Shown piece after piece: positions 1 through 50,965 of a stretch of DNA of 50,965 bases. The notes beneath the pieces are model-generated. The model was not told the origin of the DNA. It saw only the letters and a program-made list of their open reading frames with translations, and did no database searches. Position numbers and translations under genes: made by a program. Positions within the stretch are counted from its first letter, which is position 1; the number at the start of each line of letters is the position of its first letter. Source of the DNA: Candidatus Dadabacteria bacterium (lineage in GTDB: Bacteria > Desulfobacterota_D > UBA1144 > Nemesobacterales > Nemesobacteraceae); the NCBI GenBank assembly GCA_022827275.1, contig JAJDTG010000002.1:1-50965 (forward strand), written 5' to 3'.

Positions 1-281
1 ACGAGACACATGTCATCCACGGCAAAAAATTTGGCGTGCAGATCATGTCGCAAGTACAATTGTATAGATCTCGATTCAGCTAAGTCGTAGATTCCTAAGT
101 CCGAAGTTCCCGCAAGTAGGTCTGCTAAGCGCCATCGTGTAACAACTGTAGTTTTTGTACCGATTGGAATACTATCGAGGAGACGAGAAAACGCCTCGGA
201 CCGTATGAATGGTGCTACAATTAACACGTTTTGTTGAGCACCATTGAGGAGCGAAGAAAGTTCGTCTCCTAAGGTTTTCAT
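1..281 (-). CDS. Phospholipase D-like domain protein (N-terminal part, cut by window edge)
   Basis: Only the first 93 codons are inside the window and the gene runs off the left end. The visible part has one complete HxK(x4)D motif (His82, Lys84, Asp89), the signature of the phospholipase D superfamily, which includes nucleases such as Nuc and BfiI. The sequence before it is a short alpha/beta stretch rich in LIVAPF-type strands. The start ATG overlaps the stop of the upstream GHKL ATPase gene in an ATGA arrangement, so the two are probably translationally coupled. In a helicase-ATPase-PLD operon next to DNA phosphorothioation genes, the likely role is the nuclease of a restriction module; this is inferred from context. 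A second HKD motif, if present, lies outside the window. Confidence 0.75.
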   Translation of the reverse strand, partial: MKTLGDELSSLLNGAQQNVLIVAPFIRSEAFSRLLDSIPIGTKTTVVTRWRLADLLAGTSDLGIYDLAESRSIQLYLRHDLHAKFFAVDDMCL

Positions 282-2167
282 GTTTCGATTACCTTTAAGA
301 ATTTACGAGCTTCTCTTCCCCAATCCATTCGAATATCCTCAAGTCTTTCCTTTATTTCAGCCGGAACCTTGTCTTCGTGTCGGGCCCAAGCAATTAAAAG
401 CATTTTGAGTGTGAATTCAGCCTTTCGGAGGCGTTCAACAAGTTCTTCGGGAGACTGGTCTTCATTTCTAGTGGCCAAGACTTGAATAAGGTGTTTGTGG
501 ACTGGATGCTGGTCATTCAACCATATTTCAAGCAAATCGTTGACTGATTCGACGTCAAAGAAAGCATCTTGATGACCAAGGGTAACTGCCTTCATGAGTA
601 CACGACGGCCGCCACGAACGGTTTCTTCAGCCCACTCATAAGCAGTTTTGTCTTCAACCCTAACTTGCTTGGTTGACTCAACGATCTTTTGAATCTTCTC
701 TTCTTCGTTTGTCTCGGGGGCTCTATCACTATCTCCGGTGTCTCCTTTTTCCTTTTGTTCTTTAATGATTTTTGTTGCAACATCTTCGACCTCTTCGCCA
801 GTTTCCGGATGGCGGGTTTGTGGTCCTGTACCACGCATTATAGTTCTACGTTCAGTTCTCATCCGTCTGATTTGGTCGTCAATCCAGATCCAAATTTCGA
901 TAAGATCGGCCATAGGGTCGGATGTTTCCTTAAGTCGGTCAGAAAATTCACCGAATGTTTCTTCAGGATATTTCCATTCATCCAAATCGAACCCAGCACC
1001 TTTAACAAATGTATGAGCATGTTGTTTGTTATTCACAACCCCGAATATCTCATCAAGGATTGGGTCAAACTCAACTTCTACCGACCACCAACGTTCCTCC
1101 GGTTCGTAATTGTTTACCCAAGCTGTACTCATTTCAAGTTCACGGCGAGCCCGAACAATTGATATTCCTTTATTACGAGCAGCATGCTTCCCCCACGGTG
1201 CATCTCCGGCCTTTGAGTAAGATTTCGGCCATGGAATCTTGGATTTCTTCTCATTAATTGCGTCTGGACGCGCCATTGTACAACGTACATGGACTTCCCC
1301 TTGGGTGTTATTATTCTTGATCAACCATGTTCTTTCGTTGAATAATTTAAACATGGGTTTATCTTGGAATGGTTCAGGTGTTGAAGAGGGGCTTATCAAG
1401 TAAAGTGGGTCGTTGGGAAAACACTCGTTTTCCTGCTTAATGTCCAAATGGTTGTCTTTGTCAGAAGCAAGAATTAACTTGATCATAACTGGCTTTTCAT
1501 GATCTGTGAGAAACTTGCGGTAGATACGGCCACAGAGATCTGCTGTTCGCTCAATGGTTTTCCCCCCGCTGCGCCACTGAACTCGATCAAGTTTGCTCCA
1601 TACGACCAAGGTTCCGGCTGTTTCAGAGGTTGTTGTTGCTATCTCTTTCCACTGTTCTGGAACTGAAGAAGGGGTTGCTGGAGGTACTTCTTGTTGTCCA
1701 GTAGATTTGATTTCATCTAGGTCAAGATAGCAATGGAAAGCGTTGTCAGCACCGTTTTGCCATGTCCATACATCCACACGCCGACACTGCGAAATTGAGG
1801 ACTGAGGAAGTCCCACGCCAAAGCGACCTATGCCCCTTTTTGGGCGATTTAGACGGCGGGTCCCATCGCCAAATTTCAAAGCGCGTCTTAATGTTGTGCT
1901 ATTCATCCCTCCACCATTATCGGCAACAGCGATTTCGCTTACTTGAGGTCGCGCATAAGGCTTTTCTGGGTCCAATAGCTTTTCAACAGCTATAATCTCT
2001 ACTAGATCGGCTTTAGCTTCGACAGAATTATCGATGAGTTCCGCAAGTGCGTGATCGGTGTCCTTATAACCACTATCGCGCATTGCTTCAATTGTCAGTT
2101 CTGCCGAGACAATCGAAAAATCAAATTCTTGTTGAGTTGGTCTAGAATCTGTTATGTTTCGTTCCAT
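278..2167 (-). CDS. GHKL-type ATPase (HATPase_c fold)
   Basis: A 629-residue protein with a clear N-terminal GHKL ATP-binding domain like that of MutL, Hsp90, MORC and gyrase B. The N box is ELIDNS at residues 44-49, the G1 motif is DNGGGM at 83-88 and the G2 motif is GRFGVG at 114-119. The rest has no family I can name; a charged, Glu/Lys-rich segment near residues 450-510 looks flexible or coiled. The gene overlaps the helicase gene upstream by 16 bp and the PLD gene downstream by 4 bp, so the three form one operon. GHKL ATPases act as ATP-gated clamps, so this one may couple helicase loading to the PLD nuclease. That role is inference. Confidence 0.85.
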   Translation of the reverse strand: MERNITDSRPTQQEFDFSIVSAELTIEAMRDSGYKDTDHALAELIDNSVEAKADLVEIIAVEKLLDPEKPYARPQVSEIAVADNGGGMNSTTLRRALKFGDGTRRLNRPKRGIGRFGVGLPQSSISQCRRVDVWTWQNGADNAFHCYLDLDEIKSTGQQEVPPATPSSVPEQWKEIATTTSETAGTLVVWSKLDRVQWRSGGKTIERTADLCGRIYRKFLTDHEKPVMIKLILASDKDNHLDIKQENECFPNDPLYLISPSSTPEPFQDKPMFKLFNERTWLIKNNNTQGEVHVRCTMARPDAINEKKSKIPWPKSYSKAGDAPWGKHAARNKGISIVRARRELEMSTAWVNNYEPEERWWSVEVEFDPILDEIFGVVNNKQHAHTFVKGAGFDLDEWKYPEETFGEFSDRLKETSDPMADLIEIWIWIDDQIRRMRTERRTIMRGTGPQTRHPETGEEVEDVATKIIKEQKEKGDTGDSDRAPETNEEEKIQKIVESTKQVRVEDKTAYEWAEETVRGGRRVLMKAVTLGHQDAFFDVESVNDLLEIWLNDQHPVHKHLIQVLATRNEDQSPEELVERLRKAEFTLKMLLIAWARHEDKVPAEIKERLEDIRMDWGREARKFLKVIET

Positions 2168-3768
2168 ACATCCTCCCAGTTCATGAAGGCTTGGGCGACA
2201 TCGCCGAAACCTGGCAAGTTAGTGTCAACTACCGTAACTACTTTACAGTGTTTTGTCCCCCCTGCTTTAGGCCCTCTAATTACCCGACCTACCATTTGGC
2301 TGTACAACACCAAGGATTTTGTTGGACGAGCAATCAGTGCGGCACTTGCTGCTGGTGCGTCAAAACCTGTTGTAAGTACACCGTAATTGATTAATATTCG
2401 ATTCGGACCACCGGATCGCTTGAATTTCTGGATCACATGTTTCCGCTTCCAGGCATCAGTTTTGCCGGTAACTGCGTCTGCTTTTAGTCCCATGCCTCTA
2501 CAAACGCTCGCTAGGAGCAATGCATTATCGACGGAGGCCGCGAAAACGAGTATCCGTGAGTGAGTTTCTATAAGTTCAAGAAGACATTGAATAATGCGCA
2601 GATTACGTTGTTCATCCTCGCCAAATCGGGTGGCCAAATCATCAGAAATGTCCAATGTTTTTGATATCTCTGCTAGATCTTCAGTAGAGAGTTGGAGCCC
2701 TGGTTCAACATTGAGGAGAGAGAAATCAACTTCGGCGAGGTAACCTTCGTCGGTAAGGTGCCTAATTGGATTAGCTCCGTTGAAACTGATCATCACTTTA
2801 TTTCCACAAAACAACTCCGCTACAGCGGCATCTACAGTTGGATTTCCCCATGTTCGTCCAGGCGTCGCACTTAATCCCAGAAGTGGTGTCTTGGGATTTC
2901 GGGTAGCAACTGTCTCGATAATATCTCGGTAAGTTGTGGCTACCGCTTGGTGTGCCTCATCAAACACTACCATAGTTGTCCGATCACCAAGACTCCATAG
3001 CTTCTCGCGTTCTTTTCCATAGGAGTGCAGTTTAGCCAAGCCCGCGATAACTATGCCATCTGTAATTTTATCAATCTGTGGGTTATGACTTGACCAGAAC
3101 CGCAAACAATCAACTTGCCGATCTCCCAAAGCCCTCCAAGTCAATTCGAACTCTGTTGCTGCTTGCTCCAAAAGTTCACGAGTTGCTGCCAACCAGAGCA
3201 CCAGTCCTTTGGGACGGGTACGAAGATGGGACGCAACAATACTCATTGCCGTCCGTGTTTTCCCGGTACCTGTTGGGAGGTGTAGCATTGCGCGGCCTTC
3301 CTCAAAATATAGATATTGCTCAATATCGCTTGCGGCTCGTTTCTGGTGAGGAAATAATCCTCTTTCGGGCAACACGGTTTTAGCTGATTCGGAAGTAGTA
3401 GTTGTTTGATTAGCGATCGTTGCGAATCCAAAAAATCCTAAAAGATTTCGGCGTAAGGACTGCTCTAGTTTGTCTTTCTGACGTAATTGATTGATGCTTA
3501 TTCCGATTCGATCCTCTAGTTCCCCGATTTTGGATGGTGGTACGGTATTCAATAGAATTTCCCGTCTTTGAGTATCGTTTATGACAAGCTCAAGAGAGAG
3601 AGTTCTGCTAAGAGTTTCTACACGTTTCGAGCTATTGATGCGTTCGGGGTCGATTGTATTAATTAGGTTGAATGCCCCGGTGGGGAGAAGCTTCGCAGCA
3701 TGAAAATCGTCTAGTTTTTCACAAATCTGAAATGGTTGAACTCCTGGTAGTTCTGTGGAAATAGTCAT
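2152..3768 (-). CDS. DEAD/DEAH-box superfamily 2 helicase
   Basis: A 538-residue SF2 helicase. Residues 1-130 are a divergent N-terminal region. Motif I is PTGTGKT at 165-171, motif II is DEAH at 270-273 and motif III is SAT at 300-302; a VLTTGFDAP motif V and a QMVGRVIRG motif VI follow in the C-terminal RecA domain. The layout resembles type I/III restriction and DISARM-like helicases. It opens the helicase-GHKL-PLD operon, separated from the phosphorothioation genes by 217 bp that hold a promoter. I see no strong Shine-Dalgarno before the ATG. Its job is probably to translocate on or unwind invading DNA for the downstream nuclease. I could not confirm whether it equals one of the published SspF, SspG or SspH proteins. 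Confidence 0.88.
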   Translation of the reverse strand: MTISTELPGVQPFQICEKLDDFHAAKLLPTGAFNLINTIDPERINSSKRVETLSRTLSLELVINDTQRREILLNTVPPSKIGELEDRIGISINQLRQKDKLEQSLRRNLLGFFGFATIANQTTTTSESAKTVLPERGLFPHQKRAASDIEQYLYFEEGRAMLHLPTGTGKTRTAMSIVASHLRTRPKGLVLWLAATRELLEQAATEFELTWRALGDRQVDCLRFWSSHNPQIDKITDGIVIAGLAKLHSYGKEREKLWSLGDRTTMVVFDEAHQAVATTYRDIIETVATRNPKTPLLGLSATPGRTWGNPTVDAAVAELFCGNKVMISFNGANPIRHLTDEGYLAEVDFSLLNVEPGLQLSTEDLAEISKTLDISDDLATRFGEDEQRNLRIIQCLLELIETHSRILVFAASVDNALLLASVCRGMGLKADAVTGKTDAWKRKHVIQKFKRSGGPNRILINYGVLTTGFDAPAASAALIARPTKSLVLYSQMVGRVIRGPKAGGTKHCKVVTVVDTNLPGFGDVAQAFMNWEDVWNET

Positions 3769-3816
3769 AATTATTAGACTTGCTACGTTACATTGATAAA
3801 GGGGTTAGCTACGGAA

Positions 3817-3845
3817 AACATAATTGAGTTAATAGATTTTTTCAA
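3817..3845 (-). promoter_or_regulatory. Candidate sigma70 promoter for the helicase-GHKL-PLD operon
   Basis: Read leftward, TTGAAA (3840-3845) and TATGTT (3817-3822) are separated by exactly 17 bp, with the helicase start about 50 bp downstream. It lies in the 217-bp A/T-rich gap after sspD, so the effector trio can be transcribed apart from the modification genes. A/T-rich sequence produces such matches easily. Confidence 0.4.
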
Positions 3846-3985
3846 GAATTAGAAGCTATACAAAGAAGCTGCTCTGGTATTTCTAACTCAAACTGACAGT
3901 GAATTATCTGTAATGCAATTGGGAATTATGGATTAGGCTTTCAGTTGTTAGAGAATAAAAATTGTGAGGAAATATACTTGTGTAG

Positions 3986-4825
3986 TTATTTGTGACAGAC
4001 AATGCACGACGCAGATACTTCTGGGACTCCATATATTTCGTCAATCTCTATACATTCGAGACCTTCATGGAGTGGGTTTCCTTGTTTGCGGCTTTTCTCT
4101 CTTTCAACCCGTTTACGATAGTCTCTTTTTATTTCTTCCACTCGCTTTGGGTGTTCAAGTTCCGAAAGAGACTCGTTCTCACTCCAAGTAAAAGGTGAAC
4201 CATGCTGCAAAGCGGTCTTTTCATAACGTTTTGCTTCTTCAAAGGCTTCAGGATGTTCATCTTTTAGTCTTACCCACTCGATTTTTTGCTGAAAGAAGCA
4301 AAACGTGCAACCACTACGGGACCGCCAACGGTAATAACTGGGAAGCCCAAGTCCCGAGGATTCAAGCAGGTTAATTACACCTGCCTTATCAACCCCATTC
4401 TCTCTGAAAGGAAATTTGACCTGAAGATTGGCATGGGTGGTTTGCATACCTAATCGTTCCGGCTCATCGGCTCTGATAGCAATATAGCTAAATACCTTTA
4501 TCCCAGACTCCAAATCACTTTTAATCCATTGCTCAAATGGTCTTAGCTTAAGTTGGCGTGTACACCACCTAGAGCGCGCCGAGGGAAGATAGTTGCCGTA
4601 TTGGCGAAGCCAGAAATCAAAATCCCGATCGGGATTAAGTCTTTCTATAGGTTTTCCCAAGAATCCCTCAAGGTGGCCGAGAAACTCATAAACCTCTGGC
4701 AACTCCTTGCCTGTATCGGTAAAGAAGTAATGAATATTAAGATCGGGATAATGTTGCCGCATAAATACAGCTAGTGCTGCACTGTCACGGCCACCCGATA
4801 AACCTAAAACATGTTTTTCCTTCAC
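3986..4825 (-). CDS. sspD: Phosphoadenosine-phosphosulfate-reductase-like sulfurtransferase (SspD/DndC-like)
   Basis: A 279-residue PP-loop ATP pyrophosphatase of the PAPS reductase family. The loop SGGRDS is at residues 10-15. Cysteines at 88, 173, 176, 258, 274 and 277 could supply an Fe-S cluster; the CxxC at 173-176 and the CIVC tail at 274-277 stand out. In Dnd and Ssp systems this protein activates a DNA backbone phosphate with ATP and passes sulfur from the cysteine desulfurase to DNA. It ends the sspA-B-C-D series, 20 bp after sspC. A plain assimilatory PAPS reductase is less likely because the neighbours are a desulfurase, a DUF4007 protein and a large ATPase and not sulfate assimilation genes. 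The symbol is assigned from family and synteny, not from a search. Confidence 0.82.
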   Translation of the reverse strand: MKEKHVLGLSGGRDSAALAVFMRQHYPDLNIHYFFTDTGKELPEVYEFLGHLEGFLGKPIERLNPDRDFDFWLRQYGNYLPSARSRWCTRQLKLRPFEQWIKSDLESGIKVFSYIAIRADEPERLGMQTTHANLQVKFPFRENGVDKAGVINLLESSGLGLPSYYRWRSRSGCTFCFFQQKIEWVRLKDEHPEAFEEAKRYEKTALQHGSPFTWSENESLSELEHPKRVEEIKRDYRKRVEREKSRKQGNPLHEGLECIEIDEIYGVPEVSASCIVCHK

Positions 4826-4845
4826 GGTGTGTTTTTCCTCAATAC

Positions 4846-7800
4846 CTATGTCTTTATTGATATATGTTTTAAAGTTTCCGCTAAAGCGGCTAGCTTCTGT
4901 TTGTTATTAATACCGTTTTTGCTAAGAACGGACTCTATGTCTTGTGCCAGCATTAAGATTTCTTCTTTTTCATCTTCGGTTATATCAAAAGTTTCGATCA
5001 TAGTATAGCCATTTTCTCCTGTACCGAACATTAAAGCTAAAGCCTCGGAGGTTGGATTTCGCTTTTTTAACTGTGCCAGCATTTCCGCCTGACGGAACTT
5101 AAGTGCAAAGTCTGCGATTTGGATCATAGCAGCTTTAGGATCGTTATCGGACCATTCACGAACTGGTTTGTTGATTGCCAAGCTTGCAATTGATTCCATA
5201 TCTTCTAGAGCATCGGAGAATTCTTCAAGTCTTCCCGCGAATGCGTCAAGACGAAAGTTTCCAGTTATGCCATGAACAATTTTTGCTCGTAGACGCAAAA
5301 ATTCCAGGTTTGGGTTTCTTTGTCCTAGTGCTTCGAGCATGTTTTCGCGTAGCTCCATCATCATTTTCGGATACCCGTCTTCAAGTTCTTTTAGTATATC
5401 TTTAATGAATCCGCCGAAGTGTTCGTAGGACTGTTGGTCCTGAAGCGGATTTCTCTGGAGCTTATCGGTTTCAAAGATAATTGGCAGATCCACAAACAGC
5501 GCCTGAATGGGATCGCTAGCTGATAACAGTACCCCGCGCACCTTTCGGGCTTCATCGGAAATTGAAGATGTTCTTTTTGTCCAGGTAGGAAGTTTGAGTA
5601 TGAACCGTACTAGAGCTCTTGCAATCTCAAGAGGTTTTTGGGGAACTGGATTGTCGCTGACTTGATTGGCCACATGCCACAGAGACTCGAGTAATTTCTC
5701 ATTGCGTTCTCCTAGGTCGACCCAGCGGAGTTCAATTGTGCTGTTCTTTTGCAATAAAAAGTCTACTACTAATTCGTTTATTTCCGTCTGGAATATTCCC
5801 TCATTGTAAACTGCGACCGATGTACGGTTTGTCATTACGAAAGCCATTGCGAGAATGGGCAGAACCCCGCGACGTATGCCAAACGGAGGAGATGTCCAAT
5901 GTTCATATATTTTCGAGACAGAGACGATCTGGTTTTCTTTGAGAATCTTTTCGGTTTCCTCCCAAAGTCGAAAAACTCGTTTGTTTTTTTTGTTTCCCGA
6001 CAAAGGTTTAAGAAACCCGTCAGCGTCGTTTTTTGTTTTGCCGTGGAGATCTAGAGCTTCAAGAACGCTTCTGTATATTCCCAGTTCAGAGGGAAAACTC
6101 TTTATACCGAGATTTTCTTGGTCGGGATGGTTTACCATGGCGTAAAGCAATTTCCGTATTGCCGCTTGTCCATTTCCCGAGGGCTTCTCCCGGTTAACTA
6201 ATTCCGTACGAATATTTGGCGCATCCGGAAATGTTTCATCTGCTAGCTTTGAAGCAAAGACCGACAAAGAAAAAGTTATTCTTGCTTGCCTACGACGTCC
6301 TCCGACAAACCATCTGGTTTCATTGAGAGAACTCTTTAAAATGGTTTGTAGTTGTTCTTTTACTATGGTGATTCTTGCCTCGATTTCTCGCCTTGCTACA
6401 GAATCGCCTTCAAGCTCAGGGTTGTTTCTTTTGATGTCGTGCAAGGCACCTAGTTCTTTGCCCAAATCGTTTATGCGCTCATAGCTGGGGCTGAATCCTA
6501 CAGCAACTGGATAATCGCTAACAACCGACTTAGACGCTTCTTTGCAAATGGTGCTTATGTCTTCCCTACTATAATTATTTTCAGTTGAAACAACTAAAAA
6601 GAATACCCCCGCCGTTCCATCGGTCGGATGAAAATTTCTTGCTAAATCGCATACTTTTTCAGCCGATACGATTTCTACTTTGAACCACCTTAAAGTACCG
6701 GTCTCGTGATAATGTTTTTTGGCTATAACGGGGCGCATTTGAACTAGGTTGCCAAGTTGTTCTATATTCAACTTTCTTGCAACGAGTTCTTTTTGAAGCG
6801 AGCTCTCAATGTCAAAATCACTGCCTGCATATATAGCCCATGAATTAAAATGTTTTCTGAATATTACGGCTGACCATTTCTCTATATCCTTGAGTGCTTT
6901 TCCTATATCGCTTTCTTTGGCTTCCGCAACACAAGTTTTTAAAACTTCGTTCTCCGGCATAAGCCCGGACCCGTGTCGGAACATCTCAATAACCGCAATT
7001 GTCTTGGCAAGCTTTACATGTAGAGGGGTGCCTCTGGCTTCACAAAGTGCTACTGACTCTACAGACTGAGCCCATCTGTGGCTGTCTGCAGATACCATAA
7101 TTGCCGACTCAAGGTTGACTTTCAGATAATCCCACAAGCGCCATGGTTCATACGTAGTTCCCATGGCTTCAGTTGACTTCAGGAAATCCTGAAAACCTTC
7201 GGGTTCACTTGATCCGAGGAAACCGAATACGCTTCTCTCATTCTGTCCGAATCGCCATCGGGACAGAGGCCCAAGCAGCACGGCTGTTGCAGGATGAATG
7301 GGCCAACAGGAGTCGAGGCAAGTGGCGAAATCAGATGGAATACCGGCCCGTCTGTTCCTTATTGAATTTGCTATGATCTCTGCCGTTGCAAAACTTTCAG
7401 GGTGCTCCAAGTCTGTCTCTATTGCTTTACTTATTAAATCGACTACTTCTTCAACGGCTGTAACAAGGGGAATATCGACGTAACGCCCCTGTACCTTGGC
7501 CCACTCTTTGCGCGCCTCCTCTCCAAGGCGGGAGGCGTATTGTTCAAATGATTGATGGAGAATTCCTAATACTACAAGCCGTCCTTTAGTGCGACTTGCT
7601 AACTCGGCGAGTTCTTGAAAAAAGTGAATGTCTTCTCCCTGCCGGGTGGCTTCTTCAAGGTATTTGCCCATTTCATCTATTACAAGCAGAACCCCGTTTC
7701 CGGGGCGTTTTTCAGCTTTTTTCCGAAGAAGTTTTATGATAGCTTTTGCCGATTGCCCAGACAGGTTTTCTTCTTCCGTCCGAAAGAGTTTTTTTCTAAG

Positions 7801-8184
7801 ATCGTTTATTAAATCACCTCTATGTCCAATTAACGGAATAACAATCCAGCCCGGTTCATCTGACGGGAAAGCTTCCTCAAAGTAAGGAAGCCCTTTTGTG
7901 AGTTTTTTGGCTTGTTGGTTGAGGGGGTTATTAGCAAGGGATGCACATAGAACTAGGGCTAGGCTTGACTTGCCTGCGCCGTAGGGGCCGGTACAGGTAA
8001 AAGCCCGGCGGTTGGACTCCACAATCATTTGGGCCATTCTTTGCAACGCATATTTAGCCGAATCGTGAAAAACAAATCCGTCGAGGGCTTCAGGAATCTC
8101 TAGGTCGGTATCAATACGTGCGGATTGCTGAAAAGTCTTGGCTATCTTGATTTCTTTGGCAAGCAGCATTTTATTCTGAATCAA
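4846..8184 (-). CDS. sspC: Large P-loop ATPase of the phosphorothioation system (SspC-like)
   Basis: An 1112-residue ATP-binding protein. Walker A GPYGAGKSS is at residues 66-74 and Walker B VLLVIDEMGK at 165-174, giving an AAA/ORC-like N-terminal NTPase. The remaining roughly 800 residues are mostly helical and charged, with no catalytic motif I can name. Similar large ATPases sit between DUF4007 and PAPS-reductase-like genes in Ssp loci, where they are needed for DNA sulfur insertion. The TTG start overlaps the sspB stop by 4 bp, which argues for coupled translation; an in-frame ATG five codons later is an alternative. Length and position match the expected third gene of the set. Confidence 0.8.
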   Translation of the reverse strand: MIQNKMLLAKEIKIAKTFQQSARIDTDLEIPEALDGFVFHDSAKYALQRMAQMIVESNRRAFTCTGPYGAGKSSLALVLCASLANNPLNQQAKKLTKGLPYFEEAFPSDEPGWIVIPLIGHRGDLINDLRKKLFRTEEENLSGQSAKAIIKLLRKKAEKRPGNGVLLVIDEMGKYLEEATRQGEDIHFFQELAELASRTKGRLVVLGILHQSFEQYASRLGEEARKEWAKVQGRYVDIPLVTAVEEVVDLISKAIETDLEHPESFATAEIIANSIRNRRAGIPSDFATCLDSCWPIHPATAVLLGPLSRWRFGQNERSVFGFLGSSEPEGFQDFLKSTEAMGTTYEPWRLWDYLKVNLESAIMVSADSHRWAQSVESVALCEARGTPLHVKLAKTIAVIEMFRHGSGLMPENEVLKTCVAEAKESDIGKALKDIEKWSAVIFRKHFNSWAIYAGSDFDIESSLQKELVARKLNIEQLGNLVQMRPVIAKKHYHETGTLRWFKVEIVSAEKVCDLARNFHPTDGTAGVFFLVVSTENNYSREDISTICKEASKSVVSDYPVAVGFSPSYERINDLGKELGALHDIKRNNPELEGDSVARREIEARITIVKEQLQTILKSSLNETRWFVGGRRRQARITFSLSVFASKLADETFPDAPNIRTELVNREKPSGNGQAAIRKLLYAMVNHPDQENLGIKSFPSELGIYRSVLEALDLHGKTKNDADGFLKPLSGNKKNKRVFRLWEETEKILKENQIVSVSKIYEHWTSPPFGIRRGVLPILAMAFVMTNRTSVAVYNEGIFQTEINELVVDFLLQKNSTIELRWVDLGERNEKLLESLWHVANQVSDNPVPQKPLEIARALVRFILKLPTWTKRTSSISDEARKVRGVLLSASDPIQALFVDLPIIFETDKLQRNPLQDQQSYEHFGGFIKDILKELEDGYPKMMMELRENMLEALGQRNPNLEFLRLRAKIVHGITGNFRLDAFAGRLEEFSDALEDMESIASLAINKPVREWSDNDPKAAMIQIADFALKFRQAEMLAQLKKRNPTSEALALMFGTGENGYTMIETFDITEDEKEEILMLAQDIESVLSKNGINNKQKLAALAETLKHISIKT

Positions 8185-9110
8185 TTCTTGGTATAAGCGA
8201 GATCGAGAAGGTCTATTGATTCTATATTCTCTTCGAACCTAGTTACGTTTCTTATCCCCGAAGTATCAGTCCACTGAAAGCGGCCACCTGAACTCTCTCC
8301 TATTCTTACGAGTCGTTCAACCAAAGACTGTTCGTCAAGTTTGAAGACTCGTCCGGGCGAACCTGGAGCATAGGTCAGAGTTTCTACCGAAACGGAGTTC
8401 GGATTAGATATTTGATTCCGCCAAAATTCATTCAAGGAGTAAAGAAAAACACCTTCGGGCAGGCTTGGTTTCGGTCCATAGTTAAACTCGTACATGTGGG
8501 ACCCGATTGGGCTGATGAGTTCCAATTCCGACAGAACAGATTCTATTGAGTCTTCAGAAAACTTTTCACTTCCTTGATGAACATAACTTCTAAGAAAACA
8601 TTCAACATCTCTTTTTATAGTTGTCTCAGAGGTGCGTTTCCATCCCCGTTTTTCACATAGATTTAGTATGGATTTGACTATGTCTTCACGTTCAAATTTC
8701 CTTTCAGAGAAGTAGTTAAAGGCATAATACCAAGTTGAGGTTCTCTCCCATCGTCCTGCTACCATCCAATGTATAAGCCACAAGGTAGCTTCTTTTTCCA
8801 TAAAAGGGTCGTGGCCGGTTCCTGGCTTAAAAAGAAAATCACCTAATTCAGTTGGTCTGAAGGTTTTATCTTTAACTTCTATAATATTGCAAGCAAGGGC
8901 CCAATGGCGAATTGAATTCACCATGTTTTTCCCTACGCCGAAATTCACTATGGCGTCGGGGTCGGAGAACGGGTTTTTTCTGAGATTTTCTTCGCTTAGG
9001 TCGGCAACTTTTTCATAAGCCTTATATAACCAAAGATATCTAAGCGGAAAGGTCTCGTGACCTGTAAATTGTCCTTTGGTGGCTTCGTCTGCTAGGGGTC
9101 CCGTGTACAC
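8181..9110 (-). CDS. sspB: DUF4007 protein (SspB-like)
   Basis: A 309-residue DUF4007 protein recognised from its N-terminal signature GQFTGHETFPLRYLWLYKAY at residues 14-33. DUF4007 proteins recur in predicted defence islands with PAPS-reductase-like and cysteine desulfurase genes. As I recall the literature, SspB of the SspABCD system is of this type and is described as a nicking enzyme needed for single-stranded phosphorothioation. The product is probably a DNA-binding protein that selects or nicks the site for sulfur insertion. It overlaps sspC by 4 bp and follows sspA after 68 bp, so it belongs to the same operon. No membrane segment or signal peptide is visible. Confidence 0.78.
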   Translation of the reverse strand: MYTGPLADEATKGQFTGHETFPLRYLWLYKAYEKVADLSEENLRKNPFSDPDAIVNFGVGKNMVNSIRHWALACNIIEVKDKTFRPTELGDFLFKPGTGHDPFMEKEATLWLIHWMVAGRWERTSTWYYAFNYFSERKFEREDIVKSILNLCEKRGWKRTSETTIKRDVECFLRSYVHQGSEKFSEDSIESVLSELELISPIGSHMYEFNYGPKPSLPEGVFLYSLNEFWRNQISNPNSVSVETLTYAPGSPGRVFKLDEQSLVERLVRIGESSGGRFQWTDTSGIRNVTRFEENIESIDLLDLAYTKN

Positions 9111-9178
9111 AAGAATGGCCTGACTGGATAAATCATCCAGTTTATACTCTACATTTTGCGCAACAGAAACTCAAGACT

Positions 9179-10336
9179 TTAAACATTAGGAGAAGTGACA
9201 CAATTTCTGACTTGGATGGCTTTTTCAGAAATCAGGTCTATAGCGCGATTAACTTCTTCGATAGAGGTAAACCTGCCATATCCGAGACGGATAGAAGAGT
9301 TTATCTCGTCTATGTTAAGTCCTAATGCGGCGAGTACATAGGAAGGCTCAACAATACCGGCATTACAGGCGGCTCCGGTTGAGAAGGCAACTTTATCTTG
9401 GAGTGCGGTAACAAGCGCATCTGAATCAACGCCGGGAAGTTGTATGTTAAGGTTGCCGGGAATTCTTTGGTTCAAGTCTCCGTTAATTACTAGGTCCGGG
9501 AAATGAGTATGCAGTTTGCCTATTAGGGTGTCTCGGAGCAACAAATTGTGTTCTCGGTCTTTTTCCATTTCCTCATCAGCGATTCTGCAGGCTTCGCCGA
9601 GACCTGTGCAAAGAAATGCGGGTACTGTGCCGGCACGTAAATTGTTTTGCTGTGCTCCTCCGAAAATAATCGGTTCGATTTTTGAAGAATAGTGGTGAGA
9701 TACGTACAGTGCTCCTATACCCTTTGGACCGTAAACCTTATGGCCGGATATGCTGAGTAGGTCAATTTTCATTTCTTTAACATTTATCGGAACCTTGCCT
9801 ATTGCCTGTGCCGCATCTACGTGAAACGTGATACCTTTCTTGCTACATAATTCTCCAATTTCTTTAATTGGCTGAATGGTTCCGATCTCATTATTGACGA
9901 ACATAACAGAGACCATGATAGAGTCTTTGTTAAGAGCAGATTCTATTTTTTCAACGTCAACGATTCCGTTTTTTCCCACGGGAACCATATCAACTAGGCA
10001 CCCGTATTTTCTCATAGCGAGTGCGGTATTAAGCACGCACTTGTGTTCGATTGAAGTTGTAAGCAAGTGCTTCGCTTTAGATTTGTTATTGCGCAGAATC
10101 CCCTGAATGGCCAAATTGTTTGATTCGGTAGCTCCTGATGTAAAGAGTATTTCTGATGGTTCTGCTCCTATGGTTAGGGCAATTAACTCCTGTGCTTTGT
10201 CAATTGCCTCGGCGGATTTCCAGCCAAAAATGTGTTCGGAATGTGGGTTGCCAAACCACCGTGTCATGTACGGTTGCATTTTTTCGACAACCCTGGGGTC
10301 TAATGGAGATGTAGATTGATAATCAAGAAAGATCAT
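9179..10336 (-). CDS. sspA: Cysteine desulfurase (SspA/DndA/IscS-like)
   Basis: A 385-residue PLP enzyme of the NifS/IscS class. The PLP lysine is Lys200 in SGHKVYGPKG, the cofactor-contacting His-Val-Asp is at 172-174, and the sulfur-accepting cysteine is Cys324 in STGAACNAG. It removes sulfur from L-cysteine as a persulfide. Housekeeping IscS normally sits with iscR, iscU and iscA; here it heads a leftward series of DUF4007, ATPase and PAPS-reductase-like genes. A dedicated sulfur donor for DNA phosphorothioation is therefore the best reading. It could also serve tRNA or Fe-S sulfur metabolism. The start ATG at 10336 gives the usual N-terminus, IFLDYQSTSPLDP, so no extension is needed. Confidence 0.88.
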   Translation of the reverse strand: MIFLDYQSTSPLDPRVVEKMQPYMTRWFGNPHSEHIFGWKSAEAIDKAQELIALTIGAEPSEILFTSGATESNNLAIQGILRNNKSKAKHLLTTSIEHKCVLNTALAMRKYGCLVDMVPVGKNGIVDVEKIESALNKDSIMVSVMFVNNEIGTIQPIKEIGELCSKKGITFHVDAAQAIGKVPINVKEMKIDLLSISGHKVYGPKGIGALYVSHHYSSKIEPIIFGGAQQNNLRAGTVPAFLCTGLGEACRIADEEMEKDREHNLLLRDTLIGKLHTHFPDLVINGDLNQRIPGNLNIQLPGVDSDALVTALQDKVAFSTGAACNAGIVEPSYVLAALGLNIDEINSSIRLGYGRFTSIEEVNRAIDLISEKAIQVRNCVTSPNV

Positions 10337-10383
10337 GGAGAGTTCCAGGTTTTTCTGTTTGGTCTTATGTTAGTGCTTCGGCA

Positions 10384-10397
10384 AAAGTCTTGACTTT
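10384..10397. promoter_or_regulatory. 14-bp dyad upstream of sspA
   Basis: AAAGTC and GACTTT form a perfect inverted repeat around a 2-bp centre, 48 bp upstream of the sspA start in the gap after hipA. The size and place suit a dimeric repressor site. No regulator is known for it here. Confidence 0.3.
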
Positions 10398-10458
10398 GTG
10401 TATGGCAAAATAAATTAACCAATTTTTTGCTGATATGAGATAGCAGCGACGGAAATCC

Positions 10459-11715
10459 CTACGTTAATTTTTTTCCTGCCTTTTTACACTGCTTGGTTAC
10501 TATCTGCTCAATACGTTGCAGTGCGGGACATTCACCAAAGCGGTTTTTAAACAGATCTCGCGTTGGAATCAAGTTCTCAAGCAGTCGGGAGGCGAGCTCG
10601 TCAACAAGATCAAGTAGATATCGCGGTCGGATATCGCATTGCTTAGCCATATCTTCCCAATGGCGTTTGACAATTACGCCGGGATTTCTTTCATTTCCAA
10701 CCGACAATGCTAAGTGATGGTCAATTCCTTCTATAGCTCGGGTGCACACGAGATCGTAGAATGGGGCCAACCGGATCTCTCCGTTTGCCTTATAAAGAAG
10801 TGATAGGTTCTTTGTGTGACCGTCGGAATTGCCTGCGAGCACATTAAAAATTTGCCAGCGCAGCAAATGCGGGAGATCCGTTGCCGGCTCACTCGATACA
10901 TCCCCAAGCATCCGGTAGCATTGCGCGAATGAAGGACCGCCGTCTTCCTGATATTTTTTTTCATATCCATATCCAAGTGCTTGGCAGAAATCTTCCTGAT
11001 GTGCCCGCAGCACCTTTCCTTCTCTATTTAGGAAGCGGTCGTACCGTTCTATAATTGTGTAATGGACATTATTTATGGATCGCAACTGGATATTAACAAC
11101 GGGAAGACCGACAGCCTGAGCGAGTAATACGGTGAAGGTCTCATAGGCGGGCACATTACGGTATTCCGCAATCTCAAACTTGAGTATGTGGCTCGAAGGA
11201 GATTCACCCTGTGGAAGCAAATATTTCTCTTCCCGCACAAGAATCGGGACTTTGTTTTGGGCACCGGCTAGTGAAAATCTTGGCCTTTCTTCTCCTGACC
11301 AGGAGTATGAGTGTCCATGTTGAGTGACCCAAGCCATTAGTTCTTCATCGTCTATTAGACGGTAGCGTTGTTCCGTTGAAGGTTGCCGTTCTTCCGGGAG
11401 AACAGATAAAGCGCCTGCGCATTCACCACCTATAGCTCGTAGCAAATTAAAGTCTGTATTAGATATTTTCAGGTCGCGGGCTGTACGTTCCCGGAAACCG
11501 GCTTCGGGAAGCAGATTGGCGAAGAAGCTGTGGGCAATACCTTCTTCCGCCTTAAATTCCTCCGCGCTGAGAGGGAGACTCTGCGAGATAGCAAATCCCT
11601 CGCCCGAAAGCCAGCTGGGGTGATAACAAAAACTTATGTGGCCGAAAGAATCTCGTTGCAGGCGGCCTACCAGGCGTTGCCCGTTCCATACATTTAGCGC
11701 GTCGGGATCACCCAT
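10459..11715 (-). CDS. hipA: HipA-family serine/threonine kinase toxin
   Basis: A 418-residue HipA protein with the N-terminal subdomain at about residues 5-110 and the kinase-like C-terminal domain after it. Visible kinase elements are FSLAGAQNK (148-155), HILKFE (176-181), the catalytic Asp298 in GNSDGHTKN and the metal-binding Asp321 in APFYDL. HipA toxins phosphorylate targets such as glutamyl-tRNA synthetase and slow growth. The start overlaps the hipB stop region by 8 bp, a typical antitoxin-first pair. It lies 122 bp upstream of sspA in the same orientation, so readthrough into the phosphorothioation genes is possible. All key residues look intact, so the toxin is probably functional. 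Confidence 0.88.
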   Translation of the reverse strand: MGDPDALNVWNGQRLVGRLQRDSFGHISFCYHPSWLSGEGFAISQSLPLSAEEFKAEEGIAHSFFANLLPEAGFRERTARDLKISNTDFNLLRAIGGECAGALSVLPEERQPSTEQRYRLIDDEELMAWVTQHGHSYSWSGEERPRFSLAGAQNKVPILVREEKYLLPQGESPSSHILKFEIAEYRNVPAYETFTVLLAQAVGLPVVNIQLRSINNVHYTIIERYDRFLNREGKVLRAHQEDFCQALGYGYEKKYQEDGGPSFAQCYRMLGDVSSEPATDLPHLLRWQIFNVLAGNSDGHTKNLSLLYKANGEIRLAPFYDLVCTRAIEGIDHHLALSVGNERNPGVIVKRHWEDMAKQCDIRPRYLLDLVDELASRLLENLIPTRDLFKNRFGECPALQRIEQIVTKQCKKAGKKLT

Positions 11716-11992
11716 AGGTTTTTCTCTGGCTCTTGATAATCTGGGATGAGGGTGTCACCCCGCGGGGTTGGACTATGACTTCAAGCCCAACGGTTCGTAG
11801 TGCTTTTAATATTTTTCCGATCTCTGAGGTTTCTTTGCCCCGTTCGAACTCGGAAAGAAAACGAGGGCTTAGATTTCCTAGTCCAGAAACTGTTTCAAGC
11901 GTCAAGTGTCGGTTTTTCCGGTGATCGCGAACTACACGTCCTAATCCTGCTGCCGATTGGATAATTCCATATTGTGGGTTTTGTTTTTTCAT
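11708..11992 (-). CDS. hipB: HipB-like Xre-family antitoxin
   Basis: A 94-residue DNA-binding protein with a helix-turn-helix of the Xre/Cro type at about residues 18-70 (GLGRVVRDHRKNR, then LSPRFLSEFERGK as the recognition region). The short C-terminal tail VIVQPRG resembles the beta-strand by which HipB proteins dimerise. It precedes and overlaps hipA, so it should neutralise the kinase and repress the shared promoter. The A/T-rich upstream region carries a 13-bp direct repeat and a 12-bp inverted repeat that could be its operators. A GGAG lies about 16 nt before the ATG, rather far for a ribosome binding site. Confidence 0.85.
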   Translation of the reverse strand: MKKQNPQYGIIQSAAGLGRVVRDHRKNRHLTLETVSGLGNLSPRFLSEFERGKETSEIGKILKALRTVGLEVIVQPRGVTPSSQIIKSQRKTYG

Positions 11993-12013
11993 TGTATCAT
12001 CAAAAATACTCCT

Positions 12014-12126
12014 GTACGGTAAAAAATACCATGTTATATAGTAAAAATCAATTAATAATTATTGTACGTGATTATTTAGCTAATAGAAGCTGTTCAATAT
12101 AATAGATAATCACGTACGGTAAAAAA
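12014..12126. promoter_or_regulatory. Candidate hipBA operator array (two direct and two inverted copies)
   Basis: GTACGGTAAAAAA occurs exactly at 12014-12026 and 12114-12126, 100 bp apart in the same orientation. A separate 12-bp pair, GTACGTGATTAT (12064-12075) and its perfect complement (12106-12117), forms an inverted repeat, and its right arm overlaps the distal direct copy. The proximal copy overlaps the predicted hipB -10 box, where HipB binding would block transcription. Confidence 0.45.
12023..12051 (-). promoter_or_regulatory. Candidate hipBA promoter
   Basis: Read leftward, TTGATT (12046-12051) and TATTTT (12023-12028) are 17 bp apart, placing the transcription start about 20-25 bp before the hipB ATG. 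The -10 box lies inside the proximal operator-like repeat. Confidence 0.4.
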
Positions 12127-12406
12127 CAAATCAATTTATATAATAATTAGAATTTATATAAATAGCTAGACAACCAATCAAAAATAGAAATCAAGCGAGA
12201 ATAAGAAATTGACAATATTTGAATGGAGAGGAGAAATCGAACTCAACGTGGGGATACCATGCTACAATTGATTTCAAGTCAGCGGGTAGCAACTAGCTAC
12301 CAATTTCCCTCCGCTTATTATTGAAGACAGGAAATAATTAAATATAGAGTGATTTCGAGCTTGAAACCACAATTGGTTTTTGCTTTCGGTTCATAAATTT
12401 TGATGA

Positions 12407-12553
12407 TATATCCCCAATAAGGCTAAAGAAGCTATAGATAAGGTCGTGCCTAACTTCTCAGAAGAGGGTGTTGCGGAACTTATTGCGTTGCATCCGGTTT
12501 TATCGAAATGGATTGCTGAGCCTATAAACACTTTTGTAGACCATCAAAGGTGA
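12407..12553 (+). pseudogene. Short open relic, probable gene remnant
   Basis: Forty-eight codons are open up to a TGA, directly after two in-frame TGA stops, with no usable start codon. The predicted peptide (KVVPNFSEEGVAELIALHP in the middle, then WIAEPINTFVDHQR at the end) has the composition of a folded helical protein. I do not recognise the family. The lack of a start suggests the tail of a gene truncated when the island was inserted or decayed, but chance openness of this length cannot be excluded. Confidence 0.3.
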
Positions 12554-12620
12554 GAATTTGCTCCAATCTTTTTTTAGACGATATGTTGAGATAGAGACCG
12601 AGATGAAGGATGTTTTCTCC

Positions 12621-14327
12621 CTACCTCTTTAACTTGTAGCCGGCCTCCACCATGTCCCAGGTGTCTTTAGTCACTCCCTGTTCGCGTAGCTTGTTCTTCT
12701 GAGTTCTCTGCGTACCAGTCTTCGGGAAGGAATCTACAGACCTTATAAATCTTGGAATCATGAAGTAGGGCATTCTGGGCTGAAGGTAATCCATCAGTTC
12801 CGGGGGGTCTACCTCTTTTCCTTCCTTTGGAATCACGAGTACCATGAGCTCGTCTTCCGCGTATTTCCCGGCTTCTGACTTTATGCCTATCGCGGCCGAT
12901 TCCTCGACGTTGGGGTGGGAGTTGACGATTTTCTCTACCTCGAAGGAGCTTATGTTCTCGCCCCTTCTTCTTATGTAGTCCTTGACCCTGTCAACAAAAT
13001 ATATGTAGCCGTCTTTGTCCATTCTTCCCGCGTCGCCCGTGTGGAACCAGAAATTTCTGAAATCCTCGACGGTCTTCTCGGGCATCTTGTGATAATAGTG
13101 AAGCATCACGTTCGGTATTCTGGGACGCACTATGATTTCCCCTATGCTTCCCCTCGGCACCTCCTCGTCCGTCTCGGGGTCAGCGATCTTTATCTCGTAG
13201 TTTGGGGCTTCCTTTCCGCAGGACCCCACCCTGAAAGGCTCTCCCGGTCTCATCCAGGTGCACTGGCCTATTTCCGTCAGGCCGTAGCCTTCCATGAACT
13301 TTATCCCGAAGCGCTCCATGAACTCCTCTATCATGTCGTGGGGGGCGGGCGAGCCGAGAACGAGCTTTATTTTATGCTGTCCCTCCTCCGGCACAGGAGG
13401 GGTGTTCCAGAGAAAGTACGACATGGTTCCCACGGTGTTGAACTTTGTCACCCCGTGGTCGACCATCCATTTCCAGAAGCGGCTTGAGCTGTATTTCTCC
13501 TCCACTACGGTTTTCGCTCCCTTTATCAGCGCCGGGTAGACAGTCATCACCATGGCGTTTGAATGGAAAAGCGGAAGGCACGTGAAGCACACGTCTTCAG
13601 GGCCGACATCCATTATCTCGGCGTAGTTCCTTGCGCTGCTGTAATCGGCGGCGCAAGGTCTCATGACCCCTTTTGAGCGGCCCGTGGTGCCGGAGGTGTA
13701 CATGAGCCTCGCGTAGTCCATGAATGTGACCTCGACGTCCGGCTCCCTGCCAGAGCCCGAGTTTATGAATTCTGAGTAGGAGATCATTTTGCGGAATCTG
13801 TATCCGTGTCTTTTAAATTTCTTATCCCCGCTTCTTGTCCAGACTATGACATGGCGAAGCTTGGAGAGATTCTTCGCTATGGGGGGCATCCGGTCCAGAT
13901 ACTCTTCCGCTATGAAAAGCACTTCCGCGTCCGAGCTGTCGATTATGTATTCAAGAAAGTCCATCTTGTAGGCCGTGTTTATGGGTACCATCACGGCTCC
14001 CATCTTGAGGATTCCGAACCAGGTTATTACGTAGTCATCGGAGTTAGGCATGTAAACGGCGACCTTTTTCGCTTTTTCCACCCCGAGGTCGCAAAGGGCG
14101 TTTGCCACGCGGTTAGCGAGACGGTTTGTCTGGTAGAAACTCAGGGGCTTTTTGTAGCCGAACTGAAGAAAGGGTTTTTTGCCCAGCTTTTTCGCCTGTT
14201 CGCGAAGCACCTTGGGAAGCACCCAGTTCGAGCGGTCTTCCTTGAGGTACCAGTTGACGTCGAATTTCCCGTTCTCGCGCTTGTAGGTGACGGGGTGCAA
14301 GAGGTCCTTAGATTTCTTTCTTGTCAT
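12621..14327 (-). CDS. Acyl-CoA synthetase (AMP-dependent, CaiC/long-chain FadD-like)
   Basis: A 568-residue ANL-superfamily ligase that activates a carboxylic acid to acyl-AMP and then acyl-CoA. The phosphate-binding loop MYTSGTTGRSKG is at residues 209-220, the YGLTEIG adenine-contact motif follows near 345, and a hinge and GDAGRMDKDGYIYFVDRVKDYIRRRGENIS-type region sits near 445-475. Wording such as YHKMPEKTVEDFRNFWFHTGD is typical of crotonobetaine/carnitine-CoA ligase relatives. The substrate cannot be told from sequence. No beta-oxidation or carnitine genes are adjacent. It is the first core-type gene right of the island and lies 59 bp downstream of tatC in the same direction. Confidence 0.85.
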   Translation of the reverse strand: MTRKKSKDLLHPVTYKRENGKFDVNWYLKEDRSNWVLPKVLREQAKKLGKKPFLQFGYKKPLSFYQTNRLANRVANALCDLGVEKAKKVAVYMPNSDDYVITWFGILKMGAVMVPINTAYKMDFLEYIIDSSDAEVLFIAEEYLDRMPPIAKNLSKLRHVIVWTRSGDKKFKRHGYRFRKMISYSEFINSGSGREPDVEVTFMDYARLMYTSGTTGRSKGVMRPCAADYSSARNYAEIMDVGPEDVCFTCLPLFHSNAMVMTVYPALIKGAKTVVEEKYSSSRFWKWMVDHGVTKFNTVGTMSYFLWNTPPVPEEGQHKIKLVLGSPAPHDMIEEFMERFGIKFMEGYGLTEIGQCTWMRPGEPFRVGSCGKEAPNYEIKIADPETDEEVPRGSIGEIIVRPRIPNVMLHYYHKMPEKTVEDFRNFWFHTGDAGRMDKDGYIYFVDRVKDYIRRRGENISSFEVEKIVNSHPNVEESAAIGIKSEAGKYAEDELMVLVIPKEGKEVDPPELMDYLQPRMPYFMIPRFIRSVDSFPKTGTQRTQKNKLREQGVTKDTWDMVEAGYKLKR

Positions 14328-14386
14328 TTTTTTCTCCTTTTCCGTATAGCGGCAGGGATTCCCGATTAAGGGTCAGGTCTTTTTGC

Positions 14387-15148
14387 TTAAGTAAATTCCT
14401 CTCCGGCCGGTTCTGTTTCAGTTTTTTTCTTTGCGAATATCTTCGCGATAATTATTCCAAGCTCATAGAAAATGAAAAGAGGAATAAGCATAAACATCAT
14501 CGATACGGCATCCGTGGTCGGTGTTATGAAAGCGGCGAGGATGGCGTTTATCAAAAGCGCGTATTTCCTGTTCCTGGCGAGAAATCCCGCCGTTACGAGC
14601 CCGAGCCTTGAGAGGATGAAAACCACAAGCGGAAACTCAAACACGAGCCCGAAACCTATCATAAGCGCTGTGAGGAACGATAGCGCCTCCTTTATACTGG
14701 GAAACGCCTTTACGTACTCGGTCGTGTATTCCCCGAGCAGGAACCGCAGCCCCTGAGGGGCGGCGATGAAGTAGCAGAAAAGCGCTCCCAGGACGAAAAA
14801 CAGGGTTCCGAAAATGACAAGCGGAATAACAACCCTTTTTTCCCTCTTGTAAAGCGCCGGGGAAACGAAATGCCAGATGTTATAGAGAATGAACGGAACG
14901 GAAAGAAAGAGGGAGAAAAACAGCGATACCTTGAGATAGGTGAGAAACCCCTCGGCCGGGCGCGTGAATATAAGGGAGCTTCCCTCGGGCAGGCTCCTTA
15001 TTATGGGTCCCATGAGCAGGTCGAAGAGCTGTTTTGAGAAAATGTAGCAGGGAACGAAGAAGACAAGTATCGGAATCAGGGAATATATGATTCTTTTTCT
15101 GAGTTCTTCTGCGTGCTCAAGAAAATTCATGCCGCTTTCTTCTTTCAT
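14387..15148 (-). CDS. tatC: Sec-independent protein translocase TatC
   Basis: A 253-residue inner-membrane protein with about six hydrophobic segments. The N-terminus MNFLEHAEELRKRI and the periplasmic signature IFTRPAEGFLTYLKVS are diagnostic for TatC, the receptor for twin-arginine signal peptides, and FEFPLVVFILSRLG is its fourth membrane segment. Length is normal. The start at 15148 adds six residues before Met7 (position 15130), which may be the true start. No tatA or tatB gene is adjacent, so these must lie elsewhere. It is divergent from serA with about 160 bp between. Confidence 0.95.
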   Translation of the reverse strand: MKEESGMNFLEHAEELRKRIIYSLIPILVFFVPCYIFSKQLFDLLMGPIIRSLPEGSSLIFTRPAEGFLTYLKVSLFFSLFLSVPFILYNIWHFVSPALYKREKRVVIPLVIFGTLFFVLGALFCYFIAAPQGLRFLLGEYTTEYVKAFPSIKEALSFLTALMIGFGLVFEFPLVVFILSRLGLVTAGFLARNRKYALLINAILAAFITPTTDAVSMMFMLIPLFIFYELGIIIAKIFAKKKTETEPAGEEFT

Positions 15149-15214
15149 TGCAGCAGGTTAGGTTAACCCAAATCGCGGTTTTTAACAATTTTGCGCTTCC
15201 TGGCGTGTTCTGTC

Positions 15215-15225
15215 TGCCCGCTACC
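15215..15225 (+). repeat. Intergenic 11-mer TGCCCGCTACC, copy 1
   Basis: The exact 11-mer recurs at 22725-22735 and 34804-34814, always between genes and in the same orientation. This copy lies 19 bp upstream of the serA -35 box, in the loop of an imperfect hairpin (CTGGCGTGTT with AACACGGCCAG). Function unknown. Confidence 0.4.
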
Positions 15226-15244
15226 GGAAACACGGCCAGACTGA

Positions 15245-15272
15245 TTGACATTGTCTTTTGTTTAACTATTAT
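15245..15272 (+). promoter_or_regulatory. serA: sigma70-type promoter for serA-hisZ-purA
   Basis: TTGACA (15245-15250) and TATTAT (15267-15272) are 16 bp apart. The transcription start would lie near 15280, leaving a leader of about 30 nt. It lies downstream of any upstream in-frame start, so it supports the TTG start of serA at 15310. Confidence 0.65.
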
Positions 15273-15298
15273 CTTAGTGGTTTTTATCCCGCCATCCC

Positions 15299-15304
15299 GG
15301 AGGA
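15299..15304 (+). promoter_or_regulatory. serA: Ribosome binding site that fixes the serA start
   Basis: GGAGGA lies 5 nt before the TTG at 15310, which begins LKILITDGL, the normal N-terminus of phosphoglycerate dehydrogenase. An upstream ATG at 15148 would add 54 unrelated residues and precede the promoter. Confidence 0.75.
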
Positions 15305-15309
15305 ATCTC

Positions 15310-16900
15310 TTGAAAATACTAATAACTGACGGACTTGCTAAGCAGGGCCTTGAACTTCTTAAGGCCGCCGAAGGGGTCGAGGTTGACGAGAGAAAAGGCA
15401 TCTCTCCCGACGAGCTTGTTGATATAATAAAGGACTACGAAGGCCTCGTGGTGAGAAGCGCCACGAAGGTTACCAGGGAAGTCATAGAGGCTTCGGGAGG
15501 CAGACTTCGGATCATAGGACGCGCCGGAATAGGGGTAGACAACATAGACCTTGATGCCGCGACCAGAAACGGGGTAGCCGTTATGAACACCCCCGAGTCA
15601 AACTCGATAACCACTGCAGAGCACACCATCACGCTGCTGCTTTCCCTTGCCAGGAGGATTCCCCAGGCCCACTCCTCAATAAAATCGGGCAAGTGGGAGA
15701 GAAACAAGTACAAAGGAGTTGAGGTTTTCGGGAAAACAATAGGACTCGTGGGCCTCGGAAACATAGGAAAGCTTGTTGCCGAGCGGGCTATGGGTCTTAA
15801 GATGAAGGCGATCGCGTACGATCCTTACCTAAGCAAGGAAGCCGCAAAGAAGCTCAGCATCGAACTTGTCTCCCTGGATGAACTTTTCCGCCGCTCGGAC
15901 ATGATAACAGTGCACACCCCCCTTACGGATGAGACGAGGGATCTCATAGACTCCGAGTCTTTTGCGAAGATGAAGGAAGGGGTGATAGTGATTAACTGTG
16001 CCAGAGGGGGGATAGTGAACGAGGCGGACATGGCCGAGGCTCTCCGCGAAGGCAAGGTGGGAGGAGCGGCGTTTGACGTTTACACCTCGGAACCCATAGA
16101 TCCCGAGAACCCCGTTCTCTCGGTCGATGAGAACATAGTGCTTACCCCGCATCTAGGCGCTTCAACGGAGGAAGCTCAGATAAAGGTCGGAACCACCATG
16201 GCGGAGCAGCTGATAGATTTCGCGCAGAAAGGGGTCGTCAAAAACGCGGTTAACATGCCGTCGCTTACAACGGAGCAGCTTGCCGTCATGAAGCCTTATA
16301 TGTCAATCTGCGAGAAGATAGGCAGTCTTCACGGACAGCTCTGCAAGGGCGCGGTTCGCACGATAGAGGTGACTTACGAGGGCGAGGTGGCCGAAGTGGA
16401 CTGCGGTTACCTGACGGTTTCCGTGCTGAAAGGCTTTCTCTCGCACATAATGGATATCTCGGTGACCTACGTTAACGCTCCGTCAATAGCCGAGGAAAGG
16501 AAGATAAAGATAGTGGAGTCAAAATCCGCGGCCATGAGCCAGTACACGAACCTCATTACAGTGACTGTTGAGACCCGCGAGGCGACCAACGAGATTTCGG
16601 GAAGCGTTTTCAGCGGGAACCACGGAAGGATAGTCAAGGTGAACGGGGTCGAGATCGATGTCGTTCCCGAGGGATTCCTGCTTGTGAGCCACAACTACGA
16701 CCGCCCGGGCTTCATAGGTTCCATGTGCTCTGTTCTCGGGAAAAACGGCGTAAACATCGGCCGGATGCACCTTGGAAGAAAGTCCGCCGGCGGGGAAGCC
16801 ATAGTTTTTACGAATGTCGATGCCGAGGTCAGCGAAGAAGTTATCCAGGAGATTTCCACCGTAGAGAATATTATTTCGGTAACCCAAGTCAGTTTTTCAG

Positions 16901-16908
<8 letters not shown>
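15310..16908 (+). CDS. serA: D-3-phosphoglycerate dehydrogenase
   Basis: A 532-residue enzyme that oxidises 3-phosphoglycerate to 3-phosphohydroxypyruvate, the first step of serine synthesis. It has the substrate-binding half, a Rossmann NAD domain (GLVGLGNIGKLVAER), the INCARGGIVNE and TPHLGAST active-site regions, an intervening ASB-type domain and a C-terminal ACT domain (FLLVSHNYDRPGFIGSMCSV). This is the long, serine-feedback type. The TTG start at 15310 was chosen for its strong ribosome binding site and the promoter just upstream. The 3' end overlaps hisZ by 8 bp, so serine, histidine and adenine synthesis genes are in one operon. Confidence 0.95.
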
Positions 16909-19464
<2,556 letters not shown>

Positions 19465-19854
19465 TCAGTCTTCCTTCACAACCCTAATCGTCTGTGCCGT
19501 AAGCTTGGGGTCAAACCTGTTCTCAGAGGAGATGAAGTTGCTGTCGAAAAGGCCCGCGGCTTCCACTATGTCCCCCTCGGCAAAAGAGAGTTCTTTTTCC
19601 CAGACGACAGTTATGTAGTTTCCCTCGCTGTCGGCGAGCTTGAAGGTCGCCGATTCTACCTGTTCTTCCATGGTTTTGATCTCCCACACTTTTCCTTTGA
19701 CGCGCACTTCCTGCATTGAGTATACCGAGGGATTAAGCACGAGGACCACTACGGATTTGTCGGTCGAGATCATTGAAGTTGCTGGGTTCTTCCATTTGGT
19801 GCACGAGGGAGCAAGCAACATTGCTGCTAGAAGAAAGACGGCGAGTGTTTTCAT
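19465..19854 (-). CDS. Predicted lipoprotein with OB-fold-like domain
   Basis: A 129-residue protein with a lipoprotein signal peptide (hydrophobic residues 4-15, LAPS before Cys18). The mature part is mainly beta strands: VRVKGKVWEI, ATFKLADSEGNYITVVW and IVEAAGLFDS resemble small OB-fold domains of CcmE or BOF type. No catalytic motif is seen. Its start overlaps the phoH stop by 4 bp, so it is cotranscribed with phoH. It abuts purA stop to stop with no bases between. Membrane-anchored periplasmic location is predicted; function is unknown. Confidence 0.7.
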   Translation of the reverse strand: MKTLAVFLLAAMLLAPSCTKWKNPATSMISTDKSVVVLVLNPSVYSMQEVRVKGKVWEIKTMEEQVESATFKLADSEGNYITVVWEKELSFAEGDIVEAAGLFDSNFISSENRFDPKLTAQTIRVVKED

Positions 19855-20846
19855 CTGTTTTCTCCTGTTAAGTGGGTACGTCCGCTCACATTATCCTTAA
19901 TTTTTTCGTACGCGTCTATTATTTTCATCACGAGAGGATGCCTTATGACGTCAGTTTTCGAGAAATTGACGAACTCTATTCCTTTTATTCCGGAGAGAAT
20001 GTTCATGGCTTCGATAAGCCCTGAGTTCTGTTCTCTGGCAAGGTCTATCTGGGTTATGTCTCCAGTTATCACCGCCTTTGAGCCGAACCCGAGTCGGGTG
20101 AGAAACATCTTCATCTGTATCGCCGTTGTGTTCTGGGCTTCATCGAGAATTATGAACGCGTCGTTTAATGTTCTTCCTCTCATGTAGGCTATCGGGACGA
20201 TTTCGATCATGTTCTTTTCAATCAGCCTGTTTGCCTTCTCAAATTCCATCATGTCGTAGAGGGCGTCAAAAAGAGGTCTCAGGTAGGGATTCACCTTTTC
20301 CTGAAGATCGCCGGGGAGGAAACCCAGCTTTTCTCCGGCCTCCACCGCGGGCCGCGCGAGCACTATCCTGTTCACCTTCTTGTTCGTAAACGCCGAGATG
20401 GCCATTGCCATTGCCAGATAGGTCTTTCCCGTTCCGGCGGGGCCTATTCCGAACACCATGTCATTTCTTCTTATGGCGTCGATGTAGAGTTTCTGGTTTA
20501 TCGTCTTGGGGCTTATTATTTTTTTCCGAACGGAAATGCAGACCGTGTCGAGGAATATTTCTTCAAGTGAGGCGTCTTTCTGCCCCAGAAGCCTCTTCGC
20601 TATTTTTATGTCGGAGGGCTGAAGTACGTATCCCTTTTCTATAAGGGTATACATCTGCCCCATGAGCATGCCCGCTTCGGCAGTTCTCTCCTCGTTTCCC
20701 TCAAGAGTGATCTTGTTGCCCCTGGTGTGGATGCTTATGTCGAATTCGTTTTCTATTTCCTTGAGATTCGAGTTAAGTTCCCCGTAGAGGACCTTTACCG
20801 CTTCAATGTTCTCAAGTTCAAGTTCCCTGATTCCGTCCATAGGCAC
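19851..20846 (-). CDS. phoH: PhoH-family ATPase
   Basis: A 331-residue PhoH-like protein. Residues 1-80 form a small KH-like N-terminal region, Walker A GPAGTGKT is at 135-142, and FIILDEAQNTT is the Walker B. The segments ARPAVEAGEKLGFLPGDLQEK and AYMRGRTLNDAF are family signatures. PhoH2-like ATPases are linked to RNA unwinding and ribosome or RNA quality control, and often neighbour ybeY; here ybeY is absent and a lipoprotein gene follows with a 4-bp overlap. The name comes from phosphate-starvation induction in E. coli; no Pho box was recognised. Confidence 0.93.
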   Translation of the reverse strand: MPMDGIRELELENIEAVKVLYGELNSNLKEIENEFDISIHTRGNKITLEGNEERTAEAGMLMGQMYTLIEKGYVLQPSDIKIAKRLLGQKDASLEEIFLDTVCISVRKKIISPKTINQKLYIDAIRRNDMVFGIGPAGTGKTYLAMAMAISAFTNKKVNRIVLARPAVEAGEKLGFLPGDLQEKVNPYLRPLFDALYDMMEFEKANRLIEKNMIEIVPIAYMRGRTLNDAFIILDEAQNTTAIQMKMFLTRLGFGSKAVITGDITQIDLAREQNSGLIEAMNILSGIKGIEFVNFSKTDVIRHPLVMKIIDAYEKIKDNVSGRTHLTGENR

Positions 20847-21000
20847 TTAGGAAGCCGCGCGGGAGAAATTTTGCTTCGTGTTTGGAATTTTTATTGTACC
20901 CACCCGAAAACGATACTGTACAATTCGGCGTCTCACATCAGTTTATTTTCCCTTTTTTAAGGCTTTTCTCAACACTTGATTTTTTGCCGGCACATGGAAC

Positions 21001-22683
21001 CTAGCCGGTCTTCCATGTTTTAACCGCCTGATCAGCGAGCCAGGACTGGTAATTGTTAAGACTGGCCAGATCCCAGCAGTCGTATTCTGCGATCTTCCTA
21101 GGCAGCTTGAAGGGAGTTTCGAGATAGTGCGACTTCTTGGTGGCAAAATCATCACGTTCCAAGGAGTCCTGTTCCAAAAGCAGCATATTCCCTAGTCGGT
21201 CTGCGATATCATTTGCTCCCTCGCCAAAATCCCGATACCACTCCGGACTTGGATTGTATGGGCAGATGTGCTCAAGTTTTGTATCAAGGTATCTGACCTT
21301 GCGGCCTAGTTTGCTTTCTATCTCGGCCAGCAGGAAGCGGATTTTTTTGGATGAGCGCCGACTAGGCATCTTGTAATACTCAAAAGCGTTCTTGAATGCC
21401 TTGTCGGAAGGATAGAGACTTTTATAATCGGAGCTGTTCTTAACGTGACTTGCGCGTTTGAATTCACCGCTGGCTATTTTGATGGCGATGCTGTTGTAAC
21501 GCCTCTCTTGCTGGTTTGCTGAATATCCGCAAATCACGTTATAACGAATTGACAAGCAATAGAGATACCGTAGCGTCTTGATGAACTCAGGGGGTGAAAA
21601 CTTCTCAAACGCTGTCATTAACACCATATAGGGCTGCCGTATGCCGAAAAGCTTCAAACCTTCAAGGAAATGCACAGCCTTTTTATATTTTCCTCCCGCG
21701 TGCTGCTGCCACCACTGGTCATAAGGGCTGGATAACAGCGCATATAAAGGAGCCGAGTCTGTTAATGACCTTAGGTATCCATGTGCTTGCTCGGGCGTGG
21801 TATAAAGTTGCCTTACCGATTTGAACAATTCTCTTTTGGTTGAAAAAGGACTGCGGGAATTGTGGTGATAACGGACAAAATCAGTAAAGTTGTTCTCTCC
21901 TAATTCATCAAGAATCTTTGACCAGGTTTCATCAAGATCATCCAGTGTTTCGTCGGGCACGTCATCATTTTTGGTAACCACTGAAAAAATATAGTTTTTT
22001 AAAAGATCGGGCGTTGAAAGCTGTACTCCTCTGGCATTTAGTGTTTCAAACACCTTGTAGGCGTTTAGATTGTCCCGCACCACAATTTTCGTGAAAATCA
22101 ATCTGGATGAGAATCTGTTGATAAATGCACCGATTTCCTCGCCGCTATTTCCCAGATTCTTGCTGCAGAAGAACTCGAAGGCTTTGCTCAGCAGTCTGTT
22201 GGTCGCGGTAATTCCCCGGCTATTGGACGCGCGGAGATTGGAACAGATATCCTTGTAAAAACGTCCATTGTTGCGATTAAGTGTCAGCCTGCTGCTCACT
22301 CGCAATGAGACGATATCTTTTGATCCGATATAGCGTCCTGTGATCTCTTTCAGACGCTCTTCGTTTTTCTCGGTATCTTTACCTTCCTCAGCCAATTGCT
22401 GAATGTGTCGCATTGCAGCCAGGATCAGCAGGGAAAGCGTAACTAGGCGTTGCTGGCCATCTATCACTTCGAAATCATTCTGGCCCTTGCGTTGTAATAC
22501 TATATAACCCATATAGTGAAAGCCTTCCTGTTCTAGGTTTTCAATATCCGCCCACAGGTCTTCCCACTGTTCCTGCTCCCAGGAATAATCCCGCTGAAAG
22601 TGTGGTACGGTATATTTGGCTGCGTTGCCCAGCAGCTCGGACAGGCTTTGATTGGCAGGTTCCATCAGCATAAAGCCGCTCAT
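21001..22683 (-). CDS. DUF262/DUF1524 protein, GmrSD-type restriction nuclease
   Basis: A 560-residue single-chain protein. The N-terminal DUF262 half has FQRDYSW at 29-35 and DGQQR at 75-79, the ParB/sulfiredoxin-like nucleotide-binding motif. The C-terminal DUF1524 half has LEHICP with His472 followed by W and a LGNMLLL segment, the His-Me-finger-like HxxP site. GmrSD enzymes of this architecture cut glucosylated hydroxymethylcytosine DNA, and relatives such as BrxU and SspE-like proteins sense other DNA modifications. The gene stands alone between phoH and an epimerase gene and looks richer in A/T than its neighbours, suggesting acquisition. Whether it recognises base or phosphorothioate marks is open. 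Confidence 0.83.
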   Translation of the reverse strand: MSGFMLMEPANQSLSELLGNAAKYTVPHFQRDYSWEQEQWEDLWADIENLEQEGFHYMGYIVLQRKGQNDFEVIDGQQRLVTLSLLILAAMRHIQQLAEEGKDTEKNEERLKEITGRYIGSKDIVSLRVSSRLTLNRNNGRFYKDICSNLRASNSRGITATNRLLSKAFEFFCSKNLGNSGEEIGAFINRFSSRLIFTKIVVRDNLNAYKVFETLNARGVQLSTPDLLKNYIFSVVTKNDDVPDETLDDLDETWSKILDELGENNFTDFVRYHHNSRSPFSTKRELFKSVRQLYTTPEQAHGYLRSLTDSAPLYALLSSPYDQWWQQHAGGKYKKAVHFLEGLKLFGIRQPYMVLMTAFEKFSPPEFIKTLRYLYCLSIRYNVICGYSANQQERRYNSIAIKIASGEFKRASHVKNSSDYKSLYPSDKAFKNAFEYYKMPSRRSSKKIRFLLAEIESKLGRKVRYLDTKLEHICPYNPSPEWYRDFGEGANDIADRLGNMLLLEQDSLERDDFATKKSHYLETPFKLPRKIAEYDCWDLASLNNYQSWLADQAVKTWKTG

Positions 22684-22724
22684 GTGGACACATCCTTAAC
22701 ATACAACTTCAATACTCTAAATCT

Positions 22725-22735
22725 TGCCCGCTACC
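22725..22735 (+). repeat. Intergenic 11-mer TGCCCGCTACC, copy 2
   Basis: Identical to 15215-15225 and 34804-34814. This copy is 42 bp upstream of the DUF262 gene start, opposite to its direction. The rest of the 173-bp gap has no visible gene. Confidence 0.35.
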
Positions 22736-22856
22736 ACTTGGGAGGTCAACGCAGCATGATACTTGTGTAGGAAGTCGTCGCTGTTTGGCGGGGAGGAGAT
22801 GGCGGTTGGTGGTTCTTTCTTCAAGACGGATCCGAGAAAGAGAAGGGGGCCATTCT

Positions 22857-23669
22857 CTAGGGTATTCCAAGTGGGTCCGGATAAATCAGTCTGTAACCGA
22901 GAGTTTCTTTAAGCTTTTCGTTTGAGACTATCTTGTATTCCGGCGGGTTTTCCGTTTCGAAAAGCGGCGGTTCGATCCCGTATTTCCAGGCTTCACGCGA
23001 GTAGTACTCCCTTCTTGTGGGATGCTCGTCGCAGACGGCGTTTAGTATCGTATTTCTTATGTTGAGTTCTATTATGTTTCTCACGATTCCTATGCAGTCA
23101 TCGCGGTGTATGAGGTTAAGTGGGCAGTCGGGGTTTAGCACCAGTTTTTTCTTTTTTATCGATCTTATTGGCGCCCTGTTGTAGCCTATCAGTCCCGAAA
23201 ACCGTATCACGGTCGTATCGAATTCCGGATTATCCATTAAAAGCTTCTCAACACGCAGAAGAGCTTTTCCCGACGGTTTGTCGGGATGGAGAGAGTCTTC
23301 TTCTCTCACCACTCCATTTGTGTTCGGATAAACTGAGGTTGAGCTGGCGAAGATGACCATTTTCCCCGGGGGAGAAGGTATCGCTTCTATCAGATTCGCG
23401 ATCTGCTTTTCATGGTAGGTCTCTATATCGTCTCTTCGCTCAGGGGGAAAGTTTATGAAAATAACATGAGAGGAGAAAAATTCCTCCGCCCCATCTCCGT
23501 TTACTTCAGGGCAGATGTCTATTATGTAAGGCTCTATTCCTTTTTCCGGGAGGGAAGCGAGTGCCTCGGGACTCCTGACAGATCCTCTTACGGAAAAACC
23601 CGCTTCCTTAAGGGATATCGCAAGCGGCTCTCCGAGCCATCCGCAGCCGAGGATGCTCACGGTTCTCAC
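22857..23669 (-). CDS. NAD(P)-dependent epimerase/dehydratase-like protein (YeeZ type)
   Basis: A 270-residue extended short-chain dehydrogenase-like protein. The Rossmann glycine motif GCGWLGEPLA is at residues 8-17 and the SSTSVYP segment holds the usual tyrosine. The YxxxK pair is not present in its normal spacing, so classical epimerase chemistry is doubtful; the family resembles YeeZ, of unknown substrate. The GTG start overlaps the stop of the upstream DUF1289 gene in a GTGA arrangement. It ends the purC-DUF1289-epimerase operon. Domain-based naming is safe; the reaction is not known. Confidence 0.75.
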   Translation of the reverse strand: MRTVSILGCGWLGEPLAISLKEAGFSVRGSVRSPEALASLPEKGIEPYIIDICPEVNGDGAEEFFSSHVIFINFPPERRDDIETYHEKQIANLIEAIPSPPGKMVIFASSTSVYPNTNGVVREEDSLHPDKPSGKALLRVEKLLMDNPEFDTTVIRFSGLIGYNRAPIRSIKKKKLVLNPDCPLNLIHRDDCIGIVRNIIELNIRNTILNAVCDEHPTRREYYSREAWKYGIEPPLFETENPPEYKIVSNEKLKETLGYRLIYPDPLGIP

Positions 23670-23842
23670 CGGTTCTGCTCCGCCTCGCGCGTCGTTATCT
23701 CACGCATGACTTCCGCTCTCTGCTCGTCTGAATACTCCTCCCAGTTTGCTATCTCGTCGCTTGTGCGAAGACACCCGACGCATAGCTCCGTGTCCTCATC
23801 CATTATGCATATGCCGTTGCAGGGAGAGCTTGTTTTTCCCAA
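23666..23842 (-). CDS. Small DUF1289 protein
   Basis: A 58-residue gene easily missed because of size and a TTG start. The peptide begins LGKTSSPCNGICIMD and continues ELCVGCLRTSDEIANW, the DUF1289 pattern with cysteines at 8, 12, 21 and 24 that probably bind zinc or iron. GGAGG stands about 7 nt before the TTG. The gene starts 4 bp after the purC stop and its stop overlaps the GTG of the epimerase gene, so all three are one operon. Function is unknown; DUF1289 proteins of this size are widespread in Gram-negative bacteria. Confidence 0.82.
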   Translation of the reverse strand: MGKTSSPCNGICIMDEDTELCVGCLRTSDEIANWEEYSDEQRAEVMREITTREAEQNR

Positions 23843-23846
23843 GGCG

Positions 23847-24782
23847 TTATCCTCCGCAGAAAAGCCTCAGCATCTCAAGATACTTCTCGCTTGTTTTTCT
23901 TACTATTTCGGGCGGGAGCTCGGGAGCCGGGGGATTCCTGTCCCAGCCCGTCTGCTTGAGGTAGTCCCTTACGAACTGCTTGTCAAAACTTGTCTGGGGT
24001 CCGCCCGGGGCATAGTCCGCCCGGGGCCAGAATCTTGAGGAATCCGGCGTCAGGGCTTCGTCTATCAGGATGAGTTCCCGGGTGTCCCGGTCTATTCCGA
24101 ACTCGAATTTAGTGTCGGCTATTATCATTCCCTTCTCCTCGGCTATCGCGGCCGCCGCGGTGTAGATCTCAATGCTTACGTCCCGCACCCTGCCCGCAAG
24201 TTCCGCTCCTATCATCTCGCGTACTTTCCCGAACGTTATGTTCTCGTCATGTGTTCCCTGTTCCGCCTTTGTCGACGGGGTGAATATAGGTTCGGGAAGC
24301 TTCTGCGACTCAAGGAGTCCTTCCCCAAGCGGTATGCCGCAGACGGAGCCTGTCTTCTTGTACTCTTCCCACCCCGAGCCGCTTATGTATCCTCTCACTA
24401 CGCACTCCACGGGAAGCGGGTCGGTTTTTTTTACCAGCATTGACCGTCCGGCGAGTGTTTCTGCGTGATTCCCGAATGGTTCGGGGAAATCTCCGGGGTC
24501 CGTTGAGATCATGTGGTTCGGGATTATGTGTTCTGTTTTCTGGAACCAGAACTCGGAGACGCGGTTCAGCACCTCGCCCTTTGCGGGTATCCCGTTTGGC
24601 AGTATGACATCAAAGGCCGAGATACGGTCGGTGGCTATCATTACGATACGCTCGCCGAGGTCGTATATGTCCCTTACCTTGCCCCTTCTGGGTTTCCCTG
24701 ATCCGATGAAGTCCGTGCTGAGTACAGTTTTGCGAATGGTTCCGTCACTTGGTTCCCGTTTTTTGCGGAAGGCTCTGACCAA
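23847..24782 (-). CDS. purC: SAICAR synthetase (phosphoribosylaminoimidazole-succinocarboxamide synthase)
   Basis: A 311-residue enzyme for step 8 of IMP synthesis, joining CAIR and aspartate with ATP. Signatures are [38 protein letters not shown] and DTKFEFGID. The start is uncertain: the TTG at 24782 gives about 20 extra residues rich in Arg and Lys before the conserved [15 protein letters not shown], and no strong ribosome binding site is seen. No in-frame ATG lies closer. It heads the operon with the DUF1289 and epimerase genes. The 263 bp upstream hold no gene that I can support. Confidence 0.93.
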
Positions 24783-25045
24783 ACGGTGAAGCTACCCGAA
24801 ACCGCTTCTGTTCTCAAGCACACTGTCAGATCTTTGCAGTTTGGGCAATACGCGCCCGCGTATATGCCCGGCGGTGCGGGAAGCTGGGAAGGGAAGTGCT
24901 GCCGAGGAAATTTCTCTGCACGTGGAAGCAACGGACATCTCTGGCGTGAAGCGGAGTTCTGAGGAGAAAAGAATAGACAGAAAGGGATTCCACTGCAGGA
25001 GTTTTTAAGGCGCCTTGTCTGCGGGGCTTATGTCTGTCTCCGTGT

Positions 25046-27913
25046 TTACCTCGGATGCGTGTTCCGCTCTTTTCTCCACACCAAAAGCAGACAGGAGATG
25101 ATCAGAAAAAGGTTGAACACTGTGCCCAGCAGTCCGCTTCCGCCGGTTCCATAAGAAACAACAGAACATCCCCCGCCACCATCTTCCTCCATAACAGGAG
25201 GTTCAGGAATCTCAACGAAAACCCCGAAAAGAGACGACAGGGATGAAGTGTCAGCGCATAACGATTCCATATTGTTAACAGTCTCTATCCCGGACCCCGA
25301 AAGAGGTATCCAGTCCTCTCCATCATAACGGTAAAGCCCGGGCATTGGCTCCTCAGCATCTTCTGGTTCAGAAGCGGGCAGACACACAGACACTGTCTCA
25401 TCCTCCCCGAGCGTGACGCTGCCAATACCCGCTCTCACCGCAAACCCCTCAAGACTAAACCCCTCAGGCAGTTGCTCTTCCGAAGGAACGCTGAGTTCAA
25501 AGGAAACAGTTTCAACGCGCCCAGCAACGGGAGAAGAAAGTATTATTGACGGCATCTTCTCACCAGGCTGTTCGTCTCCCGCTACGCTTAATTCTATCGT
25601 AATGTACTTTCCTTCCTCGCTGCTGATCTCGATCAGGCTTGTACCCACGCAACGGGGAGATATGGCCAATCCATCATCCCCACTGTCTTCACTCAGACCA
25701 TCACAGTCGGATTCCGGTGGAGATGGCGGAGGCGGTGGCGGTGGAGGTGGCGGAGGCGGTGGCGGGGGAGGCGGCGGACAGTAGGAAGGGGTATAATTAC
25801 TGATACCATCCAGCCACTTCATGAACTCCGGATCGTCAGGAACACCCACACCTGTACACCTTAGGTCAAGCGTATCAAGGGCGAGGCTAGAGAGTTCAAG
25901 CGGGAGTTCTCCTGTAAGACTACGGTTTCCGGAAAGAGTCAGTTTCTTAAGGGACAGCAGACCCGAAAACGCGTCATCCATATCTCCCCTGAGATTGTTG
26001 TTCGGAAGATCAAGTCCCGTAACCAGACCGTTTTCATTAAGGGTTACCCCATGCCAGTCGGAAGTAACCGCTCCAGATAACCAATTGTTCTTATTTCTCC
26101 ATTCCGCTCCGTTGTTGCTGGCATGTATAAAGCGCAGCGCGGCCCTGTCATGCTTGAGCAAGAGACTTAAATCTGTGGGTGGGACAAGTTCCGTATTTGA
26201 CCAGAGGGAGAGTTCAACAAGACTGCTGAGACTACTCAGGTCTGGTATTGTTCCCGTTAAACCGTTTTTGTGGAGATATAAATACTCAAGGTTGCTCAGG
26301 TTCCCGAGCGTAGACGGTATCGTGCCGCTTAACTCGTTTTCGTAGAGATACAAATACTGGAGGCTGGTCAGGCTGCTCAGGTCTGGTATCGGACCGCTTA
26401 ACTTGTTTTCGTGGAGATACAAATACTGGAGGCTGGTCAGGCTGCTCAGGTCTGGTATCGCACCGCTTAACTCGTTGCGGTGGAGAATCAACTGCGTAAG
26501 GCTGGTCAGGCTGCTAGTGCTCAGGTCCGGTATCTCACTTAACTGGTTGTTATGGAGCCACAATACCGAAAGGTTTCTAAGGTTCCCGATCTCAGGTGGT
26601 ATCGCGCCGCTTAACTGGTTGTTGTTGAGAAGCAACTCCGAAAGGTTGTCCAGCCTCCCAAGCTCTGATGGTATCGCGCCGCTTAACTGGTTGTTCTGGA
26701 GATACAACCGCCGGAGGCCGGTCAGTGCGCTCAAGTCCGGTATCTCTCCGGTTAACTGATTATTGTGGAGCCACAACCACCAGAGGCCGGTCAGTGCGCT
26801 CAAGTCCGGTATCTCTCCGGTTAACTGGTTGTTATGGAGATACAAATACTGGAGGCTTCTCGGTCCGCTCAAGTCTGGTATCTCGCTTAACCGGTTTTCA
26901 TGGAGATACAAATACTGGAGGCTGCTCAAGTTCTTAATCGTAGACGGTATTGAGCTTAGCTCGTTGTTGTTAAGATACATCTCTGTAAGGCTGGTCAGTC
27001 CGCTCAAGTCTGGAATGCTTCCTGTTAACTGATTCTGGGCAAGATTGAGAGTTATAAGGCTGGTCAGGCCGCCTAAGGCAGCAGGCATGTTTCCCGTTAA
27101 CCGGTTATCGTTGAGAATGAGATACTGCAGCGTTTGCGGCAGGTTAGATGGTATGGTTCCGCTCAGCCTATTGTTGTCAAGAAACAGAGAATCAAGGCTG
27201 GTCAGCCTGCTCAAGTCTGGAATGCTTCCTGTTAACTGATTCAGGGCAAGATTGAGAGTTGTAAGGCTGGTCAGGTCGCCCAAGGCAGCAGGTATGCTCC
27301 CTGTTAACTGATTCCCGGCAAGATTGAGAGTTATAAGGTTGGGCAGGCTGCCCAAGGCAGCAGGTATGCTCCCTGTTAACTGATTATCGGAAAAATCCAG
27401 TATTTCAAGGCTATTCAGGTTGCCCAAGGCGGCGGGCATGCTCCCCGTTAGGTTGTTGAGGCTAAGATTCAGATCTATAAGGTTAGTCAGGCGGAGCAAC
27501 AACTCAAACGGCATGGGTCCACTCAGATTGTTTTCTGGAAATGTCAGAGCAGTGACTCTGTTATCATTGTCCAAGCCAACTCCATACCATTTGTCTTGGT
27601 CTGTAAGCGGATCGTCGTTTTCGTCCCAGTTGGAGTTGTTTGTCCAGTTCGGACCGTCCGTTTCGCAGTAAAACTTTAAAAGGACCTCTCTATCAGTGGG
27701 AGAAGCCGGAAGCGACGGTTGGGGACAGGTTACCTGCGGTTGTTGCGCCCATACATTCCCCGCAAGAAGAAAAAACGCAAGTGCCGCAAAGATCAGAATA
27801 CAGCGCGAGACGGAAAGAAGACTTATTTCTCCGCTGGCGCGGAGTAATGCTAGTGGTTTATTATAATATGGGGGGGTCATACCAGCTTGACTGCTTTTAT
27901 GATCAAAACGCAT
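25046..27913 (-). CDS. Secreted or surface leucine-rich-repeat protein with polyproline stalk
   Basis: A 955-residue protein. A hydrophobic signal segment lies at about residues 37-55 and ends in VWAQ. An LRR N-cap-like region (ALLKFYCETDGPNW type) follows, then about 20 repeats of 22-24 residues with the plant-type core LxxLxLxxNxLxGxIP, a second DRAALRFIHASNNG module, 18 consecutive prolines, an acidic region, and a beta-rich domain. The C-terminus has GGGGCS, one membrane segment and WRKERN, the layout of a CTERM-like cell-surface sorting signal. It is probably exported and anchored, for adhesion or recognition. No enzyme motif is seen. Neighbours give no hint; it lies alone between purC and tRNA-Val. 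Confidence 0.82.
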   Translation of the reverse strand: MRFDHKSSQAGMTPPYYNKPLALLRASGEISLLSVSRCILIFAALAFFLLAGNVWAQQPQVTCPQPSLPASPTDREVLLKFYCETDGPNWTNNSNWDENDDPLTDQDKWYGVGLDNDNRVTALTFPENNLSGPMPFELLLRLTNLIDLNLSLNNLTGSMPAALGNLNSLEILDFSDNQLTGSIPAALGSLPNLITLNLAGNQLTGSIPAALGDLTSLTTLNLALNQLTGSIPDLSRLTSLDSLFLDNNRLSGTIPSNLPQTLQYLILNDNRLTGNMPAALGGLTSLITLNLAQNQLTGSIPDLSGLTSLTEMYLNNNELSSIPSTIKNLSSLQYLYLHENRLSEIPDLSGPRSLQYLYLHNNQLTGEIPDLSALTGLWWLWLHNNQLTGEIPDLSALTGLRRLYLQNNQLSGAIPSELGRLDNLSELLLNNNQLSGAIPPEIGNLRNLSVLWLHNNQLSEIPDLSTSSLTSLTQLILHRNELSGAIPDLSSLTSLQYLYLHENKLSGPIPDLSSLTSLQYLYLYENELSGTIPSTLGNLSNLEYLYLHKNGLTGTIPDLSSLSSLVELSLWSNTELVPPTDLSLLLKHDRAALRFIHASNNGAEWRNKNNWLSGAVTSDWHGVTLNENGLVTGLDLPNNNLRGDMDDAFSGLLSLKKLTLSGNRSLTGELPLELSSLALDTLDLRCTGVGVPDDPEFMKWLDGISNYTPSYCPPPPPPPPPPPPPPPPPPSPPESDCDGLSEDSGDDGLAISPRCVGTSLIEISSEEGKYITIELSVAGDEQPGEKMPSIILSSPVAGRVETVSFELSVPSEEQLPEGFSLEGFAVRAGIGSVTLGEDETVSVCLPASEPEDAEEPMPGLYRYDGEDWIPLSGSGIETVNNMESLCADTSSLSSLFGVFVEIPEPPVMEEDGGGGCSVVSYGTGGSGLLGTVFNLFLIISCLLLVWRKERNTHPR
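25741..25783 (-). repeat. Polyproline-coding tract within the LRR gene
   Basis: Most of the codons for 18 uninterrupted prolines lie here, using CCG, CCA, CCT and CCC in mixture. The codon mixture shows that the peptide tract is kept by selection or is old, not a fresh slippage product. It separates the LRR domain from the C-terminal domain. Confidence 0.7.
26200..27480 (-). repeat. Tandem LRR-coding repeats, about 69 bp each
   Basis: Repeat units of 69-72 bp encode the leucine-rich repeats. Some copies are nearly identical as DNA: a 47-bp block starting at 26345 recurs at 26414, exactly 69 bp on, and another starting near 26718 recurs near 26787. Such recent duplications allow repeat number to change by recombination. 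Confidence 0.75.
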
Positions 27914-27999
27914 AATGACACCATCCTGACTTGACTTGCCTCAAATAAAAGGAACTGCCGTCGGTTTCCAAGGAAATCACCAAACTCCACCTAAGTTAG

Positions 28000-28029
28000 A
28001 TTATATCAAAACATGAGTTGCTTTTGCAA
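28000..28029 (-). promoter_or_regulatory. Candidate promoter of the LRR gene
   Basis: Read leftward, TTGCAA (28024-28029) and a perfect TATAAT (28000-28005) are 18 bp apart. The transcription start near 27993 leaves an untranslated leader of about 80 nt. Confidence 0.5.
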
Positions 28030-28188
28030 TCGGATTTTTCCTGCGCGAAGGTTCTCTCGGAGATACTGTCCTGTGTGGCAAGCTGCGCGCGAGGTTGCTG
28101 CAGAGGCTTTATAACGGGCGGGGGTAAATCCGAAACAGCACACAAAACGGGAAGTACTGCGCAGCGTATTCAGACGTTTCCGGGATTC

Positions 28189-28218
28189 TTGACAATACAG
28201 GACAATTAAACACAATAT
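28189..28218 (+). promoter_or_regulatory. Candidate promoter of tRNA-Val and thrS
   Basis: A perfect TTGACA (28189-28194) is followed after 18 bp by CAATAT (28213-28218). Transcription would start near 28225, three bases before the mature tRNA. Confidence 0.5.
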
Positions 28219-28227
28219 CAGGTTTTT

Positions 28228-28302
28228 GAGCACGTAGCTCAGTGGCAGAGCACTTGCTTGACGTGCAAGGGGTCGCAGGTTCAAATCCTGCCGTGCTCAC
28301 CA
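28228..28302 (+). tRNA. tRNA-Val (anticodon GAC)
   Basis: A complete 75-nt cloverleaf with encoded CCA. The acceptor stem pairs GAGCACG with CGTGCTC, the anticodon stem CTTGC/GCAAG closes the loop TTGACGT with anticodon GAC, and the T arm is GCAGG-TTCAAAT-CCTGC. It reads GUC and, by wobble, GUU valine codons. thrS starts 13 nt after the CCA, so the tRNA is probably processed out of a longer transcript. Confidence 0.97.
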
Positions 28303-28315
28303 TGTATCGCGAGGG

Positions 28316-30250
28316 ATGAATCAATTGGAAATAGAGGTAAGCATTAACGGGAATCGGGGAGGATTTTCTTCTGGAACCACCGTGGGAGAGGTTCTGGCGG
28401 AACTTGACGGAGACAAACGCACCGTGGGCGCCGTGATAGACGGCCAGATCGTTGATTTCTGGCACCGCATTGAAGGTGACTGCGATCTTCTGCCCGTAAA
28501 AAGCAGTACGGAAGAATCTCTCGGGCTTCTTCGGCACACGACCGCCCACGTTCTCGCCGAAGCCGTCCAGTCCCTTTTCCCCGAAGCGAGAGTCACGATA
28601 GGCCCCGTGATAGAGAACGGCTTTTACTACGATTTTGATTTCGAAAGGGGATTCACTCCCGAGGATCTTGAGAGCATCGAGGCCAGGATGCTTGAGATAA
28701 CAAGGAAAAACTGCCCTCTTGTCAGAAAAACAGTCACAAGAGAGGATGCCGTCGCCACTTTTTCCGGGATAAACGAGAACTACAAGGTCGAGATAATAAA
28801 CGACCTTCCCGAAGGGGAGGATATAACCATATACGACCAGACCGACTGGTTCGATCTCTGCAGAGGTCCCCATCTTCCCTCAACCGGGCTCATAAAGGCC
28901 TTCAAGCTCACAAGCTCCGCCGGGGCTTACTGGAGGGGCAACGAGAACAACCCCATGCTCCAGAGAATCTACGGAACGGCCTTCTGGGACAAAAAGGAAC
29001 TGCGAAAGTATCTGCGCGATCTTGAGGAGGCAAAGAAGAGGGATCACCGCAAGCTCGGAAGGGAGCTTGATCTTTTCAGCGTGAACGAGGAGGTAGGCCC
29101 CGGCCTCATTCTCTGGCACCCGAGGGGGGCGAAGATAAGGAGCGTGATAGAGGATTTCTGGAAGAAGGAGCATGTCTCCAAGGGTTACGAGCTGCTCTAC
29201 ACCCCGCACATGGCCAAGCTTGATCTCTGGCGCACGAGCGGTCACGTGGACTTCTACTCGGAGAACATGTTCTCGTGCATGGAGGTTGAGAACTCCGATT
29301 ACCAGGTAAAGCCCATGAACTGCCCTTTCCACATACTGATCTACAAGTCAAAAACGAGAAGCTACAGGGACCTGCCGATCAGGTGGGCGGAGATAGGAAC
29401 CGTTTACAGGTACGAGCGCTCGGGAGTTCTTCACGGTCTTCTGAGGGTGAGGGGGTTTTCCCAGGACGACGCCCACATATTCTGCCGACCCGACCAGATA
29501 CGCGAAGAGGTCTCCGGGGTGCTTCACCTCACTCTGGATTTTCTGAGAACTTTTGGGTTTGATGATTACGAGATTTTCCTTTCGACGCGCCCGGAGAAAT
29601 TCGTCGGAAGCGAGGAGAACTGGGAGAGGTCAATAGTGGCGATCGAGCAGGCCCTCTCAGATGTCGGTCTTTCCTACGGAGTGGACAGCGGCGGGGGAGC
29701 GTTTTACGGCCCCAAGATAGATCTCAAGATAAAGGATGTGATAGGCAGGGCTTGGCAGTGCTCAACTATTCAAGTAGATTTCAACCTGCCCGAGCGGTTT
29801 AATATGGAGTTTGTGGGTGAGGATAACGCTAGACATACCCCGATAATGATACACAGGGCCATATTCGGCTCGATCGAGCGGTTCTTCGGAATCCTGATAG
29901 AACATTACGGGGGAGCGTTTCCGCTCTGGCTCAGCCCCGAGCAGGTGAGGGTGGCATCCGTGGGACAAAGCCAGGCCGAGTACTGCGAGGAAGTCTGCGC
30001 CGAGCTTCGGCGCCGGGGAATCAGGGCCAGCAGTGATTTGCGAAACGAGAAGCTAGGATATAAGGTTAGGGAAGCGCAGGTAATGAAAATTCCCTATTTG
30101 CTGGTTGTAGGAGACAAGGAAGTCGAGACGGAAACAGTTGCTCCCAGAAAATACGGCGGGGGCGCCATGGAGGCGTTGCCTGTGGATGATTTCATCGAAA
30201 TCGTCGCCGGGGAGAATGATCCCTACAGCTGGATGGAGGTAAAGGCATAG
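28316..30250 (+). CDS. thrS: Threonyl-tRNA synthetase
   Basis: A 644-residue class II synthetase charging tRNA-Thr. In order are the TGS domain (1-62), the editing domain with HTTAHVLAEA and later the SAGAYWRG region, the catalytic core with MNCPFHI, RYERSGVLHGLLRVRGFSQDDAH and the zinc-binding residues, and the anticodon-binding domain. The start is ambiguous: ATG at 28316 directly abuts the GAGGG (28311-28315), while TTG at 28325 has that GAGGG at an ideal 9-nt spacing. It is followed by infC-rpmI-rplT, the E. coli-like order. The stop codon overlaps the infC start. Confidence 0.97.
   Translation: MNQLEIEVSINGNRGGFSSGTTVGEVLAELDGDKRTVGAVIDGQIVDFWHRIEGDCDLLPVKSSTEESLGLLRHTTAHVLAEAVQSLFPEARVTIGPVIENGFYYDFDFERGFTPEDLESIEARMLEITRKNCPLVRKTVTREDAVATFSGINENYKVEIINDLPEGEDITIYDQTDWFDLCRGPHLPSTGLIKAFKLTSSAGAYWRGNENNPMLQRIYGTAFWDKKELRKYLRDLEEAKKRDHRKLGRELDLFSVNEEVGPGLILWHPRGAKIRSVIEDFWKKEHVSKGYELLYTPHMAKLDLWRTSGHVDFYSENMFSCMEVENSDYQVKPMNCPFHILIYKSKTRSYRDLPIRWAEIGTVYRYERSGVLHGLLRVRGFSQDDAHIFCRPDQIREEVSGVLHLTLDFLRTFGFDDYEIFLSTRPEKFVGSEENWERSIVAIEQALSDVGLSYGVDSGGGAFYGPKIDLKIKDVIGRAWQCSTIQVDFNLPERFNMEFVGEDNARHTPIMIHRAIFGSIERFFGILIEHYGGAFPLWLSPEQVRVASVGQSQAEYCEEVCAELRRRGIRASSDLRNEKLGYKVREAQVMKIPYLLVVGDKEVETETVAPRKYGGGAMEALPVDDFIEIVAGENDPYSWMEVKA
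30235..30240 (+). promoter_or_regulatory. infC: Ribosome binding site for infC with AUA start
   Basis: GGAGGT lies 6 nt before the ATA at 30247, inside the last codons of thrS. No ATG, GTG or TTG in the infC frame lies near this strong site, which points to AUA as the start codon. Confidence 0.75.
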
Positions 30251-30789
30251 CTAGAAGGAAAAGAAACAATTTCAGGGCTCGTACTCCTGAGACTCGTGTT
30301 AACAGGAGAATCACCGCGAAGGAGGTCAGGCTCATAGATGTCGAAGGTGAGCAGTTGGGAATCGTAAGTATTGAAGACGCTTTGCGGGTCTCGGAGGAAA
30401 AGGGAGTCGATGTGGTTGAGGTTTCGTCAAACGCCACTCCCCCCGTATGCAGGCTCATGGATTACGGGAAGTTCAAGTACGAACTTAAAAAGCAGCGGAG
30501 CGCGAAAAAACAGAAAGATCAGACGATAAAAGAGATAAAATTTCGGCCTAACATAGGAGAACACGACCTCGAAGTCAAGGTAAACCGGATTAGGGGTTTT
30601 CTTGAAGCGGGTCATAAGACAAGGATGAGGATATTTTTCAGGGGCAGGGAGATAGTTCATCCGGAACTCGGCCGCGAACTCGCCGAGGATGTTCGCAAAA
30701 AACTGTCCGATGTGGCCTCGGTGGACATGCAGCCCAAAATAGAGGGCAAGAACCTGATAATGATTCTTGTACCGGCAAAAAAACAGTGA
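30247..30789 (+). CDS. infC: Translation initiation factor IF-3
   Basis: A 180-residue IF-3, which binds the 30S subunit, blocks premature 50S joining and rejects non-canonical start codons. The N-terminal domain includes RVNRRITAKEVRLIDVEGEQLGIV and the C-terminal domain RPNIGEHDLEVKVNRI, followed by RIFFRGREIVHPELG. The proposed start is ATA at 30247, overlapping the thrS stop in ATAG; it gives normal length and the expected basic start ARRKRNNFRARTPETRVN. A later TTG at 30355 would delete about 36 conserved residues. E. coli infC starts with AUU and is autoregulated through it. An AUA start would serve the same feedback. L35 and L20 genes follow. Confidence 0.93.
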   Translation: MARRKRNNFRARTPETRVNRRITAKEVRLIDVEGEQLGIVSIEDALRVSEEKGVDVVEVSSNATPPVCRLMDYGKFKYELKKQRSAKKQKDQTIKEIKFRPNIGEHDLEVKVNRIRGFLEAGHKTRMRIFFRGREIVHPELGRELAEDVRKKLSDVASVDMQPKIEGKNLIMILVPAKKQ

Positions 30790-30801
30790 GGGAGTTACAA
30801 G

Positions 30802-30999
30802 ATGCCTAAGATGAAAACGAACCGCAGCGCAGCCAAGAGATTCTCTGTTACGGGAAGCGGGAAAATAAGAAGAAACAAAGGTGGCAAAAGCCATATAAAC
30901 GTAAAGAAGAGCTCAAAGAGAATGCGGAGGCTGCTGGAGCCGGATTTCATTGAAGGTTCCGCCGCCAAGAAGATCAAGACCTACGTTCCTTACTTGTGA
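30802..30999 (+). CDS. rpmI: Ribosomal protein L35
   Basis: A 65-residue, strongly basic large-subunit protein. PKMKTNRSAAKRF at the start and the GGKSHINVKKSSKRMRRL region are the L35 signature. It starts 12 bp after infC with GGGAG upstream and is followed by rplT, the standard infC-rpmI-rplT operon. In many bacteria L20 represses translation of this operon by binding its mRNA; no such pseudoknot could be recognised by eye here. Confidence 0.97.
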   Translation: MPKMKTNRSAAKRFSVTGSGKIRRNKGGKSHINVKKSSKRMRRLLEPDFIEGSAAKKIKTYVPYL

Positions 31000-31022
31000 G
31001 CTGATACAGACGGAGAATACCG

Positions 31023-31376
31023 ATGCGTATAAAAAGAGGAGTCACTTCCAGAAGACGGAAAAAAAGAGTTCTTAAGCTTGCCAAGGGGTACTGGGGCAGA
31101 AGAAAGAACAATTTCAGAAGGGCGAAAGAAACCATACTCAGGGCGCTTGCCTATTCCTACAGGGACCGGCGCCGCAGAAAGAGGGATTTCAGGGCGCTTT
31201 GGATCATGAGGATAAATGCCGGCGTAAGACCCTTCGGCCTTTCCTACAGCAGGTTCATCGACGCGCTCAAGAAATCGGGGGTAGAGCTTGACCGTAAAAG
31301 CCTCTCTGAGCTTGCCGTAAGAAACCCAGAGAGCTTCAAGGCCGTGGTGGAGTTCGCGACCTCGAAAAAAGGCTGA
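31023..31376 (+). CDS. rplT: Ribosomal protein L20
   Basis: A 117-residue basic large-subunit assembly protein. The N-terminal [21 protein letters not shown] tail and the [20 protein letters not shown] core are typical. GGAG lies about 10 nt before the ATG. It is the last gene of thrS-infC-rpmI-rplT and a hairpin terminator follows 5 bp after the stop. Confidence 0.97.
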
Positions 31377-31381
31377 TTTCC

Positions 31382-31408
31382 GCCCCGACCGGGGCTTTGT
31401 TCTTATTT
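31382..31408 (+). terminator. Rho-independent terminator of the thrS-rplT operon
   Basis: GCCCC (31382-31386) and GGGGC (31391-31395) form a stem with a GACC loop, followed by a T-rich tract TTTGTTCTTATTT. It lies directly after rplT and just before the convergent glycosylase gene. Confidence 0.75.
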
Positions 31409-31412
31409 CCTG

Positions 31413-32090
31413 CTAAAATGAATCTGTATCGCGGTCGTGCGGGTCGTGCTCAAGCGGGCAGCCTTCGCAGTTGGGGGTTTTCCGACAGTGAAGCTTTCCC
31501 GTTTTCACTATGAGCGCGTGATACTCTCCGAAAACTTCCGCGTCAAGAGAAAGGCTTCGCACAAAAAGTTTCTGCATTTCCGAGTAGCTTGCTCCCTCGG
31601 GGATCAGGCGGTGGCGGCGGAGAATTCTGCGGGAGTAGTTATCGACCACGAACACGGGTTTGCCGAGTGCGTAGAGCAGTATCGAGTCAGCCGTCTCTTC
31701 GCCGATGCCGTTTACTGAGAGCAGCTTTTCCCTGAGTCTGTCGGTATCCTCAGCCAGCATGTTCACCATCACTCCTCCGTAACCGGCAAACAGGAAGTCG
31801 ATGAAGTTTTTAAGCCTCTTGGCTTTTAAGTTGTGATATCCGCAGGGGCGGATCAGGGCGGCGAGGCGCTCGTGCGATGCCGCTTTTATCTTTTCCGCAG
31901 AAAGCATGGAGTTTTCCCTGAGCGCCTCTATGGCTTTTTCCACGTTCTTCCAGGAGGTGTTCTGAGTGAGTATGGCTCCCGTTGCGCACTCAAGCCTCGT
32001 CCGGGCGGGCCACCAGTTCTGCGGGCCGTATTTCCCGTAAAGAGCGGAGTAGAAATCCCGTATTCTTCGGGAGTCGGCTCTGTCGGTCAA
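31413..32090 (-). CDS. HhH-GPD DNA glycosylase (endonuclease III/MagIII-like)
   Basis: A 225-residue base-excision repair protein of the endonuclease III fold. The ILTQNTSWKNVEKAI segment (40-53), the helix-hairpin-helix VNGIGEETA (126-134) and the catalytic Asp150 in VVDNYSRR are clear. Glu131 replaces the lysine used by bifunctional endonuclease III, so it should be a plain glycosylase, perhaps for alkylated purines like MagIII. Only three cysteines (202, 208, 211) of the usual four Fe-S ligands are present. It overlaps the permease gene upstream by 4 bp. Confidence 0.82.
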   Translation of the reverse strand: MTDRADSRRIRDFYSALYGKYGPQNWWPARTRLECATGAILTQNTSWKNVEKAIEALRENSMLSAEKIKAASHERLAALIRPCGYHNLKAKRLKNFIDFLFAGYGGVMVNMLAEDTDRLREKLLSVNGIGEETADSILLYALGKPVFVVDNYSRRILRRHRLIPEGASYSEMQKLFVRSLSLDAEVFGEYHALIVKTGKLHCRKTPNCEGCPLEHDPHDRDTDSF

Positions 32091-33736
32091 CCTGCTGTGC
32101 CCCCGCCGCTTTTGCGGTTAACGTGGGAGATGATCATGAAAAAGGCGGCCGAAAGAGCGTAACCGGCTGCCCACTTGGCTCCCGTTCCGAAACCAAGAGA
32201 GTAAATGTTTCCTTCAACCGAGATCTCTCCCGCGTGTATGAAGCCGAAAAACGCCATAACTGCTCCCGCTCCCATCCACGCTGCCGCTTGGGTGAGTCTG
32301 CGTTCAACGAGGCAGACGGCCGTTGCGGCCCAGACCACCGACGAAAGCATGAATCCCTGGGAAAGCGCTACCAGTCCGGGCAGCTGAAGACCCGAGAAGA
32401 CAAACGCATTGAGGTTCTCAAACGCGCGCGTGGCCACCGAACCGTCCAAGATAGCAGCTCCTACCGCCGAGACGGTCTGGGAAACCACCACGGTTCCCCA
32501 CGCCGCAAGCGCAGGTATCAGCCCCAGGGCCACGGCGGGGGCATGGGATCGGGGAGTGGTCTGAAACGCCTGGGATGTCATCACGAGGCCTATCCATATA
32601 AGTATTACTCCGGCGGCCTCAATCGGTACCAGTGCCGAGACCAGGGAACCAAGGCCGACAAGCGATACCACGGCGAAGAAAAACCCGTTTATTACCGAGT
32701 ACCCTCCTTTAGCCCCCATCTCCTTCCATCCCGGATGTCCTATATATATGGTCGTTGGGAAGCACGAGCCGAAAAGTGATGCGGCTATCGATCCCGCGCC
32801 GTTAACCGCAAGGCACTGTCTGGTGGGGTAAGGGTCTCCGGCGGCCTCGGCGGACTCTATGTTCTGAAGGGAGCCGAGGATATTGTAAAGACCCATGGGA
32901 AGCACGACCGGAATCAGTACCGAGCGTACGAGAGGATCTGAAAGCCCAGCTACAAGATCGCCCAGAATCGGAACGGGCAGATAGAATCCCACGTCCCCGA
33001 GAGATCTGGTCACGGCAGATCCCGACACCGTTGTTTCCGCTCCGAATCCCGCCGCAAAAAGAAGCCACGCGGTGAATATTCCCAGGACTAGTGCCAGGCC
33101 GACCCCTGGAATTCCAAGCGGAAGTCTCGTTCTTGAAAGCAGAGCGAACAGCAGCACTCCCAGAGAGAGGAGGCCGACCAGAGGGTGGGCGAAGCATCTT
33201 GCGGCAAAATCCATGCAGAGGAACGCTACGGCTATCCCGGCAAGGGAAGTCAGCAGTGCGGCACGCGGAGTTGCCTTTCTGATCCTCTCGGCTACCAGTG
33301 ATCCTGCGAGTTCAATGATTCCGGAGAGAAAGCACGCCGCCACCCCGACGCGCCAGGCCACAAGCGCGGCTTCCTGAGGCGGAACTCCTCGGCTCTCGGC
33401 CACTAGTTTCGCCGGGACCATTACCAGGAAGATGAAGGCGAACAGGGAAATTGTGTTTACCCCGTAGGGAAGTGCCGTCACATCTTTTCTTCCGGTGGCC
33501 GCCGAGAGACGTTGCGCGAGCCAGGCGTAGTAGAGGTTGCCGATGATGAGCGATACCGCTATGGCCGGAAGGACGGAGGAGACGACAAACTCCCTTTGCA
33601 GGCCCACAAGGCTGGTGAGCAGTATCATGATCAGAACGTACTGGACGAGATTGTCCACCATGAGGCCGAAGAAGCCCTCTGCGTCGGAAAACGAGAAAAG
33701 AGGCTGTGCGCCCGGGGGGGAAAAGAGGTTTTTCAT
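32087..33736 (-). CDS. NCS2-family purine permease (AzgA-like)
   Basis: A 549-residue membrane protein with about 12-14 hydrophobic segments. GRKDVTALPYGVNTISLFAF and the later AAGDPYPTRQCLAVNGAGSIAASLFGS-type region match the NCS2 (AzgA/xanthine-uracil) fold; the second half has FPTTIYIGHPGWKEMGA. Members import hypoxanthine, guanine, adenine or other nucleobases with protons or sodium. It lies between a Tsx-like outer-membrane channel gene and a DNA glycosylase gene, all leftward, which fits uptake of nucleobases across both membranes. The exact base is not predictable. It is longer than typical 430-450-residue AzgA proteins. Confidence 0.82.
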   Translation of the reverse strand: MKNLFSPPGAQPLFSFSDAEGFFGLMVDNLVQYVLIMILLTSLVGLQREFVVSSVLPAIAVSLIIGNLYYAWLAQRLSAATGRKDVTALPYGVNTISLFAFIFLVMVPAKLVAESRGVPPQEAALVAWRVGVAACFLSGIIELAGSLVAERIRKATPRAALLTSLAGIAVAFLCMDFAARCFAHPLVGLLSLGVLLFALLSRTRLPLGIPGVGLALVLGIFTAWLLFAAGFGAETTVSGSAVTRSLGDVGFYLPVPILGDLVAGLSDPLVRSVLIPVVLPMGLYNILGSLQNIESAEAAGDPYPTRQCLAVNGAGSIAASLFGSCFPTTIYIGHPGWKEMGAKGGYSVINGFFFAVVSLVGLGSLVSALVPIEAAGVILIWIGLVMTSQAFQTTPRSHAPAVALGLIPALAAWGTVVVSQTVSAVGAAILDGSVATRAFENLNAFVFSGLQLPGLVALSQGFMLSSVVWAATAVCLVERRLTQAAAWMGAGAVMAFFGFIHAGEISVEGNIYSLGFGTGAKWAAGYALSAAFFMIISHVNRKSGGGTAG

Positions 33737-33797
33737 GGCTTATTCCGGGGTTATGTGGAACCGCAGAACCAAACGCCGAACCTGCGATCAACTATCG

Positions 33798-33803
33798 ATT
33801 ATA
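33798..33803 (-). promoter_or_regulatory. Possible -10 box for the purine permease gene
   Basis: A perfect TATAAT reads leftward about 60 bp upstream of the permease start. The matching -35 (TTTGCC at 17 bp) is weak. The box is part of ATTATAAT, which reads the same on both strands. Confidence 0.3.
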
Positions 33804-33899
33804 ATGAAAAAGGCACCCTAGGCAAAGCTCCGCGCGCCTGAGTCCCGCGGATGTGTCCGCAGCCGAGGATATTCCTGCTGTACTTACAATGGATACCAG

Positions 33900-34643
33900 C
33901 TATAAATCCACCCTTATCATTGCCTGAACAACTGATTCCTCAACCCCTGAGATGCCAAACTTGTTGTGCCAATACCACCACTCAATACCGACATATACCT
34001 GCTCCTGTCGTTTCACCAGACGACCCACATCCAGCAGGAGCTGAGGCTGCATAAGAAAGTTTTGTTTTTCATAGGCGGATGTTTCGGCCTCACCCTCTGA
34101 GCCGGCCCAGTCGAAATAGCCATTAAACATCCAGTGCGCCGGTCCCGTTTCAAAGGTCGCATTCCAAACCACTGTCACCTGCCAAGTTGTTCCGGGAAGG
34201 TCCGGATTTTCCCTTAAATAGACGTTTGTCTGGACAAAATTAAACCCGGGTACGTCAAGATCCACCGCGCCGCCAACGAGATAGTTGGCAAAGCCTTCTC
34301 CCTTTTCCAAGGTGCCGGACAGAAGCACATCTTCCACCGGCCCCGCGGAGAAAGCTTTACCGCTTGTTTTGGAGAAGCTCAGACGGGGTGACCACTCCCC
34401 ATAGAATGAACTGTTACCTCTCAATGGTCGGATATCCACAAAGGCAAAGTTATCGCCATAGGCCCATCCGTTAATCCATTCCAGAGTGAGGGTTTCCGCT
34501 TTCTCACGCTCCAGTTTGAAGTCCGTACCATAGAGCAACTGGGCATTGAACGTATTCCAAGTCTGCGCTGCTGCCGACGCTGACGATAAGAAGACAAGCA
34601 GACAGAGGCATACGGTATAGACAATTATTCTAGGATGAGTCAT
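33900..34643 (-). CDS. Tsx-like nucleoside channel, outer membrane beta-barrel
   Basis: A 247-residue exported protein. The chosen ATG at 34643 gives an immediate signal peptide (IIVYTVCLCLLVFLSSASAAAQ, ending AAA-Q); an upstream ATG at 34754 would put 37 residues before it. The mature part alternates polar and hydrophobic residues with many Trp and Tyr, starts WNTFNAQLLYGTDF and ends VQAMIRVDL, with a membrane-barrel-type C-terminus. It resembles DUF5020/Tsx nucleoside-specific porins. Next to an NCS2 permease, nucleoside or nucleobase uptake is a sensible role. Another small outer-membrane barrel family is possible. Confidence 0.62.
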   Translation of the reverse strand: MTHPRIIVYTVCLCLLVFLSSASAAAQTWNTFNAQLLYGTDFKLEREKAETLTLEWINGWAYGDNFAFVDIRPLRGNSSFYGEWSPRLSFSKTSGKAFSAGPVEDVLLSGTLEKGEGFANYLVGGAVDLDVPGFNFVQTNVYLRENPDLPGTTWQVTVVWNATFETGPAHWMFNGYFDWAGSEGEAETSAYEKQNFLMQPQLLLDVGRLVKRQEQVYVGIEWWYWHNKFGISGVEESVVQAMIRVDL

Positions 34644-34803
34644 CTTGCGTTCGGTTCCTGACCTCCGCCCGCCCGGCACATGGCCTGCCAAGGCAGCATT
34701 AACGATGTTCTGTTCTAAATTTGGTATTCCGGCTCCACTCAGCCATGACATCATTTAATACAAAGTTTATCATATAAGAGAATTTTCGTATTATATATCC
34801 AGT

Positions 34804-34814
34804 TGCCCGCTACC
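34804..34814 (+). repeat. Intergenic 11-mer TGCCCGCTACC, copy 3
   Basis: Identical to 15215-15225 and 22725-22735. This copy lies 83 bp upstream of the gcvT start, almost the same distance as copy 1 has to serA, and in the same orientation. Confidence 0.4.
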
Positions 34815-34860
34815 CGTAACGCTGCGGAAGGGGAATTTAGAGCACTTCATCAAGGTTGTT

Positions 34861-34889
34861 TTGACAGTCCACTTTTTTGGATGTTTAAT
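34861..34889 (+). promoter_or_regulatory. gcvT: sigma70-type promoter directly before gcvT
   Basis: A perfect TTGACA (34861-34866) and TTTAAT (34884-34889) are 17 bp apart. The expected transcription start is at or within a base or two of the gcvT ATG (34897), so the mRNA would have almost no leader. No glycine riboswitch is visible in the upstream 250 bp. Confidence 0.6.
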
Positions 34890-34896
34890 CTAGTAT

Positions 34897-35991
34897 ATGA
34901 CTTACACCCCTTTATACGAAACACACAAGAGTTTCGGGGCGCGGATGATCGATTTTGCAGGGTGGAAGCTTCCTCTTCAGTTCGAAGGCATAAGACAGGA
35001 GCACATGGCTGTCAGGACCGCCTGCGGCCTTTTCGACGTAAGCCACATGGGGGAAATAGAGATCACCGGGCCCCAGGCTGAAGCCCTCTGTCAGAGGCTT
35101 AACACCAACGACATGGCGGGACTTCGCGACGGCCGGGCCCGCTATGGTCTTTTCTGCTATCCTGACGGCGGGGCGGTCGACGACCTCATAACCTACAGGT
35201 TCTCGGCCGAGCATTTCTTTGTGTGTGTAAACGCGTCCAACACCGAGAAGGTCTACCGATGGATCGGCGATAACTGCGAGGGATTTGACGTTGAGATAAC
35301 CGATGTGAGTTCGGCTTACGCGCAGATCGCCGTTCAGGGACCCCGTTCTGTATCAGTAATGGAAAAAGCGCTTGGCGAGGAGAGCGTGCGGGATTTCCCG
35401 AGATTTTCTTTCAGGATTCTTGAGGACGATGCGGCAGGAGTTATAGTGGCCAGGACGGGTTATACGGGTGAAGACGGCTTTGAGTTATTCGTGCCTGCGG
35501 GAGAAGCGGTTGGAGTCTGGGAGAAGCTTTTTGAGGGCGGAAGCGAGTTCGGGATTGCTCCTTGCGGTCTGGGAGCGCGCGACACGCTTCGGATAGAAGC
35601 CGGATATCCTCTTTACGGAAACGAACTGGATGAGAAAAAGACTCCGGTCGAGGCCGGCCTTAATAGATACGTGAAGATGGACAAAGGCGATTTTGTCGGC
35701 AGGGACGTGCTTTTGGAACAGGTGGAGAGCGGAACGGCCAGAGAGACCATCGGTTTTAAGATGCTTGAGAGGGGGGTTCCAAGACACGGCTACGGGGTAA
35801 TGAAGAACGGAGAAAAGATAGGAGAGGTTACAAGCGGCACCATGTCACCGGTTCTTGGTATTGGCTTGGGCATTGCTTCGGTTGCCTCGGGTGAAGTTAA
35901 GTGTGGAGATGAGATAGGGATTGAGATTCGGGGAGATGTGAGAAAGGCGGTTTCTTCAGAATTTCCGCTTCATAAAGACGGTATGTCTTAG
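34897..35991 (+). CDS. gcvT: Glycine cleavage system T protein (aminomethyltransferase)
   Basis: A 364-residue folate-dependent enzyme that releases ammonia from lipoyl-bound methylamine and makes methylene-tetrahydrofolate. TPLYETHKSFGARMIDFAGWKLPLQF at the N-terminus, GLFDVSHMGEIEITG and TGYTGEDGFELFVP are typical. The N-terminus fits the family with no extension. No Shine-Dalgarno precedes the ATG, and the promoter suggests a leaderless mRNA. It heads gcvT-gcvH-gcvP; the L protein (lpd) is not here. Confidence 0.97.
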   Translation: MTYTPLYETHKSFGARMIDFAGWKLPLQFEGIRQEHMAVRTACGLFDVSHMGEIEITGPQAEALCQRLNTNDMAGLRDGRARYGLFCYPDGGAVDDLITYRFSAEHFFVCVNASNTEKVYRWIGDNCEGFDVEITDVSSAYAQIAVQGPRSVSVMEKALGEESVRDFPRFSFRILEDDAAGVIVARTGYTGEDGFELFVPAGEAVGVWEKLFEGGSEFGIAPCGLGARDTLRIEAGYPLYGNELDEKKTPVEAGLNRYVKMDKGDFVGRDVLLEQVESGTARETIGFKMLERGVPRHGYGVMKNGEKIGEVTSGTMSPVLGIGLGIASVASGEVKCGDEIGIEIRGDVRKAVSSEFPLHKDGMS

Positions 35992-36019
35992 TCAACAAAC
36001 ATAAAGGAGTATTTAGGTT

Positions 36020-36418
36020 ATGAGTGTACCGAAAGACTTGAAATATACTGAGGAGCATGAGTGGGTGAGATTTGAAGAGGACAGGGCCGTGATCGGAATA
36101 ACGGATTACGCCCAGGAAGCCTTGGGTGAGATAGTTTTTGTTGAACTGCCGACTGAAGGGGATGAACTCGTTCAGGGAGACTCCTTCGGCGCGGCGGAGT
36201 CGACAAAGGCTGTTTCTGAGCTTTTTGCTCCGGTCTCCGGGGAAATTGCCGAGGTGAATGATCTTCTCATGGATTCCCCGGAACTTGTAAACGCCGACCC
36301 TTACGGCGATGGATGGATCGTAAAGATCCATATCGACGAACTTGACGAAAGTGAAGTCGAGAGTCTTCTTGATTCTTCCGGTTATGAAGAGCTGATAGAA
36401 GACGAGGAAGATGACTGA
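36020..36418 (+). CDS. gcvH: Glycine cleavage system H protein
   Basis: A 132-residue lipoyl carrier that shuttles the aminomethyl group between P, T and L proteins. The lipoylation site is Lys63 in GAAESTKAVSEL, and the N-terminal YTEEHEWVR is typical. AAGGAG lies about 10 nt before the ATG, 28 bp after gcvT. The C-terminus has an acidic tail (EELIEDEEDD) that is longer than usual. Confidence 0.97.
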   Translation: MSVPKDLKYTEEHEWVRFEEDRAVIGITDYAQEALGEIVFVELPTEGDELVQGDSFGAAESTKAVSELFAPVSGEIAEVNDLLMDSPELVNADPYGDGWIVKIHIDELDESEVESLLDSSGYEELIEDEEDD

Positions 36419-36479
36419 TATGTTCTGGTGGGATGGATGGGGCAGAGCGTCTCACTTGGTTCTTCGGGGAGAGTTTTGA

Positions 36480-39398
36480 TTGCGAAACGAAAACGGCATT
36501 TATGAACAAGAGGATTTTTTCTCAGCGAGGCATATAGGTCCCACGCCCGAGGAAACGCGCCAGATGCTTTCGCGCACCGGGGCGGGAAGTCTTGAGGAAC
36601 TGGTGCGGGACACCATACCGGCTGACCTGCTTTCAGAGACCGAAATGGCCGTTCCCGTTGCCATGACCGAGAGTGCCTATCTTGACCATATAAGGGGCAT
36701 AGCGCGCGAGAATACCATATTCAGGTCGTACATAGGTCTGGGTTACTACGATTGCGTGGTTCCGGCAGTCATATCAAGGAACATTCTCGAGAATCCAAGC
36801 TGGTACACTCAGTACACTCCCTACCAGGCGGAAATATCGCAAGGACGCCTTGAAGCCCTCCTTAACTTCCAGACGATGATTTCGGAGCTTACGGAGATGG
36901 AGCTTTCAAACGCCTCACTGCTTGATGAAGCAACTGCGGCCGCCGAGGCCATGGCCATGTTTCACAGGCTAAGCGGCGCTAAGCGGGAGAGGGCGGACGC
37001 CGACGGGTTTTTCGTCTCCCGAAGATGTTTTCCCCAGACCATTGATCTCCTAAAGACCCGAGCCGAGCCTCTGGGAATAAGGATTGTGGAGGGAGAGGAG
37101 GAGAAGGTTTCGCTTGACGGAAGCTTTTTCGGTGCGCTGGTGCAGTATCCGGACGCATTCGGAGAGGTCAGGGATTACTCTGAATTCGTAAAAAACGCTC
37201 ACGGCCACGGCATCATGGTCGCGGTCGCGGCCGATCTGATGAGCCTCGTGCTGCTTACCCCTCCCGGGCGCTTCGGAGCCGACGCCGTCGTGGGAACTTC
37301 GCAGAGATTCGGGGTCCCGGTCGGCTACGGCGGTCCCCACGCCGGGTATTTTGCCACGAGAGACGAGTTCAGAAGGCAGGTCCCGGGGAGAATAATAGGG
37401 GTGTCTGTAGACAGGGACAAGAACCCCGCCTACAGGATGGCGCTTCAGACCAGAGAGCAGCACATAAGAAGAGAGAGGGCCACTTCCAATATATGCACCG
37501 CGCAGTCCCTGCTTGCCATAATGTCCTCGATGTACGCGGTTTACCACGGTCCGGCCGGGCTGCGGCGCATTTCCGGGAGGATAAACACGCTTGCGAAGAT
37601 GCTCGATCTGGGCCTTAGGGAAATGGGGCTTGCCCAGCTAAACGGGGCGTTTTTCGACACCCTTCTCGTGGATCTTTCCCCCTGCGGCGAAGAATCTTTT
37701 GAAACGCTTCGCGCAGAGGCGCTCAAAAGAAAAATTAACTTCAGATACCTTCCGGACCGCAAAGTCTGCATATCACTTGACGAAACGGTAACCGAGGGAG
37801 ATGTAGCTGATATACTTTCGCTTTTTTCGGGTTCCCTTGAACTCGGCGAGGAGGGATCTGTCACCACGGACCGCGCGCGCGCCATTGCGTCCGTGCCCGA
37901 GAACCTTCTTAGGGAGGGTGATTTTCTTGCTCAGGCCGTTTTTAACCGCTACCATTCGGAAACCCTGATGCTCAGGTATATAAAAAGCCTCGAGGGCAGG
38001 GATCTTTCCTTGGCTCATTCCATGATTCCTCTCGGTTCCTGCACCATGAAGCTAAACGGTACGACCGAGATGGTACCGATAAGCTGGGAGGAATTCTCGA
38101 GAATTCATCCTTTCGCCCCCCGGGACCAGGCGGCGGGATACGTGCAGGTGATTGGTGAACTCGAAAAATATCTCTGCGAGATAACCGGACTTCACGCCTG
38201 CTCGCTTCAGCCTAACTCGGGAGCCCAGGGAGAGTACGCGGGTCTTATGGTCATACGTAAATACTTTGAGGAAATAGGAGAAACCGAAAGGCGCGTTGTG
38301 CTTATTCCCTCTTCCGCGCACGGAACCAACCCCGCAAGTGCCCGCATGGCGGGTATGGACGTCGTGGTGGTAAAATGCCGTAAAAACGGGGATGTGGACA
38401 TAGACGACCTTCGAAAGTGCTGCCAGAAAAACGAGGGGAAAGTGGCTTGCCTGATGATCACATATCCTTCGACTCACGGGGTGTTCGAGTCCGGAATAAG
38501 CGAGATATGCGACATAATTCACTCGAGTGGCGCACAGGTGTATATGGACGGGGCGAATCTTAACGCGCAGGTAGGCCTCTGCTTTCCATCTCTGATCGGT
38601 GTTGACGTATGCCACATAAATCTGCACAAGACTTTCAGCATCCCTCATGGAGGCGGGGGGCCTGGAATGGGTCCCATATGCGTTGCACCTCACCTTGCCC
38701 CGCATCTTCCCGGACACGCTGTCGTGGAGGGAGTAGGGGGTGAAAAGCCCTGCGGAGCAATATCCGCGGCTCCCTGGGGAAGCGCAAGCATATTGCTTAT
38801 ATCCTACGGGTACATAAGGCTTCTTGGAAGGGACGGAATGAGTGAGGCATCGCGGTACGCGATACTGAACGCCAATTACCTTAAGACCCGGCTCGGGCAG
38901 CACTACGATATTCTCTACGAGGGAGAAAACGGAAGGGTCGCCCATGAATTCATACTTGACATGCGCGAGCTTGGGAAAAGCGCGGGAATAACCGCGGAAG
39001 ACGTGGCCAAAAGACTCATGGATTACGGATTTCACGCGCCGACGATGTCATGGCCGGTCGCGGGAACCCTGATGGTGGAGCCCACGGAAAGCGAATCCAT
39101 GGAGGAAATGGACAGGTTCTGCGACGCCATGATAAAGATACGCAGGGAAATCCAGGAGATCATCGACGGCGGGGCGGATTCTTCTGATAACGTGCTTGTA
39201 AACTCTCCCCACACGGTGCTGGATCTTGTCTCCTCCGACTGGGAACATCCCTATTCCCGCCTAAAGGCTTTCTTCCCGCTTCCTTACCTGAGGACCAACA
39301 AGTTCTGGCCGCCGGTATCAAGGATAGATAACGCCTATGGTGACAGGAATCTGGTGTGCACGTGCCTCCCCCTCGAAGCTTACGCGGCGGAGGAGTAA
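36480..39398 (+). CDS. gcvP: Glycine dehydrogenase (decarboxylating), undivided P protein
   Basis: A 972-residue PLP enzyme that decarboxylates glycine and loads the aminomethyl group on GcvH. It is the long single-chain form; many Gram-positive bacteria and archaea split it in two. The PLP lysine is Lys717 in NLHKTFSIPHGGGGPG, and the N-terminal half starts FSARHIGPTPEE. A TTG start is used, with GGGGAGAG at 6-nt spacing. It is the last gene of the gcv operon and ends 12 bp before the convergent surA-like gene. Confidence 0.97.
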   Translation: MRNENGIYEQEDFFSARHIGPTPEETRQMLSRTGAGSLEELVRDTIPADLLSETEMAVPVAMTESAYLDHIRGIARENTIFRSYIGLGYYDCVVPAVISRNILENPSWYTQYTPYQAEISQGRLEALLNFQTMISELTEMELSNASLLDEATAAAEAMAMFHRLSGAKRERADADGFFVSRRCFPQTIDLLKTRAEPLGIRIVEGEEEKVSLDGSFFGALVQYPDAFGEVRDYSEFVKNAHGHGIMVAVAADLMSLVLLTPPGRFGADAVVGTSQRFGVPVGYGGPHAGYFATRDEFRRQVPGRIIGVSVDRDKNPAYRMALQTREQHIRRERATSNICTAQSLLAIMSSMYAVYHGPAGLRRISGRINTLAKMLDLGLREMGLAQLNGAFFDTLLVDLSPCGEESFETLRAEALKRKINFRYLPDRKVCISLDETVTEGDVADILSLFSGSLELGEEGSVTTDRARAIASVPENLLREGDFLAQAVFNRYHSETLMLRYIKSLEGRDLSLAHSMIPLGSCTMKLNGTTEMVPISWEEFSRIHPFAPRDQAAGYVQVIGELEKYLCEITGLHACSLQPNSGAQGEYAGLMVIRKYFEEIGETERRVVLIPSSAHGTNPASARMAGMDVVVVKCRKNGDVDIDDLRKCCQKNEGKVACLMITYPSTHGVFESGISEICDIIHSSGAQVYMDGANLNAQVGLCFPSLIGVDVCHINLHKTFSIPHGGGGPGMGPICVAPHLAPHLPGHAVVEGVGGEKPCGAISAAPWGSASILLISYGYIRLLGRDGMSEASRYAILNANYLKTRLGQHYDILYEGENGRVAHEFILDMRELGKSAGITAEDVAKRLMDYGFHAPTMSWPVAGTLMVEPTESESMEEMDRFCDAMIKIRREIQEIIDGGADSSDNVLVNSPHTVLDLVSSDWEHPYSRLKAFFPLPYLRTNKFWPPVSRIDNAYGDRNLVCTCLPLEAYAAEE

Positions 39399-39410
39399 GT
39401 ACGGGTAACT

Positions 39411-40331
39411 TCAGATTTTTATCTCTATGTAGGAGTTTTTCTTTATATTCTCAAGCCAAGAGGTTATGAACCGCTCGACCTTCTCCATATAGATCTGATG
39501 TTTTATGCGGTCTCTGTACCGGGAAACCGAGGCCTCTCCTCCCTCGGTTCTTTCGAGAACCTTTACTATGTGGTAGCCGCGGGAGCTAAGCACCGGTCCC
39601 GCTATGCCGTTCACTTCAGTTTTCTCCACGGCGTTTTCAATCTCGGGAACCAGGTCTCCCTTGACGAAATACCCCAGCAGTCCGCCGCTTTGCGCTGATG
39701 ATTCATCCATTGAGTGCTTTCTGGCGAGTTCGCCGAAGGGCTCACCGGATTTTGCGAGCTCCAGGATTTCTTCCGCTTTGGAGAGGGCGTCTTCCGCTTC
39801 CTTGTTGATCAGTATGTGGGCGATCTTCGTCTGCCTCCCGTAAGTGCTGCTTTCTTCGTAGTGTTCTCTGTGGTATTTCTCTATCTCTTCGTCCGTTACC
39901 GCTATGCTTCCCTGCGTGACTAGCTCAAGAAGCCTTCTTGAGAGTATCTGGTACTTCCACTGGCGGTAGAAGAGTTCCTCCGTCATATTCTGTTTTTTAA
40001 GCTCCTCGGCTATGGATGATTCATCGAGGTTAAGTGCTTCCCGCTGGTTTTTTACTATCGCCTTTACCTCTTCGTCGCTTACTGATATTTTCCTCGCGGC
40101 CGCTTGCTGGTCGAGCAGGATACGATCTACCATGGCGTCGAGTACATTATGAACGTTTACTTCCGCCTCAGGATTTACGACTACTTCCTTTAGCTCCTGA
40201 TTGAATTCGCTGAGCGTTATTATTCTGTCATTCACCACGGCCACCACTTTCTCCACGACCGCCGCCTGGGCGGGTATCGCCGTGAGAACCGCAAAAAGCG
40301 CTACAGCTGCGAACCACCATGGTTTTTTCAT
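39411..40331 (-). CDS. SurA-like periplasmic peptidyl-prolyl isomerase
   Basis: A 306-residue exported chaperone/isomerase. A signal peptide (FAAVALFAVLTAIPAQAA) leads to a SurA N-terminal domain (VVEKVVAVVNDRIITLSEFNQEL) and one parvulin domain at about 145-250 (IAHILINKEAEDA, HSMDESSAQSGGLLGYF, GYHIVKVLER). E. coli SurA has two parvulin domains, so this is a shorter type. It helps fold outer-membrane proteins. It lies 54 bp downstream of mfd, an arrangement also common in deltaproteobacteria. Confidence 0.88.
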   Translation of the reverse strand: MKKPWWFAAVALFAVLTAIPAQAAVVEKVVAVVNDRIITLSEFNQELKEVVVNPEAEVNVHNVLDAMVDRILLDQQAAARKISVSDEEVKAIVKNQREALNLDESSIAEELKKQNMTEELFYRQWKYQILSRRLLELVTQGSIAVTDEEIEKYHREHYEESSTYGRQTKIAHILINKEAEDALSKAEEILELAKSGEPFGELARKHSMDESSAQSGGLLGYFVKGDLVPEIENAVEKTEVNGIAGPVLSSRGYHIVKVLERTEGGEASVSRYRDRIKHQIYMEKVERFITSWLENIKKNSYIEIKI

Positions 40332-40385
40332 ATGAAGTCTCCTTGCAAACCGTTTTTTCTCTACCGAATCAACCCCAAAACTATA

Positions 40386-43300
40386 CTATACATGGGCTTG
40401 GGCCGGTTTTTCCACCTTTTCCACGGCGCTTATCAGCGCTTCGTACCTGTTCTTGGGTGGAAGGGGAATGCTGAGTTTTCTCTCCCGCCCGCGGGTTTTT
40501 CCGTCCGCGAGACTCAGAGTCGCCGTATTTTCCCCTATCTCGGCCTTTTTTATCAGTCTCTCCCCAAGCGCGATCCTCAGTTCCGCGATGAGAACGAGGC
40601 GTTTCAGCGGATCGGGTATCGCGCCGAACCTGTCTTCGATTTCCCCGGCGATTTCTCTTGCTTCCCCACGTTTCCCCGCCGATGATATTTTTTTGTAGTA
40701 AAAAAGCCTCTCTGAACCGCTTTGAATATAATGCTCGGGGATGAAGGCGTCGTCCCGCGTTTTTATTTCCGGCCTGATTTCACGGACTTGGTCTTCCCCC
40801 CTTCTCCTGCTTTCAATCGTATCCCTCAGCAGTTCGAGATAGAACTCAAGTCCTATATCCGCTATGTGTCCTGATTGCTTTTCTCCGAAAAGGGTTCCGG
40901 CCCCCCTTATCTGGAGATCGGCTGTGGCGAGCTTGAATCCGCTTCCAAGATCGGTGAGGCGAGAGAGCACCTCGAGCCTTTTTCTGGCATCATCAGTGAG
41001 GGAGTTTATGGAGGGGACGAGAAAATATGCATAGGCCTTTCTGTCTGATCTTCCGACACGGCCCTTAAGCTGGTAGAGATCCGCCAGGCCCATAGTGTGG
41101 GCGTTGTTCACTATTATTGTGTTGGCTTTTGGTATGTCGAGTCCGGATTCCACTATCGCGGTGGTTACGAGCAGGTCTATTTCCCCGTTGGTGAACTGTT
41201 CTATGGTTCTTGAGAGCCGCGTTTCGTTCATTTGTCCGTGCGTTATCCCTATTGACAGTTTCGGCATGAGTTTTTGAAGAAGGTTCGCCTTCTCGAATAT
41301 GTCCTCTATCCTGTTGTGTATGAAAAAAACCGTGCCGTCTCTTGCAATCTCTTTTTCCACAGCCTCCTTTATCGTCGCGGTGTTGAACTGCTGAATGTAT
41401 ACCTCTACGGGCTGCCGTCCCTCGGGAGGAGTGTTTATCACGCTTATGTCTCTTACGTCGGCCAGGGAAAGCTGCAGGGTCCTCGGGATGGGAGTCGCCG
41501 AGAGCGTCAGCACGTCAACGGCGTTCTTCATCGACCTTATGGACTTTTTGTGATTTACCCCGAATTTCTGTTCCTCGTCTATTACCGCGAGTCCCAGATT
41601 CTTCAGCTTTATTCTTTTTCCGAGAAGTTTGTGCGTTCCGATTATGACGTCAAGGGAACCGTCTTCAAGCCTGTTCAGTGTCTCTTTTTCTCTTTTGCCC
41701 GTTGTGAATCGTGATAGCATTCCGATGCTCACGGGATAGTTCTTGAACCTGGAGAGCGCGGTCCGGTAGTGCTGGCTCGCAAGAAGGGTTGTGGGCGCGA
41801 TCACCATGACCTGTTTTCCGTCAAGGCATGCCTTGAAAGCGGCCCGCAGGGCCACCTCGGTCTTTCCGAACCCGACGTCTCCGCAGATAAGTCTGTCCAT
41901 GGCTTTTTCGGATTCCATGTCTGACATTACGTCCTCTATAGCTGCCGACTGATCCGGGGTCTCGCTCCAGGGAAACCCCATCTCGAACTCATTGAACATC
42001 TGATCCCTCGGGGAAAACCGAAAGCCTTTTCCGACTTTTCTCTCCGCGCAGAGATCCACAAGCTCGATCGCGACTTCCTCCACGGCCCTTTTAACCCTGC
42101 CGACTGTTTTTTTCCAGTTCGCGCTTCCCAGCTTTTCAATTTTCGGCTCTCTTCCAGCTCCCATATACTTCTGAACCAGTGCTAACTTCTCCACCGGAAC
42201 AAATATCTTGTCCCGGTCTTTGTATTCGCACTCGAGAAAATCGCCTTGGCTGTTCTCAAAGGAAAGCCTCTTCAATCCCCTGAAAATCCCTATTCCGAAT
42301 TCTTTGTGAACTATGTAGTCCCCTGGCTTTAGCTGGCTGAACGAAGTGAGAAAAGCAGAGGGTATATCACTTCCTCCGAAGTCCGCGCCTCGGCTTTTGG
42401 TTTTCTCGACAAGGGTTTTCTCCGTAAGAAGGGCGATTCTGAAATCGTGAAGAACTGTGCTTTCGAAAAGCTCTCCGACTACATGTATCATCCCCTTGTC
42501 CGGGGGCTCCCCCGCAAGCTTGAGGAATTTTTCTCTTTCTGCCTGCGAAGTGAAAAAGACGAACACCTTATAACCGTCTTTGCTGAGTTCTTTTGCCTTG
42601 TCAATAAAAACCTTGAGCGAAGGTTTCGAAAACGATATCTCTTCTGTACTGAACTTAAGGCTGTTTTTCCCTCCGGTGCCTATACCCATTGCTCCCGGGT
42701 GTGCCAGCCTTGATTCCCGGAGTTTTTCTGCAAGCTCTTTTTTCCCGAGATACAGCCTTTCGAACGGGGGAAGTGACTTTTCAAGTTTCCCCAGAGATTT
42801 TCTTCTCGCTTCGAATTTTTCCTCAAGTCTTAATAATAGCGCTTCCTCGTCAAACCCGCTTGGGAGGCTCACTATTAGCTCCTCTTGCGGGTAATCGAGC
42901 ACGCATTGCCGCGAGTTCCAGAAAAACGGCGTGAACCATTCGATTCCCCTGAAGTACGAGCTGTTCTCAAACGCTTCCAAAAGAGGTTCCACCTCGCTTG
43001 AGGTAAGCCCCTTTTTGTCGGCTCCGGCGAGGATCTGCCTGACCAGATCGTCCTTGCTTATTTGGCGATAAATGGCGAAGGAAGCCGGGTTGATCACGGC
43101 TTCCTTCGTTTTTTCAATGGATTTCTGAGTTGCGGGAGAAAACTCCCGAAGCGAATTCACCCGGTCTGCGAAAAATTCCACCCTTAGGGGATTGCCCGAT
43201 CCTGGGGAGAAAAGGTCAACTATAGAGCCCCGGACGCTCATGTCTCCCCTTTTTTCCGTGAAATCAACCTCTCTGTAGCCGATTCCAAGGAGCCTTTGCA

Positions 43301-43763
43301 CAAGTTCCTCCCGATCAACCCGTGTTCCTTCCTTTATGATGAAGCTTTCGGCCTCGAGGGTTTGGGGCGGAGCCAGCACCTCAGCAAGTGCTGCCGCGTC
43401 TGTGCAGAGTATTCCCGTTTGCTCCCATCTGAAAACAGAGTGAAGCCTCTCGGGCTCCGTGATTTCCGTTTTCTCGAAAAGGGAGCGGTTTTTTTCCATT
43501 CCTCTTGAGAGAAGAACAGGGATTTCCGTTCCTTTTAAAGAAGAGATGCTCCGTGCCGCATGGGCGCACTGCTCTCTTTGCTCGCAGACGTGAAGCACTT
43601 TTTTGCCCGGCGCCTCGGAGAGCAGCGCCAGAAGAAAATAGGGCGAGTTTCCGTAAAGACCCGCAAGATCGGTCGGTTTTCCGGGCGGGTGCGCAAGAAA
43701 CTTCTCCACCACGGGGTTTTTAAGGTGGGATGAAAGTTCAAGCGTGGGCTTATTACTGTTCAC
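40386..43763 (-). CDS. mfd: Transcription-repair coupling factor Mfd
   Basis: An 1125-residue protein that removes stalled RNA polymerase and recruits UvrA. The N-terminal UvrB-like region carries residues such as GDMSVRGSIVDLFSPGS; the RNA-polymerase-interacting domain (GDYIVHKEFGIGIFRGL) follows; the SF2 translocase has GDVGFGKTEVALRAAFKA, a DEEQ box, LSATPIPRTLQLS and GRVGRSDRKAYAYF; and a TRCF C-terminal domain closes it. Length is normal. The start shown is a GTG 25 bp after the leuB stop with AGGA very close to it, so the exact start is uncertain. Confidence 0.96.
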   Translation of the reverse strand: MNSNKPTLELSSHLKNPVVEKFLAHPPGKPTDLAGLYGNSPYFLLALLSEAPGKKVLHVCEQREQCAHAARSISSLKGTEIPVLLSRGMEKNRSLFEKTEITEPERLHSVFRWEQTGILCTDAAALAEVLAPPQTLEAESFIIKEGTRVDREELVQRLLGIGYREVDFTEKRGDMSVRGSIVDLFSPGSGNPLRVEFFADRVNSLREFSPATQKSIEKTKEAVINPASFAIYRQISKDDLVRQILAGADKKGLTSSEVEPLLEAFENSSYFRGIEWFTPFFWNSRQCVLDYPQEELIVSLPSGFDEEALLLRLEEKFEARRKSLGKLEKSLPPFERLYLGKKELAEKLRESRLAHPGAMGIGTGGKNSLKFSTEEISFSKPSLKVFIDKAKELSKDGYKVFVFFTSQAEREKFLKLAGEPPDKGMIHVVGELFESTVLHDFRIALLTEKTLVEKTKSRGADFGGSDIPSAFLTSFSQLKPGDYIVHKEFGIGIFRGLKRLSFENSQGDFLECEYKDRDKIFVPVEKLALVQKYMGAGREPKIEKLGSANWKKTVGRVKRAVEEVAIELVDLCAERKVGKGFRFSPRDQMFNEFEMGFPWSETPDQSAAIEDVMSDMESEKAMDRLICGDVGFGKTEVALRAAFKACLDGKQVMVIAPTTLLASQHYRTALSRFKNYPVSIGMLSRFTTGKREKETLNRLEDGSLDVIIGTHKLLGKRIKLKNLGLAVIDEEQKFGVNHKKSIRSMKNAVDVLTLSATPIPRTLQLSLADVRDISVINTPPEGRQPVEVYIQQFNTATIKEAVEKEIARDGTVFFIHNRIEDIFEKANLLQKLMPKLSIGITHGQMNETRLSRTIEQFTNGEIDLLVTTAIVESGLDIPKANTIIVNNAHTMGLADLYQLKGRVGRSDRKAYAYFLVPSINSLTDDARKRLEVLSRLTDLGSGFKLATADLQIRGAGTLFGEKQSGHIADIGLEFYLELLRDTIESRRRGEDQVREIRPEIKTRDDAFIPEHYIQSGSERLFYYKKISSAGKRGEAREIAGEIEDRFGAIPDPLKRLVLIAELRIALGERLIKKAEIGENTATLSLADGKTRGRERKLSIPLPPKNRYEALISAVEKVEKPAQAHV

Positions 43764-43788
43764 TTCCTGGGACCTGAGTCATTTTCTC

Positions 43789-44859
43789 TTACAGTTCGCC
43801 GAGTATGAGAGATCCCATTTCCTCTGTTCCTACCCTTGTTTTCCCTTCCTCGTATATGTCGGATGTGCGGTATCCATTGTCAAGGACCTTTCTTACGGCT
43901 TCTTCGACCTGAGTGGCGGCAGCGTCCATATCAAAGGAGTAGCGTAGCATCATGGCCATCGAGAGAATCGAGGCTATGGGGTTTGCTATCCCCTGACCGG
44001 CGATGTCGGGGGCGCTTCCGTGAACCGGCTCGTATATTGCCCCTTCATTGCCGACGCTTGCCGAGGGTAGCATGCCGAGAGAGCCGGTAAGCTGAGCTGC
44101 CTCGTCGCTTATTATGTCGCCGAACATGTTTCCCGCCAGCATTACGTCGAAATCGGCGGGCCTTCTTATAAGCTGCATCGCCGCGTTATCCACGTACAGA
44201 TGCTCAAGCGTAACGTCGGAGAAATGGCGTTCGTGGAGTTCCGTCACCGTGTCTCTCCAGAGCACCATTGATTCGAGAACATTCGATTTGTCTATGGAAG
44301 TGACTTTGTTTTTTCTTTTTCTGGCAATCTCAAAAGCCATTTTCGCCACCCGTTCTATCTCAGAAGTCGTATAGCTAAGAGTGTTAAATGCCTTACTCTC
44401 TTTTTCGCCGAGTTGCTCTGCTCCTCTCGGCTGCCCGAAGTATATTCCGCTTGTAAGTTCCCTTACGACCATTATGTCAACCCCGTCAACGACTTCCCTT
44501 TTAAGCGTGGATGCGTCGGCAAGGGCCGCGTAGACGATTGCGGGTCTCAGGTTCGCGAAGGTGTCGAGCTGCTTTCTAAGCTCAAGGAGTCCTCTTTCGG
44601 GTTTGAGGTGATGTTCAAGGTTCTCCCATTTGGGGCCTCCCACGGCTCCAAGAAGCACCGCGTCACTCTGCTTGGCTTTCTCTATGGTTTCTTCTGTTAC
44701 CGGAACACCGTGAGCGTCTATGGCGCATCCGCCGAGAAGATCGCTCTCAAGCGCGAATTCGATTCCGTTTCTCTCCCCGACGGCCTTGAGTATTGACACG
44801 CTGATTTCTGTTACTTCGATTCCTATCCCATCTCCCGGGACTACTAGTATTTTAGGCAA
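43789..44859 (-). CDS. leuB: 3-isopropylmalate dehydrogenase
   Basis: A 356-residue NAD-dependent decarboxylating dehydrogenase of leucine synthesis. ILVVPGDGIGIEVTE starts the chain, ELTSGIYFGQPRG and the YTTSEIERVAKMAFEIA-type substrate region follow, and EPVHGSAPDIAGQGIANP is the NAD-binding signature. Length is normal for the family. leuA, leuC and leuD are not adjacent. It lies upstream of mfd in the same direction, 25 bp apart. Confidence 0.96.
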   Translation of the reverse strand: MPKILVVPGDGIGIEVTEISVSILKAVGERNGIEFALESDLLGGCAIDAHGVPVTEETIEKAKQSDAVLLGAVGGPKWENLEHHLKPERGLLELRKQLDTFANLRPAIVYAALADASTLKREVVDGVDIMVVRELTSGIYFGQPRGAEQLGEKESKAFNTLSYTTSEIERVAKMAFEIARKRKNKVTSIDKSNVLESMVLWRDTVTELHERHFSDVTLEHLYVDNAAMQLIRRPADFDVMLAGNMFGDIISDEAAQLTGSLGMLPSASVGNEGAIYEPVHGSAPDIAGQGIANPIASILSMAMMLRYSFDMDAAATQVEEAVRKVLDNGYRTSDIYEEGKTRVGTEEMGSLILGEL

Positions 44860-44970
44860 TTTCTGGGTTCCTCTGCATTTGTGATTTTTTTCAGGGCATT
44901 AACCTACCTGAACCATTGCTAACTCAGAAGCTCCGCAGGCCGCCGCTAGGCGCAAGGCAGCCCGGGTCGT

Positions 44971-45732
44971 CTACCGGGTGACGCGGTTTACGAGCCTTCC
45001 GATCCCCTCGATTTCCACTTCCACTATGTCTCCCGGGCTCATGGGGCTTATCCCGGAGGGGGTTCCGGTTGCTATTATGTCTCCGGGAAGAAGCGTCATC
45101 ACCTTCGATATGAAGCTTACGAGTTCGGGGACGCTGAATATGAGATTTTTCGTGCTTGAGTTCTGCTTTACTTCCCCGTTCAGAAAAGTTTTTATGGGGA
45201 GATCCCCGGGATCGACTTCCGTTTCTATAAAAGGTCCTATCGGGGCGAAAGTGTCAAAACCCTTGCCCCTTGTGAATTGTATGTCCTTTGCCTGAAGGTC
45301 CCTTGCGGTCACATCGTTTATGCAGGTATATCCAAAGACATATTCAAGAGCCTGCTCTCTCTCCACCATGTGGGCTTTTTTCCCTATCACGACCCCGAGC
45401 TCTCCTTCGTAATCGACCCTGCTCGACATATGCGCCGGGTATTTTATCTCTTCCTGGTGTGCGATGACCGTAGTTGAGGGTTTCATAAACAGCATGGGAT
45501 CTTCGGGAGGAGTTCTGTTCATTTCCCTTGCGTGATCCTCGTAGTTTAGCCCGACGGCTATGATTTTGGTCGGGAGGCAGGGAGCAAGCGGCGTTATATC
45601 CGCGTAATCGTATTTCGCATCCGTTACGGAATATTTCCCGAAGATGTTTCCTTCTATCTCAAAAACCGATCCGTCTGAGTATTTTCCGAATACCGGTTTT
45701 TCTTCGATGTTATTGAACCTGAGGAATTTCAT
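44971..45732 (-). CDS. Fumarylacetoacetate hydrolase family protein
   Basis: A 253-residue FAH-family enzyme. GLNYEDHAREMN (61-72) is the first signature; metal-binding acidic residues are Glu109 and Glu111 in YEGELGVVIG and Asp140 in INDVTARD; GKGFDTFAPIGPF closes the active site. Members hydrolyse or decarboxylate beta-keto or acylpyruvate compounds, such as 2-hydroxyhepta-2,4-diene-1,7-dioate or oxaloacetate. The substrate cannot be told. It lies between truA and leuB. Confidence 0.88.
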   Translation of the reverse strand: MKFLRFNNIEEKPVFGKYSDGSVFEIEGNIFGKYSVTDAKYDYADITPLAPCLPTKIIAVGLNYEDHAREMNRTPPEDPMLFMKPSTTVIAHQEEIKYPAHMSSRVDYEGELGVVIGKKAHMVEREQALEYVFGYTCINDVTARDLQAKDIQFTRGKGFDTFAPIGPFIETEVDPGDLPIKTFLNGEVKQNSSTKNLIFSVPELVSFISKVMTLLPGDIIATGTPSGISPMSPGDIVEVEIEGIGRLVNRVTR

Positions 45733-45756
45733 GGCGACTTTGTTTAAATGCCTCTA

Positions 45757-45779
45757 ATTATATACGGGAATTTCGTATA
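45757..45779 (-). promoter_or_regulatory. Candidate -10 box and dyad upstream of the FAH-family gene
   Basis: TATAAT reads leftward at 45757-45762, about 25 bp before the gene start. TATACG (45761-45766) and CGTATA (45774-45779) form an inverted repeat beside it. A related sequence is seen at about 34770-34797 upstream of gcvT. Confidence 0.3.
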
Positions 45780-45809
45780 AGAGTATCGGTCTTTTTTTGG
45801 TTTCGGGAT

Positions 45810-46547
45810 TCAGTAGATGACTTTTTTGAGAAACAGTCCACTAGGGGGAGCAGTGAAAACATTCTTTGTCTTTTGCCCTTCTGCGAGTATTTGACCGAAT
45901 CCCTCCGGGGTGAGTTTTCCCCTTCCCGTTTCCACGAGGGTTCCTGTTATCATTCTCACCATTCTTTTCAGAAACCCGTCCGCTTCTATTTCAACCAAGA
46001 TTATTCCTTCGCGGGTTTTCTTGACGTGAACCCGCTTTACTGTACGTACGGTGGTTTTCACCGTTATGTCGGCCGTGGCGAAAACTGAGAAATCATGCGT
46101 TCCCTCAAGGTATGCGGCGGCTTCTCTCATTTTTTTCGTATCAAGCTTCTCCTGGATGTGCCACACCCTGTTTCTCTGAAGTGCTGGGGGATGCGGCCTG
46201 TTGAAAATCCTGTATTCATATACCTTGCTTTGGGAACTGAACTGCGCGTGAAAGCTGTCCGGGACCTCCTGGGCCTTGATGATTGATATGTCCCGGGGGA
46301 GTGTGGAATTAAGCGCTTTTCGCAACGTGTCGGGATCCATCTGCGTCTCGACGAAAAAATTCGCCACCTGGCCCATGGCGTGTACACCTGCATCCGTTCT
46401 TCCCGAACCCGTTATTTTTACGTCTTCTCTGGTGATACGGCGGATGGCGTCCTCTATAGTCTTCTGTACCGTGGGAAGGTCCGCCTGACACTGCCAGCCG
46501 TGGTAGTCCGTACCGTCATACTCAATGATTATTTTTATGTTTTTCAT
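45810..46547 (-). CDS. truA: tRNA pseudouridine synthase A
   Basis: A 245-residue enzyme that makes pseudouridine at positions 38-40 of tRNA anticodon stems. The catalytic Asp52 is in GSGRTDAGVHAMGQ; IIEYDGTDYHGWQCQ starts the chain and FLKRMVRMITGTLVE is the C-terminal signature. Length is normal. It starts 22 bp after the end of the upstream ABC permease gene, so the two may share a transcript. Confidence 0.96.
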   Translation of the reverse strand: MKNIKIIIEYDGTDYHGWQCQADLPTVQKTIEDAIRRITREDVKITGSGRTDAGVHAMGQVANFFVETQMDPDTLRKALNSTLPRDISIIKAQEVPDSFHAQFSSQSKVYEYRIFNRPHPPALQRNRVWHIQEKLDTKKMREAAAYLEGTHDFSVFATADITVKTTVRTVKRVHVKKTREGIILVEIEADGFLKRMVRMITGTLVETGRGKLTPEGFGQILAEGQKTKNVFTAPPSGLFLKKVIY

Positions 46548-46569
46548 TTCCGTCTGCTTTTGCTTGCTA

Positions 46570-47505
46570 TCAGGCGACCGGTTCCTGCTTTCTAAGCTCT
46601 ATTCTCGGATCAAGTATGGCATAGAGAAGGTCGACAATAAGGTTTGCTATTATGAGCAGGAGTGCATAGACGATCGTTATTCCGAGTACAACGGAGTAGT
46701 CTCTGTTTGCCACGGCAAAAACGAAAAACCTTCCCATTCCCGGTATCGCGAATATATGCTCAACGACAAAGGACCCCGTCACCAGGTAGGCAGTCAGGGG
46801 ACCTAGCACTGTTACGACCGGTATAAGTGCGTTTCTCAGTATGTGCTTTGTGAATATCTTTGTTCTTCCAAGTCCCTTTGCCCTAGCGGTTCTTACGAAA
46901 AACTGGCCTGACACGTCAAGCATGTTGGAGCGTACAAGCCTTGAGATATAGGCGAACGGAGCCAGGCTCAGGGTCAGTGCCGGAAGGACTATGTGCTTCG
47001 GCTCTCCCCAGAGGGCGGCCGGCAGAACCCCCCATTTAACGGAGAAAAAATATATGAGTGCCGCCCCGACGACGAAGCTTGGAACCGACACCAGTGACGT
47101 GGAAATCAGCACGGAGGCGATGTCGTGAATGCTTCTTGGAAACAGTGAGGAGATCATTCCGACCACTGTTCCCATGAAAAACGCCAGCACCAGGGACACC
47201 AACCCGAGTCCCATTGAGACCGGCAGCGTTTCCCTTATTATGTCAGTAACCGGCCTGTCGTTGTATTTGTAGGAAGGTCCGAAGTCACCGCGGGCCAGGT
47301 TCCCCATGTAGATGAGGTACTGTTTATGTAGCGGCTTATCCATGTGATATTTTTTCTCAATGTTCTCGAGTATGTGCGGGGGAATACTTTTCTCGGCGTC
47401 GAAAGGGCCCCCGGGAAGCACCCTGAGCAGAAAGAAGGTTATGCTCGCGACCACGAGGATTACGATTGCTCCGGTCAGTATTCGAAAAGAGAGAAACTTA
47501 AGCAT
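46570..47505 (-). CDS. ABC transporter permease, DppB/OppB type
   Basis: A 311-residue inner-membrane protein with six hydrophobic segments. The N-terminal VVASITFFLLRVLPGGPFD and the coupling-helix motif ARAKGLGRTKIFTKHILRNALIP are typical of peptide/nickel permease subunit 1. The partner subunits (DppC-like permease, ATPases, binding protein) are not adjacent: truA follows and an S41 protease gene lies upstream. It may work with components encoded elsewhere. Substrate unknown; oligopeptides are most common. Confidence 0.88.
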   Translation of the reverse strand: MLKFLSFRILTGAIVILVVASITFFLLRVLPGGPFDAEKSIPPHILENIEKKYHMDKPLHKQYLIYMGNLARGDFGPSYKYNDRPVTDIIRETLPVSMGLGLVSLVLAFFMGTVVGMISSLFPRSIHDIASVLISTSLVSVPSFVVGAALIYFFSVKWGVLPAALWGEPKHIVLPALTLSLAPFAYISRLVRSNMLDVSGQFFVRTARAKGLGRTKIFTKHILRNALIPVVTVLGPLTAYLVTGSFVVEHIFAIPGMGRFFVFAVANRDYSVVLGITIVYALLLIIANLIVDLLYAILDPRIELRKQEPVA

Positions 47506-47565
47506 TACTCCACTCCCTGGGTTTCATCCGCAGTCTTCGGTACGTGAGCGATAAATATCCTAAAC

Positions 47566-50514
47566 TCAGGAAAGATCTTTTCTTATGGCTAGGGTTCTTT
47601 TGGATGTCATGCCCTTTTCGTCCTTGGCCACGATAGTGAAAAGATTCATTCCTTCCTCGAGAGTTAAGGGAAAAAGCAGGGGAACATTGGTTTTTCCCGG
47701 TGTAAAAAGCTTTACCTTGTCATCTTTCTTCCAAACCGAGACGCTCTCTATGCGGTCAGTGTCCCTGACCGATCCTTCCACCGTTATCTTGGAAGCTTCC
47801 GTGGACATGGGGAAATCCGAAATCGTGATGAGAGGGGGTTCTTCAAAGGTTTCTTCAAGAACTGAAATTTCCCCCCAGGTGTCGTCGGTTCCGCTCTCAT
47901 TTGATGCTTCACCGGATGGACCGTCGTAGCTTGCCCGAGCAAACTTGATGGCTTTTTCTTCAACCCAGCCTCCCAGAGAGTTTTTCCCCTCAACCCGTAT
48001 CCATCGCCCTGAAGTGCCGAGAACTCTTACCATGGAATTTTCCTGTGCCATAGCCACTATGGGAGCCGCAGGGAAAGTTCCCCCAAGTATGGAGCTTGAG
48101 TCCTTGAACAGTGCAGTTTTTTTTGCGGAAGTGGGGAAAAACGGTCTTTCCTGCGCAGAGACAGGAAGGATTATTTTCTGTGTTTCTATTTCCCGGAAAT
48201 TCTCATCCATTACGAGAAGCTCAAATTCCGTTTCACTGACTTCCCCGCTCTGCCTGAAACGAAAAGGCACGAGTCTGGTTTCCCCTGGACGGAAGTTTTC
48301 AATCTCAACTCTTCCTTTTTCAAGAAACACATCGTTACCCGAAAGATTCTTGAGAGTTGCGACTGTCTTTTCAGATGTTCCGTCTCCAGAGTTTTTCAAT
48401 TTTATGTTGAGTACTATCGTTTCTTCAAGTTCCGCAAGGCCGTTTCCGTTGCCCTTGCTTCCGAATCTTCCGTCGTCCACTACTTCGTGGTTATGGGAAT
48501 AGACAGGACGCTTGTCCTCCACGGTTTTTACGAGCAGGTTTTCTTCCGTAAAGGTTTTGTCTCCCGAACTGGTGAAAATGAGCTTGATACTATCCTCTCT
48601 GGTAGTAGCCCATCTGGGAACGGAGAACTTGACTCTTGAGTTCTTGCTCTGCCCGGGGAGCAGTTTCCCGAACAGAAGCTCTCCATCGCTGTATATGCGG
48701 TTCTCGCAGTCGGTAACAGCGCTGAGTCTGTATATCGGGGCGGGGCCGGAATTCGTTACCTTTACCTCAAGAAAGTCTTCTTCCCCGGCCCGGAAAATTG
48801 TTTTCGAGGGAACCGTCTGAACCGATACGGAAAGCTTTTCTGTTTCACCCCCAGACCAGTCGATTCCTGTATTTTCAATCCGCGCTCTGATTTCTTCAAG
48901 CTGGGCGTTGGAAAAATCAGTAGCTGTTGCATACATCTGTTCTCTGGTTTCCGCTAGAAGCATCTTGTTTGAGAGCTTCAAGTAAAAATCATTCTTCAGC
49001 TTCTCAAGTTTCTGCGCTTTCGTAAGTGATTCATCCGGCTGGATCTCCTCCTCCTCCTCCTCCTCCTCTTGAGGTGCTAGGCTCTCGTCGATGTACTTGA
49101 TCGTGAATTCAGGGGTTGGCAGATCTGTCTCCTCTCCTCCGTTTTCTCTTTTTTCGGGCAAAGGGTTATAGACGACTTTATCTTCGGTTATCACTGATCC
49201 CTGAAGAAGAATGTTGGGGGTTATGCCACTGTCCTGGATGGAGATGTTGCCCGGGGTAAGATACTTTGCTATTGTGAGTTTCAGCGCGGCGCCGTCTTCG
49301 AACTCGAAAACCTTCTGGACCGACCCCTTGCCGAAGGATCTTTTTCCTATCACAAGTGCTCTTTTATTGTTTTTGAGCGCTCCGGCCACTATTTCTGACG
49401 CACTTGCGCTTCCTTGGTCCACAAGCACTATCACCTTCCCCTTGTACTCAGGCTTTTTTTCCGTCGCTCTGTAGGTTTTAGCATAGTCCCTTGCTTTAGT
49501 TGTCATTATCGTCCCCGAGGAAAGGAAGAGGTCGGCTACTTTTTCTGCCTCTGAGAGAAGACCCCCGGGGTTTGCTCTGAGGTCGAGGATTATTCCGTTA
49601 ATTGCGTAAGAGCGACTGCTTATCTCTTTTTTTAGATCAGAGGACGTATTTTTCTGGAAATTTCTTATTCTCAGATAAAGAATATCGTTTTCAAGGTCAA
49701 ACCCTTCGACGCTTTCTATTTTTATCGTGTCTCTTACTATTGAAAATTTCCGGGGTTTGGAAAAATTCTTTCTCGAGATAAGGAGGTTTACTTTGGTTCC
49801 TTTCTTGCCTCTTAGTTTCCCCACAGCTTCGAGAAGAGGCATGTTTATGGTCGACTCGTTTTCTATCTGTACGATTCGATCTTTGGTTTTTATCCCTGAC
49901 CTGTAAGCCGGTGTGCCTTCTATTGGAGATATGACGGTCAGCTGGCCATCTCTTATGCCGACCACTATTCCGAGTCCTCCGAAACTTCCTTCGGTGTCTA
50001 TAAGAAACTCCTTGTAGATATCCGGCGGAATCATAGCGGAGTGGGGGTCAAGGACCTTAAGCATGCTATCCGAGATGGAATATTCTATGTTTTTGACGGT
50101 ACGGTCTTCGGTCCCTGTGTTAGAAAGGACAAAAGACACAACTTGGCCCAGAGTGCTTGTGACGTCGTTTGGGGATGGCGACTCTTTTTCTCTGAATTTC
50201 TTTGTTTTTTCTTTTACGTGAACGGCGAAGACATTGCCTTGGTCTTGCGGGAATTCCACCAGCACATCATCAAGAAAGGTCTCAAGGCTGGAGACCGCTT
50301 TCTCAAGCATTTCCGGATAGTCGATCTTGCTCTGATCCAGATAAAATTTGTTTACGTGCTTAAGGGTGTCTTCGGCGATCTTTATGCTCTGACTGTTGTA
50401 TTTGCGGTCAAGGCTGACCGGCTCGGCGACGAGAAAAAAAGACAGGACGATAATGGTTCCCAAGGCGAGTGCCAAGTACCCGTTTTTGAGAAAGCTAGGG
50501 GTTTTTTCAGACAA
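47566..50514 (-). CDS. Long S41 C-terminal processing protease with extra C-terminal domains
   Basis: A 982-residue exported protease. A single hydrophobic segment (13-31) is followed by an N-terminal helical part, a PDZ domain (about 175-260) and the S41 catalytic domain. The nucleophile is Ser371 in GSASASE and the base is Lys396 in SFGKGSVQ. An acidic linker with nine glutamates (483-490 region) leads to about 490 added residues: beta-rich Ig/CARDB-like modules, an SH3-like segment (MVRVLGTSGRWIRVEGKNSLGGWV) and a final Ig-like domain. Usual CtpA proteins are 400-550 residues. The layout resembles the MXAN_5808-type family known from myxobacteria. It probably acts in the periplasm. Confidence 0.85.
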   Translation of the reverse strand: MSEKTPSFLKNGYLALALGTIIVLSFFLVAEPVSLDRKYNSQSIKIAEDTLKHVNKFYLDQSKIDYPEMLEKAVSSLETFLDDVLVEFPQDQGNVFAVHVKEKTKKFREKESPSPNDVTSTLGQVVSFVLSNTGTEDRTVKNIEYSISDSMLKVLDPHSAMIPPDIYKEFLIDTEGSFGGLGIVVGIRDGQLTVISPIEGTPAYRSGIKTKDRIVQIENESTINMPLLEAVGKLRGKKGTKVNLLISRKNFSKPRKFSIVRDTIKIESVEGFDLENDILYLRIRNFQKNTSSDLKKEISSRSYAINGIILDLRANPGGLLSEAEKVADLFLSSGTIMTTKARDYAKTYRATEKKPEYKGKVIVLVDQGSASASEIVAGALKNNKRALVIGKRSFGKGSVQKVFEFEDGAALKLTIAKYLTPGNISIQDSGITPNILLQGSVITEDKVVYNPLPEKRENGGEETDLPTPEFTIKYIDESLAPQEEEEEEEEIQPDESLTKAQKLEKLKNDFYLKLSNKMLLAETREQMYATATDFSNAQLEEIRARIENTGIDWSGGETEKLSVSVQTVPSKTIFRAGEEDFLEVKVTNSGPAPIYRLSAVTDCENRIYSDGELLFGKLLPGQSKNSRVKFSVPRWATTREDSIKLIFTSSGDKTFTEENLLVKTVEDKRPVYSHNHEVVDDGRFGSKGNGNGLAELEETIVLNIKLKNSGDGTSEKTVATLKNLSGNDVFLEKGRVEIENFRPGETRLVPFRFRQSGEVSETEFELLVMDENFREIETQKIILPVSAQERPFFPTSAKKTALFKDSSSILGGTFPAAPIVAMAQENSMVRVLGTSGRWIRVEGKNSLGGWVEEKAIKFARASYDGPSGEASNESGTDDTWGEISVLEETFEEPPLITISDFPMSTEASKITVEGSVRDTDRIESVSVWKKDDKVKLFTPGKTNVPLLFPLTLEEGMNLFTIVAKDEKGMTSKRTLAIRKDLS

Positions 50515-50607
50515 TTCAGATCACCATCCCGGAAACTGTATTATCAATTATAAAGCGGATTATATCAAACCGTTTCACTAAGGGATTAGTGGTGGAAGGA
50601 AAAGAAA

Positions 50608-50660
50608 AACAAAAAATAACGGGCAGAGAGAATCCATTATGATTCCCTCTGCCCGTTATT
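50608..50660 (-). terminator. Strong hairpin terminator for the leftward gene at the right edge
   Basis: A 20-bp inverted repeat with one mismatch runs around a 6-nt loop CATTAT (arms begin AATAACGGGC and end GCCCGTTATT). Read leftward, it is followed by a T-rich tract (TTTTTTGTTTTTCTTTT). It ends the small membrane protein gene before the S41 gene. Confidence 0.8.
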
Positions 50661-50686
50661 GTAAATCAGCTAAAAATTTATGAATC

Positions 50687-50965
50687 TTAGCCTGGTACTC
50701 CACCGAGAGGATTCCACTTCTCTGTAAGCAGAAGCATTCCCGGGATCAACAGAGTCACTATCGACTCTATTATGAACAGATAGGCTATCGGTTTGCCAAG
50801 ATCCTTGCCCTGCGAGAACGCAAAGAAGCAAAGAAGCACCAGCAAAGCCCATGCCCAGCAGAAGTACGCAAAATACGCAAGCCCAAGTGCCTGGAAATGA
50901 GCCCCGTACCATATAAACACTACCGTCGCGAAAAGACAGTACACTCCAAGACCTTTCGCATCATG
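50687..50965 (-). CDS. Small hydrophobic membrane protein (5' end beyond window)
   Basis: The reading frame is open to the right edge; an internal GTG at 50944 would give 85 residues, but the frame continues upstream (DAKGLGVY), so the gene is probably cut. The visible part has about three hydrophobic segments: VYCLFATVVFIWYGAHF, LAYFAYFCWAWALLVLLCFF and IAYLFIIESIVTLLIPGMLLL. A strong terminator follows 27 bp downstream. I recognise no family; an inner-membrane protein of unknown function is the safe call. Confidence 0.6.
   Translation of the reverse strand, partial: HDAKGLGVYCLFATVVFIWYGAHFQALGLAYFAYFCWAWALLVLLCFFAFSQGKDLGKPIAYLFIIESIVTLLIPGMLLLTEKWNPLGGVPG

Follow-up and report, generated by a model that had tools for sequence, protein, structure and literature searches.

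Two restriction partners have been described for single-strand phosphorothioation (PT) of the SspABCD type. SspE pairs with sspBCD and is one DUF262-DUF1524 GTPase-HNH protein, and SspFGH consists of a Walker A protein (SspF), an unannotated protein (SspG) and an FtsK-like protein (SspH) (Wang et al. 2021, PMC8092258). In the same study, 84% of 2,678 sspBCD clusters had neither SspE nor SspFGH, and it was asked whether these have further restriction partners or are true orphans (PMC8092258). In another PT system, DndCDEA-PbeABCD (the CxC-ABC system; PMC6459918, PMC10853773), an ABC ATPase (PbeC) goes with a DndE (PbeD), and PbeABCD is reported to stop replication although no cleavage could be detected (PMC6459918).

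The window analysed here, the whole stretch of 50,965 nucleotides from a Candidatus Dadabacteria genome, contains the following predicted genes:

<3-281, reverse strand: gene for a PLD-superfamily nuclease, its first 93 aa, running off the window edge
278-2167, reverse strand: GHKL (MORC-like) ATPase gene, 629 aa
2152-3768, reverse strand: helicase gene (SF2 DEAH helicase/translocase), 538 aa
3986-4825, reverse strand: sspD (PAPS-reductase family), PADLOC SspD 446 bits
4846-8184, reverse strand: sspC (BrxC-like ATPase), PADLOC SspC 1248 bits
8181-9110, reverse strand: sspB (DUF4007), PADLOC SspB 363 bits and PF13182 296 bits
9179-10336, reverse strand: sspA (cysteine desulfurase), PADLOC SspA 490 bits

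The profile matches confirmed that the predicted SspABCD modification gene set is genuine, with SspA, SspB, SspC and SspD all present. The ssp island of this window contained no SspE-like gene, in agreement with a preliminary description of this DNA. A DUF262/DUF1524 gene at 21001-22683 was rejected as SspE, because it fitted HEC-06/Orf5 far better (682/573 bits versus 54 bits for SspE). The first three genes (hereafter the trio) and the ssp genes both sit in a variable island with HipBA.

The helicase and GHKL genes overlapped by 16 bp (2152-2167) and the GHKL and PLD genes by 4 bp (278-281), so that the ORF coordinates bore out the overlaps first described. The trio had been placed in a tight operon downstream of sspD; its position and overlaps stood, but about 217 bp separates sspD from the helicase gene, and the trio is therefore a tight unit of its own, without translational coupling to sspD. 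Likewise, the HxKx4D motif noted as intact in the PLD protein was present (HAKFFAVD), but the gene is truncated: the window starts at the end of contig G000:C17 and therefore holds only the first 93 aa. A search with this N-terminus for the remainder in the window genome turned up only the cut copy. The complete PLD gene, of 302 aa and in the same gene order, was found in a genome of the same genus (G012; whole copy at L019:10975-11880). A DndB-like neighbour seen in G012 was not found in G000. All the motifs of the helicase (GTGKT, DEAH, SAT and QMVGRVIR) and of the GHKL protein (ELIDN, DNGGGM, GRFGVGLP and FGVVNNKQ) were intact.

Residues H82, K84, S96, N98 and E113 of the PLD protein (numbering of the L025 PLD) were invariant in 44 homologues, and HxK and GSxN were found in nearly all homologues. 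Each chain bore a single HxK...GSxN...E set, as in the single-HxK PLD nucleases of the Nuc/BfiI type, and the structure model (pLDDT 92) had SauUSI as its best PDB match, followed by NucT, Nuc and R.NgoAVII. The helicase matched PF04851 and PF00271, RadD (112 bits) and PADLOC PbeA (85 bits), and by profile the RadD and SauUSI structures. Judged by these profiles and the model, the predicted PLD and helicase proteins resemble SauUSI split into its two halves. The GHKL protein matched PF13589 with 76.7 bits; its nearest solved structures by sequence were MORC2/4/3 and by fold MORC/SMCHD1/Hsp90/MutL. Its segment 334-344 (GISIVRARREL) fitted the MORC S5 motif GhXhhpXXRhl at 10 of 11 positions, position 10 being an invariant E where the MORC motif has a hydrophobic residue. 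No E/H pair with the spacing of the ExxxH of the paraMORC2 S5 domain was seen among the conserved columns. The putative trio ATPase is MORC-like in sequence; its assignment as MzaB (MZA) was rejected, the match of 82 bits (equivalog cut-off 850) covering only the N-terminal ATPase. A sulfur-binding domain was not recognised in any of the three proteins.

In an evaluation of the linkage of the trio to PT, ssp genes were found within 10 kb of it in 76 of the 80 best genome loci, and sspB, sspC or sspD lay near it in all 12 plasmid loci and in 4 of 5 viral-contig loci. The five loci without ssp genes nearby (four genome, one viral) were all about 0.2-2.7 kb from a contig or stretch end. Among 291 cyanobacterial genomes, 33 of which carried DUF4007, this domain was present in all ten with a full-length GHKL gene (hypergeometric p = 9e-11), and the same was true for 2/2 such genomes in the Bacteroidota sample; together, DUF4007/SspB was present in 12/12 genomes that had the ATPase at full length. 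With the exception of G1313, the more distant paralogues of GHKL (about 76-122 bits) occurred in these samples without DUF4007. A single-sequence scan of the viral contigs with SspC gave no matches. Four arrangements of the trio relative to sspBCD were seen (45, 28, 13 and 2 loci), which indicates that the pair has been rejoined repeatedly. These data show that the trio is a conserved module with near-obligate linkage to sspBCD in many unrelated bacteria and phyla. The shared island with HipBA could suggest an unrelated defence system that merely has islands in common with ssp. Hitchhiking of this kind predicts many trios elsewhere, yet the linkage stands at about 95-100% over many phyla and comes in four arrangements, so that this explanation is largely refuted and we give it hardly any weight.

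The preliminary description had tied a motor/ATPase/nuclease module, as a predicted effector, to phosphorothioation, and the co-occurrence survey that it proposed sustained this tie: instead of standing mostly without PT genes, the trio was nearly always with sspBCD. We propose, with a probability of roughly 0.6, that in the trio SspABCD-type single-strand PT has a third restriction module, undescribed so far, beside SspE and SspFGH, and that sulfur spares marked DNA. The PLD protein would dimerise, form one shared HxK active site and make DNA breaks, and the SF2 helicase would be physically joined to this nuclease and driven along DNA by ATP, in the manner of SauUSI and CglI. For the third protein, the MORC-like GHKL ATPase, we envisage an ATP-dependent dimer that may encircle DNA and time the loading and release of the motor-nuclease. 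DNA marked with sulfur by SspBCD would be spared and unmarked incoming DNA attacked. We infer complex formation, translocation, DNA cleavage, antiphage action and the role of sulfur as a protective mark.

Sulfur might instead license the trio, which would be harmless alone, inactive until it meets PT-DNA, and would then attack foreign DNA. SspE acts in this way with the same SspABCD (PMC8092258, PMC13251355), and near-obligate linkage to sspBCD fits a trio that is useless without PT as well as one that is toxic without it. However, the PT-paired helicase/nuclease machines SspFGH and DndFGH target unmodified DNA, and a module harmless alone should sometimes remain solitary, whereas no credible trio without ssp was seen among the best genome loci or in the cyanobacterial and Bacteroidota samples. 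Licensing thus seems unlikely.

Distance correlations were 0.90-0.98 within SspABCD, 0.81-0.92 within the trio and 0.61-0.85 between the two, showing that SspABCD and the trio are two cohesive modules and that the trio evolves separately. This bears on the idea that the trio is no effector and aids modification, for example by opening up the DNA so that sulfur can be inserted into a single strand, or by repairing the nicks that SspB makes. PT formation requires SspB nicking (cited in PMC8092258); given this need, a helicase and a nuclease could be of help. Yet cysteine desulfurase and SspBCD suffice for PT in E. coli (PMC8092258) and the trio is absent from about 70% of sampled ssp loci, which together with its separate evolution makes a role in modification very improbable.

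The order of the trio and its near-zero spacing were repeated in about 68 unrelated loci, which argues that the arrangement is not due to chance. The PLD gene was retained, with a tight overlap, in 68 of 80 loci; GHKL-PLD spacing was mostly -4 bp and lay within -58 to +17 bp in 67/68 loci. The helicase Walker A was also lost in 6 of 10 otherwise assessable loci lacking PLD, versus none of 67 with it (Fisher 9e-7, overstated because of related Nostoc loci). GHKL was retained without PLD in loci of the Nostoc group, and on two rhizobial plasmids it stands with a helicase whose motifs are degenerate and a third gene that is unrelated; the parts of the trio are therefore not absolutely inseparable. 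The third gene of L013/L015 had no meaningful Pfam match, and to see PD-(D/E)xK in its DxVDI...QVKSS motif would be a guess. The absence of PLD from some loci, the relationship of the helicase to PbeA and the compaction of DNA by MORC ATPases could point to a block like that of PbeABCD, which halts replication without visible cleavage (PMC6459918): the trio would bind and remodel unmarked DNA by its motor and MORC-type compaction and halt replication, PLD being accessory or only nicking. Since cleavage was reportedly undetectable with PbeABCD, which has a related HKD-helicase, the presence of a nuclease fold is no proof that DNA is cut. Nevertheless, the invariance of the PLD catalytic residues and the common, tightly overlapping PLD gene make such a block rather improbable.

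Of 58 ssp loci drawn evenly as a sample, 16-17 had the trio, 9 had SspFGH and about 4 an SspE-like gene. The trio was thus the commonest of the three effector types in this sample, and may fill part of the sspBCD clusters called orphan in 2021. It would be a concrete and widespread answer for that part of them, testable in E. coli. MORC-type ATPases are known for eukaryotic chromatin compaction; if our proposal is true, they gain a defined bacterial job, the reading of a backbone mark, and PT effectors gain a split PLD-motor enzyme. A more far-reaching version, in which the MORC-type ATPase is both the reader of DNA sulfur and the gate of the split motor-nuclease, and the trio is the third and possibly commonest Ssp effector, accounting for a large share of orphan sspBCD, is put forward tentatively.

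Identity with SspFGH, which the preliminary description had considered, is excluded: with the PADLOC models no trio protein matched SspF, SspG or SspH, the published SspFGH proteins differ, and plasmid L013 carries SspF (787 bits), SspG (726 bits) and SspH (2427 bits) as genes distinct from, and adjoining, its own variant helicase-like and GHKL genes. Both are three-gene effectors beside sspBCD with a proposed ATP motor and a single-strand PT partner, but SspFGH has no GHKL or PLD and no homology to the trio proteins, and its third gene has an FtsK-like C-terminal domain where that of the trio encodes a 302-aa PLD protein. SspE also pairs with sspBCD, but as a single protein. PbeA, the nearest named PT-effector helicase, unites in one fusion the HKD nuclease and SF2 helicase that the trio has as two genes; PbeABCD has no GHKL, its partner is Dnd and 58% are solitary. 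The trio was rejected as PbeABCD because the CxC-ABC ATPase (PbeC) and a DndE-like PbeD are absent from it and from the trio-sspD interval, and as DndFGH because the TIGR04095 helicase similarity is weak (52 bits, cut-off 600) and the modification genes are ssp. A PT-linked GHKL/PLD/helicase module was not found described in the literature covered, which comprised journals readable without subscription and a minority of preprints. The paraMORC/MORC restriction operons (Iyer et al. 2008, PMC2292703) likewise join a GHKL-S5 ATPase to SF2 helicase and nuclease genes, and their figure legends list the trio carriers Anabaena variabilis and Nitrococcus mobilis, but they are tied to DNA methylases, and phosphorothioation and PAPS reductase are absent from the text. 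SauUSI (PDB 7CLG, PMC7913695) combines a PLD dimer with an SF2 translocase, the trio PLD and helicase matching one chain; unlike the trio, it is one polypeptide with an SRA domain targeting modified cytosine and no GHKL. In CglI/NgoAVII (PMC4267653, PMC5737866), a separate PLD nuclease, whose dimer has one active site and of which R.NgoAVII is a fold match of the trio PLD, acts obligately with an SF2 ATPase, but these systems are methylation-based, with a B3 DNA-binding domain in the R protein, a Z1 domain in the N protein and no GHKL. By analogy with these enzymes, the trio is best read as a split SauUSI/CglI-type motor-nuclease joined to a putative MORC-type clamp.

Three ORFs begin 217 bp past sspD in the window, where SspA-D were unequivocally identified by PADLOC:

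2152-3768, minus strand, helicase gene
278-2167, minus strand, GHKL ATPase gene
3-281, minus strand, PLD gene, cut by the contig end

These positions, with overlaps of 16 and 4 bp, agree with the preliminary description, and the catalytic motifs of the whole trio were found intact. Because the window opens at the end of contig 17 (the genome has 1.77 Mb in 25 contigs), the PLD gene was cut after 93 codons. The complete trio was found in the same-genus genome G012, with identities of 89% (GHKL), 94% (helicase) and 96% (PLD fragment), and the full-length PLD protein of G012 has 302 aa.

Plasmids were searched by tblastn with the GHKL query, which 12 records covered by at least 80%. Eleven of these, all but a second Trichormus record, and one partial-match Treponema plasmid were examined, and ssp genes lay beside the GHKL gene in 12/12. 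Scanning of a GTDB-wide contig collection gave 298 relatives; among the best 80, sspB, C or D was located within 10 kb in 76, the other four loci (L080, L087, L098 and L101) being on short contigs or near a contig end. Thus the co-occurrence with sspBCD, proposed beforehand as a check, was borne out. According to record titles, the hosts belonged to Actinomycetota, Cyanobacteriota, Pseudomonadota, Bacteroidota, Bacillota, Acidobacteriota, Verrucomicrobiota, Gemmatimonadota, Chloroflexota, Armatimonadota and Latescibacterota. An independent genome-wide test, free of neighbourhood bias, detected DUF4007 (the SspB domain) in 33 and full-length GHKL in 10 of 291 cyanobacterial genomes, and all 10 of the latter had DUF4007 (p = 9e-11, kinship of genomes ignored), as did 2/2 full-length-GHKL genomes of Bacteroidota, the centre genome excluded. 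GHKL matches were of two classes, long ones at 314-905 bits and paralogues matching at the N-terminus only, at about 76-122 bits; with the paralogues, DUF4007 was present in one genome (G1313) and absent from the others. DNA sulfur is a shield for SspFGH and DndFGH and a licence for attack for SspE; the absence of solitary trio copies mildly favours the first role, in which sulfur would shield DNA from the trio, and would also fit the second.

Gene order and spacing of the trio were kept across loci, the GHKL-PLD gap being mostly -4 bp and between -58 and +17 bp in 67/68 loci, and the trio is a module. Sequence-distance correlations were strong inside SspABCD and inside the trio and lower between the two, and four different arrangements of the trio relative to sspBCD were found, indicating that the modules have been shuffled and repeatedly rejoined. 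DndB-like genes also occurred beside the trio, adjoining PLD in G012 (L019:9483-10766, plus strand; PF14072, 90.6 bits) and again in L008, L011, L071, L076 and L089; perhaps they are regulators. The PLD gene was absent from ten loci of sufficient length, mostly of the Nostoc group. The helicase ended before Walker A in 6 of these, and an HNH_4 gene preceded the helicase remnant in the two that were checked, which looks like effector replacement under way. Such remnants, with another gene in front of them, were seen in Nostoc at L056:7768-8922 and L085:3425-4558, as well as in the region of L067, L072, L096 and L100. Two rhizobial plasmids (L013, which also carries SspFGH, and L015) had a motif-degenerate helicase and an unrelated third gene of 359 aa, possibly encoding a PD-(D/E)xK nuclease:

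L013:9028-10107, unrelated third gene with a DxVDI...QVKSSK motif
L015:15792-16871, the same gene and motif

In a census of 1,293 genomes from five phyla, four of them picked because the trio is present there, DUF4007 matches were taken with about 20 kb of surroundings, extended where truncated, and the trio was at 16 of 58 SspB+SspC loci (95% interval about 17-43%), or 17 if G978, with its trio on another contig, is counted. SspFGH was found in at least 9 loci and SspE in at least 2 by profile, plus two DUF262 proteins by motif, these being lower bounds given by few-seed profiles; the remaining loci had no recognised trio, SspFGH or SspE. Loci L166, L167 and L172-L189, mostly from Bacteroidota, had DUF4007 and SspC, no recognised effector and, on the opposite side of SspB, a divergent PAPS reductase scoring about 40-60 bits against SspD; they would be a different ssp-like subtype.

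The surroundings of the island in the window were as follows:

10459-11992, minus strand, HipA-like kinase and HTH partner (HipBA-type toxin-antitoxin), beside sspA in the same variable island
12621-14327, acyl-CoA synthetase, next to the island
21001-22683, minus strand, DUF262/DUF1524 (GmrSD-like) gene

In four same-genus genomes (L225, L226, L229 and L230) the acyl-CoA synthetase and Ppx/GppA genes are adjacent and the island is absent, so that this junction marks an island integration site. It holds ssp, the trio and HipBA in G012 and, as far as the contig end, in the window, ssp in G013 and HipBA in G007; it is a variable defence site. The 21001-22683 gene, which lies roughly 11 kb away from the ssp genes and their island, is a separate defence candidate; it was rejected as SspE, matching PADLOC HEC-06 (682 bits) and Orf5 instead.

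The helicase belongs to the SF2 proteins of ResIII/DEAD type, with RadD as closest curated family, PbeA as closest defence family, and RadD and SauUSI as closest solved structures. The PLD protein has one HxK...GSxN...E site, invariant among 44 homologues; its model (pLDDT 92) matched SauUSI best among PDB folds, then NucT, Nuc and R.NgoAVII, and sequence search also retrieved 7clg (SauUSI). The GHKL protein (629 aa) is MORC-like by sequence (MORC2), with SMCHD1, MORC2/3/4, Hsp90 and MutL as fold matches; it comes close to the MORC S5 motif described by Iyer et al. 2008 (PMC2292703), a single invariant position deviating, and the ExxxH of paraMORC2 was looked for in it and is absent.

Taken together, the trio is a real, conserved effector module of the Ssp family, the function of which we infer, and it is apparently undescribed. 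The suggestion that it might be SspFGH did not hold, since membership tests excluded SspFGH, SspE, DndFGH and PbeABCD. No model of it was found in PADLOC 2.0 or NCBIfam (2026), and the named phosphorothioation effectors in the literature surveyed (DndFGH, PbeABCD, DndI, SspE, SspFGH) do not match its composition. GHKL-helicase-nuclease restriction operons were foreseen by Iyer et al. 2008 (PMC2292703), including in species holding the trio, in a text that does not mention phosphorothioation. By homology, helicase and PLD would act as a split SauUSI or CglI, the SF2 motor carrying the PLD dimer along DNA, and a DNA clamp gated by ATP would most naturally be sought in the GHKL dimer, by analogy with MORC2 and MutL. 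SauUSI has its PLD dimer and SF2 translocase in fused form (PMC7913695), unlike the split pair of the trio, which in this respect resembles the separate PLD and SF2 proteins of CglI/NgoAVII (PMC4267653).
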